Below are positions 1 to 59,723 of a stretch of DNA of 59,723 bases, piece after piece. Source of the stretch: Prosthecobacter sp. (GTDB lineage: Bacteria; Verrucomicrobiota; Verrucomicrobiia; Verrucomicrobiales; Verrucomicrobiaceae); contig NZ_JACSRD010000195.1 of the NCBI RefSeq assembly GCF_014879935.1, forward strand, positions 1 through 59,723. Reading direction: 5' to 3'. The notes under the pieces were generated by a model. That model did not search any database and had not been told where the DNA came from. It was given only the letters and a program-made list of their open reading frames with translations. A program made the translations under genes and the position numbers. Positions within the stretch are counted from its first letter, which is position 1. Each line of letters starts with the position of its first letter.

Positions 1-1037
1 CGGGGGATCGCCTTCCACTCCTCCACGATGTGCCACAGGTCATGCCGCTCGCACACCACCGCCTGTGCCGCCGCCGTCACCTCCGCCACGCGCGGCCCGC
101 CGCCGCAAGCAGCCTCCACCGCTGCCGCTAGGCCCGCCTCATCTCCCTCCGCAAGCAGCCATCCCGTCTCACCATGCCGCACCACCTGCGCTAGCGCACC
201 GCTGTCACAGGCTACCACCGGCACGCCCAGCAGTTGCGCCCACAGGATGATCTGCGGCGTGCCCTCCGCATTTCCATCCGCCGCCTTCACCGCCGGGTGC
301 AGCAGCACCGCTGCGGAGGCCAGCGTACGCAGCATCTGCGAGGGCGGCTGGTAGCCGGTGAAGTCCACCCGCCCCGCCAGGCCTAGGTCCGCCGCCAGCT
401 GCTGTAGCGCCCCGTGCTCTGGCCCGTCACCCACGATGGTAAGCCTGTGCTCCGGCCCCAGCCCCGCCAGCACCCGCAGCGCCGTGGCATAACCTTTTTT
501 AGGCACAAGCCGTCCCACGCACAGCAGTCGGCGTGGCTCCCGCGTGGTGCCGCGCAGCCCCTCTAGCCGCCGCAGGTCCACCGGCACGCGTGAGACCACC
601 GGCTCACGCCGCACGCCCAGCCCCGCCAGTAGCGCGCGATCCCTCTCGCTCGGAACTGTCACCACGTCCGCATGCTCGCACACGCACCGCACCAGGTGCC
701 GCAGGTTGTCCTTCCAGATCTTCGCGTTCATGTCGAATCCACCGTGAAAGGTCAGGATGAAGGGCTTCCGCAGCGTGCGGGCGATGTCGTACGCGCGCAA
801 GGCCAGTGTGCCGTCGAAGACCGCGTGCACCACGTCACACGCCGCCACCTCCGTCTGCACCGCCTCCACGTCAGACAGCTCCGCGCCGCGCGCGCAGTGC
901 GGCAGCGCCACCTCGTGCGGCGGCTCCCAACGCTTGCAGAAGACCACGAAGGAGAACGCCTCCAGCCCGTGCAGGATCTGCGCCATCGCCAGGTGCGTCG
1001 GCTCCAGGAAGTGCTTTGTGAACAGCGCCACCCGCAT
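1..1037 (-). CDS. Glycosyltransferase family 4 protein, C-terminus cut by window edge
   Basis: An uninterrupted frame begins with ATG at 1037 (protein start MRVALFTKHFLEP) and is still open at base 1, so about 345 residues are visible and the end is missing. The N-terminal half holds a short acceptor domain with THLAMAQILHGLEAFSFVVF and ILTFHGGFD. The C-terminal half is the nucleotide-sugar domain, with CVGRLVPKKGYATAL, TIVGDGPEHGAL and EGTPQIILWAQLLGVPVVA. In the usual GT4 E-x7-E motif the first Glu is present (about residue 258), but the second position is Trp. The start overlaps the upstream GNAT-like stop by one base (TAATG), which implies translational coupling. It probably adds a sugar to a surface polysaccharide or lipid-linked glycan in the cytoplasm; donor and acceptor cannot be read from the sequence. 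Confidence 0.85.
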   Translation of the reverse strand, partial: MRVALFTKHFLEPTHLAMAQILHGLEAFSFVVFCKRWEPPHEVALPHCARGAELSDVEAVQTEVAACDVVHAVFDGTLALRAYDIARTLRKPFILTFHGGFDMNAKIWKDNLRHLVRCVCEHADVVTVPSERDRALLAGLGVRREPVVSRVPVDLRRLEGLRGTTREPRRLLCVGRLVPKKGYATALRVLAGLGPEHRLTIVGDGPEHGALQQLAADLGLAGRVDFTGYQPPSQMLRTLASAAVLLHPAVKAADGNAEGTPQIILWAQLLGVPVVACDSGALAQVVRHGETGWLLAEGDEAGLAAAVEAACGGGPRVAEVTAAAQAVVCERHDLWHIVEEWKAIP

Positions 1038-1624
1038 TACCGCTCCCTCCTTTCCAGCCACAACCCGCGAAGTACGACGTAGTTCGCGCTGTCGTCACTC
1101 ACGCCCTCCATCACCGCCCCGCCGCGCTCCGCCACGTGCCGCCCGCGCAGGTTCCCCGCCTTGCACGTCACCGTTAGCGCCTGCGCTCCTCTTGTCATGA
1201 ATAGGTGCTCCTGCACCGCACGGCACGCCGCATCGGTCAGCCGCGCCGCCGTCACCTCCCGGCGCACCTCCGTCGGCAGCCCCCGCAGCCGCACAGTGTC
1301 CAGCACCAGCCGCCCCACCTCGTACCGGTCCGGCTCCGTCCTGCTCCGCTCCCAGCCGATGGTGCCCAGCCCCTGGTCGATGCCGCACACCCGCAACACC
1401 CGCAGCGCGTCGTCATCATCCGTCATACGCGCCGAGATCCAGCGCCCGCTCACCTCCGGCAGGATCACCTCCGAGTGGTGGAACCACTGCCGCACCGCAC
1501 GGCGGTTCCGCAGCTCCACCAGCCAGGGCACATCCTCAAACCGCGGCCGCCACAGCTCCACGCAGTCTTCGGAGATCGGCTCTTCCGCCCCGGATGGGGA
1601 CACTCCCGCCGACGGCTCATCCAT
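1037..1624 (-). CDS. GNAT-like acetyltransferase in glycan cluster
   Basis: The protein is about 195 residues from the ATG at 1624 (MDEPSAGVSPSG). The region ELWRPRFEDVPWLVELRNRR, followed by a Trp/His-rich stretch, resembles the start of GNAT N-acetyltransferases that act on nucleotide-linked amino sugars, but the rest is divergent and the acetyl-CoA loop is not clear. I chose the start at 1624, which overlaps the upstream aminotransferase gene by 8 bases; an ATG at 1669 would overlap by 53. Sitting directly after a sugar aminotransferase, it could acetylate the amino group that enzyme installs. That substrate is inferred from position only, and the family call is moderate. Confidence 0.55.
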   Translation of the reverse strand: MDEPSAGVSPSGAEEPISEDCVELWRPRFEDVPWLVELRNRRAVRQWFHHSEVILPEVSGRWISARMTDDDDALRVLRVCGIDQGLGTIGWERSRTEPDRYEVGRLVLDTVRLRGLPTEVRREVTAARLTDAACRAVQEHLFMTRGAQALTVTCKAGNLRGRHVAERGGAVMEGVSDDSANYVVLRGLWLERRER

Positions 1625-2774
1625 GGATCGCACGTGCCACCTCCCGACTAACAAAAAGGTGATCATCATCAGCTAGGTCCGCGTAGCACGGCAGCGTCAC
1701 CACCTCCTCCGCGAACAGCGCTGCCCGCGGGCACTCATCCGCCGCGAACAGTGGGTGCCCCGCCAATGACGGATAGTGCACGCTTGTGCTGATGCCGCCG
1801 CGTGCGCACACCTCCCGCAGCGCCTCACGCCGCCCCGACGACACCCGCACCACGTACATCAGCGCCGAGTCCCGCGCGTAATCCCGCCGCAGGCACTCCA
1901 GCACTGGCTGCAGCGGCCTCAGCAGCGCGTCATACCGCCGCGCCACTGCCCGGCGCAGTTCGCGGTTCACTGCGTGCGCCTCCAGCGCCGCCTTCACAAA
2001 GGCCGCCGCTACATCCGTCATCCGGTGCTTTCCCCCCGGCACCCCGCTGAACGCGTACGGCAGGTGCACCGGCTGCGCGCTCCGCTGCGGCGTGTCCACC
2101 CGCATCCCCAGGTAGGCCGCTAATCGCGCCTGCTCCGCGTCCGCCTCGTCACGGCACCACAGCGCACCACCCTCCCCCGCCGGCAGCTCTTTCACTGAAT
2201 TGAAACTGCACACGGAAAAATCTGCCACACTCTCCTCAAATAGGCAGTCCACCCGGTGCGCCCCGTCCTCGATCAAGGCCAGCCCCCGCGCATCACACAG
2301 CCCTCGCAACGCTCCTAAGTCCGCCTTCTGCCCGTAAAGGTGAACAGCCACCACCGCCGCCGTTCGCGCCGTGATTAGCTGCCGAGCGCTCTCCGCATCC
2401 ATCAGCCCCGTCTCCGCACTCACATCCGCCACACGCACCCGCCAGCCCACCTCCACAAACGGCATCGCAGTGCTTACAAATGTGATCGCCGGCACGATCA
2501 CCTCTAGCGCCCCTTCCTCCGCCGTGCCGCCAGAAGAACATGATGATGCAGAAGCACGCTGCGCCGCGATGCAGCGCGCCACTAGCCCCAGAGCCGCTGT
2601 ACAGGATGTCGTCAGCAGCACAGAGCTTCTGCCCCGCGCCAGGGCCAATTCCTCCTCCAGGCTCCTGCACAGACTCCCGTAGCTCCACCACCTCGATTCG
2701 ATTACCGCGGCCAGGTGCCTATCTAGCGAAGGCGCTACAGGGGGGCGGAAGACAGGGATCGCTTTAGCACGCAT
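1617..2774 (-). CDS. DegT/DnrJ/EryC1/StrS family sugar aminotransferase
   Basis: The 385-residue protein has the normal length for the family, which are PLP enzymes that transaminate keto-sugar nucleotides in surface-glycan pathways. The N-terminus (IPVFRPPVAP) is typical. EVIVPAITFVSTAMPFVEVG forms the cofactor-pocket strand and loop, LIEDGAHRVDC supplies the Asp that binds the pyridine nitrogen, and SFNSVKELPAGEGGALW carries the Lys expected to form the Schiff base. The start overlaps the end of the upstream glycosyltransferase by 40 bases; a shorter start would remove the conserved N-terminal strand. Together with the following GNAT-like gene it suggests synthesis of an N-acetylated amino sugar used by the flanking glycosyltransferases. 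Confidence 0.9.
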   Translation of the reverse strand: MRAKAIPVFRPPVAPSLDRHLAAVIESRWWSYGSLCRSLEEELALARGRSSVLLTTSCTAALGLVARCIAAQRASASSCSSGGTAEEGALEVIVPAITFVSTAMPFVEVGWRVRVADVSAETGLMDAESARQLITARTAAVVAVHLYGQKADLGALRGLCDARGLALIEDGAHRVDCLFEESVADFSVCSFNSVKELPAGEGGALWCRDEADAEQARLAAYLGMRVDTPQRSAQPVHLPYAFSGVPGGKHRMTDVAAAFVKAALEAHAVNRELRRAVARRYDALLRPLQPVLECLRRDYARDSALMYVVRVSSGRREALREVCARGGISTSVHYPSLAGHPLFAADECPRAALFAEEVVTLPCYADLADDDHLFVSREVARAIHG

Positions 2775-3970
2775 GAAAACACCTCCTCGTAGTTAGTTAC
2801 CTCAAACTGCGGTGAGTATCGCTCCGTCGCCCGCTCCAGGGCCGCCCGGCCCATCGCCGCGCGCAGCCCCGCATCCCTCGCCAGCTGAGTCAGCGCTGCC
2901 GCCAGCCCAGCCACATCATTCCGCCGCGCAACCAGGCCGGACACACCCTCCACCACCACCTCCGAAAACAGGTCGGACACCACTACCGGCAGCCCCAGGC
3001 AGATCGACTCCAGCAGCCCGTTCGCCAGCCCGTCCTCGATGCTTGGCATCGTCCCGATGTCTGACCCAAGCGCCAGCCCAAGCGCCTCCGCCCGGTCCAG
3101 CTGGCCGCTGCAGAAAAGTCGCCCCTCATCCTCCAGCCGCGCCCACAGGTCGCCGAACAATCTTTGATCCGCCGCTGTTGGGCGGCTGCCGATCAACGCC
3201 AGCCGCAGGTCTCGGCTTACCCCCGGCTCCAGCAGCGCCGCCAGCAACGCGCGGATGCCCTTCTTCTCCCTTGCCGCGCCGATGAAGCTCACCACCACAC
3301 TGGAGTCCGGCCAGCCTGCCCGCCCCAGCAGCGTGCTACGCGCCGCCGCCTGATCCATCACCGGCAGCACCGGCAGGCGGCAGGAATTTTCGATCATCCG
3401 CGTCTTCTCGCCCGCCTCCGGAAACGCCAGCATCAGCCGCTCCCGCAGGTGACTGTTCACACACACCACCGCCGCCGCGTTTCGCACCGCCAGCGCCACC
3501 GGGTAAAGCCGGTCCACGGAGAAGATGTTTCGCCCTACATCATTCCCGCGCACCCCTAGCACATGCGGCACGTCCATGTGGTTTGCTAGGTAAGTCGCCA
3601 TCCAACCAGCGTTCACGACATACATGGAGAAAACAAGCTCAGGCCGTGTCGGCATCGCATCCACGGCCTCCACCATCCGGTCGAACACCTGTCGGCGCAG
3701 GATTGCCCTGTGCTTTTCATTGATGCCTGCGATCTCATCGCTCGGACGCTTCAGGAAGAAAGGCCCGAACTTCAATACCTTCACCCCCGCCACGGCCACA
3801 GTTGCCTCCTTCACATAGGGTGGCGAAGTCACCACCTCGCTGCTGTCGAACGTGAACACCGTAACCTCATGCCCGCCCAGTTCCGCCAGTGACGTCGCGA
3901 CGCGGTGCGCGGAAGTGGCTACCCCGCCAGAAAGCGGCGGCCAAGCCTCGGTAAACATCAAAATTTGCAT
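2735..3970 (-). CDS. Glycosyltransferase family 4 protein
   Basis: This 411-residue protein has the GT-B two-domain layout. The N-terminus MQILMFTEAWPPLSGGVAT carries the glycine-rich loop of the first Rossmann domain, and VPHVLGVRGNDVGRNIF lies in the acceptor side. In the donor domain VVVSFIGAAREKKGI and IEDGLANGLLESICLGLPVV are visible; here the E-x7-E pair is intact, unlike in the partner glycosyltransferase at the window edge. It is the first gene of a tight four-gene minus-strand operon with the DegT, GNAT-like and second GT4 genes. It presumably builds a cell-surface glycan from nucleotide sugars. The specific sugar is unknown. Confidence 0.9.
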   Translation of the reverse strand: MQILMFTEAWPPLSGGVATSAHRVATSLAELGGHEVTVFTFDSSEVVTSPPYVKEATVAVAGVKVLKFGPFFLKRPSDEIAGINEKHRAILRRQVFDRMVEAVDAMPTRPELVFSMYVVNAGWMATYLANHMDVPHVLGVRGNDVGRNIFSVDRLYPVALAVRNAAAVVCVNSHLRERLMLAFPEAGEKTRMIENSCRLPVLPVMDQAAARSTLLGRAGWPDSSVVVSFIGAAREKKGIRALLAALLEPGVSRDLRLALIGSRPTAADQRLFGDLWARLEDEGRLFCSGQLDRAEALGLALGSDIGTMPSIEDGLANGLLESICLGLPVVVSDLFSEVVVEGVSGLVARRNDVAGLAAALTQLARDAGLRAAMGRAALERATERYSPQFEVTNYEEVFSCVLKRSLSSAPL

Positions 3971-4004
3971 AAAAGTTTTCTCATTTATACATTCGGACCG
4001 CCTT

Positions 4005-4036
4005 TGAACACCTCATTTCTCCAAGCTGAGTGTTCA
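4005..4036. promoter_or_regulatory. Inverted repeat in divergent intergenic region
   Basis: TGAACAC (4005-4011) and GTGTTCA (4030-4036) form a perfect 7-bp inverted repeat with an 18-base spacer. It lies between the divergent glycosyltransferase start at 3970 and the small gene at 4041. It could be an operator. No convincing -35/-10 pair was found around it. Confidence 0.25.
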
Positions 4037-4040
4037 TGAT

Positions 4041-4286
4041 GTGAGTGCGGCGAGCGAGCATCTGAAAAAGTCTATGCAACCAGGGAACTCGCCCGAGAAG
4101 TCAGTTATTCGAAAATTCCGAATAACTGCCACTGATGGCAAAAGCTACCCTAGCGAACGATTCTGTGCCGAGATGGCCCGACAACACGCCGAGTCCGAGT
4201 TTGAGAAGTTCCGTGTCATCAAGGGCCGCCTCCAGATGAGCGACTGGGACCGCGAGGTGGAACGGCTCCTGGTGAAGAAGGATTGA
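4041..4286 (+). CDS. Small hypothetical protein upstream of AbiE pair
   Basis: This is an 81-residue frame starting with GTG at 4041; an ATG at 4074 would give a 70-residue product beginning MQPGNSPEK. The sequence is charged and probably cytoplasmic, with a strand-like start (SVIRKFRITATDGKSYPSER) and a basic/acidic helical end (RQHAESEFEKFRVIKGR). I do not recognise the family. It ends 52 bases before the AbiEi start, with the AbiE operator in between, so it may be a separate gene or an accessory of that locus. A perfect 10-bp inverted repeat lies inside the frame at 4102-4128. Confidence 0.55.
   Translation: MSAASEHLKKSMQPGNSPEKSVIRKFRITATDGKSYPSERFCAEMARQHAESEFEKFRVIKGRLQMSDWDREVERLLVKKD
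4102..4128. repeat. Perfect 10-bp inverted repeat inside small gene
   Basis: CAGTTATTCG (4102-4111) and CGAATAACTG (4119-4128) are exact reverse complements with a 7-base spacer. The repeat lies inside the 4041-4286 frame. It may be a protein-binding site or an mRNA hairpin. It does not resemble the operator at 4297-4327. Confidence 0.5.
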
Positions 4287-4296
4287 ACTATGCTGC

Positions 4297-4327
4297 ACAA
4301 AACATTGCACTTTATGCAATGTTTTGT
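4297..4327. promoter_or_regulatory. Probable AbiEi operator
   Basis: ACAAAACATTGCA (4297-4309) and TGCAATGTTTTGT (4315-4327) form a perfect 13-bp inverted repeat with a 5-base spacer. It ends 11 bases before the AbiEi start codon. AbiEi proteins studied elsewhere repress their own operon by binding inverted repeats in the promoter, so this is the likely autoregulatory site. It is also long enough to fold as an mRNA hairpin over the leader. Confidence 0.6.
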
Positions 4328-4338
4328 AGAGTCCTGCC

Positions 4339-4881
4339 ATGCAGCCCCTCAAGCAGCTCTCTGAGACGCTCCGCTCGCTGGCGGATCGGGAGCACTGCGT
4401 TTTTGCGGCCTCGGACCTTGCGGCGGCGGTGCCGGGGAATGGGCAGTTGGCGGTGTTGCTGTCGCGGGCGACGAAGGCGGGACTGCTTAAGCGGGTGTGC
4501 AAGGGCATCTACCTTTACCCGGTGCCGGATTACCCGGCGGGGAACCTGCTTTTCCATGCGGCGGCGCGTTTGCGGGCGGGGGAGTTCAATTACCTGAGTC
4601 TCGAGACCGTGCTGAGCGATGCGGGTGCCATCTCGCAGGTGCCGATGAACTGGATCAGCCTCATGACCTCCGGTCGCAGCCATGTGGTGGACTGCGGCGA
4701 CTACGGGCACATCGAATTCGTGCATACGGCGCAAAAGCCGGACGAGGTGAGCGCGGAGCTGGCCTACGACCCGGAGCGGCATCTCTGGCGTGCCTCGCCG
4801 AAGCAAGCACTGCGGGACATGAAGGCCACGCGCCGCAGCCTGGAACTCGTGGACGAGGAGGTGCTGCGTGAGCTTGTTTGA
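4339..4881 (+). CDS. AbiEi family type IV antitoxin / autorepressor
   Basis: The 180-residue protein begins with a winged-helix region (HCVFAASDLAAAVPGNGQLA, then VLLSRATKAGLLKRVCKGIY) characteristic of AbiEi-type antitoxins. A C-terminal domain (LETVLSDAGAISQVPMNW, then HIEFVHTAQKP) follows. Such antitoxins neutralise the AbiEii nucleotidyltransferase without stable binding and act as transcriptional repressors. Its gene overlaps the toxin gene by 14 bases, the usual coupled order of antitoxin then toxin. The perfect inverted repeat immediately upstream is a plausible target. The pair may serve in abortive phage defence or in maintenance of a mobile segment; nothing mobile is visible next to it. 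Confidence 0.85.
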   Translation: MQPLKQLSETLRSLADREHCVFAASDLAAAVPGNGQLAVLLSRATKAGLLKRVCKGIYLYPVPDYPAGNLLFHAAARLRAGEFNYLSLETVLSDAGAISQVPMNWISLMTSGRSHVVDCGDYGHIEFVHTAQKPDEVSAELAYDPERHLWRASPKQALRDMKATRRSLELVDEEVLRELV

Positions 4882-5734
4882 CCAACTCGTGGACACGGCG
4901 CTGCGCACGCGGGCCGATCTCGCCACGCTGCGGCCCGTGGTGGAAAAAGAGCTGCTGCATCACGACATCCTGCGGGAGATGAGCGAGGCCGGGTTGCTCG
5001 CAGGCCTCACCTTCATCGGCGGCACCTGTTTGAGGGCCTGCTACGGCTCGCAGCGGCTCAGCGAGGACCTCGACTTCACCGGCGGCCGTGATTTTAGAAA
5101 GGAGGACCTCGCCGAGCTCGCCCGCGTGCTCACGGACCGCCTGCAAACACGCTACGGCCTGCCTGTGAGCGTGAGCGAGCCGGTCAAGACCGGCGGCAAA
5201 GTCTCCACCTGGAAGCTCACTCTCGAAACACGGCCCGGCCAGCGCCACCTGCCCGCGCAGCGCATCCACCTCGACATCTGCGCGATCTCCAGTCACGACC
5301 CGCGCCCGATGATGCTGCGAAATCTCTACGGCATCGACCTCGGCACCTCCGGCCTCATTTTGCAGGCGCAGAGCCGTGAGGAGATTTTGGCCGATAAACT
5401 CATCGCGCTCGCCTTTCGCGAGAACCGTATCAAGAACCGCGACCTGTGGGACATCGGCTGGCTGGTGCAGCAGGGCGTCGAACTGCCTGCAAAGCTCATC
5501 CCGCTCAAGATTCGCGATCATCAGCACAGCGACGCCGAATTCGCGACCGCCCTTCAAGCACGCACCACCGCGCTCAAAACACAGCCTGCCTACCGCGACG
5601 ACTTCGTGAAGGAAATGCGCCGCTTTTTGCCAGCGACGGCTATTCGTGACACGGTCGAAAAGGAGTCCTGGTGGAGCTACCTGACCCAGGTGATCGGCGA
5701 ACAGGCGGCAAAGGCGCTGAAGGCCATCTCATAA
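4868..5734 (+). CDS. AbiEii family nucleotidyltransferase toxin
   Basis: The 288-residue protein is a DNA-polymerase-beta-like nucleotidyltransferase. Motif I is GGTCLRACYG followed by RLSEDLDF, whose two Asp residues bind metal. A later core motif is REEILADKLIALAFRE and the final motif is RIKNRDLWDIGWLV. All expected catalytic residues appear intact. Family members act on nucleotides or tRNA and stop growth when not neutralised. Translation starts at a GTG (4868) inside the end of the antitoxin gene, so the toxin depends on antitoxin translation. Length and gene order match a complete, functional AbiE system. Confidence 0.9.
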   Translation: MSLFDQLVDTALRTRADLATLRPVVEKELLHHDILREMSEAGLLAGLTFIGGTCLRACYGSQRLSEDLDFTGGRDFRKEDLAELARVLTDRLQTRYGLPVSVSEPVKTGGKVSTWKLTLETRPGQRHLPAQRIHLDICAISSHDPRPMMLRNLYGIDLGTSGLILQAQSREEILADKLIALAFRENRIKNRDLWDIGWLVQQGVELPAKLIPLKIRDHQHSDAEFATALQARTTALKTQPAYRDDFVKEMRRFLPATAIRDTVEKESWWSYLTQVIGEQAAKALKAIS

Positions 5735-5744
5735 GTCCAATTTT

Positions 5745-5772
5745 CAGTTTTCAGTTCCCAGTTCGCAGTTTT
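5745..5772 (+). repeat. Four tandem heptanucleotide repeats (CAGTTNN)
   Basis: Four consecutive 7-base units, CAGTTTT CAGTTCC and CAGTTCG CAGTTTT, lie between the AbiEii stop and the DUF1552 start, with a partial CAA after them. The 7-base period is shared with arrays at 46124, 47182, 47257 and 51084, although the unit sequence differs. No promoter is obvious in this 64-base gap. Confidence 0.7.
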
Positions 5773-5798
5773 CAATCCGCCACGTTCATTTACCCTCC

Positions 5799-7064
5799 AT
5801 GACCTCCCACGTTTCCCGCCGCACCTTCCTTCGTGGCACAGGCGTCTCACTCGCGCTGCCGTTTCTTGATGCCATGTGGGGACGCAAAGCGCTCGCAGCG
5901 GCCGAAACCGTGCCGCCGAAGAGGCTGGTGACGATTTGTGCGTCGCTTGGCATTTACGGGCCGGATTTCTTTCCGGCGGAGAGTGGGGAGGCTTATACGC
6001 CGACGCCTTATTTGAAGATGATCGAGGCGCATCGGAAGGACTTCACCGTTTTCTCGAATGTTTGCCATCCAGATCAAAACGGGCGTGATGGGCATGCCTC
6101 TGAGATGACCTGGCTCACCGGAGCGCGGCATCCGGGCCTCGGAGGGTTTCGCAACACGATCTCGCTGGACCAATTCATCGCGGAGAAGATCGGCTTTGAG
6201 ACGCGCTACCCGTCGTTGCAGCTCAACACGGGCGGCGGGAACAGCCAGAGCTACACACGCAGCGGCGTCATGATCCCCGCGGAGTCGAGACCTTCGAAAA
6301 TCTTCGCCAAGCTCTTCCTCGACGGCAGCCAGTGGGAGATCGAGCAGCAGATGCGCAAGCTGCATGAAGGCCGCAGCATCATGGACACCGTCGGCGAAGA
6401 GGCGAAGCGCCTGCAAGGCCGCTTTGGCAGCGCCGACCGCGATAAGCTCGATGAATACTTCACCAGCGTCCGCGAGATGGAGCAGCGCCTGCAAAAGGCC
6501 GAGGCCTGGGTGCAGAAACCAAAGCCCAAAGTCGATGCGCAGCCGCCTGAAGACATCAAAGACGAGAAGGACCTCATCGGCCGCATGAATCTCCTCTTTG
6601 ACCTCATCCCGCTCGCCTTTCAGACGGACAGCACACGCGCCATCACCATGCTCGTGCAGGGCCGCGGCGATGTGCCTGCGATTCCCGGCGTCAAAACGGA
6701 TCACCACAACCTCTCCCACCACGGCCAGGACCCGGAAAAGATCGCGCAGCTCCGGCTCATCGAAACCGCGCAGCTCAAAGCGCTGGGCACGCTGATCGAG
6801 AAGCTCAAAACCAAGCAAGAAGGCTCCAAGCGCCTGCTCGACAGCACCGCCGTGCTTTACGGCAGCAACCTCGGCAACGCCAACTCGCACGACTGGCACA
6901 ACCTGCCGCTCCTGCTCGCCGGTGGCGGCTTCCAGCACGGCAAGCACCACACCGGCGACGCCAAGAACAACACCCCGATGGGAAATCTCTTCGTCCGCCT
7001 CCTCCAAAACATGGGCATCGAAGCCGACACCTTCGCCACAAGCACCGGTGCGCTGACGATTTGA
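5799..7064 (+). CDS. DUF1552 domain-containing Tat-exported protein
   Basis: The 421-residue protein starts with a twin-arginine signal (SRRTFLRGTGVSLALPFLDA), so it should be folded in the cytoplasm and exported by Tat. The body matches DUF1552, a family common in Planctomycetes and Verrucomicrobia: VTICASLGIYGPDFFPAES near the start, NGRDGHASEMTWLTGARHP, and GNANSHDWHNLPLLLAGGG near the end. The family resembles DUF1501/sulfatase-like alkaline-phosphatase folds, but its reaction is unknown. A sialidase-like gene follows after 57 bases, and a run of secreted carbohydrate-related genes continues in the same direction. Confidence 0.88.
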   Translation: MTSHVSRRTFLRGTGVSLALPFLDAMWGRKALAAAETVPPKRLVTICASLGIYGPDFFPAESGEAYTPTPYLKMIEAHRKDFTVFSNVCHPDQNGRDGHASEMTWLTGARHPGLGGFRNTISLDQFIAEKIGFETRYPSLQLNTGGGNSQSYTRSGVMIPAESRPSKIFAKLFLDGSQWEIEQQMRKLHEGRSIMDTVGEEAKRLQGRFGSADRDKLDEYFTSVREMEQRLQKAEAWVQKPKPKVDAQPPEDIKDEKDLIGRMNLLFDLIPLAFQTDSTRAITMLVQGRGDVPAIPGVKTDHHNLSHHGQDPEKIAQLRLIETAQLKALGTLIEKLKTKQEGSKRLLDSTAVLYGSNLGNANSHDWHNLPLLLAGGGFQHGKHHTGDAKNNTPMGNLFVRLLQNMGIEADTFATSTGALTI

Positions 7065-7121
7065 GTGACGCGAACATGTGAAACGTGACAGTTTTGGGAC
7101 TTGGGCGACGTCTGATTCCCG

Positions 7122-8240
7122 ATGATCCGCCTCACCCCGCTGCTGCTCGCCACCACGCTCGTCTTTGCTGAAGAAAAACCCGATCTGCCGATCATTGACC
7201 TGTCGGGCGAGAAGGATCGCCACACCATCATCGCGCAAGGCACCGAGGAGGTGTATCAGGGGCATCCGACGACCACGTTGCTCGCCGATGGCAAGACGAT
7301 CTTCTGCGTATGGTGCGTCAATCACGGCGGAGCGGCGGGGCCGATGGCGCGGAGCGATGATGGTGGCCAAACGTGGACGCGGATCGACGAGACGCTGCCG
7401 GCGGGCTTCAAGACACATCAAAACTGCCCGAGCATCTACCGCATGACGGATTCGGCGGGCAAAGAGCGGCTGTGGGTGTTTTCAGCGGCGAAAGGCAATC
7501 GCAAAGGTCCGGGCATGCCGAGCATCATGAGCGAGGACGCGGGCAAAACGTGGAAGGAAATGCCGCCGCTCGGTTTCCCCTGCGTGATGACTTTCAGCAG
7601 CATCGTGCGGCTCAAAGATGGGCATTACCTCGGGCTCTTCCACAAAGGCCCCGGCGGTGCGGACAGGGCACCGCTCGAAGTGCTGCATACGATCACCGCC
7701 GATGGCGGCTTCACCTGGAGCGAGCCGAAGGTCGTCGCGAGCGTGACGGGCAAGAATCCGTGCGAGCCGTTTGTCTTTCGCTCGCCAGACGGCGCGGAGC
7801 TTTGCTGCCTGATGCGCGAGAACACGCACAAGGAACGCAGCCTCGTGATGTTCAGCCGCGATGAAGGTCAAACGTGGAGCACGCCTGCGAATACGAACTG
7901 GGGCCTCACCGGCGACCGCCATGCGGGTGTGTTCACCGCGGATGGCCGCATGGTCGTCGCGTTTCGCGATCAAGCGCTCAACAGCCCGACCAAAGGCCAC
8001 TTCGTGGCGTGGGTCGGCACTTATGATGACATCAAGAACGGCAAGCCCGGCCAATACCGCGTCAAACTCCTCCACAGCCACGCCGAGCGTGTGGGCGACT
8101 GCGGTTATCCTGGCATGGAGCTGCTGCCCGACGGCACCATCGTCGCCACGACCTACCTGAAGTATGCGCCGGGCAAGGAAAAGCACAGCGTGGTGAGCCT
8201 GCGCTTTGATTTGAAGACGACCGATGCGCTGTTGAAGTGA
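7122..8240 (+). CDS. Sialidase/neuraminidase-like exported beta-propeller protein
   Basis: The 372-residue protein has a short signal peptide ([16 protein letters not shown]). Four Asp-box (S-x-D-x-G-x-T-W) repeats mark propeller blades: [35 protein letters not shown] and [11 protein letters not shown]. This is the layout of exo-alpha-sialidases and related BNR-repeat glycosidases in the periplasm or at the surface. Several Arg residues are available, but I could not prove an intact catalytic Arg triad and Tyr, so the substrate could be another acidic sugar. It sits among genes for extracellular glycan use. Confidence 0.8.
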
Positions 8241-8446
8241 CGCAACATCCGGGTTCGCCCTTCGTCCTCACGCGTCCAAGCGCATGAAACATCCCACGGC
8301 ACTCGGCTTCACGATGTTCGGAGATCCCGCCGGTCCCGATCATCGTTTTCACAGACGTGCCGCCGCGACCGCCAAAGACGAAGAAGAAGCGGGCCAACGA
8401 TCTTGATTTGAATGGAGACACGATCCTCACTGACAGCATGCCAGCC

Positions 8447-9106
8447 ATGAAAACACACCTCGCCACGCTCCTCTGCATCGCCATCACCTCGTTGAGCCAG
8501 GCGGAACCCCCGGCCATGCTTGGCACCATGCCACTCATCTTCAGCGAGGATTTCGACAAGGGCTTTGACCGCTGGGAGGTTCTGGACCCGCAGACCTGGA
8601 CGCATCGCGTGATCGATGGGAATGCCGTCTTCGGGATCAATCAGCGTGAGAGCTCCTACAAACCGCCGTATCGCAGTCCGTTTCACATCGCCTTGATCAA
8701 GGATGTCTCGGTGGCGGACTTCGTGCTCTCCTTCCGTGTGCGCAGCACGAAGGACACCGGCAACCACCGCGACTGCTGCATCATCTTCAACCACCAGGAC
8801 GCCGCCAACTTCTACTACGCCCACCTCGGCGCGAAACCGGACCCGAACAGCGGCCAGATCATGATCGTGAAAAACGCGCCACGCACGCCGATCACCCGGA
8901 ACACGAAAAACGTGCCATGGACCGACGGCTGGCATCAGGTCAAAGTCGTGCGCGATTCAACGAAGGGCAGCATCGAGGTCTTTTTCGATGACATGACGAC
9001 CCCGCAGCTCAGCGCCAACGACAAGACCTTCGGCAAAGGCCGCATCGGCATCGGTTCGTTCGATGACATGGACGACTTCGACGACGTGCGGCTCCATGGG
9101 AAGTGA
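8447..9106 (+). CDS. Secreted DUF1080/concanavalin-like domain protein
   Basis: The 219-residue protein starts at ATG 8447, which begins a normal signal peptide (MKTHLATLLCIAITSLSQAE). The mature part, with LIFSEDFDKGFDRWEVLDPQ, HRDCCIIFNHQDAANFYYAH, DGWHQVKVVRDSTKG and GRIGIGSFDDMDDFDDVRL, looks like a jelly-roll DUF1080/LamG-type domain that binds or hydrolyses glycosides. In-frame codons upstream remain open from 8319, but they lack a good start and a signal peptide, so I excluded them. It is one of a series of exported carbohydrate-related proteins here. Enzymatic activity is not established. Confidence 0.7.
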   Translation: MKTHLATLLCIAITSLSQAEPPAMLGTMPLIFSEDFDKGFDRWEVLDPQTWTHRVIDGNAVFGINQRESSYKPPYRSPFHIALIKDVSVADFVLSFRVRSTKDTGNHRDCCIIFNHQDAANFYYAHLGAKPDPNSGQIMIVKNAPRTPITRNTKNVPWTDGWHQVKVVRDSTKGSIEVFFDDMTTPQLSANDKTFGKGRIGIGSFDDMDDFDDVRLHGK

Positions 9107-9243
9107 GCAAAGCGAGATGCCGCAATTGTTCGCCCGCAACAGGGTGACCATCCGTCGTGGAACCACGCCACGCGGGCCAGTCGTGAGGAGTTGGAGTTCA
9201 AGTGTTCGTCAGAACCAAGGTTCGCACACGTTTACGTTCGACC

Positions 9244-12200
9244 ATGAATGCGCGCCTTCTGATCTTGCTTGTTGTCCCGGCCCTCGCACTTCAGCTTCGC
9301 GCTGCCGGCTCCTTCCTCGTCGAAAACGGCCAGCCGTTTGCGGAGATCGTGATTTCGGACAATCCGACGCGCATGCAGCGTGTCGCGGCGGCGGAGTTTC
9401 GCACAAATGTGGAGAAGATCAGCGGTGCGCGGCTGCCGATCGTCACGCAGCCGACAGGAAAAGCGGTGAAGGTGTTCATCGGCGAGAGCACGCAGAATCC
9501 GGTGAAGGCGGAGCGATTGAAGGACGGCGCGTATCGCATTCAGTCGGGCGACGACTGGCTGGCGCTCGTCGGTGATGACACGGACTTCGAGCCGACGGAA
9601 CCGTGGGCGAAAAGCAACAGCGACATCCCGCGGGCGCAGGCGGAGTGGGAGAAGATCATCGGCGCGCCGTACGGCATGCCGGGCGGCGGCCTGTATAAAA
9701 ACCGGCTGCGCATTCCCGGCGACACGGGCAAACCCGACGGTGCGACCACGACGCCAAAGGAAACACTCGACATCTGGGGGCTCGATGAACGCGGCAGCTT
9801 CAATGCCGTGACGGCGTTCTTTTCCAAGCTCGGTGCGCGCTGGTATCTGCCGGGCGAACTGGGCGAGGTGATGCCGTCGATGAAGACGATCCCAGTGCCG
9901 AAGATCGATGAGACGGTGCATCCTGACTTCGCGCTGCGGCAGTTCAACTTCCGCTTCAGCACGGCGCGTTATGACAACGCCATGTGGGTCATGCATCTCG
10001 GCACGCGCAGTGACGAGAGCCTGCACATTGCTCACGGCATGGCGGGCATGACGAATCGTGAGGAGGTCTTCGCGAAGAATCCGGACTGGTTCGCGATTTA
10101 CGGCGGCAAGCCGGACTTCCGCCCCGGCGACTCGAAGTGCCAGCTCTGCTACTCGAACGAGGAACTCTTCCGCGAGACTGTGCTTTACGCCCGTGCGCTG
10201 CTCGACACGTATCATTTCAAGACGGTGTCGATCATGCCGCCGGACGGCTACACCGCGATCTGCCAGTGCGAGAAGTGCAAGGGCAAGGATTCGCCCGAGC
10301 GCAACGAGCGCGGCCTGCTGAGCGATCATGTGTGGGACTTCGTCAATCGCGTGGCGAAGGAGATCGCGAAGACGCATCCTCAGGCGAAGGTGCTGAACTG
10401 TGCGTATGGCGTTTACACGCTGCCGCCGCTGAAGATCGACAAGCTGGAGCCGAATGTGCAGGTCTGCATCGTCGGCGGCCGTCGTCCGATCAACAAAGGC
10501 GGTGTGAAAGGCGAGGGTGAGTCCGCGCCGGAGGCCTTGCGTGCCGCGTGGACGAAGAAGACGGACAATCCGCTGCTCATTTTCGAAAACTATCCCTTCA
10601 CCGATCGCGGCTGGTATCTGCCGAGCTACGCCGCGCACTCGCTCGTGAACAGCGTGAACGCCACGAAGGGCATCTCCGCTGGCGAAGACATCTGGCTGAG
10701 CGTGCGGCAGGATTTCGACACCGTGGGCGTCGGGTTCAATCACTTCCTCGTCTATTTCACCGCCCGCGCCTACTGGGGCGGCAAGAACGTGGATGCGGAC
10801 GCGATGCTGCGCGAATACTGCCGCCTGTTTTACGGTCCCGCCGAGCAGGAGATGCTCGCGTTCTTCAACTACAGCGAACAGAACTGGGTCGCGATGGAGG
10901 AGGACAAGGCGAAGGCCGATGAAGCACTCGCGCTTTTTGAAAAGGCGAAAGCCAAAGTCCGTAGCAGAAGTCGTGAGACTTCCGACAACGCGCCCGCCAT
11001 CGGGGAAGACTCACGTCTTCCTCTACAAACCTACGCCGCACGCATCGCCCTCACCGATGATTACTTGAAGGGTCTGCGCATGAAGACCGAGCAGCTCGGC
11101 CAGAAGCGTGGCCCTGTGCCGGCAGTGCGTCTCGTCGGCGATGCGCATGACATCGTCATCGATGGCAAGCTCGATGACAAATACTGGCAGAAGTGTCCCG
11201 TCGCGGCGACGGGCAAGTTCCGCGAGCTGCAGACCGGCGGCACGCCCGTCTTTGGCACGTCGTTCAAGGCCGGGTGGCAGGGCGGTAATCTCTACTTCGC
11301 GATTCGCTGTGACGAACATCCCGGCGAGAAGCCGAACATCGCCTCCACGCGCGATGGCGACCAGGCGCTCTGGCATGGCGATGCGATTGAGATCGAGCTC
11401 GCCACCGAAACGCACTCCTATTATCAGATCGCCGTCAGTCCCGCCGGTCACATCGTCGATCTCGACCGCGGAGCGCCGAAGGGCCAGTGGTTCGGCTGGG
11501 ATTCGAAGGCGGAGGTCGCCACGCACATCGCCGACGATCACTGGACCGTCGAGATTCGCTTTCCAGTCACCGCCGATGAAAACGATCCGCTGCATCAGGT
11601 CATCGGCCGTCATCCCACGCAGAGCCTGCCGTGGCACATCAATCTCTGCCGCCAGCGCATCCGTGAGGACGGCCAGGAGCTCAGCGCCCTCTCGCCCACC
11701 GGCACCAGCGGCTTCCATGAGCCGATGAAGTTCGCGCACTTCTACGACGGCCGCTCGCATCAGTTCGAGGCCGATCCCACCGTCACCGATTTCGTCATCG
11801 GCTTCCGTCAGGCCGCGCAGAAGCGCAAGTCCGAGGCCTTCCTCGCGCTCGCAGACATGGAAAAGATCACCGACCTGCAAAAATCCGCCGCGCTGGAACA
11901 GGCCGCGTTTTATTCCCGCGGCGCTGCCGATGCGATCATCGAGCGCATTCCGCTCGAACCCGTGAAGAAGACCGCGCAGATGCAAAGCCTCCTCGCCAAC
12001 GCGAAAGCGCCTGATGTGGTGAAGCAGTTCGCCGCCGAAGATTTCACGAAGTGGCCCTTCTGGAAGCGTGGCGATGGTTTGCATCATCGCGGCCGCGCTC
12101 AGTTCATCGTCAAAAACGGCCCGCAAGCCGAAGCCGATCTCAGCGCCGCTTTGGACTGGATCGGCGATCTCCGAGTCCGCGAGTCAGCGATGCTCGTCCT

Positions 12201-12462
12201 CGCCCAAAACCGCGAAAACAACCTCAAAGACGACGCCAAGGCCCTCGAAGCCTACGAAGCCATCCTCGAAGGCAAAACCCGCCTCGGCGGTGCCGACGAA
12301 TATTCCGCCCTGCAAGGCATCGCCCGCATCCAAACGCGTCGCGGGCAGTTTGAAGAGGCTTTGAAGACCCTCGATCGCGCCCAACCCGATAAACTCCAAG
12401 GCGTCTGGAAGACGAACTTCGACAAATCCATTGAAGCTGTCAAAAAGGCGCAAGGACAGTAA
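9244..12462 (+). CDS. DUF4838 domain protein with C-terminal CBM9-like domain
   Basis: The product is 1072 residues from ATG 9244, which gives a signal peptide (MNARLLILLVVPALALQL); an upstream GTG adds only basic residues. Residues about 20-120 resemble the alpha-glucuronidase-type N-terminal domain. The DUF4838 core follows, with the family's Cys pairs at about 299-302 (CQLC) and 340-345 (CQCEKC). At about 628-830 lies a CBM9-like domain (DIVIDGKLDDKYWQKCP, LWHGDAIEIELATE). The last 200 residues are helical and TPR-like. It probably acts on plant or algal polysaccharides in the periplasm. A 66-bp in-frame repeat element adds about 22 residues near position 573. Confidence 0.85.
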   Translation: MNARLLILLVVPALALQLRAAGSFLVENGQPFAEIVISDNPTRMQRVAAAEFRTNVEKISGARLPIVTQPTGKAVKVFIGESTQNPVKAERLKDGAYRIQSGDDWLALVGDDTDFEPTEPWAKSNSDIPRAQAEWEKIIGAPYGMPGGGLYKNRLRIPGDTGKPDGATTTPKETLDIWGLDERGSFNAVTAFFSKLGARWYLPGELGEVMPSMKTIPVPKIDETVHPDFALRQFNFRFSTARYDNAMWVMHLGTRSDESLHIAHGMAGMTNREEVFAKNPDWFAIYGGKPDFRPGDSKCQLCYSNEELFRETVLYARALLDTYHFKTVSIMPPDGYTAICQCEKCKGKDSPERNERGLLSDHVWDFVNRVAKEIAKTHPQAKVLNCAYGVYTLPPLKIDKLEPNVQVCIVGGRRPINKGGVKGEGESAPEALRAAWTKKTDNPLLIFENYPFTDRGWYLPSYAAHSLVNSVNATKGISAGEDIWLSVRQDFDTVGVGFNHFLVYFTARAYWGGKNVDADAMLREYCRLFYGPAEQEMLAFFNYSEQNWVAMEEDKAKADEALALFEKAKAKVRSRSRETSDNAPAIGEDSRLPLQTYAARIALTDDYLKGLRMKTEQLGQKRGPVPAVRLVGDAHDIVIDGKLDDKYWQKCPVAATGKFRELQTGGTPVFGTSFKAGWQGGNLYFAIRCDEHPGEKPNIASTRDGDQALWHGDAIEIELATETHSYYQIAVSPAGHIVDLDRGAPKGQWFGWDSKAEVATHIADDHWTVEIRFPVTADENDPLHQVIGRHPTQSLPWHINLCRQRIREDGQELSALSPTGTSGFHEPMKFAHFYDGRSHQFEADPTVTDFVIGFRQAAQKRKSEAFLALADMEKITDLQKSAALEQAAFYSRGAADAIIERIPLEPVKKTAQMQSLLANAKAPDVVKQFAAEDFTKWPFWKRGDGLHHRGRAQFIVKNGPQAEADLSAALDWIGDLRVRESAMLVLAQNRENNLKDDAKALEAYEAILEGKTRLGGADEYSALQGIARIQTRRGQFEEALKTLDRAQPDKLQGVWKTNFDKSIEAVKKAQGQ
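10961..11026. repeat. REP/BIME-like inverted pair inserted in frame in DUF4838 gene
   Basis: The segment runs from GTAG to CTAC. It contains two hairpins, GAAGTC-GTGA-GACTTC and GGAAGAC-TCAC-GTCTTCC. Each half is nearly the reverse complement of the other, as in bacterial interspersed mosaic elements made of two inverted REP units. The 66 bases equal 22 codons, so the host reading frame stays open. Confidence 0.65.
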
Positions 12463-12489
12463 GGGCGCAGTTGCCAACCGTTGTGGTCA

Positions 12490-12512
12490 AAAAGGTGCTC
12501 TCGCCACCTTTT
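12490..12512. terminator. A/T-flanked hairpin between DUF4838 and icd genes
   Basis: AAAAGGTG (12490-12497) and CACCTTTT (12505-12512) form a perfect 8-bp stem with a 7-base loop, 27 bases after the DUF4838 stop. The U-rich end of the stem could work as a weak intrinsic terminator. The remaining 135 bases before icd show TTGACC-type -35 words but no matching -10 sequence. Confidence 0.45.
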
Positions 12513-12590
12513 GCGCAGCCCCGCGCCCATTTTTGACCTTTTGGGGCCATTGACGCACTGCACTTGACCTTCCAACGCGAAGCATCTTGA

Positions 12591-14846
<2,256 letters not shown>

Positions 14847-14850
14847 GGGC

Positions 14851-15723
14851 TTACGCAGATAGTGCCGTGTGCCCTAGGTCCATCGGTTTCAACAAGAAGA
14901 AAACTTGGCGGGTCGAATCGAATCCCTCGACATAGAATCGCCTAAGTTCTCCAGTAGTTGTTGTCAGGTGAACCACGTCCATCAGGGAAAAGACGTTCTT
15001 GGGACGGTTTTCCACAAACCAAGAATCTGGGCTGAAAACCTGCGGCCACCTAATGGAGCCAATGGCGTTTTTGAATCCTGAAGAGCGAATGAATCGCCGT
15101 GGAGCCAGCCATGCTCGATCATCTTTCTTCAGATCACATACCAAAAGGGCCGCAGTGTGCCCACACTTTTCGGTATAGCGCCTCAACGTTGAGTAATTGC
15201 CAGCGCCGTATCGCTTCGTGAGTTGCCTCACTGGCTCGAAAATGCCGAACCGGATATCCCGCGCATCATTGGTGAATGAATCTGATTGGAAGTGAACTTC
15301 ACTGGCGAAGCAGTTGGCAGCCTTCTCGAACAAATCGTGCGTTTCGTGGTCGAGTTCGTGTTCAGAATCTTCCAGGATTTCGTATGTCATGCGTTGATCC
15401 GGAAGGTAGTCATGCGCGATCTCATGGAGAGCGAGGGACTTGCGGCGGCTGGAATGAAGTGAACGATCCAGATAGATGGTGCGATCTCGGCGGTCCAAGA
15501 ATCCTTGGAGTTTACTCATCGCTTTTTTGATCGCGGCGGGGTCAACACCGTCAGGGATCGGAAGCTCAGTCATGGGCTTCAACTTCAACTTTGCCGCAGA
15601 CACGATGTCCTTAACTGGCGTTGGAAAGGTGCCATATGCAGCCGCCTCTCTCAGCAGTTGATCTGCATGTTTTTGAATATGCGCGATGTCGGCATCAGGC
15701 AGGCTGTAGTCATCCGTTTTCAT
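14851..15723 (-). CDS. ImmA/IrrE family metallopeptidase
   Basis: The 290-residue protein carries the zinc protease signature HEIAH at residues 100-104 (LALHEIAHDYLP). A downstream Glu helix (LFEKAANCFASE, about 131-142) supplies the third ligand. The N-terminal part (DADIAHIQKHADQLL) is the usual helical start. ImmA/IrrE proteins cleave partner XRE repressors to trigger phage-like or stress responses. Its ATG lies inside the last codons of the XRE gene (14-base overlap), so the two are one operon. The 130-residue C-terminal extension (TRRYTEK-type and RRFYVEGFDSTRQVF regions) may be a sensor. The pair faces the ubiquitin-like cassette and is a candidate regulator of it. Confidence 0.85.
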   Translation of the reverse strand: MKTDDYSLPDADIAHIQKHADQLLREAAAYGTFPTPVKDIVSAAKLKLKPMTELPIPDGVDPAAIKKAMSKLQGFLDRRDRTIYLDRSLHSSRRKSLALHEIAHDYLPDQRMTYEILEDSEHELDHETHDLFEKAANCFASEVHFQSDSFTNDARDIRFGIFEPVRQLTKRYGAGNYSTLRRYTEKCGHTAALLVCDLKKDDRAWLAPRRFIRSSGFKNAIGSIRWPQVFSPDSWFVENRPKNVFSLMDVVHLTTTTGELRRFYVEGFDSTRQVFFLLKPMDLGHTALSA

Positions 15724-16108
15724 CGGTTCTGCGGTTTTTCATTTTCAAGAAGGCAATGTACTCGCGCACCTTCTCTTCCTCTTCTCTGGTCAACTCCACA
15801 TCCGCGAGAGTAGACGTGGGTAAAGCGCCTCGACGTTTGGTTTCATTTCCGGTCGTTGCCTTTAGGTGCCCGGCTAGCTCCATCAGGTGTTGATAAGGCG
15901 CCTTGTAGCCGGTGGCAATTTTTTGGAGGATAGCGGGCGATGGTGATTTTATTCGACCTGTCTCGATCTGATTGATGTAGGCATTTGAAACCCCAGAAGC
16001 GTCCTCGGCTTCACGGAGGCTCATGCCAAGTGCGTTTCTGGTGTCCCAAAGGTACGAGCCAAGGGCACCACGTTGGCTTGCAGTCGGTTGGATGGGCGGG
16101 GAAGGCAT
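15710..16108 (-). CDS. XRE family transcriptional regulator
   Basis: From ATG 16108 the protein is 132 residues. A helix-turn-helix domain at about 17-70 (GSYLWDTRNALGMSLREAED, SGVSNAYINQIETGR) is followed by a helical tail ending EEEKVREYIAFLKMKNR. A longer frame up to 16243 would run across the divergent promoter region and into the neighbouring start, so the short form is preferred. It is translationally coupled to the ImmA-type protease gene, the standard repressor/antirepressor arrangement. The divergent 118-base gap holds a palindrome and a direct repeat that could be its operators, suggesting control of both itself and the ubiquitin-like cassette. Confidence 0.82.
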   Translation of the reverse strand: MPSPPIQPTASQRGALGSYLWDTRNALGMSLREAEDASGVSNAYINQIETGRIKSPSPAILQKIATGYKAPYQHLMELAGHLKATTGNETKRRGALPTSTLADVELTREEEEKVREYIAFLKMKNRRTDENG

Positions 16109-16141
16109 CTGTCCGGAAACTAGCTGATCTGCTAAATCTAT

Positions 16142-16196
16142 CAAGCGTGTTAAATTTTCCTTGCACACTTCGACAAGCGCGCTTAAAACTTTAAGC
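16142..16196. promoter_or_regulatory. Divergent promoter/operator region between XRE and ubiquitin-like operon
   Basis: CAAGCGTGTTAAA (16142-16154) and CAAGCGCGCTTAAA (16174-16187) are imperfect direct repeats 32 bases apart, about three helical turns. GCTTAAA-AC-TTTAAGC (16181-16196) is a palindrome. A weak rightward promoter, TTGCAC (16161-16166), 17 bases, TAAAAC (16184-16189), would have its -10 covered by the palindrome. This suits repression by the adjacent XRE protein. Confidence 0.45.
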
Positions 16197-16226
16197 AGCA
16201 GAGGACAACCCCCTCTCATTCTCAAA

Positions 16227-16547
16227 ATGAAAGACCCAGACAAACATCATATCCCCGAAGACGAAATCGAAGACCTCGAAGTCTGCTGCCGTGAAGGCCG
16301 CGCACCCCGCTGCGACCGCCACTACCGCATCAAGGTCGACAAAGAACCCTACGTGAGCCCCGTCAGCTTCATGACCGGCCGCCAGATTCTGGAACTCGCT
16401 GGCAAATGCGAGCCCGATAAATGGAAGCTCCGCCAGAAGTTCGCTTCTGGTGAACTCAAGAAAATCGGACTGGACGACAAAGTCGATTTCACCACACCCG
16501 GCGTGGAGAAGTTCCTCACCCTCCCGTGTGACCAAACCGAAGGTTAA
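16227..16547 (+). CDS. Ubiquitin-like protein (multiubiquitin-domain family, single domain)
   Basis: The 106-residue protein starts at ATG 16227. A charged N-terminal tail (about residues 1-32, Cys-rich around 20-29) precedes one beta-grasp domain of the bacterial multiubiquitin type: HYRIKVDKEPY, FMTGRQILELAGKCEP, and KKIGLDDKVDFTTPGVEKF. It ends LPCDQTEG, so the last residue is Gly, as expected for a protein adenylated at its C-terminus, but there is no Gly-Gly. Most relatives carry several tandem domains; this one has a single copy. It is the first gene of a cassette with E2-like, JAB-E1, DUF6527 and YjzC-like genes, so it should be the modifier attached to targets. Confidence 0.82.
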   Translation: MKDPDKHHIPEDEIEDLEVCCREGRAPRCDRHYRIKVDKEPYVSPVSFMTGRQILELAGKCEPDKWKLRQKFASGELKKIGLDDKVDFTTPGVEKFLTLPCDQTEG

Positions 16548-16553
16548 GCCGCC

Positions 16554-16955
16554 ATGCGCCGAGAATTTCAACTTCCTGAGAGGGACGTGAAGTTCCTCGA
16601 TTCTACCGGCAGGCCTTGGGAAACCATAGGCCTGCCGGGCAAGCGGTATGTGTTGATCCACGGTTATCCGGTGCCCTCCGGCTACAACATCCCGGAGGTC
16701 ATCACGGCACTCAAGATCGACCCAGGCTATGACGACGCTCAAATCGACATGGCCTATTTTTTCCCGGCTCTCGTCCGGCAGGATGGCAAAACCATCAACA
16801 ACCTCACACACGAGACCATCGATGGCCAGATCTACCAGCGCTGGTCACGCCACCGGACTCCGGCCAATCCCTGGCGGCCAGGTGAAGACTACATCGGCAG
16901 CCATATGGCCCTCGTGGATGATTGGCTCGAACGTGAATTCCGACTCAAACCATGA
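16554..16955 (+). CDS. E2-like (prokaryotic E2 family E) protein lacking cysteine
   Basis: The 133-residue protein fits the prokaryotic E2/UBC family E associated with multiubiquitin genes. YVLIHGYPVPSGYNIPEVIT and IDPGYDDAQIDMAYFFPALV give the core strands, and YQRWSRHRTPANPWRPGEDY (about 94-113) holds the conserved Trp-Ser-Arg-His and Asp, followed by a C-terminal helix. There is no cysteine anywhere in the sequence, so it cannot form the thioester used by classical E2 enzymes. Ser98 and His100 of WSRH are candidates for a different role. The gene starts 6 bases after the modifier gene and overlaps the E1 gene by ATGA. Whether it transfers the modifier or only scaffolds is unknown. Confidence 0.8.
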   Translation: MRREFQLPERDVKFLDSTGRPWETIGLPGKRYVLIHGYPVPSGYNIPEVITALKIDPGYDDAQIDMAYFFPALVRQDGKTINNLTHETIDGQIYQRWSRHRTPANPWRPGEDYIGSHMALVDDWLEREFRLKP

Positions 16956-18319
16956 ACTACACTTTGAAACTCAGCGGCTACCAACATGCCGCGCTCCAGT
17001 CCCACCTGCTCCAAGATGCCAACGAAGCTGCGGCAATCGTTCTCTGCGGCCGGTGTGTCACTGACTCTCAAACCATTCTGATCGGCCAAAAAGTGGTCCC
17101 CATACCACTCGAAGCCTGTGTCGTTCGCCACCCCGACTTTCTCCACTGGCGCACCGATGCCGTCGAAGCTGCATTCGAAGAAGCTGCTTCAAAAGGCCTG
17201 TCGGTTCTCAAGATTCACAGTCATCCAGGAGGTTACGCGGACTTTTCGCGCACGGATGACGCATCAGACAAGGAACTGTTTCCCTCGCTGTATGGCTGGA
17301 CGGATGGCCCGCACGCCAGCGCTGTCATGCTGCCGGACGGGAGCATCTTTGGACGCCATGTGAGTGACAAAGGACGCTTTACACCGATTCGCCGGGTCGC
17401 GGTGGCTGGTGATGATGTTCGCATCTGGGACCACGAGACCCACATTGGCGAAGTGCCGACGACTGCGAACCGTCACGCCCGAGCATTCGGCGCTGCAACG
17501 ACCTTGCTGCTGAAACGACTCAAGATTGCCGTGGTCGGGTGCTCCGGCACGGGATCAGTCGTGATCGAACAACTCGGACGTCTCCAGGTAGGTGAACTCA
17601 TTCTAATCGACCCTGATTGCGCTGAGGACGTGAACTCGAATCGCATCATCGGGCTCACAGCAGAAGATGTGGAGTGCCGTCGCCCTAAGGTCGAAGTGCT
17701 CAAGCGCTCCGTCGAAGCGATGGGACTGGGCACTCGTGTGACGGCCTTGCCACGCGATGTGATGAATCCAGATGCCATCAAGGCTGTGGCAGAATGTGAT
17801 CTGGTTTTCGGGTGCATGGACAGCGCTTCCGGCCGTCACGTCTTAAACAAACTCGCGGCGACTTATTGCCTGCCCTACATCGACGTTGGAGTGCGTCTCG
17901 TCGCAGATGGTTCTGGGAGCATTTCGCATGTTTGTGGCTCGGTGAACTACCTTCAGCCAGGTGGTTCAAGCCTTCTCAGCCGTGGGCTTTACACCCTTCA
18001 AGACTTTGAAGCCGAAATGCTCAAAAAGGGCGATCCCGAAGCCTACAAAGCCCGTCTCGCGGAGAAGTACATCAAAGGTGTTCAGGAAAGTCGTCCTGCT
18101 GTCATTAGTGTGAACACAGTTTACGCAGGGTTAGCCGTCACGGAGATGCTCGCACGCCTGCATCCATTCCGAGATGACCCGAATGGCCGCTACGCCTCAA
18201 CCTGTCTGAGTCTGAACGGAACGTTCGTCGAATGCTCTTCGGACGGTCAGCCCTGCCCAGTAATCAACCGCCATGCCGGCAAAGGAGACATGGAACCTCT
18301 ACTCGGACTGCAAAGCTAA
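16952..18319 (+). CDS. JAB deubiquitinase-like / E1-like ThiF fusion protein
   Basis: The 455-residue protein joins two domains. The N-terminal JAB/MPN domain (about 1-145) has Glu25 and an intact JAMM signature, H89-S-H91-P with Ser99 and Asp102, so it should be a zinc peptidase that processes or removes the modifier. The C-terminal E1-like domain (about 175-455) has the nucleotide loop GCSGTG (196-201), Asp220, NSNR (228-231), Lys246 and Asp290, all expected for C-terminal adenylation. The zinc motifs of MoeB/ThiF are eroded: S-S-L-L-S at 339-343 replaces CxxC, and CPVI at 435-438 keeps one Cys. No cysteine lies between 329 and 417; Ser380 sits where ThiF has its reactive Cys. Confidence 0.88.
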   Translation: MNYTLKLSGYQHAALQSHLLQDANEAAAIVLCGRCVTDSQTILIGQKVVPIPLEACVVRHPDFLHWRTDAVEAAFEEAASKGLSVLKIHSHPGGYADFSRTDDASDKELFPSLYGWTDGPHASAVMLPDGSIFGRHVSDKGRFTPIRRVAVAGDDVRIWDHETHIGEVPTTANRHARAFGAATTLLLKRLKIAVVGCSGTGSVVIEQLGRLQVGELILIDPDCAEDVNSNRIIGLTAEDVECRRPKVEVLKRSVEAMGLGTRVTALPRDVMNPDAIKAVAECDLVFGCMDSASGRHVLNKLAATYCLPYIDVGVRLVADGSGSISHVCGSVNYLQPGGSSLLSRGLYTLQDFEAEMLKKGDPEAYKARLAEKYIKGVQESRPAVISVNTVYAGLAVTEMLARLHPFRDDPNGRYASTCLSLNGTFVECSSDGQPCPVINRHAGKGDMEPLLGLQS

Positions 18320-18321
18320 GG

Positions 18322-18672
18322 ATGAAAACGATTCGCCGACTTCTGAAACGCTTTTGGCGCTGGGTCATCCCAATGCCGAAGATGGCTTTGGTTTCGGTAG
18401 AGGAGGTTCCCGACCGTCTCAAGAAGCGAGTCGGATATGTGATCGGTGAAAACGGCCACGAATGGCATGTCGTCATGAGCTGCCCCTGTGGATGTTGCGA
18501 ACCGATCTATCTCAATTTGCTTCCTGATGACTTTCCTCGCTGGGAACTGACGCGTCACCGCGATCAGACCTTTTCTCTTTTTCCCTCCGTGTGGCGCACC
18601 ACCGGATGCCGAAGCCATTTCTTTGTCCGTCGTAGCCGCATCGAGTGGTGTGGACCCACGATCCGACACTGA
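18322..18672 (+). CDS. DUF6527 family protein of ubiquitin-like cassette
   Basis: The 116-residue protein starts at ATG 18322, two bases after the E1 stop. A basic N-terminal helix leads to VGYVIGENGHEWHVVMSCPC, then the Cys cluster 54-59 (C-x-C-x-C-C). LFPSVWRTTGCRSHFFVR and IEWC follow, so Cys96, His99 and Cys110 complete a probable zinc site. This pattern is typical of DUF6527 proteins, which travel with bacterial E2/E1/ubiquitin-like genes. A role in maturing or removing the modifier is plausible because other components lack extra activities, but it is not shown by the sequence. Confidence 0.78.
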   Translation: MKTIRRLLKRFWRWVIPMPKMALVSVEEVPDRLKKRVGYVIGENGHEWHVVMSCPCGCCEPIYLNLLPDDFPRWELTRHRDQTFSLFPSVWRTTGCRSHFFVRRSRIEWCGPTIRH

Positions 18673-18695
18673 ACAACCCAAACCTGATGCATCCT

Positions 18696-18869
18696 ATGTC
18701 TAAACCTCATCTGAAACCTGGTCAGTCCGTTCCCACTTCCGGTCAATACGGCGTCTTCGGCCCTCGCGGTGGATACCTTCACCAAGAAGTCACCGGCGTT
18801 CGCGGCAAAACACTCCCGCCGACGCCCAAACCGGGCCAGACCTACAAGCTGGTGGACCGCACGAAGTAG
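18696..18869 (+). CDS. Small YjzC-like protein at end of ubiquitin-like cassette
   Basis: The 57-residue protein starts at ATG 18696 (an ATG at 18687 adds three residues). It reads as one compact module: HLKPGQSVPTSGQYGVFGPR, then TLPPTPKPGQTYKLVDRTK. The pattern KPG-x-VP-x-SG-x-Y, with a later PPTPKPGQ-x-Y-x-LVD, resembles the small YjzC family of unknown function. It follows DUF6527 by 23 bases in the same direction, so it is probably cotranscribed with the conjugation genes. It could be a target, an effector or an adaptor; no catalytic residues are evident. Confidence 0.65.
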   Translation: MSKPHLKPGQSVPTSGQYGVFGPRGGYLHQEVTGVRGKTLPPTPKPGQTYKLVDRTK

Positions 18870-18943
18870 CTGCACCACGACGGCGATCGCGATCTTCTGG
18901 CACGAAGCGAAGGAAAATCCACTCTTGCGGCGAGCACACAGTG

Positions 18944-18961
18944 TGGCACACTTTGGCACAC
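18944..18961 (+). promoter_or_regulatory. Candidate RHH operator (phased TGGCACAC repeats)
   Basis: TGGCACAC occurs at 18944-18951 and again at 18954-18961, exactly 10 bases apart. The first copy lies within the palindrome GTGTGGCACAC. Ribbon-helix-helix antitoxins usually bind short repeats one turn apart in front of their own gene, and the DUF1778 start follows at 18969. No -35/-10 pair is clear in the 99-base gap. Confidence 0.45.
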
Positions 18962-18968
18962 AAAAACC

Positions 18969-19262
18969 ATGCCTGCCGTCGCCACTGCCCGCCGCTCGAA
19001 TCGCCTCGTCGCCCGAGTTACATCGGATGACAAGGCTTTGCTGGAGCGTGCGGCTGGATTGGAAGGCTGTTCCGTCGCTGTGTTCGTGATTTCTCATGTG
19101 CGTGCTGCGGCGGAAGAAATCGTCCGCCGCCATGATACGGTGAAATTGAGTCAAACCGAGTCGCGTCGCTTTGTGGAAGCCCTCCTCGCACCCGTCAAAG
19201 CCCCCACCAAGCGCATGCGCACGGCTTTGGACCTGCATCGCAAGACGGTCATCGAGCGCTGA
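18969..19262 (+). CDS. DUF1778 (TacA-like) antitoxin
   Basis: The 97-residue protein has a ribbon-helix-helix DNA-binding start (RLVARVTSDDKALLERAAGL, SVAVFVISHVRAAAEEIV) and a C-terminal tail that in this family wraps the GNAT toxin (KLSQTESRRFVEALLAP). DUF1778 antitoxins repress their operon and block TacT-type acetyltransferases that acetylate aminoacyl-tRNA. The toxin gene would normally follow on the same strand. Here the only GNAT toxin gene is on the opposite strand, converging with a 14-base overlap of the 3' ends. Either this antitoxin has been separated from its own toxin, or the pair is unusually arranged. Confidence 0.8.
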   Translation: MPAVATARRSNRLVARVTSDDKALLERAAGLEGCSVAVFVISHVRAAAEEIVRRHDTVKLSQTESRRFVEALLAPVKAPTKRMRTALDLHRKTVIER

Positions 19263-19764
19263 TCCATTGCGCCGCCGACTTCATCGTGATGAATTGGCGG
19301 TACTCCGTCAGGGGTTGAAAGCCAAAGCTCGCATAAAACGCCCGTGCCTTTTCATCCTTGGGATCGGTCACAATCGCCCACGAGGCGACTTCTTCGGAAG
19401 CTCTCACTGACCGATGTAGCATGCTTGCCATGAGCCTTTCGCCGATCTGCTGTTCTTTGAACCTCAAATCGCGCGCCAAACGGCCCAGCAAGGTCGCTGG
19501 CAGTTCATTGTATCGCGGAAGCTTTTTGGTCACCGATTCTGGCAAGGCCGTTCTCAGCACCGTGGCTGCTGAAAGCGTGTAGTAGCCAGCAATGACATTA
19601 GGCTCGTCCTCCGGCACCATCACGAAGCAGGCGGAAGTCCCGGCCTCCATTTCCTTGCGGGCGCGAAGCCGGAGGAAGTCATTCAATGCCTCAACTCCAC
19701 AATCAAACTCCTCCCGGCAGTGTTTGGCCGGATTGAGAGGTTCGACGATGAAGGTTTGACTCAT
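19249..19764 (-). CDS. GNAT family toxin-like acetyltransferase (TacT-like)
   Basis: From ATG 19764 the protein is 171 residues, the usual length for GNAT toxins. It shows EEFDCGVEALNDFLRLRARK, the GYYTLS strand, LPRYNELPATLLGRLARD, and the acetyl-CoA loop region RFKEQQIGERLM, then ARAFYASFGFQPL with the conserved Tyr. Such toxins acetylate the amino group of charged tRNA and stop translation. The gene lies 25 bases after the Fic gene on the same strand, so those two may share a transcript. Its end overlaps the end of the DUF1778 antitoxin gene running the other way. The fold call is strong; pairing with the DUF1778 protein is an inference. Confidence 0.85.
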   Translation of the reverse strand: MSQTFIVEPLNPAKHCREEFDCGVEALNDFLRLRARKEMEAGTSACFVMVPEDEPNVIAGYYTLSAATVLRTALPESVTKKLPRYNELPATLLGRLARDLRFKEQQIGERLMASMLHRSVRASEEVASWAIVTDPKDEKARAFYASFGFQPLTEYRQFITMKSAAQWISAR

Positions 19765-19789
19765 GTGGCTGTTTAGCCTTTCGGCTGGA

Positions 19790-20878
19790 TTACTCAACAA
19801 TCGCTCCCTCAAACCTCTCCGCCAGCCGGTAGCTTCGTCCCTTCTTTGAAGCATTGGCGACGGCTAGAAAGCCCTCAGCCGCCCATTTGGCGCACTGCTC
19901 TCGCCCCTGACGGGGCGAGAGGCCGAGGTAAGCGGCAAGTTCGTTCGAGGTGACGATGCGATGCTTCGCGAAGAGGCCGAGCGCCTGGCGTTGCAGCGGA
20001 CGCAGTTCGCGCAGTAGCGCAGCTTTGTCCTGCGGCGCGGACAGGCTGGAGGCCTCGGCGCGGGCGGCCACTTTGGCGAAAGCATCGGACATGCCTTCAC
20101 AGAAGTATTGCACGAAGCCGCTCACGTCCGCTTCGGCACGACCGAGGTGGTAGTTATGGCTCGGACCTACCGAAAGCGCGTCGTAGTAGCCGCGCAGATG
20201 CCGGGCATAGTATTCCTCCAGCGAGTAGATGCCCTTCAGCCCATAGCCGCAGCGATGCAGGATCAGCGTCGTCAGCAGCCGCGCGGTGCGCCCATTCCCA
20301 TCGTAGTAAGGGTGAATCGTGGCGAACTGGTAGTGCGCCAGCGCGGCGATGACCGGCACGGGCAGGTCGCGAGACTCGATCTCGTCATTGATCCATGCCA
20401 CCAACTCACCCATCAGCCCCGCAACTTCCTTCGCCTCTGGCGGCAGGTAGGTGATGGCACCGTTGGAGCTGTTGCGGATCACGTTTTGGCCGTCGCGATA
20501 AGGCGTGGGTCGCTTTTTACCCTCGAAGGCCAGTCCGTGAATCGTTTGGATGTCCTTCTCGGTGAGCTTCCGCTTCAAAGCAGCGAGCGACTCGACCTCA
20601 TCTGCTGCCTTGTAGTAGTTCTGCACCTCCCGCTCGTCCCTCTCGCGACCCGGAAAGCCGCCGCCGCCCGCGATCACCTCCTCCACCTGTGGCAGCGTGA
20701 GGCGATTCCCCTCGATCTGCGTCGAGTAATGCGTCGTCAGCAGCCGCGCCGACTCCCGCAGCGAAGCGATCATCTGCGGCGTCACCGGCAGCCGATCCAC
20801 CGCCACCCGCGAAGCCTCGATGGCCATCAGCGCCTTCGCCGAAGCGGGCGTGATGCGGTAAACGGGTTGAAAGGGCAT
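19790..20878 (-). CDS. Fic family protein with C-terminal winged helix
   Basis: The 362-residue protein carries the complete Fic motif HPYYDGNGRTAR at 189-200, so it should transfer AMP (or a related group) from a nucleotide to a target protein. The class II inhibitory motif S52-T-Q-I-E56-G57-N is present before the core, so the protein is probably autoinhibited. The C-terminal 75 residues (QRQALGLFAKHRIVTSNELA, LGLSPRQGREQCAKW) form a winged helix. The gene starts 20 bases from a set of 11-bp repeats that are likely operators, and it precedes the GNAT toxin-like gene. Confidence 0.92.
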   Translation of the reverse strand: MPFQPVYRITPASAKALMAIEASRVAVDRLPVTPQMIASLRESARLLTTHYSTQIEGNRLTLPQVEEVIAGGGGFPGRERDEREVQNYYKAADEVESLAALKRKLTEKDIQTIHGLAFEGKKRPTPYRDGQNVIRNSSNGAITYLPPEAKEVAGLMGELVAWINDEIESRDLPVPVIAALAHYQFATIHPYYDGNGRTARLLTTLILHRCGYGLKGIYSLEEYYARHLRGYYDALSVGPSHNYHLGRAEADVSGFVQYFCEGMSDAFAKVAARAEASSLSAPQDKAALLRELRPLQRQALGLFAKHRIVTSNELAAYLGLSPRQGREQCAKWAAEGFLAVANASKKGRSYRLAERFEGAIVE

Positions 20879-20897
20879 GGCTGACCAAGGTAAGCCC

Positions 20898-20951
20898 CGT
20901 CATTAAAACGTCAATAAACCGTCATGAAACGGCAGGAAGACGTCATAAGAG
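20898..20951. repeat. 11-bp phased direct repeats upstream of fic
   Basis: CGTCATTAAAA (20898), CGTCAATAAAC (20909) and CGTCATGAAAC (20920) follow one another with an exact 11-base period. A fourth core, CGTCATAAGAG, lies at 20941, about two turns further on. The array ends 20 bases upstream of the Fic start codon (minus strand), where an operator would be expected. Confidence 0.65.
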
Positions 20952-20960
20952 GCCACGCTG

Positions 20961-20990
20961 CTTGACCAACAACTTGACTTATACTTGACC
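20961..20990. repeat. Second phased repeat set CTTGACY
   Basis: CTTGACC (20961), CTTGACT (20973) and CTTGACC (20984) lie 12 and 11 bases apart, so they fall on one face of the helix, just beyond the CGTCA set. They may bind a second regulator or the same one with relaxed sequence. Confidence 0.5.
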
Positions 20991-21006
20991 AATCCGCCGC
21001 TCCTGG

Positions 21007-21168
21007 TCACAGCCGAATCTTGAGCCCCATTTGCTCCTTCATCGTCAGCAGCGCCTCGGCGTTGCCTTTGGCGTCATCGACGGGGTGGTGGGCCGTGACG
21101 TCGCGTGCATCGTGTCCGCTCTGGAACTCGGTGCTGGCGGGTGAAGGGTGGGAGCAGGCAGCATCCAT
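21007..21168 (-). pseudogene. Remnant of a 3'-5' exonuclease (DnaQ-like) gene, C-terminal end only
   Basis: The minus strand between 21168 and 21007 encodes 53 residues ending in HHPVDDAKGNAEALLTMKEQ and then MGLKIRL. The His-x-x-x-Asp-Ala pattern and the helix after it look like the Exo III motif and C-terminus of DnaQ/Rv2179c-type exonucleases. Nothing upstream encodes the Exo I and II motifs; instead the MOSC gene starts on the other strand at 21208. This is best read as the tail of a gene lost by deletion. The similarity is by eye and short. Confidence 0.45.
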
Positions 21169-21207
21169 TCGCGTTTTGACCCTGAAGCCCTGAGATGTCC
21201 CAGCTCC

Positions 21208-21699
21208 ATGAGCCGTCCCTTCCTTGAAGCCATTTTCATCACCCCTCGCGCCGGTGAGCCGATGATGCGTGTGGCGGAGGTCGAGGCACTCGCGGGCGTG
21301 GGACTGCGCGGGGATCGCTATGCGAAAGGCGAAGGATACTACTCACCGCGGGATGTGTGCGAGGTGACCTTGATCGAGGGCGAAGTGCTGGACGCCATCA
21401 AGCGCGAGCATGGCATCCGCATCCACCAAGGCCAGCACCGGCGCAACCTGGTCACGCGCGGGCTGGCGCTGCGGGAGATGAAGGGCCGGCGGCTGCGCAT
21501 TGGCGACGTGCTGCTGGAATACGACCGCCCACGTCCGCCGTGCGACTACGTCCAGCGACTGACCGAGCCCGGCATGACCCGGGCCTTGGGGAAGGGGGCG
21601 GGAATCGGCGTGCGGGTGTTGGAATCCGGAATCCTGCGCGAGGGTGACACCATCCAGGTGCTGGAGGGCGATCCGCAGTCACAGCGCTGGCTGCCGTGA
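21208..21699 (+). CDS. MOSC domain-containing protein
   Basis: The 163-residue protein is a stand-alone MOSC (MOCO sulfurase C-terminal) domain. It shows RPFLEAIFITPRAGEPMM, VGLRGDRYAKGEGYYS, EVTLIEGEVLDAI, HRRNLVTRGLAL and the conserved Cys in RPRPPCDYVQRL. MOSC proteins bind molybdenum cofactor or carry persulfide sulfur. The start at 21208 is preferred because the 20 upstream residues open to 21148 are not family-like and run over the exonuclease remnant. The substrate cannot be predicted from context. Confidence 0.88.
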   Translation: MSRPFLEAIFITPRAGEPMMRVAEVEALAGVGLRGDRYAKGEGYYSPRDVCEVTLIEGEVLDAIKREHGIRIHQGQHRRNLVTRGLALREMKGRRLRIGDVLLEYDRPRPPCDYVQRLTEPGMTRALGKGAGIGVRVLESGILREGDTIQVLEGDPQSQRWLP

Positions 21700-21871
21700 G
21701 CGATGCGTCGGCCTGTGCGGACGGCATCGACGTTGAAGTCATCACACGTTCCCTTTTTTCGTACCTGACCATTCGCTAAGGACAGGCCGCACAGCCATGC
21801 CGGGGCTGAAGGGCGAAAACCAGCGCCATCACATGATGGTTCCAATCCAAAAACAACCACGTTCCCCCACC

Positions 21872-22270
21872 ATGAAAGCAAAACTCAGCCTCGCCTTCTC
21901 CCTTCTTGCTGCCGCCGCCATCAGCGCCTCGGCACAGTCATCCTCCGGCACCAACAACCCGGGCTCCTCTGGCACCGGATCCTCCGGCACCAGCACTTCC
22001 GGCAACACCAGCACCACCACCACCGGATCGGCCAATGCCACTGGAATCACCAGCAGCAATGAGGCGGAGGTGTTCCGCAAGCTCGACACCGACAGCGATG
22101 GCAAGCTGAGCAAGGAGGAATTCTCCCGCGTCACCACGCTCGACATGCAGAGCATGGGCACCAGCGGCTCCGACTCCACCGACCGCGGCACCACGGGCTC
22201 CGGCACGAACACCAGCGGCTCCAGCACGAGCGGCTCCACAAGCACCAACTCCGACAAAAACTCCCGCTGA
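21872..22270 (+). CDS. Secreted EF-hand protein, Ser/Thr/Gly-rich
   Basis: The 132-residue protein starts at ATG 21872 with a signal peptide (MKAKLSLAFSLLAAAAISAS). The mature chain has low-complexity Ser/Gly/Thr stretches on both sides of one EF-hand calcium loop, DTDSDGKLSKEEF, inside EAEVFRKLDTDSDG. Proteins with a single EF hand and glycine/serine linkers are common in this phylum and may bind calcium in the envelope. No partner domain is present. An inverted repeat beyond its stop is the probable terminator. Confidence 0.72.
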   Translation: MKAKLSLAFSLLAAAAISASAQSSSGTNNPGSSGTGSSGTSTSGNTSTTTTGSANATGITSSNEAEVFRKLDTDSDGKLSKEEFSRVTTLDMQSMGTSGSDSTDRGTTGSGTNTSGSSTSGSTSTNSDKNSR

Positions 22271-22305
22271 GCGCACCCGTCAGTGAAGATCTGGCAGTAA
22301 GCAAT

Positions 22306-22343
22306 GGAGATGGCCTGCGGCTTCGACACCGCAGACCATCTCC
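22306..22343. terminator. Long hairpin between convergent genes
   Basis: GGAGATGGCCTGCGG (22306-22320) and CCGCAGACCATCTCC (22329-22343) form a 15-bp stem with one mismatch and an 8-base loop. It sits between the EF-hand gene and the convergent TolC gene. There is no U tract, so it may act as a bidirectional or Rho-assisted terminator. The rest of the 228-base gap shows nothing else. Confidence 0.55.
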
Positions 22344-22498
22344 CGCATGAGCTGGGATGAGAAAAGGCAGTCCCGCCTGGATACATGGGGATGGACCGGC
22401 TTTGGTCGGTGGTTCTTCACGCGTCAGCGAATGTGGCACGCTGAACCGTGAACACCGTGTTTTTCGCGATGCGCGGCGGGCCTCGTTTGAGCCACATC

Positions 22499-23824
22499 CT
22501 AGCGGTCACGCCCGGTGTCGTCGGGCGGAGTGGCGGGGCGGGTCATGAGGCCGGTCTGGAAGTCGAGGATGCTGCGACGCAGCAGATACTCGTAGCGTGT
22601 TGTCGTTTGATTGATCTCGGCGGCGGTGAGGGTGAGCTGGGCCTGGCTGAGCTCGACGACGCTGCTGCTGCCGGCCTGGAAGCGGGCTTCGGCGAGGCTG
22701 TGGGCTTGTGCGGACTGCTCGCGGAGCTTCGCGGTGATGTTGAGGCGTTCGAGGGCGTTGGTGGCGTTGAGCCAGGCGATCTGCACGTCGCGGGTGATGG
22801 CGGCTTCCTGGTCTTTGAGGGTCTGCTCGGCGGCCTGAGCGCGGAGTTCGGCCTCGTTTTGACGGGCGGTGTTGAGCCCGCCGGTGAAGAGCGGCCAAGT
22901 GAGCACGACTCCGGCGGCGGCGTAGTTTTGATCGAGGGAACGATCACGCCAGGGCATGGTCCCGGCGGTGCCTTGCAGAGTCAGGCGCGGACGGCTGAGA
23001 GCGTTTTCGGCTTTGACGAATTTTTGGGCGGCGTCGCGTTCCAGGCGGAGTTTGGCGAGTTCGGGCCGCAGATTGAGCGCCATCTGAATGAGGCCGTGGG
23101 GCTTGGAAGGCAGCGCCACGGGCTGCTGGGGTGAGATGACGTGGTATTCGCTGTTTTCGGGGTCGAGCAGCAAGCGGGCGAGGGTGGCGTGGGCAGATTT
23201 GAGGTCGTTTTGTGAACGAGCGAGCAGCAGCTCGGCGTCCTTGGCGTTCACTTCGGCAAAGCTGACATCGATGGCGGACTTGAGCTGGTTTTTTTGCAGC
23301 GAGACGGTGTTGTCCCGCAGCAGGCGGCGGGTTTTGATGGTCTGTTCGGCGACTCCAAGCAAGGCCTGGGCCTGCAGGATGGCGTAGCAGGCGGCGTCGG
23401 TTTCGAGAAGGATTTGGGCGCGGGTGAAGCGGGCGTTCTCCGCCTCGGCCTCGGCCCGGAGGCGTGAGCTGGCGGTGAGATTGCTCGTGCGGCCGAAGTC
23501 GGTGATGAGCTGGCTGACGGTGACGGCACCGGAGGCACGGTTGTACACGCCGGCGAGCTGGAGGGCATCGGTGGAGGCCTTGATGCCGCCGGTGGCATCG
23601 CTGGTGATGACGCCTGCGGCGATGCCTTGTACCTGCGGCAGGTAGGCGGCGCGGTTTTGTTTCACGATTTCCTCGGTGGCACGCACGGTGAGATCAGCGG
23701 CGTTGATGCGCGGATGGCGCTTCAAAACGAGGACGCGGGCCTCACCAAGGCTGAGAGTGCGCGTTTTATCGCCTGCATGGGCGGCGAGCGCCGCGAGGAG
23801 GAAGGTCAAAACGAGGCGTTTCAT
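22499..23824 (-). CDS. TolC family outer-membrane efflux protein
   Basis: The 441-residue protein has a signal peptide (MKRLVLTFLLAALAAHAG). It shows two copies of the outer-membrane efflux repeat: long coiled-coil helices (ENARFTRAQILLETDAACYA, NDLKSAHATLARLLLD) and ITRDVQIAWLNATNALERLN with FQAGSSSVVELSQAQLTLTA in the second half. It forms the outer-membrane exit duct of a tripartite pump. Its ATG overlaps the stop of the inner-membrane RND gene (ATGA), making it the last gene of the operon that starts with the adaptor at 28796. The last residues are Arg/Asp-rich, as in many relatives. Confidence 0.92.
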   Translation of the reverse strand: MKRLVLTFLLAALAAHAGDKTRTLSLGEARVLVLKRHPRINAADLTVRATEEIVKQNRAAYLPQVQGIAAGVITSDATGGIKASTDALQLAGVYNRASGAVTVSQLITDFGRTSNLTASSRLRAEAEAENARFTRAQILLETDAACYAILQAQALLGVAEQTIKTRRLLRDNTVSLQKNQLKSAIDVSFAEVNAKDAELLLARSQNDLKSAHATLARLLLDPENSEYHVISPQQPVALPSKPHGLIQMALNLRPELAKLRLERDAAQKFVKAENALSRPRLTLQGTAGTMPWRDRSLDQNYAAAGVVLTWPLFTGGLNTARQNEAELRAQAAEQTLKDQEAAITRDVQIAWLNATNALERLNITAKLREQSAQAHSLAEARFQAGSSSVVELSQAQLTLTAAEINQTTTRYEYLLRRSILDFQTGLMTRPATPPDDTGRDR

Positions 23825-26800
23825 GAGGGAACAGCGGCGGTGGATTCGCGACGACGATGCGCGATGAGGTAGGCGGCGGGCACGACGAACATCGTGAGCA
23901 CGACGGAGACGCCGAGTCCGCCGATGATGGCGCGGGCGAGGGGCGCGTAGGCCTCGCTGCCGGTGCCGAGGGCGAGAGCCATGGGAGCGAGGCCGATGAG
24001 CGTGGCGAGGGAGGTCATGAGAATGGGCCGCAGACGCACACGGCAGGCGGTGATGACGGCATCCCGCAGCGGCACGCCGTCCTGGCGCAGGTGGCGGGCG
24101 AATTCGACGATGAGGATGCTGTTGGAGACGACGATGCCCATCATCATGACCACGCCCATGAGGGACATGACGTTCAGCGTGGTGCCGGTGGCCCAGAGCA
24201 TGAGCACGACGCCGATGAGGCCGGTGGGAATGGCCAGCAGGATCAGGAACGGATCGAGGAAGCTCTGAAACTGCGCGACGAGAATGAGATACACGAGCAC
24301 GACGGCGAGGATCAGGCCGAGGCCGAAGGTCTGGAAGGACTCGTTCATGTTCCCCACGCTGCCGCGCAGGTCGATCTTGGCACCTTCCGGCACCTTGGTT
24401 TCCGAGAGGATCTTTTCCACGCCTTTCATGACGAGGCTCACGTCCTCACCCTCCGGAGCGACGAAGAGATTGATGATGCGGCGGATCTGGTAGTGCGTGA
24501 TCTCGGTGGGGCCGAGCATGGGCTCCAGCGTGGCGACGGCATCGAGGCGCACGGATTTCTCCATGCCGGGGCCGCGGATGGGGATGGCCCGCAGCATCTC
24601 GAAGTCCCTCACATGACCCTCGGGATACTGCACGGTGAGGTAGTAGTCGTTCCCGCTCTTCGGATCGGCCCAGAAGGTGGGCGCGATGAGGCCGTTCGAC
24701 ATGAGCGCGGTGATGACGTTGTGGGTGACCTCCTTCGGCGTGAGCCCGAGCTCGGAGATGCGCTTGCGGTCCAGGTCCATGCGGATGGAGGGGTAATCCA
24801 TGTCCTGCGGCACGAGCACATCACTCACACCGGGAAGCTGGCGGATCCTGGCGGCCAGCTCGGACGCCGTCTTGTGCGTGGCTTTGATGTCGCTGCCGCT
24901 GATTTGGATGTCGATGGGCGTCGGGCGGCCGAGATTGAGCACGGAATCGACCAGGCCGCCGGATTGGAAGAAGGCGCTGACATGCGGCAGCTCGGTGCGG
25001 AGGCGCTCGCGGACACGCCGCATGTATTCATAGCTGCCGACGTGGTGGTCCTCCTTCAAGCTGACCTGCACCGTGGCGGTGTGCTGGGCGGTGTTGGGGT
25101 TGAAGATGGCGGAGAAGTCGGCGGTGATGCCGATGTTCGACACGACGACGTCCATGTCGTCCTTCTCGACGACTTCGCGGCAGATGTTCTCGACCTGCTC
25201 GACGAGTTTCTCCGTCACCTCCAGCCGCGTGCCGCTGGGAGCCTTCAAGGAGATGTAAAACTGCCCGGCGTCGGTGCGGGGAAAGTAGGCCATGCCGATC
25301 CATGGCAGCAGCAGCGCGGAGCAGGCCATGGCGGCGGCCAGCAGGATGAGAATGAGGGAGGGGGCCTTCAAGGCGGTGCGCAACACGCGCTCGAAGACGT
25401 TCAGCAGGCCGTCGAAGCGGCGGTTGAACCACGCGTTGAAGCCTCTGGCGTCCGGCGAGTGATGCGGCTGCACCTTCTTGATCCATTTGGCGCAGAACAG
25501 CGGCACCACCGTCATCGCCACGAGGTAGGAGGCGAGAATCGACAGCACCACCGCGAGGCCGAGCGCCATGAACAGGTAGCGGCTGGCGCCGGACAGGAAG
25601 ATGACGGGGAAGAACACCACCGCCGTGGTCAAGGTCGCGGCGAGCACGGGCAGCGCCACTTCGCGGCCGCCTTTCTCCGCGGCGACTTCCGGCGTCTCGC
25701 CGTGCTCCATATGGCGGAAGATGTTTTCCAGCACGACGACGGAGTCATCAATGAGGCGCGAAAAACCGAGCGCGAGGCCGCCGAGGATCATCGTGTTGAT
25801 CGTGCCGCCGCCGAGCGCCAGCGCGATGAACATGGCGAGCGCGGAAAGCGGGATCGACAGGAACACCGCCACGGTGGCGCGCATGCTGCCGAGGAAGACC
25901 AGGATGAGCACACCCGTGAGGATGAGGCCGATGCCGCCTTCGTGCAGGAGATTGTCCACCGCCTTCTTGACGAAGATGGACTGGTCGAAGACGACATTCG
26001 TCACGAGCTGGCTGGGCACATCGACGAGCTTGCGCAGGATGTCGCGCACGCCGCTGACGATGGAGATCGTGTTGGAGTCGCCGCCCTGGCGCAGGACCGG
26101 CTGGTAGGCGGAGCGCTGGCCGTCCACGCGGACGAGGTTGTACTGCACCTGCGAGGCGTCCTTGGCCTCGCCGATGTCACCGACGAGCACGGAGGACTGG
26201 CCCACGGTTTTGAGCGGGATCTTCGCGATGTCCGCGATGGTGGGCACCTGGGTGTTCGCGTAAATGTTGTAGTCGAAGGGGCCGATGCGGACGTCGCCAG
26301 CGGGGAGGATGAGGTTCGAATCATTCACCGAGCGCACCACGTCCATGAGGCTGAGCTGATGAGCCTCGAGCTTCAGCGGATCGACATAGACCTGGATCTG
26401 ACGGTAGCGGCCGCCCATCGGCTGCGGCAGCGCGGCACCGGGCACCACGGCGGCCTGCGTGCGCACCTTGTAGTGGCCCACGTCACGCAGCTGGGATTCA
26501 TTCATGCCCTCGCCCTTCAGCGTGATCAGGCACACCGGCTGGCTGGACGCGTCGAACTTCAGCACCACCGGCGGCAATGTGCCTGGCGGCAGCCGTCGCA
26601 GCTCCGCCATCGCCAGATTTCCGATGGAACTCACCGCGGAGTCCGCGCTGATGCCCGGCTGGAAGTAGATCTTGATCAAGCTCGCGCCGGGGAGGGAACG
26701 CGACTCCATGTGGTCGATGCCGCCCGCGAGGGTGAGGAAGCGTTCCAGCCGGGAGGTGAGATCTTGCTCGATCTGCTCCGGCGGCATGCCGGGGTAGAAG

Positions 26801-26940
26801 GTGGCCACGATGACCACCGGCATCTTGATCTCCGGGAACAAGTCCACCGGCAGACGAACGAGGCTGGTGAGGCCGACCACCAGCGTTGCGAGGCAGGAGA
26901 CGATGATGAAGTATGGATACCGAAGGGCGAAGCGCGTCAT
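23821..26940 (-). CDS. RND family efflux transporter permease (AcrB/HAE1-type)
   Basis: The 1039-residue length is standard for RND pumps. The first membrane segment (YPYFIIVSCLATLVVGLTSL) is followed by the periplasmic porter region and six more helices, repeated in the second half (LGLILAVVLVYLILVAQFQS, VMSLMGVVMMMGIVVSNSIL). The proton relay in TM4 is seen as LALGFSRLIDDSVVVLENIF, keeping the Asp pair. It uses proton motive force to export hydrophobic compounds through the adaptor and TolC proteins coded beside it. An RraA-like gene lies 15 bases upstream. Confidence 0.94.
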   Translation of the reverse strand: MTRFALRYPYFIIVSCLATLVVGLTSLVRLPVDLFPEIKMPVVIVATFYPGMPPEQIEQDLTSRLERFLTLAGGIDHMESRSLPGASLIKIYFQPGISADSAVSSIGNLAMAELRRLPPGTLPPVVLKFDASSQPVCLITLKGEGMNESQLRDVGHYKVRTQAAVVPGAALPQPMGGRYRQIQVYVDPLKLEAHQLSLMDVVRSVNDSNLILPAGDVRIGPFDYNIYANTQVPTIADIAKIPLKTVGQSSVLVGDIGEAKDASQVQYNLVRVDGQRSAYQPVLRQGGDSNTISIVSGVRDILRKLVDVPSQLVTNVVFDQSIFVKKAVDNLLHEGGIGLILTGVLILVFLGSMRATVAVFLSIPLSALAMFIALALGGGTINTMILGGLALGFSRLIDDSVVVLENIFRHMEHGETPEVAAEKGGREVALPVLAATLTTAVVFFPVIFLSGASRYLFMALGLAVVLSILASYLVAMTVVPLFCAKWIKKVQPHHSPDARGFNAWFNRRFDGLLNVFERVLRTALKAPSLILILLAAAMACSALLLPWIGMAYFPRTDAGQFYISLKAPSGTRLEVTEKLVEQVENICREVVEKDDMDVVVSNIGITADFSAIFNPNTAQHTATVQVSLKEDHHVGSYEYMRRVRERLRTELPHVSAFFQSGGLVDSVLNLGRPTPIDIQISGSDIKATHKTASELAARIRQLPGVSDVLVPQDMDYPSIRMDLDRKRISELGLTPKEVTHNVITALMSNGLIAPTFWADPKSGNDYYLTVQYPEGHVRDFEMLRAIPIRGPGMEKSVRLDAVATLEPMLGPTEITHYQIRRIINLFVAPEGEDVSLVMKGVEKILSETKVPEGAKIDLRGSVGNMNESFQTFGLGLILAVVLVYLILVAQFQSFLDPFLILLAIPTGLIGVVLMLWATGTTLNVMSLMGVVMMMGIVVSNSILIVEFARHLRQDGVPLRDAVITACRVRLRPILMTSLATLIGLAPMALALGTGSEAYAPLARAIIGGLGVSVVLTMFVVPAAYLIAHRRRESTAAVPS

Positions 26941-26955
26941 GAGTCAGTCTCCGGT

Positions 26956-27651
26956 TCAGTCAAAAACTCCGCGCACAGCGTTGCGCAGCTTGTCCACGGT
27001 CACCTCGCCCGCCCGGCAGAGCTCGAACACCTTGCGCTCGCGTTCGGTGATCTGTGCGGCCGCGGCCGGGATGCGGTCCGCGATCTCATGAGGCACGGAC
27101 AGCACGCCGTGGCAGTCCGCGTGCAGCAGATCGCCCGGCCTCACCTCCAGTCCGCCGATTTTCACCGGTGTGCCGAACTCCACCACGTGCACGTAGGCAT
27201 GCGAGACGGAGACGTGATTGGCGAAGAGCTTGAAGCTGCCCTGGTTGATCGCAGGCAGGTCGCGCACGGAGCCGTTCGTGATCGCTGCGACGCAACCGAG
27301 GCCGTGCAGGATGCAGGCATGCACCTCCCCGAGGAAAGCGCCGGCGCCGGGAGCTTCATCCACGTCCTCGATCACGACGATGCGGGGTCCTGGAATGGTC
27401 AGGATGTGGTCCCACCAGTCCGTGCGGTCCACAAAGGTGCCGCCAGTCACCGGCGGGCTGGAGCAGCGGATGCGGGCGGTCACCGCATGACCGACGACCG
27501 GCGAATCGCAGTTGGTCATGCAGCGGATGCTGGAATCGGCATAGCCCTCGTTGCGCAGGCGGACGTTGAAGGTCTCGATCGCATTTGCGACCGTGCAGGT
27601 GTCGATTTTTTGCAGTGCCTGGAGGGTTTCAGGAGCGATGGCGGGCTTCAT
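26956..27651 (-). CDS. RraA/HMG-aldolase-like family protein within efflux operon
   Basis: The 231-residue protein belongs to the RraA-like superfamily, which includes 4-hydroxy-4-methyl-2-oxoglutarate aldolases, oxaloacetate decarboxylases and RNase E regulators. The core motif is AFLGEVHACILHGLGCVAAI followed by TNGSVRDLPAI, with the conserved Gly-Glu and Arg-Asp pairs that bind the metal and keto-acid. VRPGDLLHADCHGVLSVP follows. Its start overlaps the adaptor stop (ATGA) and the RND gene begins 15 bases downstream, so it is truly embedded in the pump operon. The activity is probably enzymatic, perhaps on an aromatic or keto-acid compound also handled by the pump. Confidence 0.85.
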   Translation of the reverse strand: MKPAIAPETLQALQKIDTCTVANAIETFNVRLRNEGYADSSIRCMTNCDSPVVGHAVTARIRCSSPPVTGGTFVDRTDWWDHILTIPGPRIVVIEDVDEAPGAGAFLGEVHACILHGLGCVAAITNGSVRDLPAINQGSFKLFANHVSVSHAYVHVVEFGTPVKIGGLEVRPGDLLHADCHGVLSVPHEIADRIPAAAAQITERERKVFELCRAGEVTVDKLRNAVRGVFD

Positions 27652-28796
27652 TTCTTGTCGAGGGTCGGCAGTTCGACTGGCTTGGGTTGCACGCTCTGGC
27701 CGTGGCTGAATTGCGCGCGGCTGCCGACCATCACGAGGTCGCCTTCGGCAAGTCCCTCCGCGATCTCCAGGTGCGTCGGCGACTCGGTGCCGACCATCAC
27801 GTTCCGTGCCTCGATTTTGTTGTCCTTGATCAAATAGACACTGGCGGTGCTCTTGTCCCGGGTCACGGCCTCGATGGGCAGGATCAGCGCGTTGCTGCGG
27901 CGGTCGATTTTCAGCATCACCGTCGCATAAACGCCCGCGATCAGGCTGCGGTCCGGGTTCGGCAGGTCGATTTGCGCCTCCATGGTGCGGGTGGCCGTCT
28001 CCACCTTCTGCGACACACGTGTGATCCGGCCCTGGAACTTCCTCGTGAGGGACGGGATGCGGATTTCCGCCTCATCCCCCACTTTCACGCCCGCCACATA
28101 GGAAACAGACACCGGAAACGCCACACGCAGAAGATCGACCTGCGACAGCCGCACCAGCGGCAGTGAGCCCGAGCTCGTTCCTGACTGGATGAGCGACCCC
28201 GGGTCCGAATACCGCCGTGTGATCACGCCTGCGAACGGCGCGGAGATTTTGGTGTAGTCCAGCATCGTCTGAAAGCGGCTCTTGGTTGCTGCCGCCACGT
28301 TTTGCTCCTCCTTGGCAGCATTCAGCGCCGCCCGCGCCGACTGGTCACGCAGCCGTGCCGAATCAATGTCCTGCTTCGCAATGAGGTCCGGCTGCGCCTT
28401 GTCCGCTGACTCCAACCGTGACAGGGCCAGATGCGCCTCCTCGTAGGCCGCCGTGGCCTTCTCCATGTCCGCCTGGGCCCGGCGTTCGGCAGCCTGGGCG
28501 TTTTCCAGGTCAAACTTCAGCTCCGGCACGTCCAGCTCCGCGATGAGCTGCCCCTCCTTCACGCCATCGCCGGCGTCCACAAGCATCTTGTCGAGGTAGC
28601 CCGTCGCTCGCGCATGCAGTTCGATCTCCTTGTAAGGCCGCAGCTCGGCGTCAAATGCCACCTCGCGGTAGATCTCGCCCTTCTTCACCGGGACAACGGC
28701 CACGGTGGGCAGATCGGTGCCTTTGGCTGTGGTCCACAGGCATGCCAGGAGGAGGCAGGGAAGGAAAAGAGGTGGTTTTCGACAGAGGGAGGGCAT
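27648..28796 (-). CDS. Efflux RND transporter periplasmic adaptor (HlyD/MFP family)
   Basis: The 382-residue protein has an N-terminal export signal (PPLFLPCLLLACLWTTA; the Cys could make it a lipoprotein). It shows the usual adaptor order: barrel strand (VVPVKKGEIYREVAFDAELR), lipoyl half (ARATGYLDKMLVDAGDGVKE), coiled-coil hairpin (DMEKATAAYEEAHLALSRLE), second lipoyl half (YTKISAPFAGVITRRY) and membrane-proximal domain. It bridges the RND pump and TolC. It is the first gene of the four-gene operon and has a palindromic operator 38 bases upstream. Confidence 0.92.
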   Translation of the reverse strand: MPSLCRKPPLFLPCLLLACLWTTAKGTDLPTVAVVPVKKGEIYREVAFDAELRPYKEIELHARATGYLDKMLVDAGDGVKEGQLIAELDVPELKFDLENAQAAERRAQADMEKATAAYEEAHLALSRLESADKAQPDLIAKQDIDSARLRDQSARAALNAAKEEQNVAAATKSRFQTMLDYTKISAPFAGVITRRYSDPGSLIQSGTSSGSLPLVRLSQVDLLRVAFPVSVSYVAGVKVGDEAEIRIPSLTRKFQGRITRVSQKVETATRTMEAQIDLPNPDRSLIAGVYATVMLKIDRRSNALILPIEAVTRDKSTASVYLIKDNKIEARNVMVGTESPTHLEIAEGLAEGDLVMVGSRAQFSHGQSVQPKPVELPTLDKK

Positions 28797-28833
28797 TGGC
28801 GCGATGGGAAATCCAACGACCGCAAGGAATTAT

Positions 28834-28853
28834 TTGTTACAATATTGTCACAA
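28834..28853. promoter_or_regulatory. 20-bp palindrome upstream of efflux operon
   Basis: TTGTTACAATATTGTCACAA is a palindrome with one mismatched pair, 38 bases upstream of the adaptor start (minus strand). Its size and symmetry are typical of TetR- or MarR-type efflux repressors. No such regulator gene is in the window, so the cognate protein would be encoded elsewhere. The 260-base gap it lies in also holds the DUF47 promoter; nothing else was found there. Confidence 0.55.
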
Positions 28854-28992
28854 AGCAGAGCCTGGGAGGCAAAATGTGGCTGGAGTCCTGACGCCGACCT
28901 GCGGCCGCCGGTGTAAGCGAGTTTCTCCGCCATTCTTCGGAGGAAGCCGTTTTGAGTTACGAATCCGTCACACAGGCGGATTTTGACCTTCC

Positions 28993-29021
28993 TTGACAGA
29001 GTTGCGCCCCCTCGCTCTAAC
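28993..29021 (+). promoter_or_regulatory. Sigma-70-like promoter for phosphate transport genes
   Basis: TTGACA (28993-28998), a 17-base spacer and TCTAAC (29016-29021) match the housekeeping consensus in ten of twelve positions and end 35 bases before the DUF47 start. No PHO-box-like direct repeats are evident next to it. Confidence 0.5.
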
Positions 29022-29056
29022 TGGCGCGCCCGCCAACCCCGGGCGAACACTCCCAC

Positions 29057-29689
29057 ATGATCTCTTTCCAAAAAATCTTCGGCAAGACGGATGTCTTTTA
29101 CGACCTGCTCGAAGCCAGCGCGGCCCAGGCCCGCCAGAGCGTCCAGTCGCTGAACAAGCTGCTTTCCCAGCCTGCCGACCCTTCCCTGAACATCGACGCC
29201 TTCTCCGCCACCCGCCGCGAGGACAAAAAGATCACCCGCCAGATCGACGAGGCGCTGTGCAAGACCTTTGTCACCGAGCTGGAGCGTGAGGACATCGAGG
29301 CGTTGGCCAATGCTCTCTATAAGATCCCGAAAACGGTCGAAAAAATCGCCGAACGCGTGCTCATCTGCCGCGAGCGGGTGGCTGGCACCGACTTCTCCGC
29401 CCAGATCAAGCACATGGGCGCCGCGGCGGACATCGTGGTGACGATCGTGACCGAGCTGCGCCAGAAGCTGCACCTGGAGCGCGTGAAGAGCCTCAACGAG
29501 CAGATCCAGCAGATCGAAGGCGACGCGGACAAGCTGATGCTAGACTGCCTGCGCCGGCTTTACACCGCGGAAAAGGACGCGGTGCTCATCGTCATCCTGA
29601 AGGACCTCTACGACCTCATTGAGAAGGTGGTGGACCGCTGCCGTGATGCCGGAAACGTCGTCGCCCACATCGTGTTGAAGAACTCCTGA
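29057..29689 (+). CDS. DUF47/PhoU-like Pit accessory protein
   Basis: The 210-residue, almost wholly helical protein matches the DUF47 family, relatives of PhoU that accompany low-affinity phosphate transporters. TDVFYDLLEASAAQARQSVQ opens the first three-helix bundle, and ADKLMLDCLRRLYTAEKDAV with LKDLYDLIEKVVDRCRDAGN closes the second, carrying the Glu/Asp metal-binding pattern. The Pit transporter gene starts 20 bases later, so they form an operon. The protein probably controls or stabilises the transporter at the inner membrane. Confidence 0.9.
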   Translation: MISFQKIFGKTDVFYDLLEASAAQARQSVQSLNKLLSQPADPSLNIDAFSATRREDKKITRQIDEALCKTFVTELEREDIEALANALYKIPKTVEKIAERVLICRERVAGTDFSAQIKHMGAAADIVVTIVTELRQKLHLERVKSLNEQIQQIEGDADKLMLDCLRRLYTAEKDAVLIVILKDLYDLIEKVVDRCRDAGNVVAHIVLKNS

Positions 29690-29709
29690 TCCGCAGCGCC
29701 TCGCGCCCC

Positions 29710-30804
29710 ATGACCACCGCGTTGCTCCTGCTCTTCTTCGTGCTGTTTGTCGTGCTCGCCTTCGAGTACATCAACGGTTTCCACGACACGGCGAACGCCA
29801 TCGCCACGGTCGTTTCCACCAAGGTGTTGACGCCACGGCAGGCGCTGGTGCTGGCCGCCGGGATGAACCTGGTCGGCGCGTTCTTCGGCCAGGCCGTGGC
29901 CAAGACGATCCACAGCGGCATTGTCGATGACAAGGTGGTGGCCGTGACGACCATCACGATCCTGTGCGCCATGCTGGGCGGCATTGTGTGGAACCTCATC
30001 ACGTGGTGGTTCGGCATGCCATCGAGCTCCACGCACGCGCTGGTCGGCGGCCTCATCGGAGCGAGCCTCGCCGCGGCCAAGGGAAACTGGAACGTGCTGA
30101 TCTGGTCCCGTGAGAAGGTGGACAAGGTGACCGGCAAGGTCAGCATGGAGGGCATTTACCACAAGGTGGTCATCCCGATGATCACCTCCCCGGCGCTCGG
30201 CCTCGTGGTGGGGTTCTTTATCATGGGCTTCCTGTTCTGGCTGATCCGGAACTGGCGTCCGCGCACGGTGAACACGACCTTCGGCAATCTGCAGATCTTC
30301 AGCGCCGCGTACATGGGCTTCGGCCACGGCATGGCGGACGCGCAGAAGACCATGGGCGTGATCATGCTCACGCTTTATGGAGCGACGCAGGCGGGAGATC
30401 TCGACAGCCTGCCCTCCTGGCTGGGCTTCCTCAAAATCCAGGACAAAGGCGCCAGCATTCCGCTGTGGATCATCATGACCTGCGCCTTTGTCATGGCTGC
30501 CGGAACGTATGCGGGCGGCTGGCGCATCATCAAGACGCTGGGCCACAAGATGGTGAAGATGAAGCCCGTGCACGGCTTCGCCGCGGAAACGACTGCGGCC
30601 ACCATCCTGGCCACCACGGGCTACATGGGCATGCCGGTTTCCACCACGCACACGATCACCACCTCCATCATGGGCGTCGGCGCGGCAAAGCGCTGGGGAT
30701 CCATCCGCTGGCCGCTCATCGAGAGCATCGTCTGGGCCTGGGTCATGACCATCCCGGCCACCGGTCTCCTTGGCTGGGTGTTCTACAAGCTGATCGGTTC
30801 GTGA
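29710..30804 (+). CDS. pit: Inorganic phosphate transporter, PiT family
   Basis: The 364-residue membrane protein has the two inverted signature repeats of PiT transporters: FEYINGFHDTANAIATVVST near the start and AAYMGFGHGMADAQKTMG in the second half. GMPSSSTHALVGGLIG and GMPVSTTHTITTSIMGV are the two matching loops. About ten hydrophobic segments are visible. It imports phosphate, often as a metal-phosphate complex, with cations. It is slightly shorter than E. coli PitA because the central loop is reduced, as in many DUF47-associated members. The downstream HNH gene converges 10 bases away. Confidence 0.93.
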   Translation: MTTALLLLFFVLFVVLAFEYINGFHDTANAIATVVSTKVLTPRQALVLAAGMNLVGAFFGQAVAKTIHSGIVDDKVVAVTTITILCAMLGGIVWNLITWWFGMPSSSTHALVGGLIGASLAAAKGNWNVLIWSREKVDKVTGKVSMEGIYHKVVIPMITSPALGLVVGFFIMGFLFWLIRNWRPRTVNTTFGNLQIFSAAYMGFGHGMADAQKTMGVIMLTLYGATQAGDLDSLPSWLGFLKIQDKGASIPLWIIMTCAFVMAAGTYAGGWRIIKTLGHKMVKMKPVHGFAAETTAATILATTGYMGMPVSTTHTITTSIMGVGAAKRWGSIRWPLIESIVWAWVMTIPATGLLGWVFYKLIGS

Positions 30805-30814
30805 TTGGCTGGGC

Positions 30815-31237
30815 TCAAACAGGCGGATGAATGCCGACGGCGATCAGCGCCGCGCGCAGATTCACCAGTCCCGGACGGTTCAAACGAAGTGTCTCCACCG
30901 TCGCACGTCCAGCAGGCGTCAGACCGACAAGGCGTCTCGCGTCCGGCAACCACGCGAAATGCTCTTTCCAGCGTTGCGCACGCGGATGAAACAGAGCCGT
31001 GGGAAGCTCGGTCACGGGATCCACAGCACGTGTCCGTGTGAATTTGTGGTTGTTACAGCCCTGGCAGGACAAGGCGAGATTGCCTGCATGAGTGGTGCCT
31101 CGTTTGCTGCGTGGAATGATGTGCTCTATTGAAAATGCCTCGGGGGCAAAAGCCTCAGGCGTCTGGCAGTATTCGCAGCGTCCGTGCGCACGGGCGCGGA
31201 CCAGCCGGCGCAGCGCCACACTGACGGTGTCAGCCAT
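30815..31237 (-). CDS. HNH endonuclease
   Basis: The 140-residue protein contains a full HNH/zinc finger nuclease core at about 15-65: GRCEYCQTPE gives the first Cys pair, IEHIIPRSKRGTTHAGNLAL the catalytic His and Asn, and SCQGCNNHKF the second Cys pair. The C-terminal 70 residues (RAQRWKEHFAWLPDARRLVG) are shared by small HNH proteins found in cyanobacteria and Verrucomicrobia. The gene overlaps the preceding small gene by 8 bases. It may be a stand-alone nuclease or a toxin-like module with that partner; no recombinase or phage genes lie nearby. Confidence 0.87.
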   Translation of the reverse strand: MADTVSVALRRLVRARAHGRCEYCQTPEAFAPEAFSIEHIIPRSKRGTTHAGNLALSCQGCNNHKFTRTRAVDPVTELPTALFHPRAQRWKEHFAWLPDARRLVGLTPAGRATVETLRLNRPGLVNLRAALIAVGIHPPV

Positions 31238-31628
31238 GCACGGTGACGAGGGAGGGCAGACCGAGCTGTTTCATCACTTCAGCCACGGTCAGTTTTCGCA
31301 GCGCCGCCAGCCTGACCACGCTCTGCACACGGCGGGCATGCAGTGTTTCCACCTGGTCGGAGAGATGTTGCAGTCTGCGTTGGTCAGCCGGTGTGAGCGT
31401 GCCGTTTCTGCGCCTGTTCACAAGCTTTCGATACTCCGCCCGCTCCCCGGCGGGCAGTGTGGCATTGATCACCTCCAGCAGCCGGGCCTCGCTGGGCTTC
31501 AAAGCACCCCGCTTTACCGCCGTGATCTTCTGGAGCCTCCCCATGACACCTTCCACTTCGACGACGCTCATCTTCGCCAGTTCTCGAAGAATTCGCGCTG
31601 GAGTGAGACGTGTTGCAGACATCGACAT
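31230..31628 (-). CDS. Hypothetical helical protein paired with HNH nuclease
   Basis: The 132-residue protein is predicted to be all helix and basic: TPARILRELAKMSVVEVEGV, ARLLEVINATLPAGERAEYR, RRRNGTLTPADQRRLQHLSD, and a final segment RKLTVAEVMKQLGLPSL. I recognise it only as a common neighbour of this type of HNH gene, whose start it overlaps by 8 bases. Co-translation suggests a partner or inhibitor of the nuclease. It has no signal peptide, membrane segment or recognisable DNA-binding motif. Confidence 0.65.
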   Translation of the reverse strand: MSMSATRLTPARILRELAKMSVVEVEGVMGRLQKITAVKRGALKPSEARLLEVINATLPAGERAEYRKLVNRRRNGTLTPADQRRLQHLSDQVETLHARRVQSVVRLAALRKLTVAEVMKQLGLPSLVTVHG

Positions 31629-31658
31629 GGCGGAAAATTGGAGTGCCAGGACAAAAAC

Positions 31659-32912
31659 TCAAGCCGTGCTTTCAGTAGGAGCCACCTCCGCCAAAGCGGC
31701 ACGCAGGGCGGCGGTCATGCGGTCGATTTCGCCCAGCGTCACGCACAGCGGCGGCATCAGAACGATGGTGTTGCCGACGGGACGTGTCAGGAGGCCGTGT
31801 TTGCGCGCGGCGAGGCAGATTTTCACGCCTGCGCTCGGATCTGGCGAATCCACGGTGATCGCCGCGATCATGCCGCATTGGCGGAAGGCCGGCAGATCAC
31901 GGAGGCCGTCGCGGAGGCGCGCGATTTTGGCGGGAAGCTGCTCCAGCACGCGTTCATCGCGAAAAACGCGCAAACTGGCCAGCGCGGCGGCACAACCGAG
32001 CTGGCTGCCGGCATAACTGTGGCCGTAGAAGAAGGTGCGGCCTTCGCCCGGATCGCCGAGGAAGCCTTCAAACACGCGTTCCGTCGTCAAAGTGGCCGCA
32101 AACGGCAGATAACCGCCGGTGATGCCTTTGGCGAGGCAGAGGAAGTCCGGAACGACGTCCTCATGCTCGCACGCGAACATTTTGCCAGTGCGTCCGAAGC
32201 CGGTCATGACCTCATCGAGGATCAAAAACACATCGTGGGCGTCACACCAGGCGTCGAGTGACTTCAACATGCCCTGCGGCCACAAACGCATGCCGGCCGC
32301 GCCTTGAATGAGCGGCTCAAGGATCACCGCGGCGACGCGATCCGCCGCGAGGCCCGCCAGCTCGTCCATGGACGACACGGTCACCACGCGATAGCCGAAG
32401 TCATTGCCACTGCCTTTGAAAAGAGGTATGCCGCCGAGACTGGCCGCGCCGAGCGTGTCGCCGTGATAGGCGCGGTCGAAGGCGATCAAGGTGTCGCGTT
32501 CCTGCCTGCCGTTCTGCTTCCAGAACTGCAAAGCCATGCGCACGGCGGATTCGATGGCGGTGGAGCCGTTGTCCGTGAAGAAGGCACGTGTGAGTTTCCC
32601 GCCCGGCACGAGATCGACGAGTTCCTTCGCCAGTCGGATGGCCGGCTCATGCGTGAAGCCGAGAAACGACGTGTGCGCCACCTTGCCGAGCTGCTCGATG
32701 ATCGCCTCATTGATCACGGGATGGCCGTGGCCGTGGATGTTGGTCCAGATCGACGCGTTGCCGTCGAGGTATTCACGGCCATGCTGGTCACGAAGCGTGC
32801 AGCCGTTGCCTGAAACGAGCAGCAGCGGCTCATGATCCGGCGAGCACCAAGGCTGCATCGGCGTGAAGGGGTGCCACAGATGGCGTTTGTCGAGGGCGAT
32901 GAGGTCGGTCAC
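31659..32912 (-). CDS. bioA: Adenosylmethionine-8-amino-7-oxononanoate aminotransferase
   Basis: The 417-residue PLP enzyme converts 7-keto-8-aminopelargonate to 7,8-diaminopelargonate in biotin synthesis, with S-adenosylmethionine as amino donor. The family start motif KRHLWHPFTPM is present, as are TDNGSTAIESAVRMALQFW, FDRAYHGDTLGA, LILDEVMTGFGRTGKMFACE (Asp for the pyridine nitrogen) and LCLAKGITGGYLPFAAT (Schiff-base Lys). FFYGHSYAGSQLGCAAALA follows. The gene is alone here; no bioB, bioD or bioF is in the window. It is divergent from the sigma factor gene, with 86 bases between. Confidence 0.95.
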   Translation of the reverse strand: MTDLIALDKRHLWHPFTPMQPWCSPDHEPLLLVSGNGCTLRDQHGREYLDGNASIWTNIHGHGHPVINEAIIEQLGKVAHTSFLGFTHEPAIRLAKELVDLVPGGKLTRAFFTDNGSTAIESAVRMALQFWKQNGRQERDTLIAFDRAYHGDTLGAASLGGIPLFKGSGNDFGYRVVTVSSMDELAGLAADRVAAVILEPLIQGAAGMRLWPQGMLKSLDAWCDAHDVFLILDEVMTGFGRTGKMFACEHEDVVPDFLCLAKGITGGYLPFAATLTTERVFEGFLGDPGEGRTFFYGHSYAGSQLGCAAALASLRVFRDERVLEQLPAKIARLRDGLRDLPAFRQCGMIAAITVDSPDPSAGVKICLAARKHGLLTRPVGNTIVLMPPLCVTLGEIDRMTAALRAALAEVAPTESTA

Positions 32913-32998
32913 GGCGAATGAGGGGATTAGCGGCTTGCGTTCTATTTACAAATCTTGTTTTCTTCGCGGTTTTCCTTCCGCGTATTCTGGCCCCGGTC

Positions 32999-33754
32999 AT
33001 GCACGATGAATCCTTGGCAGCCTCAGCAGAAAAGCAGCCCGCCAACAGCGGGCTTTTTCCGGCGACGATGTGGTCGATGATTCTGGCCGCCAAAGGCGAG
33101 GAAGAGGCCCTGGGAGCCTTGGAACGGCTTGGGCGGGCTTATTGGAGGCCCTTGTACATTTTCATGCGCCAGCGTGGTGTGGATCACGATGCGGCGGCGG
33201 ATGCGGTGCAGGGTTTCTTCGAGCATCTGCTGTCCCACGAGATGCTGCGGCATGTGCAGCGCGGGGAGGTGCGCTTCCGCAGTTTTCTGCTGCGGTGCTT
33301 CAGCAACTGGCTGGCCAATGAGCATGAGAAGGCGCATGCGGCGAAGCGGGGCGGCGGTGCGCCGCTTCTCGACGTGGATGAATTCGGCTCGCGTGCCGAT
33401 GAACCGGCCCTGATCGAAGGAGAATCGCCGGATCATGCCTTCGACCGCGGCTGGGCGCGTGCGATGGTGGACCAGGCGATGTCCCGGCTGGAGCGTGAAC
33501 TGGCGGTGCGGGAGCGCTGCGCGTTTTTGGAGGAGTTGCGCCGGAAAACCTTCGCCACCGACGGCCAGAACCCGGATTGGGAGGAAATGGCCGCACGACA
33601 CGGAATGACGCATGGAGCGGTGCGGAAAGCGTCCACCGATCTGCGCCGCCGCTTTGGAGCACTGCTGCGGGAGGAGGTCAGAAACGTCGTGTCCAGCGAC
33701 GACGAGGTGGAGGACGAGCTGCGCTACCTCGTGGGCTTGTTGTCGGCCAACTAA
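32999..33754 (+). CDS. ECF-type RNA polymerase sigma factor
   Basis: The protein is 251 residues from ATG 32999 (MHDESLAASAEKQPANSG). Region 2 is visible as LERLGRAYWRPLYIFMRQRG followed by DAAADAVQGFFEHLL and RFRSFLLRCFSNWLANEHEK. Region 4 is the C-terminal helix-turn-helix WEEMAARHGMTHGAVRKAS. There is no anti-sigma gene. Instead, a membrane Ser/Thr kinase begins 16 bases after the stop, the arrangement seen in kinase-linked ECF groups of Planctomycetes and Verrucomicrobia. It probably directs transcription of surface genes, perhaps including the downstream autotransporter. Confidence 0.85.
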   Translation: MHDESLAASAEKQPANSGLFPATMWSMILAAKGEEEALGALERLGRAYWRPLYIFMRQRGVDHDAAADAVQGFFEHLLSHEMLRHVQRGEVRFRSFLLRCFSNWLANEHEKAHAAKRGGGAPLLDVDEFGSRADEPALIEGESPDHAFDRGWARAMVDQAMSRLERELAVRERCAFLEELRRKTFATDGQNPDWEEMAARHGMTHGAVRKASTDLRRRFGALLREEVRNVVSSDDEVEDELRYLVGLLSAN

Positions 33755-33770
33755 GCTGAATTTTTGTGTC

Positions 33771-36374
33771 ATGAGCGATGCCGCCGCCAAGAAACTCTGC
33801 CCTGTCTGCGCTGGCCGGCTGGAGAGTGACGGCGTGTGCCTGGTGTGCCTGCTCAATGAGGGCATCGCGGCGGAAACGGCTCCGCCGGACGGCAGTCTGC
33901 GGCCTCCGGTGCGCACTCTGGTGCTGCCGTGTGAGTTTGCCGGCTACCGGCTGGTGCGGGAGATCGCCAGCGGCGGCATGGGCATCGTGTATGAGGCGCA
34001 GGATGCGAAGCTCAAGCGCGTGGTGGCCCTGAAGGTCATTCGCAATGCCATCTTTGCCACGCGTGAGGAGGCGGGTCGCTTCAAGGCGGAGACGCAGGCC
34101 ATCGCGCAGCTCGATCATCCCGACATCGTGCCGATCTATGACAGCGGGGAGGAGGAGGGCCTGCCGTATTACACGATGCGGCTGGCGGAGGGCGGCACGC
34201 TGGCCGACCGGCTCAAGAGGAAGGGCGTTTTGTCCGAGCGTGAGGCGGCGCAGATGATGAGCCGGATCGCCCGTGCGGTGCAGCATGCGCACGAGCACGG
34301 GGTGCTGCACCGGGATCTGAAGCCGGCGAACATCCTGCTGGATGTGAGCGGGAAGCCGATGCTGTCGGACTTTGGACTGGCGAAGGTGCTGGACGCGGAG
34401 TTCCAGCTCACACGCAGCCAGGCGCATGTGGGGACGCCGCATTACATGAGCCCGGAGCAGGCGGCGGGGAAGGCGCGGGAGATCACCACGGCGAGTGATG
34501 TGTGGGCGCTGGGCGTGATGCTTTACCAGATGCTCAGCGGTCGGCTGCCGTTCCAGGGCGGCAGCGCCGTGGAGGTGATGAAGCGGATCACGGAGGAGGA
34601 GCCGGAACTGAGCTCGACGGGGAAGCTGGTCTCACGTTCGAGGGAGAAAGAGGCGGTGAAGGCGGAGCCGTCAATGGCCCCGATCCGTGAGATCCAGGCG
34701 GACCTGGCGACGCTGATCCTGCGTTGCCTGGAAAAACAGCCTGCGCGGCGGCTGCCGGGAGCGGGGTTCCTGGCGGATGAACTGGAGCGCTTTTTGAAGG
34801 GAGTGCCGATTCTTTCCAGGCCGGTGGGATCGTTTGAGCGGCTGGGGAAGCTGGCGCTGCGGCACAAGGCGGTCACGTTTGCGATTGTGGGCACGTCCTT
34901 GTCGCTGATCATCGGCACGGTGGTGTCCGTCTGGCAGGCGCGGGAGGCGAAAAAGGCCCAGGCAGAGGCACTGCGAGAAAGGGATGAGGCGGAAAACGTG
35001 TCCGCCATCATCCTGGATTCGCTCAACGGCCTGGACTACCTGAGCAACGGCCGTCAGTTCGATCCCGAAGTCGCTCGGCGTGAGCTGCTCCAGCGCGTGC
35101 GCGACTATCCCGTGAGCCCGGTTCGGAAGGCGGCCCTGATCAGCGGCATGTGGCTGCAGGAGAGCGGTGCCGAGGCGGTGGCAGCGCAGGAAAAGACCCT
35201 CAAGGAACTCGGCGCGGCGGCCGACGCGGACGCGCCGGAGCTTTGGCGGCTCCGCCATCATCTGGGGATCACATTGACTGCCGACAAGAGCCGGCGGGAG
35301 GAAGCCATCGCGCTGCTGCGGCAGGTGCTGGCCTGGCAGCGCAGCCACCCGGAGCCAGGCGGCAGCCCGGATCTGGCGATGGTCCTTGTGTCACTCTCAG
35401 ACGCCCTCATCGCGCAGGGTGATGCCGGGGCCGCTGAGGCAGTGCCGCTGCTCGCGGAGGCGCTGCGGCTGGCCGAAAGCCTGGAGAAGGAGGAGTTGCA
35501 GGAGAGTTATGTGCTGCGGATTCGATTCACTCACGCCAACGCCCTGTTTCGTTCCGGACGCCGTGAGGAGGCATTGAAGATTGGCCGGCAAAACTGCGAA
35601 AAAGCCGTGACAGAGATCGGTGCCGATCATGTGCGCACGGCGCTTACCTTCGAGAAGCATGCGCGCAACTGCCACGAAGCCGGCCTCACGGAGGAGGCCT
35701 TGAGCGCCGGTCACAAGGCCCTGGACTGCTACTGGAGCTCGGTCGGACCCGTGGATGGATTCGCCAGCGACTGCCTTTGGTTCATGCTTGGATGCCTCAA
35801 AGAGCGAGGTGATGGCGAAGGACGGCTGACCCTGCTGCGGGATGCCTCGCGGCTTTGCGACCAGCAGGGCGGCCCAATGCATCCCAGGACGCGGGAGCTG
35901 GTGGAAGCCCGTGTTTCCCTCCTGATGTTCCTGAAACGGCACCGCGACGCGGGCGTGGTGGCTCATGAATGGCTGGAACGTCTGCGCCAGCCGGATGGCA
36001 CCCTGCCCGTGGAGGCGGAAAAGCTCCTGCGCCTGCATGCCAACGTGCTCCGCAGCATCCCCAAGCTCGACAAGGCCGAGGCGCGGCTGCGGGAGCTGGC
36101 CGCCATCCACGATGTCCGGCAGTCGGACACCTTGCAGCGCCAGGCGGATCTGTCCGACTTGGCGGACGTGCTCATCAAGCTCCAGCGTCCGCAGGAGGCC
36201 CTGCCAGTCTTGCAGGAGGTGATCCGGGCCTTTGAAACCAGGGGTGCCGAAGCCAGCGCCAAATTCACGCAGTATGAGCTGCGACGCGCGAAAGAGCGGC
36301 TGGAACTGGCGAAAAACGAGCTCGTCGAGGCTGCGGCGACGGCGTCTTCAAAAAAAGATTCATCGGCGAGGTAA
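33771..36374 (+). CDS. Membrane serine/threonine protein kinase with TPR region
   Basis: From ATG 33771 the protein is 867 residues. It opens with a zinc-ribbon-like Cys set, C10-x2-C13 and C23-x2-C26. The kinase domain (about 60-345) is complete: ASGGMGIVYEAQD glycine loop, VALK (Lys88), HRDLKPANILLD with Asp182, DFG at 200-202, and GTPHYMSPEQA. A single membrane segment lies at about 370-390 (FAIVGTSLSLIIGTVVSVW). The rest is helical TPR-like repeat (EEAIALLRQVLAWQRSHPEP) and would be periplasmic. It follows the ECF sigma gene by 16 bases and precedes the autotransporter, so it may link an envelope signal to that sigma factor by phosphorylation. Confidence 0.92.
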   Translation: MSDAAAKKLCPVCAGRLESDGVCLVCLLNEGIAAETAPPDGSLRPPVRTLVLPCEFAGYRLVREIASGGMGIVYEAQDAKLKRVVALKVIRNAIFATREEAGRFKAETQAIAQLDHPDIVPIYDSGEEEGLPYYTMRLAEGGTLADRLKRKGVLSEREAAQMMSRIARAVQHAHEHGVLHRDLKPANILLDVSGKPMLSDFGLAKVLDAEFQLTRSQAHVGTPHYMSPEQAAGKAREITTASDVWALGVMLYQMLSGRLPFQGGSAVEVMKRITEEEPELSSTGKLVSRSREKEAVKAEPSMAPIREIQADLATLILRCLEKQPARRLPGAGFLADELERFLKGVPILSRPVGSFERLGKLALRHKAVTFAIVGTSLSLIIGTVVSVWQAREAKKAQAEALRERDEAENVSAIILDSLNGLDYLSNGRQFDPEVARRELLQRVRDYPVSPVRKAALISGMWLQESGAEAVAAQEKTLKELGAAADADAPELWRLRHHLGITLTADKSRREEAIALLRQVLAWQRSHPEPGGSPDLAMVLVSLSDALIAQGDAGAAEAVPLLAEALRLAESLEKEELQESYVLRIRFTHANALFRSGRREEALKIGRQNCEKAVTEIGADHVRTALTFEKHARNCHEAGLTEEALSAGHKALDCYWSSVGPVDGFASDCLWFMLGCLKERGDGEGRLTLLRDASRLCDQQGGPMHPRTRELVEARVSLLMFLKRHRDAGVVAHEWLERLRQPDGTLPVEAEKLLRLHANVLRSIPKLDKAEARLRELAAIHDVRQSDTLQRQADLSDLADVLIKLQRPQEALPVLQEVIRAFETRGAEASAKFTQYELRRAKERLELAKNELVEAAATASSKKDSSAR

Positions 36375-36403
36375 CACGCGGACAGGGAATCTGTGGATGC
36401 GGG

Positions 36404-36421
36404 ATGCACGACCTCGTGCAT
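36404..36421. promoter_or_regulatory. Perfect palindrome in the leader of the autotransporter gene
   Basis: ATGCACGA-CC-TCGTGCAT is an 18-base hairpin or operator (8-bp arms), 4 bases before the ATG at 36426 and 29 bases after the kinase stop. In mRNA it could mask the ribosome site; in DNA it could bind a dimeric regulator. Confidence 0.5.
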
Positions 36422-36507
36422 ACCCATGAAAACACACTCGAAAGTCGCGGCGCAAGCCGACCTTCCTCAACCGGCTGCCGCATGCGGCACTGGCTGCGGT
36501 CCTCTCC

Positions 36508-39500
36508 ATGAACCTCGCCCTGCCCGCCTGGGCGGTGGAGCCGACGCCGGGAACATTTCTCAACGGAAGCAACAGTCTTGACGCCGCCGGCGCCACGATC
36601 AACGGCAACAACAGCGTGGGCTATTTCGTCACATCAGGCACGATGGCGATCAGCAACGCCACGCTGCAAAACTTCAACACTGTTGGCGGGTCCGGGAGCG
36701 GTGGTGGTGCTGGTTTGGGCGGAGCAATCTTCGTGAATGAGGGGTCAACGGTCACCCTGAATAATGTGAACCTACTGACGAACACCGTAGTCGGCGGACA
36801 GGGCGGGGTTGGAAAAATCGGAGGTTCCCTGAATGGCATCTTTCTGGGTGGCACCTTGCTTCCTGACGGTAAATCGGGCGTCACTCCTCCCTTGGACCTC
36901 CTGGTTGGGGTTGATGGCACGTCAGGAACAAAGGGAACAAACGGAGCAAGCAACACCTCCGGTGTCGGTGCCAAAGGCGGAAACGGCGGAGATGGTGGAG
37001 ACGGTGGAAATTCGAGCCCTTCGCTCATTATCGGTGTGGAGCAGAATACCTATTCGCTTATCGTTGCCATCGGGGAACTGAATGCGGCAGCGTCGAATCC
37101 TGTGACAGCAAACGTGGCGTCGGGCAAGGTTCCGGCCGTGGTTCAGGCTGCGGTCAACGAAGTGGCAGCGATTGCGGCCCTTGGGGCTTTCGACAAAGCC
37201 CTGGCAGATGGTCAAATCGGTGGTGGCGGTGGTGGCGGAACCGGTGGCGTTGGCGGGACGGGTTCCTTCGGCTACGGCGGTGGTGCTGGCGGTAATGGCG
37301 GCGACGGCGGTGCGGGTGGGGCCAACTGGGCGCTTTCCCTTTTCCAAGGTGGTGCCGCTGGCGGTGACGCCGGAGGTGGCGGTTCAGGGGGACTCGGTGG
37401 CTTCGGTGCTGGCGGTGGCTCAGGAGGCAACGGCGGCGCAGGCGGCACTGGCGCGAGCTACACCGGCTGGGCGGAGATTGCGGCAGTCGCTGCTGTTACA
37501 GGCAGCGCTGCATTCTTTCCCGAGGTGCTGGCAAATCTCGCAGGCTTTGATCCCGATGGCAATCCAAGCCTGGACCCCAAGTACGCCGTGGCGCATGCTT
37601 ATCAGGCACCTTACACCGAGATTGTCCAGCCCGTTGCCGGGTCACCTGGCTACGCAGCTTTGCCCGGAGGAAAGCGTGACGACGGCTTGGACGGTTCCAG
37701 CGGCGCTGGCGGATCAGGCGGTTTTGGCGGCGGCACTGGAACCAGTGGCGTTGACAATTTGACTCCCACTGCGGGTGGCAATGGCGGCAGCGGCTTTGGC
37801 GGAGCGATTTTCGTCAGGACCGGTGGTACGCTTAACATCACAGGCAATGCCCTCTTTGATGGCAACAATGCCGTCGGCGGCAGCGGTCAGGCGGCAGACA
37901 GCGGCACCGTCGCAGGAAAAAGTGGTGTGGGCGCAGGTTCGGATCTTTTCATGATGACGGGAGCCACCGTTAATCTCAATCCAGGCACGGGGAATAAAAT
38001 CACATTCAATGGCTCCATAGCCGATGACAGTGCGGCATCCATTCTTCCTGCGGGCGGAGCGATTGCGCCTGGCACTGGCACCGGGGCCAGCATTCACATC
38101 CAAAGCGGTCTGGTGCAGTTTAATGGTTTCAACACATACACGGGCCAGACCATCCTCGAAGGCGGGACGCTTCAGGCGCAAGACCGCACTGGCATCAATG
38201 AGAACAGCAACGTGAACTTCGCTGGCACTGCGACGTCTGATGCGGTGCTGATGACCAATGGGGACTTCACCCGTTACGTTGGTCCGCAGAGCAATCGTGT
38301 GCAGTGGACAGGCAGTGGCGGCTTCGCAGCTGCGGATGGTCAGCTCAATGTGAAGCTCAGCAACGGCCAGACAATGGTCTGGGGCAGCGGTAGTTTTGTG
38401 CAGAACAGCAACGCACTGATCTTTGGTTCCAAGCATGCCACGGACAAGGTGAACTTCGAAAACAACATCAATCTCAGCGGCGGCAACCGCACGATCCTCG
38501 TGAAGGCCAATGACGCCGATCCGGCTAACAACGTGGCCGCCAACGTGGACTGGGCCGTCATGAACGGTGTCATCAGCAATGGCTCGCTCACCATCGGTGA
38601 CGTGAACCACACGGGCAAAGTGGTGCTCGCGGGCGCCAACACCTACATCGGCAGCACCAGCATCAACGCTGGAACGGTGGAACTCACCGGCAGTGTGAAG
38701 AGCGGGGCTGTCAGCATCGCTGCGGCGGCCACGCTGGACAGCAGCAACGGCGGTCTCGACCTCACCACGGCAGTGACCAATGACGGCACGCTGAACCTCG
38801 GCTCGGTCGATGACACAATCGCCTCCCTCACCAACACCGGCACCATCAATGGCACCGGAACGCTCACCGCAGCGACTTACAACCTGAACAACGGCTCCGT
38901 GCTCAACGCGAAGCTGGGAGCGGGCACGCTTAACACAGCGGGTGCTGTCACGCTGAACGGCACGGTGGATGCCAGCACCATCAACGTGGCAGCCGGCTCC
39001 ACGCTCAGCCTTGGCGCCCCTGAACTGATCCTCGACACCGCTTCGGTGACCGTCGATGGCACGCTCAACCTCAATGGCGGCAACGAGACCTTCCAGACGC
39101 TGCTCGGCGGCGGCACGGTCAACACGAACGCCAGCAGGCTGATCGTCACCAACGGCTCCGGCTTCACCGGCACCCTCAACGCTCCGAACACCAATCTCAG
39201 CGGCGGCAGCGTGAGTGTCGGCGGTGGCACCACCACCACGGACACCACCACGGTGGACAACAACCTCACCGTCACCGGCGGCGGCGTTCTGGACAGCAAC
39301 ACGATCACCGTGAACTCCGGCGGCACGCTGGACCTGACCAACGGCAGCATCGTTTATGACGTCCTCAACGGTGTCGGCCCTGTGGGCGGCACGGTGAACA
39401 CAGGCGGCAGCTTCACCAATCCGAACGGCTCCACCGTGAGCGGCTTCCTCACTGTGAACGGCGACTTCATCAACAACGGCACGCTCGCGCCTGGTGCATC

Positions 39501-41022
39501 TCCGGGCATCCTGGCCATCGTCGGGAACTACGTGGAAAACGCCACGGCGAACATGGAGATCGGCGGCCTTGCCGGTCCGGGAGTCAACAACGTGCCTCCA
39601 GGATCGTTCGGCCACGACCAGGTCACCACCACCGGCACGGTGACGCTCAACATCGCCACCAGCGTGCTGAATGTTCAGGGCTTCAACGGTTTCCTGCCCT
39701 CCCAGGGCGACAGCTTCCAGATCATCGCCACCAATCTCGGCGCTCCCATCCGCTCCACGGGCTACTTTAACAGCGTGACCTTCGACGCGGACGGCGCAGC
39801 CGGTGCAGGTCTGCCTGTGACCAATGCCGCTGTCGTGTTCGATGTGAACACGGGCGACATCACCGCCACCGGCCTCAATGGTCCGACCAGCACCTTCTCC
39901 GAACTGGGTGCCAATGCGAACCAGAGCGGTGCCGCCGCCGCGCTCTTCAGCGTCGCCTTCGCCGCTGTGGGCCCAGGCGTGACGAATCAGATCGATTCTG
40001 ACCGCACCTTCTCCAACGTCGGCTTCCTGGCCAGGCAGATCATCGATGCCACCGGCAGCGCCTCCAGCGACCTCGCCAAGTACGTCCCTGACTACTACGG
40101 CTCCATCTCCGACTATGCCTTCCTGGGCAACCAGGTGCTGGTGCAGAGCATCCAGGACCGTGTGTCTCCAATGACCTACCTTCCGGCCCAGATCAGCGAG
40201 GACAGCCCCACCGACTCTCCTGAGTACATGTCCATGTTCGTCGGCTACACCTACGGCAACCAGACGACGGCGGACAATGCCGACGTCAGCCGCAACGACT
40301 ACTACGCGGGGCTGAACTTCCTCGCTTCTGAAGACCACACCGTCGGCATCGCCGGCAGCATGAGCGAGGGCAGCATCAGCGCCCCGCTCGGCAATGCGGA
40401 GTCGGAAGGCTTCGGTGCCATGCTGTTCGGTCGCTTCACCGTGGCGAAGAGCTTCACCGTCTTCGGCAGCTTCGGTTACTACAGCCAGGACTTCGACCTC
40501 ACCCGTCAGACGGTGAACGGCGTCGTCACCGGCTCCACCGATGCCAGCAGCTACGTCGGCTTCCTCGGTGTTCAATACAAAGGCTGGCGCGTCGGTGATG
40601 TCTCCATCGCCCCACGCCTGTCCCTCACGTATTCGGACACCAGCGTTGGTGGCTTCAGCGAATCGGGTGCCATTGACGCCCTGAACGTCGGTGGTTACAG
40701 CGACCGCCGCTTCATGGCCGAGGCGGGTCTCTCCGCCCTGTGGAGCACCGAACTAGCCGGCCGTCCGTTCAGCGTGGAACTCGCCGCCTTCGTGCAGCAG
40801 CTCCTGGTCAATGATAAGAGCGCCATGGCGGTGAACATCGCCTCCGTGCCCACGGTGAACTATCCGGTCAATTTCGCCGGAAACAGCGACACCCAGGCCG
40901 TTGTGCGCTTCAACACCAGCTACTCCTTCGCGAAATCCATCTCGGGATATGCCGGCTATGAAGGCCACTACGGCGGCCAGAACGCCCACTACGTGAAGGG
41001 CGGAATCCGGGTCAACTTCTAG
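36508..41022 (+). CDS. Giant autotransporter with beta-strand repeats
   Basis: The frame gives 1504 residues from the internal ATG at 36508. The frame is open further back to 36430 and encodes a good signal peptide (RLPHAALAAVLSMNLALPAW followed by AVEP) but no ATG; ATG 36426 is one base out of frame. The passenger has glycine-rich blocks near the start (GGGGTGGVGGTGSFGYGGG), then autotransporter-associated beta-strand repeats (FNTYTGQTILEGGTLQAQ, LAGANTYIGSTSINAGTVEL). The last about 270 residues form the outer-membrane beta barrel, ending GGIRVNF with the terminal Phe. It should be displayed on the cell surface. It follows the sigma/kinase pair in the same direction. Confidence 0.88.
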   Translation: MNLALPAWAVEPTPGTFLNGSNSLDAAGATINGNNSVGYFVTSGTMAISNATLQNFNTVGGSGSGGGAGLGGAIFVNEGSTVTLNNVNLLTNTVVGGQGGVGKIGGSLNGIFLGGTLLPDGKSGVTPPLDLLVGVDGTSGTKGTNGASNTSGVGAKGGNGGDGGDGGNSSPSLIIGVEQNTYSLIVAIGELNAAASNPVTANVASGKVPAVVQAAVNEVAAIAALGAFDKALADGQIGGGGGGGTGGVGGTGSFGYGGGAGGNGGDGGAGGANWALSLFQGGAAGGDAGGGGSGGLGGFGAGGGSGGNGGAGGTGASYTGWAEIAAVAAVTGSAAFFPEVLANLAGFDPDGNPSLDPKYAVAHAYQAPYTEIVQPVAGSPGYAALPGGKRDDGLDGSSGAGGSGGFGGGTGTSGVDNLTPTAGGNGGSGFGGAIFVRTGGTLNITGNALFDGNNAVGGSGQAADSGTVAGKSGVGAGSDLFMMTGATVNLNPGTGNKITFNGSIADDSAASILPAGGAIAPGTGTGASIHIQSGLVQFNGFNTYTGQTILEGGTLQAQDRTGINENSNVNFAGTATSDAVLMTNGDFTRYVGPQSNRVQWTGSGGFAAADGQLNVKLSNGQTMVWGSGSFVQNSNALIFGSKHATDKVNFENNINLSGGNRTILVKANDADPANNVAANVDWAVMNGVISNGSLTIGDVNHTGKVVLAGANTYIGSTSINAGTVELTGSVKSGAVSIAAAATLDSSNGGLDLTTAVTNDGTLNLGSVDDTIASLTNTGTINGTGTLTAATYNLNNGSVLNAKLGAGTLNTAGAVTLNGTVDASTINVAAGSTLSLGAPELILDTASVTVDGTLNLNGGNETFQTLLGGGTVNTNASRLIVTNGSGFTGTLNAPNTNLSGGSVSVGGGTTTTDTTTVDNNLTVTGGGVLDSNTITVNSGGTLDLTNGSIVYDVLNGVGPVGGTVNTGGSFTNPNGSTVSGFLTVNGDFINNGTLAPGASPGILAIVGNYVENATANMEIGGLAGPGVNNVPPGSFGHDQVTTTGTVTLNIATSVLNVQGFNGFLPSQGDSFQIIATNLGAPIRSTGYFNSVTFDADGAAGAGLPVTNAAVVFDVNTGDITATGLNGPTSTFSELGANANQSGAAAALFSVAFAAVGPGVTNQIDSDRTFSNVGFLARQIIDATGSASSDLAKYVPDYYGSISDYAFLGNQVLVQSIQDRVSPMTYLPAQISEDSPTDSPEYMSMFVGYTYGNQTTADNADVSRNDYYAGLNFLASEDHTVGIAGSMSEGSISAPLGNAESEGFGAMLFGRFTVAKSFTVFGSFGYYSQDFDLTRQTVNGVVTGSTDASSYVGFLGVQYKGWRVGDVSIAPRLSLTYSDTSVGGFSESGAIDALNVGGYSDRRFMAEAGLSALWSTELAGRPFSVELAAFVQQLLVNDKSAMAVNIASVPTVNYPVNFAGNSDTQAVVRFNTSYSFAKSISGYAGYEGHYGGQNAHYVKGGIRVNF

Positions 41023-41104
41023 TGGTCCCCGGGCTTCCCGGATGCCGGCGGCTGTTGCCGAACGCCTCTGCGCATCCGGGGAGTTTCCGATCACTTGAAC
41101 CACG

Positions 41105-41139
41105 CAGGCGCGATCTTTTCATGGGGGTCGCGCCTGTTT
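41105..41139. terminator. Intrinsic terminator after autotransporter gene
   Basis: CAGGCGCGA (41105-41113) and TCGCGCCTG (41128-41136) form a perfect 9-bp stem followed by TTT. A second stem, CCCGGATGC with GCATCCGGG, lies just before it. They separate the autotransporter from the convergent symporter gene that ends at 41139. Confidence 0.65.
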
Positions 41140-42662
41140 CACGTACTGGAGCGGCGGGCATTTTCGATCCACGAACCTGCGACGCCGATCACGATGTTCA
41201 AAAGCAGCGCATACAGCCCGGGATGGAAGCCCGAAGTCTTCAGCGCGGTCATGAAGCCGCCGCCTTGGGCCGGAACCCAGAAAAAGGACAGCGCAAACAC
41301 CAGTCCGACGAGCATTCCGGCGAAAACCGGGCCGGACCGCATGCCTTTCCAATGAATCGCGATCATGAAGGCCGGCGCGAGCTGCAGCAGCATGTCGAAT
41401 TTCATCTCCAGCAGCTCCACCAGCGTCAGTTTCGTGCCGGAATTGTTCAGCCACACAGCCAGGGCCGCCAGAGTGACCATGAAGACGGTGGAGATCCATT
41501 TCCCGAGCCGCGTGAGCGCCCCTTGCTCCATCGTGGGATTCACAAAACCGGCATACAGGTCCTTCGTGACCATGCTGGAGATCGAAAGCAGCGCGGAATC
41601 GGCGGTGGACATGATGGCACCGAGCACGGCGGCAAAGACCACCACCACGACCGCATGGCCAAAGAGGCTTTGCTCCTGCACGTGGCGCAGCATCACGCCG
41701 AGCACCGCGTCGGTGCTGGCACCTTGCAGCTCGCTGGAGAGATGCGCGGCCGCGGTCACGCCCACCAGCACCGCGATCAAGGCCGTGCCCAGAGGCATGA
41801 AGGCCATGACGGCCATGCTTTTGCGCAGAGTCGCGGCTGACCTGGCCGCGTAGATGCGCTGGATCGCCTGTGGATACAAGGCCGCCCCGACACCCAGCAG
41901 GAAGATGTAGCTGATCCAGTTGCGCAGTTCGATGCCCTTCGGCGGCCGCACCTTCTCGGGCGCGGATTGAAGCAATCTGCGCGTCGTCTCCTCCATCGAG
42001 CCGTATTCCTTGAAGATGAGCACCAGCAGCACGGCGAAACCCAGCGCCAGCACCCCGCCCTGGATCACATCCGTCCACGCCACGGCACGGAAGCCGCCCA
42101 TCGTCTCATACACCAGCATGATCGCCGCCAGAATGACCACGCCCCAGGCAAAGGCCGTCTCCGGATGCAGGGTCGTGAGCCCTTCCACCGCACGTCCCAT
42201 CGCCGTGAGCTGGGCGAGGAAGAAATTCGACAGTGACGCCACCATGATCAGCGTCGCCAGCAGGTTCAGCCCGCGGTGATTGAAGCGATGCTGCAAATAG
42301 TCCGTCGGCGTGACGAACGCGTGCTGCTTCGCCAGCTTGAACAGCTTTGGCGCAAACAGCAGGTAGGTCACGATGATCGCCGTCATGAAGTGCACGCACG
42401 TCAGCCACGCGAAGCCGATGCGATACGCCTTGCCCGAGAAACCCAGGATCGTGTTCCCGCTGTACTGCGTGGCGAACAAGGTCAGCAGCAGCACAAAGAA
42501 GCCCACGCCCGAGCCGCCGATGAAATGATCGCGCAGCGTGTTCTCCTGCCGTGCCCGCATGCCCAGCCAGCCGATCAGCACCATGGAAAGCAGGTAGAGG
42601 GCGATGAAGACCATCGCCCACGGGCCGAAAGGGATCACATCCGCTGCCGCCGCCAGGATCAT
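41139..42662 (-). CDS. Sodium:solute symporter family protein
   Basis: The 507-residue protein has about thirteen hydrophobic segments of the LeuT-fold SSS family. Typical stretches are FIALYLLSMVLIGWLGMRAR, FATQYSGNTILGFSGKAYRI in the region of the unwound helix, LIMVASLSNFFLAQLTAMGR, the motif YETMGGFRAVAWTDVIQGGV and SLLSISSMVTKDLYAGF in the second repeat. It should import a small solute (sugar, organic acid or amino acid) with sodium. Its ATG overlaps the stop of the small membrane protein gene by ATGA, as seen for two-component SSS transporters. The substrate is unknown. Confidence 0.9.
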   Translation of the reverse strand: MILAAAADVIPFGPWAMVFIALYLLSMVLIGWLGMRARQENTLRDHFIGGSGVGFFVLLLTLFATQYSGNTILGFSGKAYRIGFAWLTCVHFMTAIIVTYLLFAPKLFKLAKQHAFVTPTDYLQHRFNHRGLNLLATLIMVASLSNFFLAQLTAMGRAVEGLTTLHPETAFAWGVVILAAIMLVYETMGGFRAVAWTDVIQGGVLALGFAVLLVLIFKEYGSMEETTRRLLQSAPEKVRPPKGIELRNWISYIFLLGVGAALYPQAIQRIYAARSAATLRKSMAVMAFMPLGTALIAVLVGVTAAAHLSSELQGASTDAVLGVMLRHVQEQSLFGHAVVVVVFAAVLGAIMSTADSALLSISSMVTKDLYAGFVNPTMEQGALTRLGKWISTVFMVTLAALAVWLNNSGTKLTLVELLEMKFDMLLQLAPAFMIAIHWKGMRSGPVFAGMLVGLVFALSFFWVPAQGGGFMTALKTSGFHPGLYALLLNIVIGVAGSWIENARRSST

Positions 42663-42886
42663 GCCGCCTCGTCCTCCTCATCGGCCGGCCAGCAGCGCAG
42701 AAACAGCCAGGCGGTGAAGACTGAGATGGCCGCTGAGCCGAGAATGGAGACCACCACCCACAGCGGAAAGCCGCCCAGCGTCCGCGCATCCTCCACCGGC
42801 CAGTACCACGGGATCGAAATGCCAAACAGGGCCGCATACACGGCCCAGATCTTCCAGGAGAGGTAGTTTCGGCCGGGGTCGGTCAT
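42659..42886 (-). CDS. Small membrane subunit of SSS transporter
   Basis: From ATG 42886 the protein is 75 residues with two membrane segments: LSWKIWAVYAALFGISIPWY and WVVVSILGSAAISVFTAWLF. The tail is acidic (DEEDEAA). Small DUF3311/DUF997-type proteins coded directly before sodium:solute symporters have this layout and are thought to help assembly. The start at 42886 is preferred over 42931, which would overlap the upstream gene and add a soluble segment. Confidence 0.72.
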   Translation of the reverse strand: MTDPGRNYLSWKIWAVYAALFGISIPWYWPVEDARTLGGFPLWVVVSILGSAAISVFTAWLFLRCWPADEEDEAA

Positions 42887-42927
42887 CAGAAGGTATTTTT
42901 TCGCGCCTGCTCCAAACGCCGCCGGTC

Positions 42928-45900
42928 TCACTTCTCCAGCAGCTTCTTCACGGTTTCGGCGATCTTCTTCGCACCATCAGGCTCGTAGCCGGTCTTCACA
43001 TAGGCCACGCTGCCGTGCTCATCGATGATGACGGTGTGGGGGATGCCTTCCACGCCGAAGGACTGGCCGATGCGCTGGTTGGCATCAAAAGCCACCTCAA
43101 ACTTCCAGCCACGCGTTTCGAGGAAGGTTTTCACCTGCTCCTTCGCCTCGCCTTGGTTCACGCCGATGAAGCGGACCTTTTGTGGATCGAAACCCGCCAT
43201 CTGGTCGATCATGTCTGGCAGCGATTTGATGCACGGGCCGCACCACGTCGCCCAAAAGTCGAGCACCAGGACTTTGCCCTTCTCCTGCGCCAGATCGAGC
43301 TCCCCACCCGCCAGCAGCGGCAGTTTGAAGGTCTTCGCGGGCTGGTTCAGCAGCGGTGAACTCTGGCCGCCTGACTCCGGCAGCACCGGTTCAGGCGCAT
43401 ACTTCAGCTTCCAGTCCCGCAGGGCGGCCAGGGCGGCGCTTTCCGGTGGAGTGGTGGTGCGGATGATGTGGACTTGCGGCAGCGGCACGCGGCAGTCGCC
43501 CAGAAGCTCGTTTTTGCCGACGACCGCGTCTTGATCGAAACGGTCCACCTTCAGGCCGAGACGGCCGCCGTTGTTGAGCAGCAGCCAGTGCGTGATGACA
43601 GGCGGCACGGCTTGCTCCGCGGCGAAGGCGGCGCTCACTGCATCCGCCGGCTGCACCAGCCAGACGGCGGCCTTCACGCGGTCCCGTGGCACCTGGATCG
43701 TCTCCAAACCGGAGCGGATGGCGAAATGCCGCGCCGTGGCGGCTTCGATCACGCCACGCAGCAGATCACCGTTCGCCGCCAGCAAAGCATGGCGCGGCGG
43801 ATCCTCCTTGCGGAAGCGTGGCACGGTCAGGGCGTGCTCCTTCGACTTGGTGTCCACGATCGGCACCGCCACGCGGCCGGGGGCGATGCGGGCGCTGAAT
43901 TCCTGGATCTTCACCTGCCGCTCGCCATTTCCCCAGAGGCTGAAAGGCTCGATGATGATGCCGCCGCCGCCACGCGGCTTCGCTCCCAGATTGATCCTGC
44001 GGGCGGACACGTTGTTGATGAAGATTTCGAGGTCGTTTTCGCCGGTCACGATGCGCACATTCGCAGGTCCGCTGCTGCTCACGCGGAATTGCCGGTCCAT
44101 CTGGTCACCGCTGGCTTCGAGTCCGAAGCACACCTCGCTGCCCATGTGGCCGAAGAGCAGGTTCGTGCTGGGCGCGGCGGGATTCACGCCTTCGCAGAAC
44201 AGGCGCACCCGCAGCGCGTTGAAGCCGGTGCTCAGCAGCGAGAAGCTGATCTCATTCACCTGCATGAACGAAGGATGCGCCCACGAGCCGCCGGGCTCCA
44301 GCTCCAGCGCCGCCTTGCCACTGCGCTTGACCGTGCTGGCACCGCCACGGATGCGCTGCCAGCCGGGATCTTCGAAGCCATCGAGATTCAGAGGCGCTCC
44401 GCCGAATTGAATCGCCTGCAGCTTGTCGGCAGGCAGATGCTTCACACTCGAGACGCTGGAATCGATGTCCACCTGCCTGGAGTCGATGGCACGGAGTGTT
44501 CCCGGCAGCGTGTCACCGCTGCTCAGGTAGAACAAGGCAGCGGCACGCGTGTCATCGGCCTGAGGCCGGGCCGCACGGGTGATCTGGAAGCTGCCGGCAT
44601 TGATCATGCGGGCTGAATGCAAGCCACCAACCACGCGCCAGCTGGGTTGTGGCTGGCCGTCGCCATCCAGCGTGCCGTGCAGCGCCTTTTTGCTGTCGCC
44701 AATCGTCAGGACATCGAGCGTGTTGAGTGGCGGCGATGAAGGTCCGGGTTTGTTTTCGCGCAGATCGAACCGCCGGGCCTCCCCGAACTTGAAGGACACG
44801 GGATCTTTGCACCAGCCCGTCACCATCGTGGCCACTTCATTGCGCAGGTGCAGCAGCAGGCCGGAGATCCACTCGCCGTCGGCGAACCACAGCTCCGTGC
44901 CTGGCGAAAGCGACCCAAAGAACGGCGAATGCGGCTCCATCTCGATCGCCAGCACCTTGTCCCACGACAGCGTGGTCTGGCTGCCGTTGTCCTTGCTGCG
45001 CAGCGTCAAACCGGCCGCGTCTGCGCTGACGACGGAGGCCTTGAGATGATGACCGTCGCTCAATTCCACGCGGGGTCGCGAGTTGGTCAGATCCGTGGGC
45101 AGCACACCGCTCCATTCGCGGATGCGCAGGCCCTCCAGCCGCAAATCGGGGCCTTTGTTTAGCAGCGTGACTCCGGCGGACATCGTTTCCGGCTGCGGCT
45201 GGCCGCGTGCTTCGGCCTGGACTCGCAGGGCATTGATCTGTGCCTGTGCCGCCCCCTGCACCACGCCGAGAAGGGCGCCGAACAGGCCGCCGCCGGCCGG
45301 CTTCGCATCGTTCGCAGCCTTGGTGTCCTCTTTTTTGGCTGCCTCGGGCGGACGTTCGCTGGCTTCGGCCAGTTTTTTGCCGTCGGCGCTGTAAACCGCG
45401 CAGAGGCCGGTCTTGCGGTTCCATACCAGCGTCAGCGTCGCGCGGTGATCACTCTCCTTCAAAGTCCGCAGCGCTTGAAACGAGCGCCCGTTCAGCACCA
45501 GCTCGTCCATCCAGGTCTCGATGCTGATTTGTTCGGTCGCCGAGGCCTTCAGCGTCAGTTTGAACTCCGGCCGCACCGTGGCGGAGAGATCGAACTGCAT
45601 CTCCACCAGCTCCGGCAGCTCCAGCGGCAGGGTCACACTGCGGTTCCACCCAAACTGCTTCAACGCGGCCCCTCCGACGACACGCCAGAGCTTGTTGTTG
45701 TTTTTGACGTCTTTTTCCACCCAGCCGCTGGTGCTGGTGGGCGCGGCGAAGAGCAGTCCCGCGCCTTTGAGCCGCTTGATGCTGGCCACGGCGCTGCGTT
45801 CGATTTTGATCGTGCCGAAACGGGCCGCCTTCACCGTGACCGTCTTCGCATCCATGGCGATGATGCTGCCGTAAAGCCGCGATCCGTCCGCCATGCGCAG

Positions 45901-46215
45901 GCTGAAGGTCTCCTTCGTCGGCCGGTCTTCCGGCAGTTTGCGGATGCGCCGCAGCACGCTGAGACTGACCTTCAGCGGCTCGGTGAAAATTTCCGAGCGC
46001 CACACCACGTGGTCGTTCGTGATCTCCATCGGATGACCGCCGATCCACTCGCCATTCTCCCAGTGCAGCTCGGAGGCGGGGAGGAGGGTGATGCTGAGAA
46101 GGAGGACAAACGTGGTGAAAATTGACGAATGACGAATGGCGAATGACGAATGGAGCCGCAGACCGGCGCGTGGGCTGCCGTCTCGGGGGTTCGTGGCTGG
46201 AGTGGGGTTCGTCAT
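42928..46215 (-). CDS. Large envelope protein with C-terminal TlpA-like thioredoxin domain
   Basis: The 1095-residue protein has a signal segment (IFTTFVLLLSITLLP) after an unusual N-terminal extension encoded by heptanucleotide repeats. The body (about 50-930) is mostly beta, with recurring units on the theme LSDGHHLKASVVSADAAGLT, LSSGDTLPGTLRAIDSRQVD and ANGDLLRGVIEA, suggesting repeated small domains. Residues 960-1095 form a TlpA/ResA thioredoxin fold with WCGPC active cysteines at 992 and 995 and the cis-Pro motif GIPHTVII. It would act in the periplasm in thiol exchange. The gene starts 6 bases after the squalene-cyclase-like gene, in one operon. Confidence 0.8.
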   Translation of the reverse strand: MTNPTPATNPRDGSPRAGLRLHSSFAIRHSSIFTTFVLLLSITLLPASELHWENGEWIGGHPMEITNDHVVWRSEIFTEPLKVSLSVLRRIRKLPEDRPTKETFSLRMADGSRLYGSIIAMDAKTVTVKAARFGTIKIERSAVASIKRLKGAGLLFAAPTSTSGWVEKDVKNNNKLWRVVGGAALKQFGWNRSVTLPLELPELVEMQFDLSATVRPEFKLTLKASATEQISIETWMDELVLNGRSFQALRTLKESDHRATLTLVWNRKTGLCAVYSADGKKLAEASERPPEAAKKEDTKAANDAKPAGGGLFGALLGVVQGAAQAQINALRVQAEARGQPQPETMSAGVTLLNKGPDLRLEGLRIREWSGVLPTDLTNSRPRVELSDGHHLKASVVSADAAGLTLRSKDNGSQTTLSWDKVLAIEMEPHSPFFGSLSPGTELWFADGEWISGLLLHLRNEVATMVTGWCKDPVSFKFGEARRFDLRENKPGPSSPPLNTLDVLTIGDSKKALHGTLDGDGQPQPSWRVVGGLHSARMINAGSFQITRAARPQADDTRAAALFYLSSGDTLPGTLRAIDSRQVDIDSSVSSVKHLPADKLQAIQFGGAPLNLDGFEDPGWQRIRGGASTVKRSGKAALELEPGGSWAHPSFMQVNEISFSLLSTGFNALRVRLFCEGVNPAAPSTNLLFGHMGSEVCFGLEASGDQMDRQFRVSSSGPANVRIVTGENDLEIFINNVSARRINLGAKPRGGGGIIIEPFSLWGNGERQVKIQEFSARIAPGRVAVPIVDTKSKEHALTVPRFRKEDPPRHALLAANGDLLRGVIEAATARHFAIRSGLETIQVPRDRVKAAVWLVQPADAVSAAFAAEQAVPPVITHWLLLNNGGRLGLKVDRFDQDAVVGKNELLGDCRVPLPQVHIIRTTTPPESAALAALRDWKLKYAPEPVLPESGGQSSPLLNQPAKTFKLPLLAGGELDLAQEKGKVLVLDFWATWCGPCIKSLPDMIDQMAGFDPQKVRFIGVNQGEAKEQVKTFLETRGWKFEVAFDANQRIGQSFGVEGIPHTVIIDEHGSVAYVKTGYEPDGAKKIAETVKKLLEK
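46124..46151 (+). repeat. Four heptanucleotide repeats inside TlpA-like gene
   Basis: GACGAAT, GACGAAT, GGCGAAT, GACGAAT lie in tandem. On the coding (minus) strand they give the HSSFAIRHSS segment, between the start codon and the signal-peptide core. Confidence 0.75.
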
Positions 46216-46221
46216 GCCGCG

Positions 46222-47295
46222 TCAGCGTTCGTAGATGGGCAGGAAGCGATAATTGAGCCCCAACGCCAGCAGGGACATGCCGGTGGCGTAGGCGTCGTTG
46301 TTGAAGCTGCCGTCCGCCGCCTGTGTGTCGCCCAGCGCGCGGGCGGTGGCGGTGTTCCACTTCTGCCACGACGCGTAGTCGCTCTGGAACAAGGCCTGCG
46401 CCATGTAGTAGCGGAAGTACTCCCTGTAGTTGCCCTCGTTGTGCTCCAGGCGGTCGGTGATGTGCTTCAGGGTGGCCTTGAACTCATCGCTGTCCTTGTG
46501 CTTCGACACCGCGGCCACCAGCGTGGCGATGGCGCTGCGGTTCATCGACTCACCAAAGCCGCCAAAACCACCGGCATAGGCCACGCTGCCGTCCTTCCCC
46601 GTGCTGCGGCGCATGTACTCCAGCGCGGCGTCGATGACCTCGTCGGCCACTTCCATGCCTGCGTTGCGTGCGGCCAGCAGGCCCATCAGCACGGCGCCCG
46701 TCACCGAGGTGTCAGCGTCCGTGGAGTTGGGCATGTACCGCCAGCCGCCCCAGCGGTTCACCTTTTGCGCGGTGCCGGCGCAGCGGATGGCCAGATCGAG
46801 CGCCTGTCCGATCGTGCGCACCGGTTTCTCTCCTTCCCACAGCAGGGCCTCGTCCACCGCTCCATAGGCCTCGGACAGGGCCAGCATCGCGAAACCATGA
46901 TGATACATGCTGTTCGGCAGGTAACCCGTGGTGGCGTCCTGCGACCGGATCATCGCCCGCAGCGCACGCCGGATGTTCGGCGCGTAGCGGCTGAAGTTCG
47001 GATCCTCCCCGCTGGCCAGAAACGCCATGACACAGATGCCATCCACGCCCGCGCCATCGTTGCTGCCCTGCCAGCCGCCTTGGTCGGACTGCTTCGACGC
47101 CAGCCACGCCAGACCGCGCTCATACACCGTCTCCACCTCCTGCGGAATGGCGCCGCCGAAGCGCAGGGCGGGGTCTTGGGCGCGAAGAGCAAAGGGCGAA
47201 GGGCAAAGGGCAGCACCCCAGCCATAAATCGCAACAAGGGCCATTCGCTGCCAGTGCCCTTCGCCCTTCGCCCTTCGCTCTTCGCTCTTGTTCAT
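46222..47295 (-). CDS. Squalene-cyclase/prenyltransferase-fold protein, exported
   Basis: The 357-residue protein has repeated helix-turn motifs typical of the alpha/alpha-toroid of terpene cyclases and prenyltransferases: RGLAWLASKQSDQGGWQGSN, GWRYMPNSTDADTSVTGAVL, GSVAYAGGFGGFGESMNRSA and GDTQAADGSFNNDAYATGMS. It lacks the DXDD acid of true squalene cyclases, and it is half their length. Such exported single-domain toroids are common in Planctomycetes/Verrucomicrobia and have no known function. The ATG at 47295 overlaps the upstream stop (ATGA); an alternative ATG at 47244 begins nearer the signal core and would skip the heptanucleotide-encoded part. Confidence 0.8.
   Translation of the reverse strand: MNKSEERRAKGEGHWQRMALVAIYGWGAALCPSPFALRAQDPALRFGGAIPQEVETVYERGLAWLASKQSDQGGWQGSNDGAGVDGICVMAFLASGEDPNFSRYAPNIRRALRAMIRSQDATTGYLPNSMYHHGFAMLALSEAYGAVDEALLWEGEKPVRTIGQALDLAIRCAGTAQKVNRWGGWRYMPNSTDADTSVTGAVLMGLLAARNAGMEVADEVIDAALEYMRRSTGKDGSVAYAGGFGGFGESMNRSAIATLVAAVSKHKDSDEFKATLKHITDRLEHNEGNYREYFRYYMAQALFQSDYASWQKWNTATARALGDTQAADGSFNNDAYATGMSLLALGLNYRFLPIYER
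47182..47209 (+). repeat. Heptanucleotide array after signal-peptide region
   Basis: GCGAAGA, GCAAAGG, GCGAAGG and GCAAAGG run in tandem inside the toroid protein gene, just after the hydrophobic signal core. It is in inverted orientation to the array at 47257-47290. Confidence 0.75.
47257..47290 (-). repeat. Heptanucleotide array at the start of the toroid protein gene
   Basis: On the plus strand the units are CCCTTCG three times, CTCTTCG, then CTCTTG. On the coding strand they encode EERRAKGEGH immediately after the first Met-Asn-Lys. Together with 47182-47209 they form an inverted pair around the signal sequence. Confidence 0.75.
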
Positions 47296-49640
47296 TGGTC
47301 GATGATCATTCCTCCGTTAAACAAGTTCTGCCCCGCGTTCCCGCCCTGCTTCAGGCGTTGGTCGTGGCTGGTCTTGATGCCCTCCCAATACTGCATGGCG
47401 TCGGGCAGGTCGCGTTCTTTGACCAGCTTCCACTGCTCGGGCGTCAGGATCGCCTGCAACTCCTTCTCCGGAACTCCGCCCAGCGGCACCAGCGCGTAGT
47501 AGTATTGCAGGAACCACTGGAACGACATGTGGCGCTCGATCTCCGGCAGATACTCGGCCACGACGTTCCGGATCGCTTCCTCGAGCTTCGCGCTTTGATC
47601 CGTGCTCAGGCGGCGACGGCGATCCAGTTCCGACACGCTCATGGCCGCCATCGCCCCCAGGCGGTACTTCAGTCGCGCATCCGTCACCTCCTTGAGCCGC
47701 TGGCGCTGCCCGGCATCGAGGCTGGTGCTCAGAGCCGTCTGCCACAGCGCTGAATTTTGCGCGGCGCCTTCCATCCGGCCAAAAGAGACCCGTTCCGTGG
47801 CCGCGAGGGCCTGCAGGACGTTTTTCGGCGTGGCTGACTGCACCGTCTGACGCACATAGCGCTCCGTGTTCTGCCGCCACAGCCCCAGGCTCTCTTCCAC
47901 GGCCCCTTTGGCCGCCGTGGTGAGACGGGCCACCACGTCTGGAGGCAGGCTCAGCACGCGCTGGGCGTCCTCGACCAGCGGCATCATGTTTTCGAGCACC
48001 CGTTTGCGCTCGGTCACGAACAGTTTGTAAAGGTGCGCGGCGATCGCCACCTCCATGTCTCCGACCTCGCCGGAGGTGGAGGCCTTTGGAATGGCATTGC
48101 GCGACGAGCCTCCCGCCGGCCTGACCAGTTCCACCCAGCGTGCGTGCTGTTTGTCATCCAGGATGTCGCGCACGAGCTTCTCCTCCACCTTTCCGGCCCG
48201 CTGGAACAACTGCACCGGGTTGTAGCTCCAGTATTGCTGGCTGCGCTGGCCGATCAGCGGCTCCATCGCCGTCATCAGCAGCGGTTCGAGCCTGTCGCGT
48301 TGCCCGGCGCTCAGGACCAGCGTCTTGTCCATTTCCGCCAGGCAGGCCCGTGCCGTCGCCCGGGTCGTGCGTTCCCTGCGCTGGGTCGTGTCCGACTCCA
48401 GATGAGCCAGCTCGGCCTCGGAGAGGATCTTTTTCAAGCCATCCTTCCACACTGGCAGCGCTCCGGCCGCCTGCTCCTCGCTGACGCCAAAATAGACATT
48501 CCCGGCCACCCGCTTGCGTTCCGTGGCCGTGTAGTTGCGTGCCTGTTGCAGCCAGCCTGTGCGTGCCTGCTGCAATGACTGGTCGATCGCCTCCTTCGAC
48601 AGCGTCTCCAGCGCCTTCTGCCTTTCCTTGTCCAGGTTCAACGTGACGGCCATGTTGTCGATCTCCGTGTTCAAGGCGGTCTCCATCTGCTGCCGCGCCT
48701 GCTGTTCTGACGGCTTCATCATGTCCTCCAGCTCCGCCTGGAGCTTCGCATGCTCCTCCGCCTCCACCTTGAGCCAGGCTGTCATCAGCGGCGCTGGCAG
48801 CACCTTGGCCGCAGTTTCCTGCCAGAGCTTGTCCCAGGCCTCCCCACGCGGCCGGTCAAAGCGCACATAGAAATAGCTGCGGCCCATGATGTTCTTCCGT
48901 GCCGCCGGAACCATCGTGCGCAGCATCTCCGCCGCGCGTTTGCGCTCCGAGTCCACCAGCCGCGTCAGCAGCGCGTCCGCCGCTTTCTCCAGCGCCTTCC
49001 CGTTCGCTTCATCGAGTTTCAGCGCGGTCTTCATCAGGGTGATCTTTGCCTGCAAGTCGTCGTTCATCGGTCCTCGGGCCTCTCCACCCCATCGCGTGAG
49101 ATAACGGTCGATTTCGTTGCCAAGTTCCGTCTTTGCCTTCGCCTCCACATCACCCCAGGCCTTGAATCGTTCTGCGCCCAGCGTGCTTTCCAGCGTGGCG
49201 AGCCACTGTTGGTCCTCCTGTGGCGGCGTCCAGCCTTCCACCGGCTCGTTCGACGCGGCGATTTCAGGCTTCCACGTCCCCACATGACGCAAGGCCGCCG
49301 TTTCAGACGTGCGCGAAAGATACGTCCGCATCGCCAGCGTGGCCGGTTGCTTCCAGGCTTTCACGGCACCTTCCACCGCCTTGTCTGCCGCGGATTGCAG
49401 GGCAGCCTTTTCATCCGCCGTCAGCTTCGCCGCGTCATCGATGGCCTTGATCACCTCCTCCATGTGCGCGGCCAGTTGCTTCTGCTTTTCCGGGCCGCAG
49501 AGCTCGATGAACTCGCCCAGCGCCTTCTCCACCTGGTCCGAAAGCGGCTTTTTCAACTCCGCACGGGTGTGATAGGTCTGCGCCGCCGCGAAACCGGAGA
49601 GAACAAGCCAGAGAGTGAGGACAAGCGCAGGCCGCATCAT
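47292..49640 (-). CDS. Exported helical repeat protein, unknown function
   Basis: The 782-residue protein starts with a signal peptide (MMRPALVLTLWLVLSGFAAA). I do not recognise a family. A degenerate helical unit recurs about five times: LTADEKAALQSAADKAVEGA, LNLDKERQKALETLSKEAID, LVLSAGQRDRLEPLLMTAME, LSLPPDVVARLTTAAKGAVE and RRLSTDQSAKLEEAIRNVVA. Each is followed some distance later by a Trp- and Leu-rich segment such as ILTPEQWKLVKERD. The L-T-x-x-Q theme recalls periplasmic CpxP/Spy chaperones. The gene is joined by ATGA overlaps to both neighbours (DUF4175-like upstream, toroid protein downstream). Confidence 0.75.
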   Translation of the reverse strand: MMRPALVLTLWLVLSGFAAAQTYHTRAELKKPLSDQVEKALGEFIELCGPEKQKQLAAHMEEVIKAIDDAAKLTADEKAALQSAADKAVEGAVKAWKQPATLAMRTYLSRTSETAALRHVGTWKPEIAASNEPVEGWTPPQEDQQWLATLESTLGAERFKAWGDVEAKAKTELGNEIDRYLTRWGGEARGPMNDDLQAKITLMKTALKLDEANGKALEKAADALLTRLVDSERKRAAEMLRTMVPAARKNIMGRSYFYVRFDRPRGEAWDKLWQETAAKVLPAPLMTAWLKVEAEEHAKLQAELEDMMKPSEQQARQQMETALNTEIDNMAVTLNLDKERQKALETLSKEAIDQSLQQARTGWLQQARNYTATERKRVAGNVYFGVSEEQAAGALPVWKDGLKKILSEAELAHLESDTTQRRERTTRATARACLAEMDKTLVLSAGQRDRLEPLLMTAMEPLIGQRSQQYWSYNPVQLFQRAGKVEEKLVRDILDDKQHARWVELVRPAGGSSRNAIPKASTSGEVGDMEVAIAAHLYKLFVTERKRVLENMMPLVEDAQRVLSLPPDVVARLTTAAKGAVEESLGLWRQNTERYVRQTVQSATPKNVLQALAATERVSFGRMEGAAQNSALWQTALSTSLDAGQRQRLKEVTDARLKYRLGAMAAMSVSELDRRRRLSTDQSAKLEEAIRNVVAEYLPEIERHMSFQWFLQYYYALVPLGGVPEKELQAILTPEQWKLVKERDLPDAMQYWEGIKTSHDQRLKQGGNAGQNLFNGGMIIDQ

Positions 49641-52600
49641 CGATCACCGGCCTCCAGCTTGTTGAAATAGGCATCGAGTCCCGTCTTGAACTCCTCCGGC
49701 AGCTCCCGTCCGGCTTTTCCGGTCGATTGGCCCACCGGCCGCGCTTCAGCCTTTGTCTCGGCGTCTGAACCGTCGCCCAGATCCGCCAGCGCCGCTTCCG
49801 ACGCTGCCGCCGCCGTGCCGCCGCCACCGGGATTCGATCCCCCGCCGCCACCGCCCTTGGAACCCTGCCGTTTGGCCTGGAGCAACAGCTCGATCGCCTC
49901 CGTCTCCGCGGCGATCGCCGGATCTCCAGTGTCGGCCTTGTCCAGCAGGCCTGCGGCTTCCATCATCACGTCCATGGTCGCGCCCAGCAGTCGCAGTTCG
50001 CGGCTGAATTTGTCCTTCCCCTGCGGCAGGTGCAGGATGTCGTCGAACGCGCCTCGAACGCTCGCCTGGATGCCGAACTGCTTCGAGGCCAGGTTCGCCG
50101 CCTGCCGCCCGTGCTCCGCGCTCTTCAGCGCTGGCTTCGCATTCTCCAGCTCCCGCGTCTCGTCACGCAGTTTCATCTCATCACGCAGCGCCTTCATCAC
50201 CTGCAGCACGATTTCAGGCGGCAGGCTGTCGGCGCTGCACGAGCTGCACGCCTTGCACTCGCTCGCCGCCACCATTTCCTCCGCCCAGCGGTCAAAAGTG
50301 TCCGCCCAGAACTCCGCGCCCGCCATGCTGCTGCCACTCAGGTTCACCGCCGCCTGATCGCCCAGATACTGCAGCACCTTCACCACCTGCGTGTCTTTCA
50401 TCTGCCCGATGACGTTCTTGAAATGCATCTCCGGCTTGCGCGCATAGTAGGCCTCCAGATCGCTCTGAATCAGGCGCACCACCTCGCTCTGCTTCTTTTC
50501 GTGCTCGGCGATGTCCGCGGCCTCCTTCACCGGCTTGCGGTCCAGGCCGAAGGCGCTCAGCGTCTTCGTGTTCAGGTCTTTCGCGGCGATCATCTGGTCC
50601 CGTGACGCCTTTTTCAGGCGTTTCACAAACGTGCTCGCCTCCAGGCTCGCCAGCACGGCCGCCAGTTCGTCGGAAACCTTCGCAAACTCCGCCAGCAGCA
50701 GCTTCTGCTCGTCAATTGCCTCGTCCATCTTCTGCTGCGCCTGAGTTTCCGCCGGCTTCGCCTCCTCCTCACCCTCTTTCTTCTTCGACGCGGCCGCTGC
50801 CAGCTGTGTTGTCGGCAGTTTCATCCCGCCGGGCGACGGCGGTGCTGGCTTGGCGCTTTCATCAGCCGCCTTCGGCTCCGTCTTGCTCATCGATCCCTCA
50901 CGATCCGCGATGCTCGGCTTGTTTTCTTTCTTCGACTCCTCCGTCGAAGCCTTCCCGCCCTGCGTCCCCTTCGGCAACTCCGCTCCGTTCGCGATCTGCG
51001 GCGCACTTGGCTTCCCCGCCTTGCTTTCGCCCCCTTGCGGCTTCTGATCACTCGGCGGCTTGTTCCCGCTTGGCGAACTCTCCGCCCTTTGCCCTTCGCC
51101 CTTCGCGCCCGCTTGGGCCCCCGAACTCTGTTTCAACAACTCCGCCACGCTCGGCATGCGGTTCCTGGCGATGTCCTGCAGCGATTTGAGCATCGTCGCC
51201 CACGATTCGAGCCGCTGCGCGTCGAACTCATCGTTCCGCGTCGCCTGTTCCACCAAACTGCGGCCGCTTTGGTTCAACGAGCTCAGCCGCGATCCGTTCG
51301 CGGTCTCCGCGCTGGCCTGCTGCGCGATGCGGCGGCGGTTTTCCGGGCGGTCCAGCTCCGCGGCGGTCAATTGGCGCAGTTCCCGGTTCGTTGCGTGCAG
51401 TTGCTGCTCGCGCTCATAGGTCTCGCGCGCCGACTCCAGCCACTTGCCGAACTGCTCCGTCAGCCAAAGCGCGTGATCCGTCTTGTTCAGCACGTGCAGC
51501 ACAAACGCGGCCGAATACGCCCGCTTCCGGTCCGGCAGGTAATCCTCCGCCCAGGCGCGGATTTCGAGCGTCTGCGGCTCCACGCCGTCACGTGACGCGC
51601 AAAACGTCGCCTTGGCAGCCAGCTCCTTCTTCTCCGGCGCTCCTGCGGCGGCGATGCGGTCTCCTTTCGTCTTGTCGTCATTCACGCTCCGCCACTCCAG
51701 GCCCATGCGCCGGACACCGAAGTCATCCTGCACATTCACATCGAAAACGACCACTTCAGAATCGAGCACCACCTGCTCCAAAGTCTCCCGACGGGCGGCG
51801 AGACGCGGTGGCTCGTCCTTCACCGCACGAATCCTCAAAACGAGCGGCTCCAGCGGCGTGAGCCCGTCACGATCCCTCCACATCACCCGCTTCTCCGTGT
51901 CAGCCGTCACCGGTTCATAGGAGGTCTTGATCGTTTCGCCCGAAACCGGCTGCGGCTCGCCATTCACCTGCGCGCTGGCCAGTTCCCGCGAAGCCGTGGC
52001 CTCCAGCGCCGCCTGTGAACCCGTCAGCACGTTGATGGTGCCACTCCGTGCGTCGATGACCGGCTCGGTCTTGTATTGCAGATAAGCCGGAAGCCGTGTG
52101 CGCAGCGCCAGCGCGGTCAATTCCGGCCGCAGGCGGGGCAGAATGCTCACCGTCTTTCGCACATCGCCCAGAGACACCTTCAGCTCGACGTCTGATTTCT
52201 GCGGCGGAAACGCCCATGGATACCTGCCGTCCGTCAAAGCGCTCACGATCACTGGCTGGCCATCGATCCACGCCTTCGCCTGCTGCGGCGACCAGCGCGT
52301 GTCTTTTTGCAGATGCACCGCCAGGTCAAACGGCTCCGCATACGGCACTACCAGCCGCTTCGGCAGCGCCTCAATCTTCGCGAAGGTGAAGCGCTCAATG
52401 TTCTTCCACGGCATCAGCCAGCGGGCCAGGCTGTTTTTCGCTGCTTCATGAACGCCGAACCATGCAGCGACAAAAACAACAATCAGAGCGCTCGCTGCCC
52501 ACGTCCAGCGCTTGAGCAGCGTCGTCGGCATGCCCGGCTTCAGATCGCGATCTTGCACAGCCTTGGCCGCTTGCTCCATCGCGGCCTGCACCAGTCGCTC

Positions 52601-52957
52601 GCTGCGGCTCGCATCCTCGTGCCGCGCCAGTTCCACGATGCCAAGCAGTTGATCGCCCAGACGGGGAAACGTCCGCCGCAGCAGTCGTGCGGCATCCTCC
52701 AGCCGCTGCAACCGCCACACCCAGCGATGCCACATCCACGGCAGTCCGACGGCCAGCACCGACGTTCCACCGATCATCAGCGTCCAGCGCATCCAGACCG
52801 GCGTCTCCATCACACGATCCAGAACGAACAGGATCAGCCAGGACGCATAAACGCCGACGACACCTGCCAGAACCCCTTCGAGGATCTTCACCATCCACAC
52901 GCGCTTGCGAAAATCCGCGAGCTTCGATTCAAGGATCGGCGGCAGTGGCGTTTTCAT
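49637..52957 (-). CDS. DUF4175-like large membrane protein
   Basis: The 1106-residue protein has two or three N-terminal membrane segments (ILEGVLAGVVGVYASWLILF, SVLAVGLPWMWHRWV, TWAASALIVVFVAAWFG). A long periplasmic region of beta-sandwich type follows (VVFDVNVQDDFGVRRMGLEW), then an extended helical and low-complexity half rich in Lys, Glu, Ala and Pro. This is the layout of DUF4175/TIGR02302-like proteins that follow BatA/VWA operons in this phylum. A Cys cluster (CKACSSC) occurs near residue 905. A heptanucleotide array codes for part of the disordered linker. It probably works with the upstream DUF58/BatA/VWA genes in an envelope stress function. Confidence 0.75.
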   Translation of the reverse strand: MKTPLPPILESKLADFRKRVWMVKILEGVLAGVVGVYASWLILFVLDRVMETPVWMRWTLMIGGTSVLAVGLPWMWHRWVWRLQRLEDAARLLRRTFPRLGDQLLGIVELARHEDASRSERLVQAAMEQAAKAVQDRDLKPGMPTTLLKRWTWAASALIVVFVAAWFGVHEAAKNSLARWLMPWKNIERFTFAKIEALPKRLVVPYAEPFDLAVHLQKDTRWSPQQAKAWIDGQPVIVSALTDGRYPWAFPPQKSDVELKVSLGDVRKTVSILPRLRPELTALALRTRLPAYLQYKTEPVIDARSGTINVLTGSQAALEATASRELASAQVNGEPQPVSGETIKTSYEPVTADTEKRVMWRDRDGLTPLEPLVLRIRAVKDEPPRLAARRETLEQVVLDSEVVVFDVNVQDDFGVRRMGLEWRSVNDDKTKGDRIAAAGAPEKKELAAKATFCASRDGVEPQTLEIRAWAEDYLPDRKRAYSAAFVLHVLNKTDHALWLTEQFGKWLESARETYEREQQLHATNRELRQLTAAELDRPENRRRIAQQASAETANGSRLSSLNQSGRSLVEQATRNDEFDAQRLESWATMLKSLQDIARNRMPSVAELLKQSSGAQAGAKGEGQRAESSPSGNKPPSDQKPQGGESKAGKPSAPQIANGAELPKGTQGGKASTEESKKENKPSIADREGSMSKTEPKAADESAKPAPPSPGGMKLPTTQLAAAASKKKEGEEEAKPAETQAQQKMDEAIDEQKLLLAEFAKVSDELAAVLASLEASTFVKRLKKASRDQMIAAKDLNTKTLSAFGLDRKPVKEAADIAEHEKKQSEVVRLIQSDLEAYYARKPEMHFKNVIGQMKDTQVVKVLQYLGDQAAVNLSGSSMAGAEFWADTFDRWAEEMVAASECKACSSCSADSLPPEIVLQVMKALRDEMKLRDETRELENAKPALKSAEHGRQAANLASKQFGIQASVRGAFDDILHLPQGKDKFSRELRLLGATMDVMMEAAGLLDKADTGDPAIAAETEAIELLLQAKRQGSKGGGGGGSNPGGGGTAAAASEAALADLGDGSDAETKAEARPVGQSTGKAGRELPEEFKTGLDAYFNKLEAGDR
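51084..51104 (-). repeat. Three heptanucleotide repeats in DUF4175-like gene
   Basis: GCCCTTT, GCCCTTC, GCCCTTC on the plus strand. On the coding strand they encode AKGEGQRA in a disordered linker, the same sequence type as the arrays at 47182-47290. Confidence 0.6.
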
Positions 52958-53028
52958 GGTGAGTCGAGTGATGCTTCCCTATCTAACGCCGGCGGCGAGT
53001 TTTTGATTGGGTTTCGATGTCCTGGAGA

Positions 53029-53445
53029 TCAAGTTTCCCCACAGTTTTCCAGCGCCTCCGTCACCAGGGCAGGGGCAAGCCAGAATCCAGCATCCGTTTC
53101 GAGGCGTTCGATCACAGGTTTGATGGCCGAAAGAAGGCCTGCCCGCCTCGCCTGTAGCAGCACGGCATCCGCATGACAGTCCAGGGCCAGCGCCAGGGCG
53201 GCGGTCTCCCCGGCGTGCAAATTTGGCATCGCTGAAAGGTGCGCTGGAATGGCAACTGCCGGCCGGATGGCAGCCCAGGCAGGAATCTGCAGGCCTTGAA
53301 AACGTTGCCGGTGCTGGCTCAGCCTCTCAAACTCTGCTTTCACCTCCTCAGGAATCCATACCTGCTTGAACAATGCCTGCAGCAAGTCGGCCTGCCCCAC
53401 ACAGCAGAGATTCAAGATCACCGAGGTGTCCGCCACGACGATCAT
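53029..53445 (-). CDS. PIN domain (DUF3368) toxin with internal deletion
   Basis: From ATG 53445 the protein is 138 residues, against about 160 in the family. The start MIVVADTSVILNL carries the first catalytic Asp, and HAGETAALALALDCHADAVL the Glu of the second motif. After DAVLL the sequence jumps straight to QARRAGLLSAIKPVIERL. The block of about 26 residues that normally holds the LLDDR/GR motif and GTLGVL strand is missing, although the frame stays open. The remaining C-terminus (GFWLAPALVTEALEN) is normal. The deletion removes the third acidic site, so it is probably inactive as a nuclease. It overlaps the antitoxin gene by ATGA. Confidence 0.8.
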   Translation of the reverse strand: MIVVADTSVILNLCCVGQADLLQALFKQVWIPEEVKAEFERLSQHRQRFQGLQIPAWAAIRPAVAIPAHLSAMPNLHAGETAALALALDCHADAVLLQARRAGLLSAIKPVIERLETDAGFWLAPALVTEALENCGET

Positions 53446-53684
53446 GCCGGAAACAATTTGTCCAACGTGGCGAGGTCTTCCTTGAGATCCGAAGCTGAAT
53501 ACTGACGGGGAATCCCACGTTCGTGCAGCGCGCATTGAAAACTCACCAAGTCGATACCCGCAATGTCCGCGCCCGTCACCGCGCTGATCCGGTCGCGTGC
53601 GTACAAGGCGCATGCCAGTTCCAGCCGCAGATCATCCGCGCTGAAACGTCGAATGGCGCTGATTTCAGGAAGTTCCAAGATCAT
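53442..53684 (-). CDS. UPF0175 family antitoxin
   Basis: The 80-residue protein matches the UPF0175 family of small DNA-binding antitoxins that pair with DUF3368 PIN toxins. RRFSADDLRLELACALYARD, RISAVTGADIAGIDLVSFQC and LHERGIPRQYSASDLKEDLA are the conserved parts. The stop overlaps the toxin start by ATGA, the normal antitoxin-first order. The pair lies between the VWA gene and the DUF4175-like gene of what is otherwise one conserved operon, so it looks like an insertion. Confidence 0.85.
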   Translation of the reverse strand: MILELPEISAIRRFSADDLRLELACALYARDRISAVTGADIAGIDLVSFQCALHERGIPRQYSASDLKEDLATLDKLFPA

Positions 53685-53690
53685 GAACGG

Positions 53691-53719
53691 AGTCTATTCA
53701 ACCGCCTCGCCGCTGACAA
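53691..53719 (-). promoter_or_regulatory. Promoter of UPF0175/PIN pair, probably leaderless
   Basis: On the minus strand TTGTCA (53719-53714), a 17-base spacer and TAGACT (53696-53691) form a good promoter. Transcription would start about 7 bases later, at or next to the ATG at 53684, giving a leaderless mRNA. It would also restore transcription into the DUF4175-like gene beyond the insertion. Confidence 0.45.
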
Positions 53720-53734
53720 GACGTGATTTGGCGG

Positions 53735-55921
53735 TCAGAACACCCCGGCAGCCTTTCTTCCCACCCAGAACACGCCCATCAGCACGACGAGCACTCCCGC
53801 CCAGGCTGGATGTGCCCAAATCGGCAGGCGGCGTTCTTGATAAGCGGCCTCGGGGATGGCGGCGATGGCATCGACGATGCTTTGCGGCTTCGTGGCATCC
53901 AAGACGGCACCTTTGGTGAATTGGGCGATTTCCTTCAACACGTCGATGCGAGCCGGTTGGCCGCGTTTTTCGCGGCTGGTGCCTTGGATGGAGATTTTGG
54001 TCTCCAAACGCGATCCAGCCTCGGCGCAGCTCAGTTCGACGACGTGCTCGCCGGGTTCGTTCGGTGTGAAGGTGCCGTTGAAGAGGCCCCAGGCTTCTTC
54101 GCCGGCGGGGAGAAGGCGCACGCTGCTCACTTTGCCGCTTGGCGCGGCGATTTGGGCGATGACCGCGCCTTCGCGCAGCGGCTCGCCGGTCACACTCATG
54201 ACGTTCGCGTTGAGCGTGAGCACATCGCCTGTGCGGGGACGGTCGGGCGAGTAGAAGAGGCGCATCTTGTCGCCGCTGCTCATGTTGCGCTGATAGGCCA
54301 TCCAGCGGACCACCTGCCCCCAGAAGCGGTAGTGATACTTGTCCTCGACGCCTTTGCGCCAGCGCCATGCCCCGTCGGTGCCCATGAAGAGGATTTTGCC
54401 CGCACCGTAGGTCTTCGTGACGATGAGCGGCACGCGGCCGAATTGATTCGACTCGCTACCGTGGATGGCGAGCACTTCGCTGCCTGCTTTCGCGCGAAGC
54501 GCTGGCGCATACCACTGGAAGCCCGGCAGCGTGCTCCACACGCGGGCACTGGCTTCGTCGGTATCTTCGAGCTTGGTCAAAAGGCTGCGCATGCCGGCTT
54601 CGGTGAGCGCGAACTTGCCCGGTGCGCTCGATCCCCAGCCGCGAGGCTGCGCGGCATCCCAAATCACCGGCAGCAGGTCGGCGAGAGGTGTCTCTTGCAG
54701 CGACGATTGAAAACCGTGGAAGCCGGGCATGAAGACGAGGCCGCCCGCTTGATCGCGCACGAGCTTTTGCAGCGCGGTGTATTGCTCGCCAGTGAGCTGG
54801 CCTTTCTGCGTGCCGACATCGCCGAGGAAGATCACGTCGAATTTCGTCAACTCCTCGTCCTTCGGGAATTTGTCGAGGTAGCCGCGTCCCGCGCCCATTT
54901 TGCCGAGACCGGGATGCAGCAGCAGGCAGTTCACCTCGACGCCGGGATCGCGTTCGAGCGCATTGCGCAGGTAACGATACTCCCAACGTGGAAAGCTTTC
55001 GATCACCAGCACCTTGAGCTGCTCCTTGCGCACGCTGAGCGGCGCTTCCTGCGTGTTGTTTTCGGGATAGCGTTCGTTCGGCGTCTTCGGAATCGTGAGC
55101 GTGAGCTTCACTTCGCCCGGTTTCTCCGGCTTCCACGCGATGGCGTCCTGATAACGGCTCATCGCAGGCAGCGTGACCTCTTTGGTGATTATCTCGCCGC
55201 TCGTGGATTTCATTTCGAGCACGACGACCTCGTCACGCGGTAGCGAGCTGTCGATGACAAACGGAATGCGCAACGGTTTGCCCGCCACGGCGAAGGTGGG
55301 CACGTCAAAGCCGCTCAATTCGACATCCGGCAGCCGCGTCTCTGAACCGACCGGCACCGTGAACACCGGCACCTCGCGCATGCGCAGCCGCGTGGAGGCT
55401 TGGGAAGGCGGCTGGCCCATGTTCCAATCGCCATCGCTGATCAAAACGACCGATTTGAGGTTTGGCTGCTTTTCCAGCACACCGAGCAGGGCCGCGTGAA
55501 TGTCCGTGCCATCGGTCGTCGCAGGTGAAAACGGCTCGATGACCACATCCATGCGCTCTTTGAGCTTCGCCCAGAGTTTTTCGTCTATCAGCGGCTTTAC
55601 GAGTTCCTCGCGCGCGATGGCTTCCTGACCGCGAATGACATCTTTCGTGCTCATCGAGCCCGAAACATCCGCCAGCACGGCCAAAACGGGCCGCGTCTGC
55701 GGTTTGAAGGTCTCCAGCCACTCCGGCTGCAACAGCGTGATCGCGATGCCGATCGCGATGATCACGCGCAGCAGTTCCAGCCAGCCGGTCATCGTCCGCC
55801 AGCCACTGCGCCGCCACGCCATGAACGCCAGCCCCGCCACCGCCACGACGAACGCCACGCCAATGGCGAAGGCCTCAGGCGTGGGATTGAAGACGAGTTG
55901 GCTGGTCGTTGGCTGCATCAA
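53735..55921 (-). CDS. VWA domain membrane protein with glutamine amidotransferase-like domain
   Basis: The 728-residue protein has an N-terminal membrane pair (FAIGVAFVVAVAGLAFMAWR, LLRVIIAIGIAITLLQPEWL). A von Willebrand A domain follows with the metal site DVSGSMSTKD. A central domain (LKVLVIESFPRWEYRYLRNA, FDVIFLGDVGTQKGQLTGEQ) resembles class I glutamine amidotransferases without the catalytic Cys. The C-terminus has a final membrane helix (AWAGVLVVLMGVFWVGR). It follows the BatA-like gene by ATGA overlap. Such proteins follow MoxR-DUF58-BatA genes in Planctomycetes/Verrucomicrobia and are thought to assemble with them at the inner membrane. Confidence 0.85.
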   Translation of the reverse strand: MMQPTTSQLVFNPTPEAFAIGVAFVVAVAGLAFMAWRRSGWRTMTGWLELLRVIIAIGIAITLLQPEWLETFKPQTRPVLAVLADVSGSMSTKDVIRGQEAIAREELVKPLIDEKLWAKLKERMDVVIEPFSPATTDGTDIHAALLGVLEKQPNLKSVVLISDGDWNMGQPPSQASTRLRMREVPVFTVPVGSETRLPDVELSGFDVPTFAVAGKPLRIPFVIDSSLPRDEVVVLEMKSTSGEIITKEVTLPAMSRYQDAIAWKPEKPGEVKLTLTIPKTPNERYPENNTQEAPLSVRKEQLKVLVIESFPRWEYRYLRNALERDPGVEVNCLLLHPGLGKMGAGRGYLDKFPKDEELTKFDVIFLGDVGTQKGQLTGEQYTALQKLVRDQAGGLVFMPGFHGFQSSLQETPLADLLPVIWDAAQPRGWGSSAPGKFALTEAGMRSLLTKLEDTDEASARVWSTLPGFQWYAPALRAKAGSEVLAIHGSESNQFGRVPLIVTKTYGAGKILFMGTDGAWRWRKGVEDKYHYRFWGQVVRWMAYQRNMSSGDKMRLFYSPDRPRTGDVLTLNANVMSVTGEPLREGAVIAQIAAPSGKVSSVRLLPAGEEAWGLFNGTFTPNEPGEHVVELSCAEAGSRLETKISIQGTSREKRGQPARIDVLKEIAQFTKGAVLDATKPQSIVDAIAAIPEAAYQERRLPIWAHPAWAGVLVVLMGVFWVGRKAAGVF

Positions 55922-57888
55922 GGATTCACGGGTTGGATTTCACGCTTCGGAGGCATGCACAGCAGCGCTTCACCAAGAAGTGCGATCGCCATCAGGAAAA
56001 GGAACGTGCGCCAGATCTCGCTGGCGAGGCTGGTTTCGTTTTCGACCTGGTCTTCGATGATGTGATGGTCGAGACCGGCGAAAAGCTCGCTGAGGGCTGT
56101 TTTGCCGAGGAAATCCGGCGCGTCTTCACGGAGCGGCCGATTGAGCGCGACAAGTTTATCGCCGCTTTCGGCGATTCCGGCTCGCAGAGGCAGTTCGGTG
56201 CTCAAGACGGCTTCGCCGCGTCTTTTCCACTCACCGGACCCGAGGGCATTCACTCCGGCTTCACGCTGCTGCGCTTTGCCGAGGCCTTTGGAGCCATCTT
56301 GAAGGGCGCGATGCAGCATGGCGAACATCACGACACCATCGCGGGCCAAAGTCGATGCTCCAGAGCTAGGCAGCGTGCCGAGGAACCAGATTTGGTTTTC
56401 GCCGGTGGTGTTCGCCCGCATGAGCAGCGGCTGGTTTTCGCCGAGACGGGCGAGCGGCGTGCCTTCGCCGAGAATGTCGCAGCGGCGCTGCACTTCGAGG
56501 TCGCCGAGAGGCAGCGCGGTGCCGCTGCGCGTGTTTGCGAGCAGGCCGGCGTCGTTGCGCCACCAGCTCACGGTGGCGGGTTTGCTGTCGCCGCTCCACG
56601 CGCCCCACTGCAGACCGGCGAAGGCGTTGGTGTTTGGCGTCTCGGGCGGCAAAAAGACCACACAGCGGGCATTGGCGAGCTGTTTGGCGATGAGGTCGCC
56701 CTCTTTCGGCAGCGGTGCATGCCAGACGATGAGCGCGGTGTCGTCCCACGCGATCTCGGCGGCACGCGAGGGCGGCAAAACGTTGCACGCATACTTCCGC
56801 GTCGGGTCTGCGGCGGCTTCGAGCGCGGCCTGCAGCGGCGTGAAGGTGGCCTCGTCGTCGCTGACGATCACGCTGCGCAGCACGGGCGGTTCCGCGAAGA
56901 CGAAGTGGAAGACGTTGTCGCTCGGCGCGGCATCGGCGGGCAATTCGACGCGGCCGTGGCCCTGCTTCATCGTTTTGGCGATGGGGATGGCGTGCGCCTG
57001 CAACACGAGCTGCGAGTCCTTCATCTCGGCTTTGAAGTTCGTGCTGACATCGCCCACGACGAAGCGCAGCGGAAGTTCGAGTGGTTCCTTGGCCGCATCC
57101 GCTCGCGTGACGCGCACATCGAGCAGCAGCTCGGCTTTTTCGGCGGTTTCGCGTCGCGTGACACGCTCGACGGCGATGCTCAAATTCTGCGCGGCAGGTT
57201 GCGCATACGTCAGCAGATGAAAACGCACGCCTTTGAGGCTGGCGAAGCCGCTGCGCAGTGCCTGCCAGCGTCCGCCGCCGGCATCCCAGTCGCTTTGACG
57301 CAGGTCGCTGAGCACCCACACATCCGTGCGGCCGGTTTGATTCGTGGCGATGTAGTCGAGGGCGCTTTGCAGCATCGCGGGCACGTCCGCGCTCGTGTCC
57401 GTGGGCCCGGTGATCGGCAGATCGGTCAATGATTCCGGCTTTTCGAGCGCTTGCGGCTGGAGGTGCGCGTTTTCGATGAGCACGAGCTTCGAGCGCGTGC
57501 CCACGGTGTCGCGCAGCGCCTGCGAGAGCTTCGCGAGGCCCGCGCTGCGCTTGCTGCTGCCTGTGGCGAGGTTTTGCTGCTCCATGCTCGCCGAGCGGTC
57601 GAGCAGCACGATGACGGTATCCGGCACGCCGCCGGTGAGCCCGAGCAAACCGCCCGCCATCGGCCGCGTGATGACAAAGAGGATCGCCGCCACCGCCAGC
57701 ACACGAAACGCCAGGATCAAAATCTGCCGCAGCCGCGACAGGCCTTTGTTCATGCGCTGCGCCATGCGCAGAAACATCATCGCCGCCCACTTCACCTGCC
57801 GCCGCCGATACAGATGGATCAAATGAATGACCACCGGCAACACCGCGAGCGGCAGGGCAAAGAGCAGTGCTGGGACGAGGAAGGTCAT
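55918..57888 (-). CDS. BatA-like VWA membrane protein (aerotolerance N-terminal domain)
   Basis: The 656-residue protein starts with the BatA aerotolerance motif: FLVPALLFALPLAVLPVVIH, then LIHLYRRRQVKWAAMMFL and a second helix (FRVLAVAAILFVITRP). A VWA domain with the metal site DRSASM follows (VIVLLDRSASMEQQN). The remainder is extracytoplasmic and ends in a membrane helix (FLFLMAIALLGEALLCM). It lies between the small membrane protein and the second VWA gene, each joined by ATGA overlaps. Together with DUF58 it belongs to a MoxR-type chaperone operon; the MoxR gene should lie beyond the right edge. Confidence 0.88.
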   Translation of the reverse strand: MTFLVPALLFALPLAVLPVVIHLIHLYRRRQVKWAAMMFLRMAQRMNKGLSRLRQILILAFRVLAVAAILFVITRPMAGGLLGLTGGVPDTVIVLLDRSASMEQQNLATGSSKRSAGLAKLSQALRDTVGTRSKLVLIENAHLQPQALEKPESLTDLPITGPTDTSADVPAMLQSALDYIATNQTGRTDVWVLSDLRQSDWDAGGGRWQALRSGFASLKGVRFHLLTYAQPAAQNLSIAVERVTRRETAEKAELLLDVRVTRADAAKEPLELPLRFVVGDVSTNFKAEMKDSQLVLQAHAIPIAKTMKQGHGRVELPADAAPSDNVFHFVFAEPPVLRSVIVSDDEATFTPLQAALEAAADPTRKYACNVLPPSRAAEIAWDDTALIVWHAPLPKEGDLIAKQLANARCVVFLPPETPNTNAFAGLQWGAWSGDSKPATVSWWRNDAGLLANTRSGTALPLGDLEVQRRCDILGEGTPLARLGENQPLLMRANTTGENQIWFLGTLPSSGASTLARDGVVMFAMLHRALQDGSKGLGKAQQREAGVNALGSGEWKRRGEAVLSTELPLRAGIAESGDKLVALNRPLREDAPDFLGKTALSELFAGLDHHIIEDQVENETSLASEIWRTFLFLMAIALLGEALLCMPPKREIQPVNP

Positions 57889-58085
57889 GGGGTAACTCTT
57901 GCTTTAGCTCGTCTCACCCACAAAAGCCCAACGATCAGAAAAACCACTTTGATCTGCACTTTCAGAGCATCATAGCGTGGCGATCCGTTGACGTAAAAAT
58001 AGAACTGCACCAGCAGTCCTCCAACACTCACGCCGACAATGGCTGATGCGAGGACGTAACTAAAAGACCGGCTTTTAGTCGCCAT
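57885..58085 (-). CDS. Small membrane protein, copy 2
   Basis: The 66-residue protein has two membrane segments (YVLASAIVGVSVGGLLVQFY, IKVVFLIVGLLWV) separated by a short loop with FYFYVNGSPRY. It is clearly related to the protein at 58497-58718 (shared AxxGxxxGGLxVxxYFYxxxSPxxxxxK pattern). Its start is in the TGATG overlap with the truncated DUF58 fragment, exactly as the other copy overlaps the intact DUF58 gene. It therefore derives from a tandem duplication of the DUF58 end plus this gene. Confidence 0.7.
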   Translation of the reverse strand: MATKSRSFSYVLASAIVGVSVGGLLVQFYFYVNGSPRYDALKVQIKVVFLIVGLLWVRRAKARVTP

Positions 58086-58280
58086 CACCGGCCTCCTTTC
58101 TTCTGAATGCGTGTCAGCAGGAACCGCGCGAGCACGTCGTCGTACTTTTCGTGCAGCTTCACGCGGTGGTAGTCGATGGCGGTGGTGCGGACGAGGTCGT
58201 CGATGTCGTGCACGTATTGCCTCACGGGCTCGCGGTAGTTGCGGCCGGGGGCGCCGAGGACGGCTTCGCCGCCATTTTCG
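58085..58280 (-). pseudogene. Duplicated 3' end of the DUF58 gene
   Basis: The minus strand codes for about 64 residues ending RTTAIDYHRVKLHEKYDDVL and then ARFLLTRIQKKGGR. This matches the C-terminus of the intact DUF58 protein (58718-59617) almost residue for residue, with a three- to four-residue gap before RNYRE. The copy has no start and is cut at its 5' side by the 175-bp inverted-repeat element. It is a relic of duplication and probably not translated on its own, although it may still be read into the small membrane gene. Confidence 0.85.
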
Positions 58281-58455
58281 CGCGTCAGCGTCGTGGAGTG
58301 CGGTGGCAGAGGGGCAAGGCGCAAGCCCTTTGCCCCGACGACACCGCCGTCGAGAGCAGTTTGAGCATTTGGACGTCTGAGGGCTCTCGACAGCGGCGTC
58401 GCCGATGCCGGGAGGCCCCGGCATCTCTGCCGCCGCACTCCACGACGCTGACGCG
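58281..58455. mobile_element. MITE-like element with 31-bp terminal inverted repeats
   Basis: The ends CGCGTCAGCGTCGTGGAGTG (58281 on) and the reverse complement of the 58425-58455 segment match over 31 bases with one difference. Inside are two further hairpins: CCGCCGTCGAGAGC with GCTCTCGACAGCGG, and GATGCCGGG with CCCGGCATC. No coding potential is present, so it is a non-autonomous repeat rather than an IS element. It abuts the truncated DUF58 copy. A clear target duplication is not visible (only TTC next to both ends). Confidence 0.75.
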
Positions 58456-58496
58456 TTCTTGAAAGCGTTGGGTGTATGAGTTGACCAAAAGACATA

Positions 58497-58718
58497 TCAA
58501 AATGTTTCCGAATAAGGTTCGCCCAATTTGGCTTTTTGCCTCTTCCTCCAGACAAACCATGAACTCACGGCCAACATGACGAAGAAGATTGGTAATTTGG
58601 CGGAATTGAACTTTGGTGAGTCAGTGAAGTAGAAATAACAATGCACGACCAATCCGCCGATAGCCGCGCCCATGAAGGCGTGTGGCAAAGAAGGGCGAGG
58701 CTTGCTCTCAGAACTCAT
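58497..58718 (-). CDS. Small membrane protein, copy 1
   Basis: From ATG 58718 the protein is 73 residues with two membrane segments (AFMGAAIGGLVVHCYFYF, LPIFFVMLAVSSWFVW) and a basic end. It shares the TDSPKF/NGSPRY loop and glycine pattern with the product of 57885-58085. The start codon overlaps the DUF58 stop (TGATG). Small membrane proteins at this position in DUF58/BatA operons have no known role. Confidence 0.7.
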   Translation of the reverse strand: MSSESKPRPSLPHAFMGAAIGGLVVHCYFYFTDSPKFNSAKLPIFFVMLAVSSWFVWRKRQKAKLGEPYSETF

Positions 58719-59617
58719 CACCTTCCCCCTTTCTTCTGCACGCGGCTGAGGAGGAACTTCACGAGCACGTCATCGTATTTCTCGTGCAGTTTGACGCGGT
58801 GGTAGTCGATGGCGGTGGTGCGGATGAGGTCGTCGATCTCATGCATGTATTGCTTCACGGCCTCGCGGTAGTTGCGGGCGATGAGGCTGGGGTCGGCGAG
58901 GACGGCTTCGCCGCCTTCCATGTCGATGAAGCGGGCGGGGCGGTCGAAGTCGAAGTCGAGTTCCTTTTGATCGAGCAGATGGAAGACGGCGACGTCGTGC
59001 TTGCGGAAGCGCAGGTGCTGGATGGCGCTCTTCAGTTCGGCCGGTGGCACGAAGAGATCGCTGAAGATGACAACGAGGCCGCGCTGGCGAATTTTTTCGG
59101 CGGCGTCGTGCAGTGCGGTGAGCAGCGTGGTGTCGCCAACGGGCTGGATGGCGGCCATTTGATCCAACACGAGACCGAGATGCGAAGCACCTCGTTTGGC
59201 GGGGATTTCGACGGACTTTTCGGCGAGCGAGTGCAGGCCCACGGCATCGCCCTGCTGAGCGGCGATGTAGCCGAGCGTGCCGGCGAGTTTTTTGGCGTAG
59301 TCGAAGCGTGTGGCTCCGGCGGGGCCGAAGTTCATGCTGCCGCTGGTGTCGATGAGCAGGCAGAGCCGCAGATTCGTGTCGGCCTCGAATTCCTTGATGT
59401 AGAAACGGTCGCTGCGGCCCCACGTGCGCCAGTCGAGGCGGCGAGTGTCGTCGCCGGGGACGTATTTGCGGTATTGGGCGAATTCGAGGGAGGAACCGCG
59501 CACGGGACTGCGGTGATGACCGGAGACGTTGCCGAGCATGGCCTGACGGGCGTTCAACGGCAGCGCCATGAGGCGCGAGAGGACCGATGGATCGAGGAAG
59601 GATCGATTGGTGTTCAT
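58718..59617 (-). CDS. DUF58 domain-containing protein
   Basis: The protein is 299 residues from ATG 59617 (MNTNRSFLDPSVLSRLMALP). Diagnostic DUF58 stretches are SLEFAQYRKYVPGDDTRRLD, WRTWGRSDRFYIKEFEADTN, and the VWA-like LLIDTSGSMNFG. The C-terminus ends FLLSRVQKKGGR. The frame continues upstream into the sequencing adapter and would give a false N-terminus starting YKRQ, so it must be cut at 59617. DUF58 proteins work with MoxR ATPases and BatA/BatB proteins in envelope or redox stress. Overlaps link it to the small membrane protein, and a truncated second copy of its end lies 0.4 kb further on. Confidence 0.93.
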   Translation of the reverse strand: MNTNRSFLDPSVLSRLMALPLNARQAMLGNVSGHHRSPVRGSSLEFAQYRKYVPGDDTRRLDWRTWGRSDRFYIKEFEADTNLRLCLLIDTSGSMNFGPAGATRFDYAKKLAGTLGYIAAQQGDAVGLHSLAEKSVEIPAKRGASHLGLVLDQMAAIQPVGDTTLLTALHDAAEKIRQRGLVVIFSDLFVPPAELKSAIQHLRFRKHDVAVFHLLDQKELDFDFDRPARFIDMEGGEAVLADPSLIARNYREAVKQYMHEIDDLIRTTAIDYHRVKLHEKYDDVLVKFLLSRVQKKGGR

Positions 59618-59671
59618 GGCGTTAGCAATCTTCCTCTTTCTCCTACTCTTACTCCTCCTCCCGGGATGGAC

Positions 59672-59723
59672 CTGTCTCTTATACACATCTGACGCTGCCG
59701 ACGACGGAGAGAGTGTAGATCTC
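59672..59723 (+). other. Nextera transposase adapter and index (artefact)
   Basis: CTGTCTCTTATACACATCT (59672-59690) is the Nextera mosaic end. GACGCTGCCGACGA (59691-59704) is the rest of the read adapter. CGGAGAGA (59705-59712) is an index position, and GTGTAGATCTC (59713-59723) is the start of the flow-cell primer. This is read-through from library construction, not genomic DNA. Confidence 0.97.

Follow-up and report, generated by a model that had tools for sequence, protein, structure and literature searches.

In the usual teaching, ubiquitin is passed along a series of thioesters. Among bacteria, the Bil (bacterial ISG15-like) systems have cysteine-bearing E1 and E2 proteins encoded by separate genes, and enzymes of the MoeB/ThiF type carry cysteine pairs. 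Ye et al. reportedly described in 2026 the Bub (bacterial ubiquitination-like) operon of Citrobacter, with the PDB entries 9ea4, 9ea5, 9ea8, 9eae, and 9eav. The available text of PMC13373217 treats Bub as putative immune pathways, counts 544 operons, 219 of which lie beside CapW or CapH+CapP, and presents phage protection as not demonstrated. In 2006, Iyer et al. had listed a gene set of this kind as operon class 6e; as set out in the accessible part of their paper (PMC1779556), it comprises a polyUbl or a solo ubiquitin-like protein (Ubl), an E2/RWD-like domain, a JAB-E1 fusion, and a metal-binding companion with the signature C-x(3)-C-x(35-38)-H-x(2)-C. That the E2-like domain has no cysteine was noted there too, and for this reason it was judged likely inactive (RWD-like). 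The original prediction for the locus described here, which pointed to recent work on diverged bacterial pathways, was correct in that the kind is already in print, as far as these two partly accessible sources go.

Gene content of the locus

The window, i.e. the whole stretch of 59,723 nucleotides of Prosthecobacter sp. DNA that was analysed, contains four plus-strand genes that overlap or are tightly spaced. The first (16227..16547) encodes a Ubl of 106 residues (Pfam Multi_ubiq, 8.3e-12), the C-terminus of which reads exactly ...DQTEG. It is followed by the genes for a BubB-like E2 of 133 residues (16554..16955; Pfam Prok-E2_E, 1.5e-33), a BubCD-like JAB-E1 fusion of 455 residues (16952..18319; Pfam ThiF, 1.1e-25, and Prok-JAB, 6.5e-9), and a DUF6527 protein, a probable metal-binding part of the operon (18322..18672; Pfam PF20137, 3.8e-20). 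The interval put forward earlier as the conjugation cassette (16554-18319) does hold the E2 and the JAB-E1 genes, but it cuts off the Ubl gene just upstream and the cysteine-rich DUF6527 just downstream. Calling the cassette one without the cysteines of a thioester pathway was right for the E2, which has no cysteine at all, but overlooked the conserved cysteines of DUF6527.

When PDB chains were searched with phmmer, the closest solved proteins were Citrobacter BubB for the E2 (9eae, 1e-22) and Citrobacter BubCD for the JAB-E1 protein (9ea4, 4.1e-79, residues 7-453). The best matches of the Ubl were other multi-ubiquitin proteins (9d59, 1.2e-5); those with 8u38 Ubl-BilA (4.8e-4) and, directly, with Citrobacter BubA (0.071) were weak. 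The AlphaFold2 model of the E2 (mean pLDDT 91) superimposed on 9eae_C ('Structure of Citrobacter BubCD(D104A)-BubB') with a Z of 20.1 and an rmsd of 1.4 over 125 aligned residues (42% identity), ahead of eukaryotic E2s (Z 8.4 and below). The window therefore has an E2 homologous to BubB and a JAB-E1 fusion homologous to BubCD; it also has an adjacent Ubl with a C-terminal glycine (ending TEG) that matches Multi_ubiq well and BubA weakly, and a DUF6527 gene after E1. We took this last feature from the present loci and from the C-x3-C gene in the accessible part of PMC1779556, rather than from the Bub paper. Judged by sequence, the Ubl-E2-JAB-E1-DUF6527 set makes up a complete Bub operon, with a CapH+CapP-like switch next to it.

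The putative switch lies on the opposite strand, divergent from these genes. It consists of an ImmA/IrrE (M78) metallopeptidase (14851..15723, minus strand; Pfam PF06114, 1.7e-7; HEIAH motif) and an XRE-type repressor (15710..16243, minus strand; Pfam HTH_3, 2.1e-11), the real start of which is probably inside this ORF. The two proteins match the PADLOC models capP (2.4e-11) and capH (1.1e-6), the latter coming second to HTH_VI (4.6e-9). Of the 35 loci for which 2 kb or more of upstream sequence was available, 24 had XRE and/or M78 genes no further than about 3.5 kb upstream (XRE in 17, M78 in 21, both in 14). Between the regulator and the Ubl gene lies a candidate operator, the inverted repeat GCTTAAAACTTTAAGC (16181..16196, unstranded). 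With up to 2 mismatches allowed, the window contains a single copy of the full palindrome (0.02 expected) and 3 copies of the looser GCTT-N8-AAGC (operon start, 20566, and 44114). Near the operon start the looser motif occurred in 4 of 64 loci (the window, L058, L063, and L065; 0.012 expected per locus), of which only L058 is independent, since the motif had been read off the window, L063, and L065 before the count. Eight distinct loci have an XRE protein of at least 130 bits, and the four with the motif all belong to them. No operator common to all relatives was found: the motif is absent at the operon start in the other four of these eight (L010, L019, L025, and L060).

Beyond the DUF6527 gene there is a 57-residue ORF (18696-18869) that weakly resembles YjzC, with a score under Pfam's cut-off, and then a TacA1-type antitoxin gene (18969-19262, plus strand; PF08681, 9.9e-19) that is convergent with, and overlaps by 14 bases, a gene whose matches to GNAT acetyltransferases are weak and fall short of Pfam's cut-offs (19249-19854, minus strand). 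TacA1-type antitoxin/GNAT pairs are usually co-directional, unlike this convergent pair (18969-19854). The next gene after the GNAT-like one encodes a Fic/DOC family protein (19790-20878, minus strand; PF02661, 6e-20). To the left of the operon lies icd, which is conserved in three genomes of the same genus and one of the same family. A search of the 12 to 13 kb after icd in these genomes revealed no gene of the operon, and the same-family genome has an E2 at another place. In the same-genus locus L094, a Fic-like match (33% identity) also directly follows icd, so that this position may be a hotspot.

Relatives and their distribution

E1 and E2 were sought in 77 loci and the window, drawn from genomes, genome contigs, and plasmids. 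Neither protein was found in L006, L007, L042, and L043, and only the E2 in L041 and L059; removal of 10 duplicates left 62 E1 rows and 64 E2 rows. Rows with an E1 profile score of at most 407 bits, or with no E1, were termed far and those with at least 434 bits near, a line that was drawn after the scores had been seen. One broken copy (L069) is a near row in the first E2/E1 column counts and was left out of the later residue counts, the tree, and the final counts. It comes from an Enterobacter hormaechei plasmid and has broken Ubl and E1 frames, while the related plasmid copies of Citrobacter freundii (L029) and Salmonella (L075) are intact.

The distribution of the E2 family is patchy. At E 0.001, it was found in 7 of 387 genomes of the window's phylum, its own included (5 over the family cut-off), in 9 of 398 (6 over the cut-off), 8 of 296 (8), and 12 of 294 (10) genomes of the phyla of three other loci, and in 0 of 14 control genomes. 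Among 72,556 plasmid records, 83 contained the E2 and 121 the E1. Carriage by phages or viruses was rejected: there was no match to E1 in 50,697 phage records at 1e-10, and of 67 viral stretches that matched a pattern none was confirmed.

Cysteines and serines of E1

E1 residues 339-343 read S-S-L-L-S and residues 435-438 CPVI, as predicted. The cysteines are at positions 32, 35, 56, 197, 223, 242, 282, 288, 306, 328, 418, 428, and 435, so that the claimed absence of cysteine from 329 to 417 also holds. The adenylation residues N228, R231, K246, D290, and R295 are invariant (49/49 near and 12/12 far rows), as are E25, H89, H91, S99, and D102 of the JAMM motif. Loss of ATP binding by this E1, which had been named as a possible objection to the prediction, finds no support in the ATP-site residues, which are intact.

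Ser380 had been proposed as a nucleophile in place of the catalytic cysteine of ThiF. It does head the SRPAV motif in the window, but serine occupies this column in only 2 of the 49 near rows, one of them the window (Asp in 15, Glu in 12, Pro in 8). The idea that Ser339 to Ser343 form a nucleophile motif fared no better: serine is found at 339 in 31, at 340 in 31, and at 343 in 24 of the 49 near rows, and positions 340 and 343 correspond to two members of a four-cysteine site. Although serines are present at the 380 and 339-343 positions in the window, we rejected them as nucleophiles on account of this poor conservation and of the four-cysteine site, and we give almost no credence to a Ubl carried by them.

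All four cysteines (columns 340, 343, 435, and 438) are present in 8 of the 49 near rows, and at most one in the other 41; the window E1 lacks three of the four cysteines of the MoeB/ThiF CxxC pairs. The first CxxC, which in relatives outside the window's branch takes the place of Ser340 to Ser343 (17969..17980, plus strand), is present in all 12 far E1 rows. When 61 E1s were placed in a maximum-likelihood tree, the 41 that lack it, including the window and the Citrobacter plasmid copy L029, formed one side of a branch with a support of 100/100, and the trait required one change, as compared with a mean of 16.9 in 500 shuffles. Midpoint rooting served solely to draw this tree, in which several far rows have long branches. 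We took the change to be a loss rather than a gain because MoeB/ThiF-type enzymes have cysteine pairs. Read from the alignment, the pattern is that of a structural metal site, probably a zinc site, that was lost once, and not that of a catalytic cysteine replaced by serine.

A candidate active site in the E2

The E2 contains, as claimed, no cysteine among its 133 residues. The chance of this is 0.03 at the cysteine rate of five neighbouring proteins and 0.26 at 1% cysteine; because it depends on the background to this extent, the lack of cysteine counts only as a property of the family. In the family, 15 of 49 near E2 domains are entirely without cysteine, and no cysteine column exceeds 6 of 49 near rows. 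For the latter reason we also rejected, as a hidden catalytic residue, the cysteine that precedes IDG in E2s such as L002, L003, L008, and L020. Residue 60 (codon 16731-16733) is Asp in the window and Pro in 47 of 50 near rows.

The original prediction had suggested checking the conservation of Ser98 and His100, which with Arg99 are encoded at 16845..16853 (plus strand). Each proved to be present in 41/41 rows of the window's E1 branch and in 19/20 outside it, i.e. in 60 of the 61 E2s with an E1 row. Few residues of the E2 are as well conserved as these two, Trp107, and Tyr59, and in the AlphaFold2 model Ser98 is located at the end of a strand, before the loop to the last helix. The sole exception, L057, has Cys in the Ser98 column and Glu in the His100 column. 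In the two E2s that lack an accompanying E1 row, the Ser98 column holds Cys (L059) and Asn (L041). Relatives keeping a cysteine aligned with a non-nucleophilic residue of the window had been named as evidence against the prediction. None was found, the cysteine seen at the candidate position being in the Ser98 column itself, in 2 of 14 far E2s (L057 and L059). These two cysteines would fit a Ser/Cys swap; the L059 locus lacks an E1, and L057 is without His100 and sits on a long branch. A branch of cysteine-type E2s was rejected: when plasmids were searched with the E2 of L057, a single weak record was returned, and a search for Multi_ubiq in the genomes of L057 and L059 gave no match, though this search gave no control hits either.

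Further information on the position of the active site was sought in cysteine-bearing E2s. When 13 far E2s were aligned globally, as profiles, with eight cysteine-bearing Prok-E2_B proteins (L079 being left out, as its domain was missed by the cut), the serine of the S-x-H motif fell on the cysteine with an E of 8e-5 and a probability of only 33%. Local profile alignments ended before the active site for both near and far E2s. The near E2 profile did not align confidently with the cysteine-bearing E2s (2.6% in the global alignment), so that this way of locating the site failed.

One alternative is that the E2 is an inert, RWD-like holder or scaffold and that the Ubl passes directly from the E1 adenylate to an amine of the target. 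The lack of a conserved cysteine column would agree with this, and so would the accessible text of PMC1779556, in which the class 6e domain is called likely inactive for want of cysteine. Yet the conservation of Ser98 and His100, with Trp107 and Tyr59, is more in keeping with an active site than with a surface that only binds, which makes an inert E2 unlikely in our view. Against transfer by an oxyester, it can be said that the conserved Ser-His pair could serve binding or structure. We regard Ser98 of the E2 as the best candidate for the nucleophile.

Tyr373 of E1

Another residue that may take part in transfer is Tyr373 of E1 (18068..18070, plus strand), which is present in 49/49 near rows (41/41 in the window's branch) and 7/12 far rows. 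PDB 9eav contains BubA and BubB in addition to BubCD; its chain A (BubCD) has Phe at the equivalent place, while 9ea4 and 9ea5 have Tyr. Both observations would suit a two-step oxyester relay, in which the Ubl is first attached to Tyr373 and then to Ser98 of the E2. However, Tyr373 is missing in 5 of the 12 far E1s (L005, L050, L058, L060, and L061), all of whose E2s keep Ser98 and His100, and the tyrosine may be structural or act as a general base. The relay through Tyr373 appears quite improbable for these reasons.

The Ubl and DUF6527

Glycine terminates the last Ubl domain in 48/48 near rows (24 separate genes and 24 fused to the E2) and in 6/9 far rows. In the fused forms the E2 directly follows this glycine. 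It is the very last residue encoded by 16 of the 24 separate near genes, among them that of the window; the others have a short tail. Since the Ubl gene of the window ends at the glycine, the JAB domain would not be needed there for maturation, only for deconjugation; it may be needed for Ubl processing in the fused and tailed forms.

Wherever E1 is followed by 600 bases or more, DUF6527 was found (34/34 loci, all of them near and including the window and the broken L069). Its residues C54, C58, C96, and H99 are conserved in 33 to 35 of 35 rows. A single-sequence search gave no PDB match up to E 1, and neither profile comparison (chance-level) nor Foldseek gave a significant match to the PDB, the best VIA-align Z being 3.1. 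Its residues suggest that DUF6527 is a conserved partner that probably binds a metal; it is possibly E3-like.

Of the 26 loci that lack the E1 CxxC, 24 have Cys56 of DUF6527 (in CPCGC, codon 18487-18489), as against 0 of the 8 with the CxxC. This distribution, together with the presence of the gene in every locus with room for it, would agree with Cys56 providing the thiol of the pathway, DUF6527 being a cysteine-bearing E3. But the E1 trait corresponds to one branch of the tree, so that one or a few events could be enough, and the pattern may be due to shared descent; moreover, Gly occupies position 56 in two CxxC-less loci (L012 and L063), and Cys56 is inside the metal-like C-x3-C motif. We consider a thiol in DUF6527 very improbable.

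Discussion

The preferred reading, to which we assign a probability of about 60%, is that the Ubl would pass from the adenylate on E1 to Ser98 of the E2 as an oxyester and from there to a target, with the JAB domain reversing the reaction and the Bub operon being under the control of the CapH+CapP-like switch. DNA damage or infection would activate the ImmA/IrrE peptidase, which would cut the XRE repressor and turn the operon on. E1 would then adenylate the C-terminal glycine of the Ubl, and the Ubl would be transferred to Ser98, with His100 as the base and Tyr373 of E1 assisting. The E2 would finally pass it to the target, from which the JAB domain could remove it.

The gene set probably attaches the Ubl to other proteins without the usual reactive cysteines. 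Transfer through an oxyester or directly from the adenylate, as originally proposed, is still the best reading because Ser98 and His100 are near-invariant, no E2 cysteine is conserved, and the ATP-site residues of E1 are intact; the oxyester idea is reasonable, and it points to the Ser98/His100 pair of the E2 and not to Ser380 or Ser339-343 of E1. A wider scheme combines a thiol-free relay from Tyr373 to Ser98 with the loss of the four-cysteine site of E1 in step with the gain of a cysteine by DUF6527, which would have taken over a structural or catalytic role. It strikes us as a long shot.

The family is scattered and often plasmid-borne, and a near-invariant Ser-His pair replaces the catalytic cysteine in it, which makes the question of an oxyester relay directly testable. 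The family-wide counts favour Ser98/His100 of the E2, Tyr373 of E1, and Cys56 of DUF6527 as residues of interest, and lead away from Ser380 and Ser339-343 of E1.

Citrobacter Bub likewise has an E2 with WSRH and no cysteine in the aligned active-site stretch, and likewise a JAB-E1 fusion, in which PGGSTL replaces CxxC. The Citrobacter freundii plasmid copy L029, which shares the window's E1 branch, has three Ubl domains fused to the E2, whereas the window has a single stand-alone Ubl already ending at glycine; the XRE+M78 pair found upstream in the window is absent upstream of L029. The Synechocystis pSYSX copy (L072) keeps the four-cysteine E1 site that is missing in the window. Class 6e, to the extent that it is described in the accessible part of PMC1779556, has in common with the window a Ubl, a cysteine-less E2-like domain, a JAB-E1 fusion, and a metal-binding companion, with the signature C-x(3)-C-x(35-38)-H-x(2)-C where DUF6527 of the window has C-x3-C-x37-C-x2-H.

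More distant systems share only parts of this set. CBASS Cap2 has a similar E1 core (PADLOC E1-E2, 3.5e-10) and a similar E2 fold (7tqd, Z 7.5), but it is an E1-E2 fusion beside a CD-NTase, whereas the window has separate E1 and E2 genes and no CD-NTase among the 14 proteins scanned. The E1 scored far below the cut-offs of the MoeB/ThiF-type models (67.4 bits against 275.25 for TIGR02356, 33.7 against 376.55 for TIGR02355). Bil shares Ubl, E1, E2, and JAB parts with the window operon; in the window, however, JAB is fused to E1, and the E2 lacks the catalytic cysteine of a Bil E2. The gene set thus belongs to a family that has already been described, and is a new example of Bub rather than a new kind of system.
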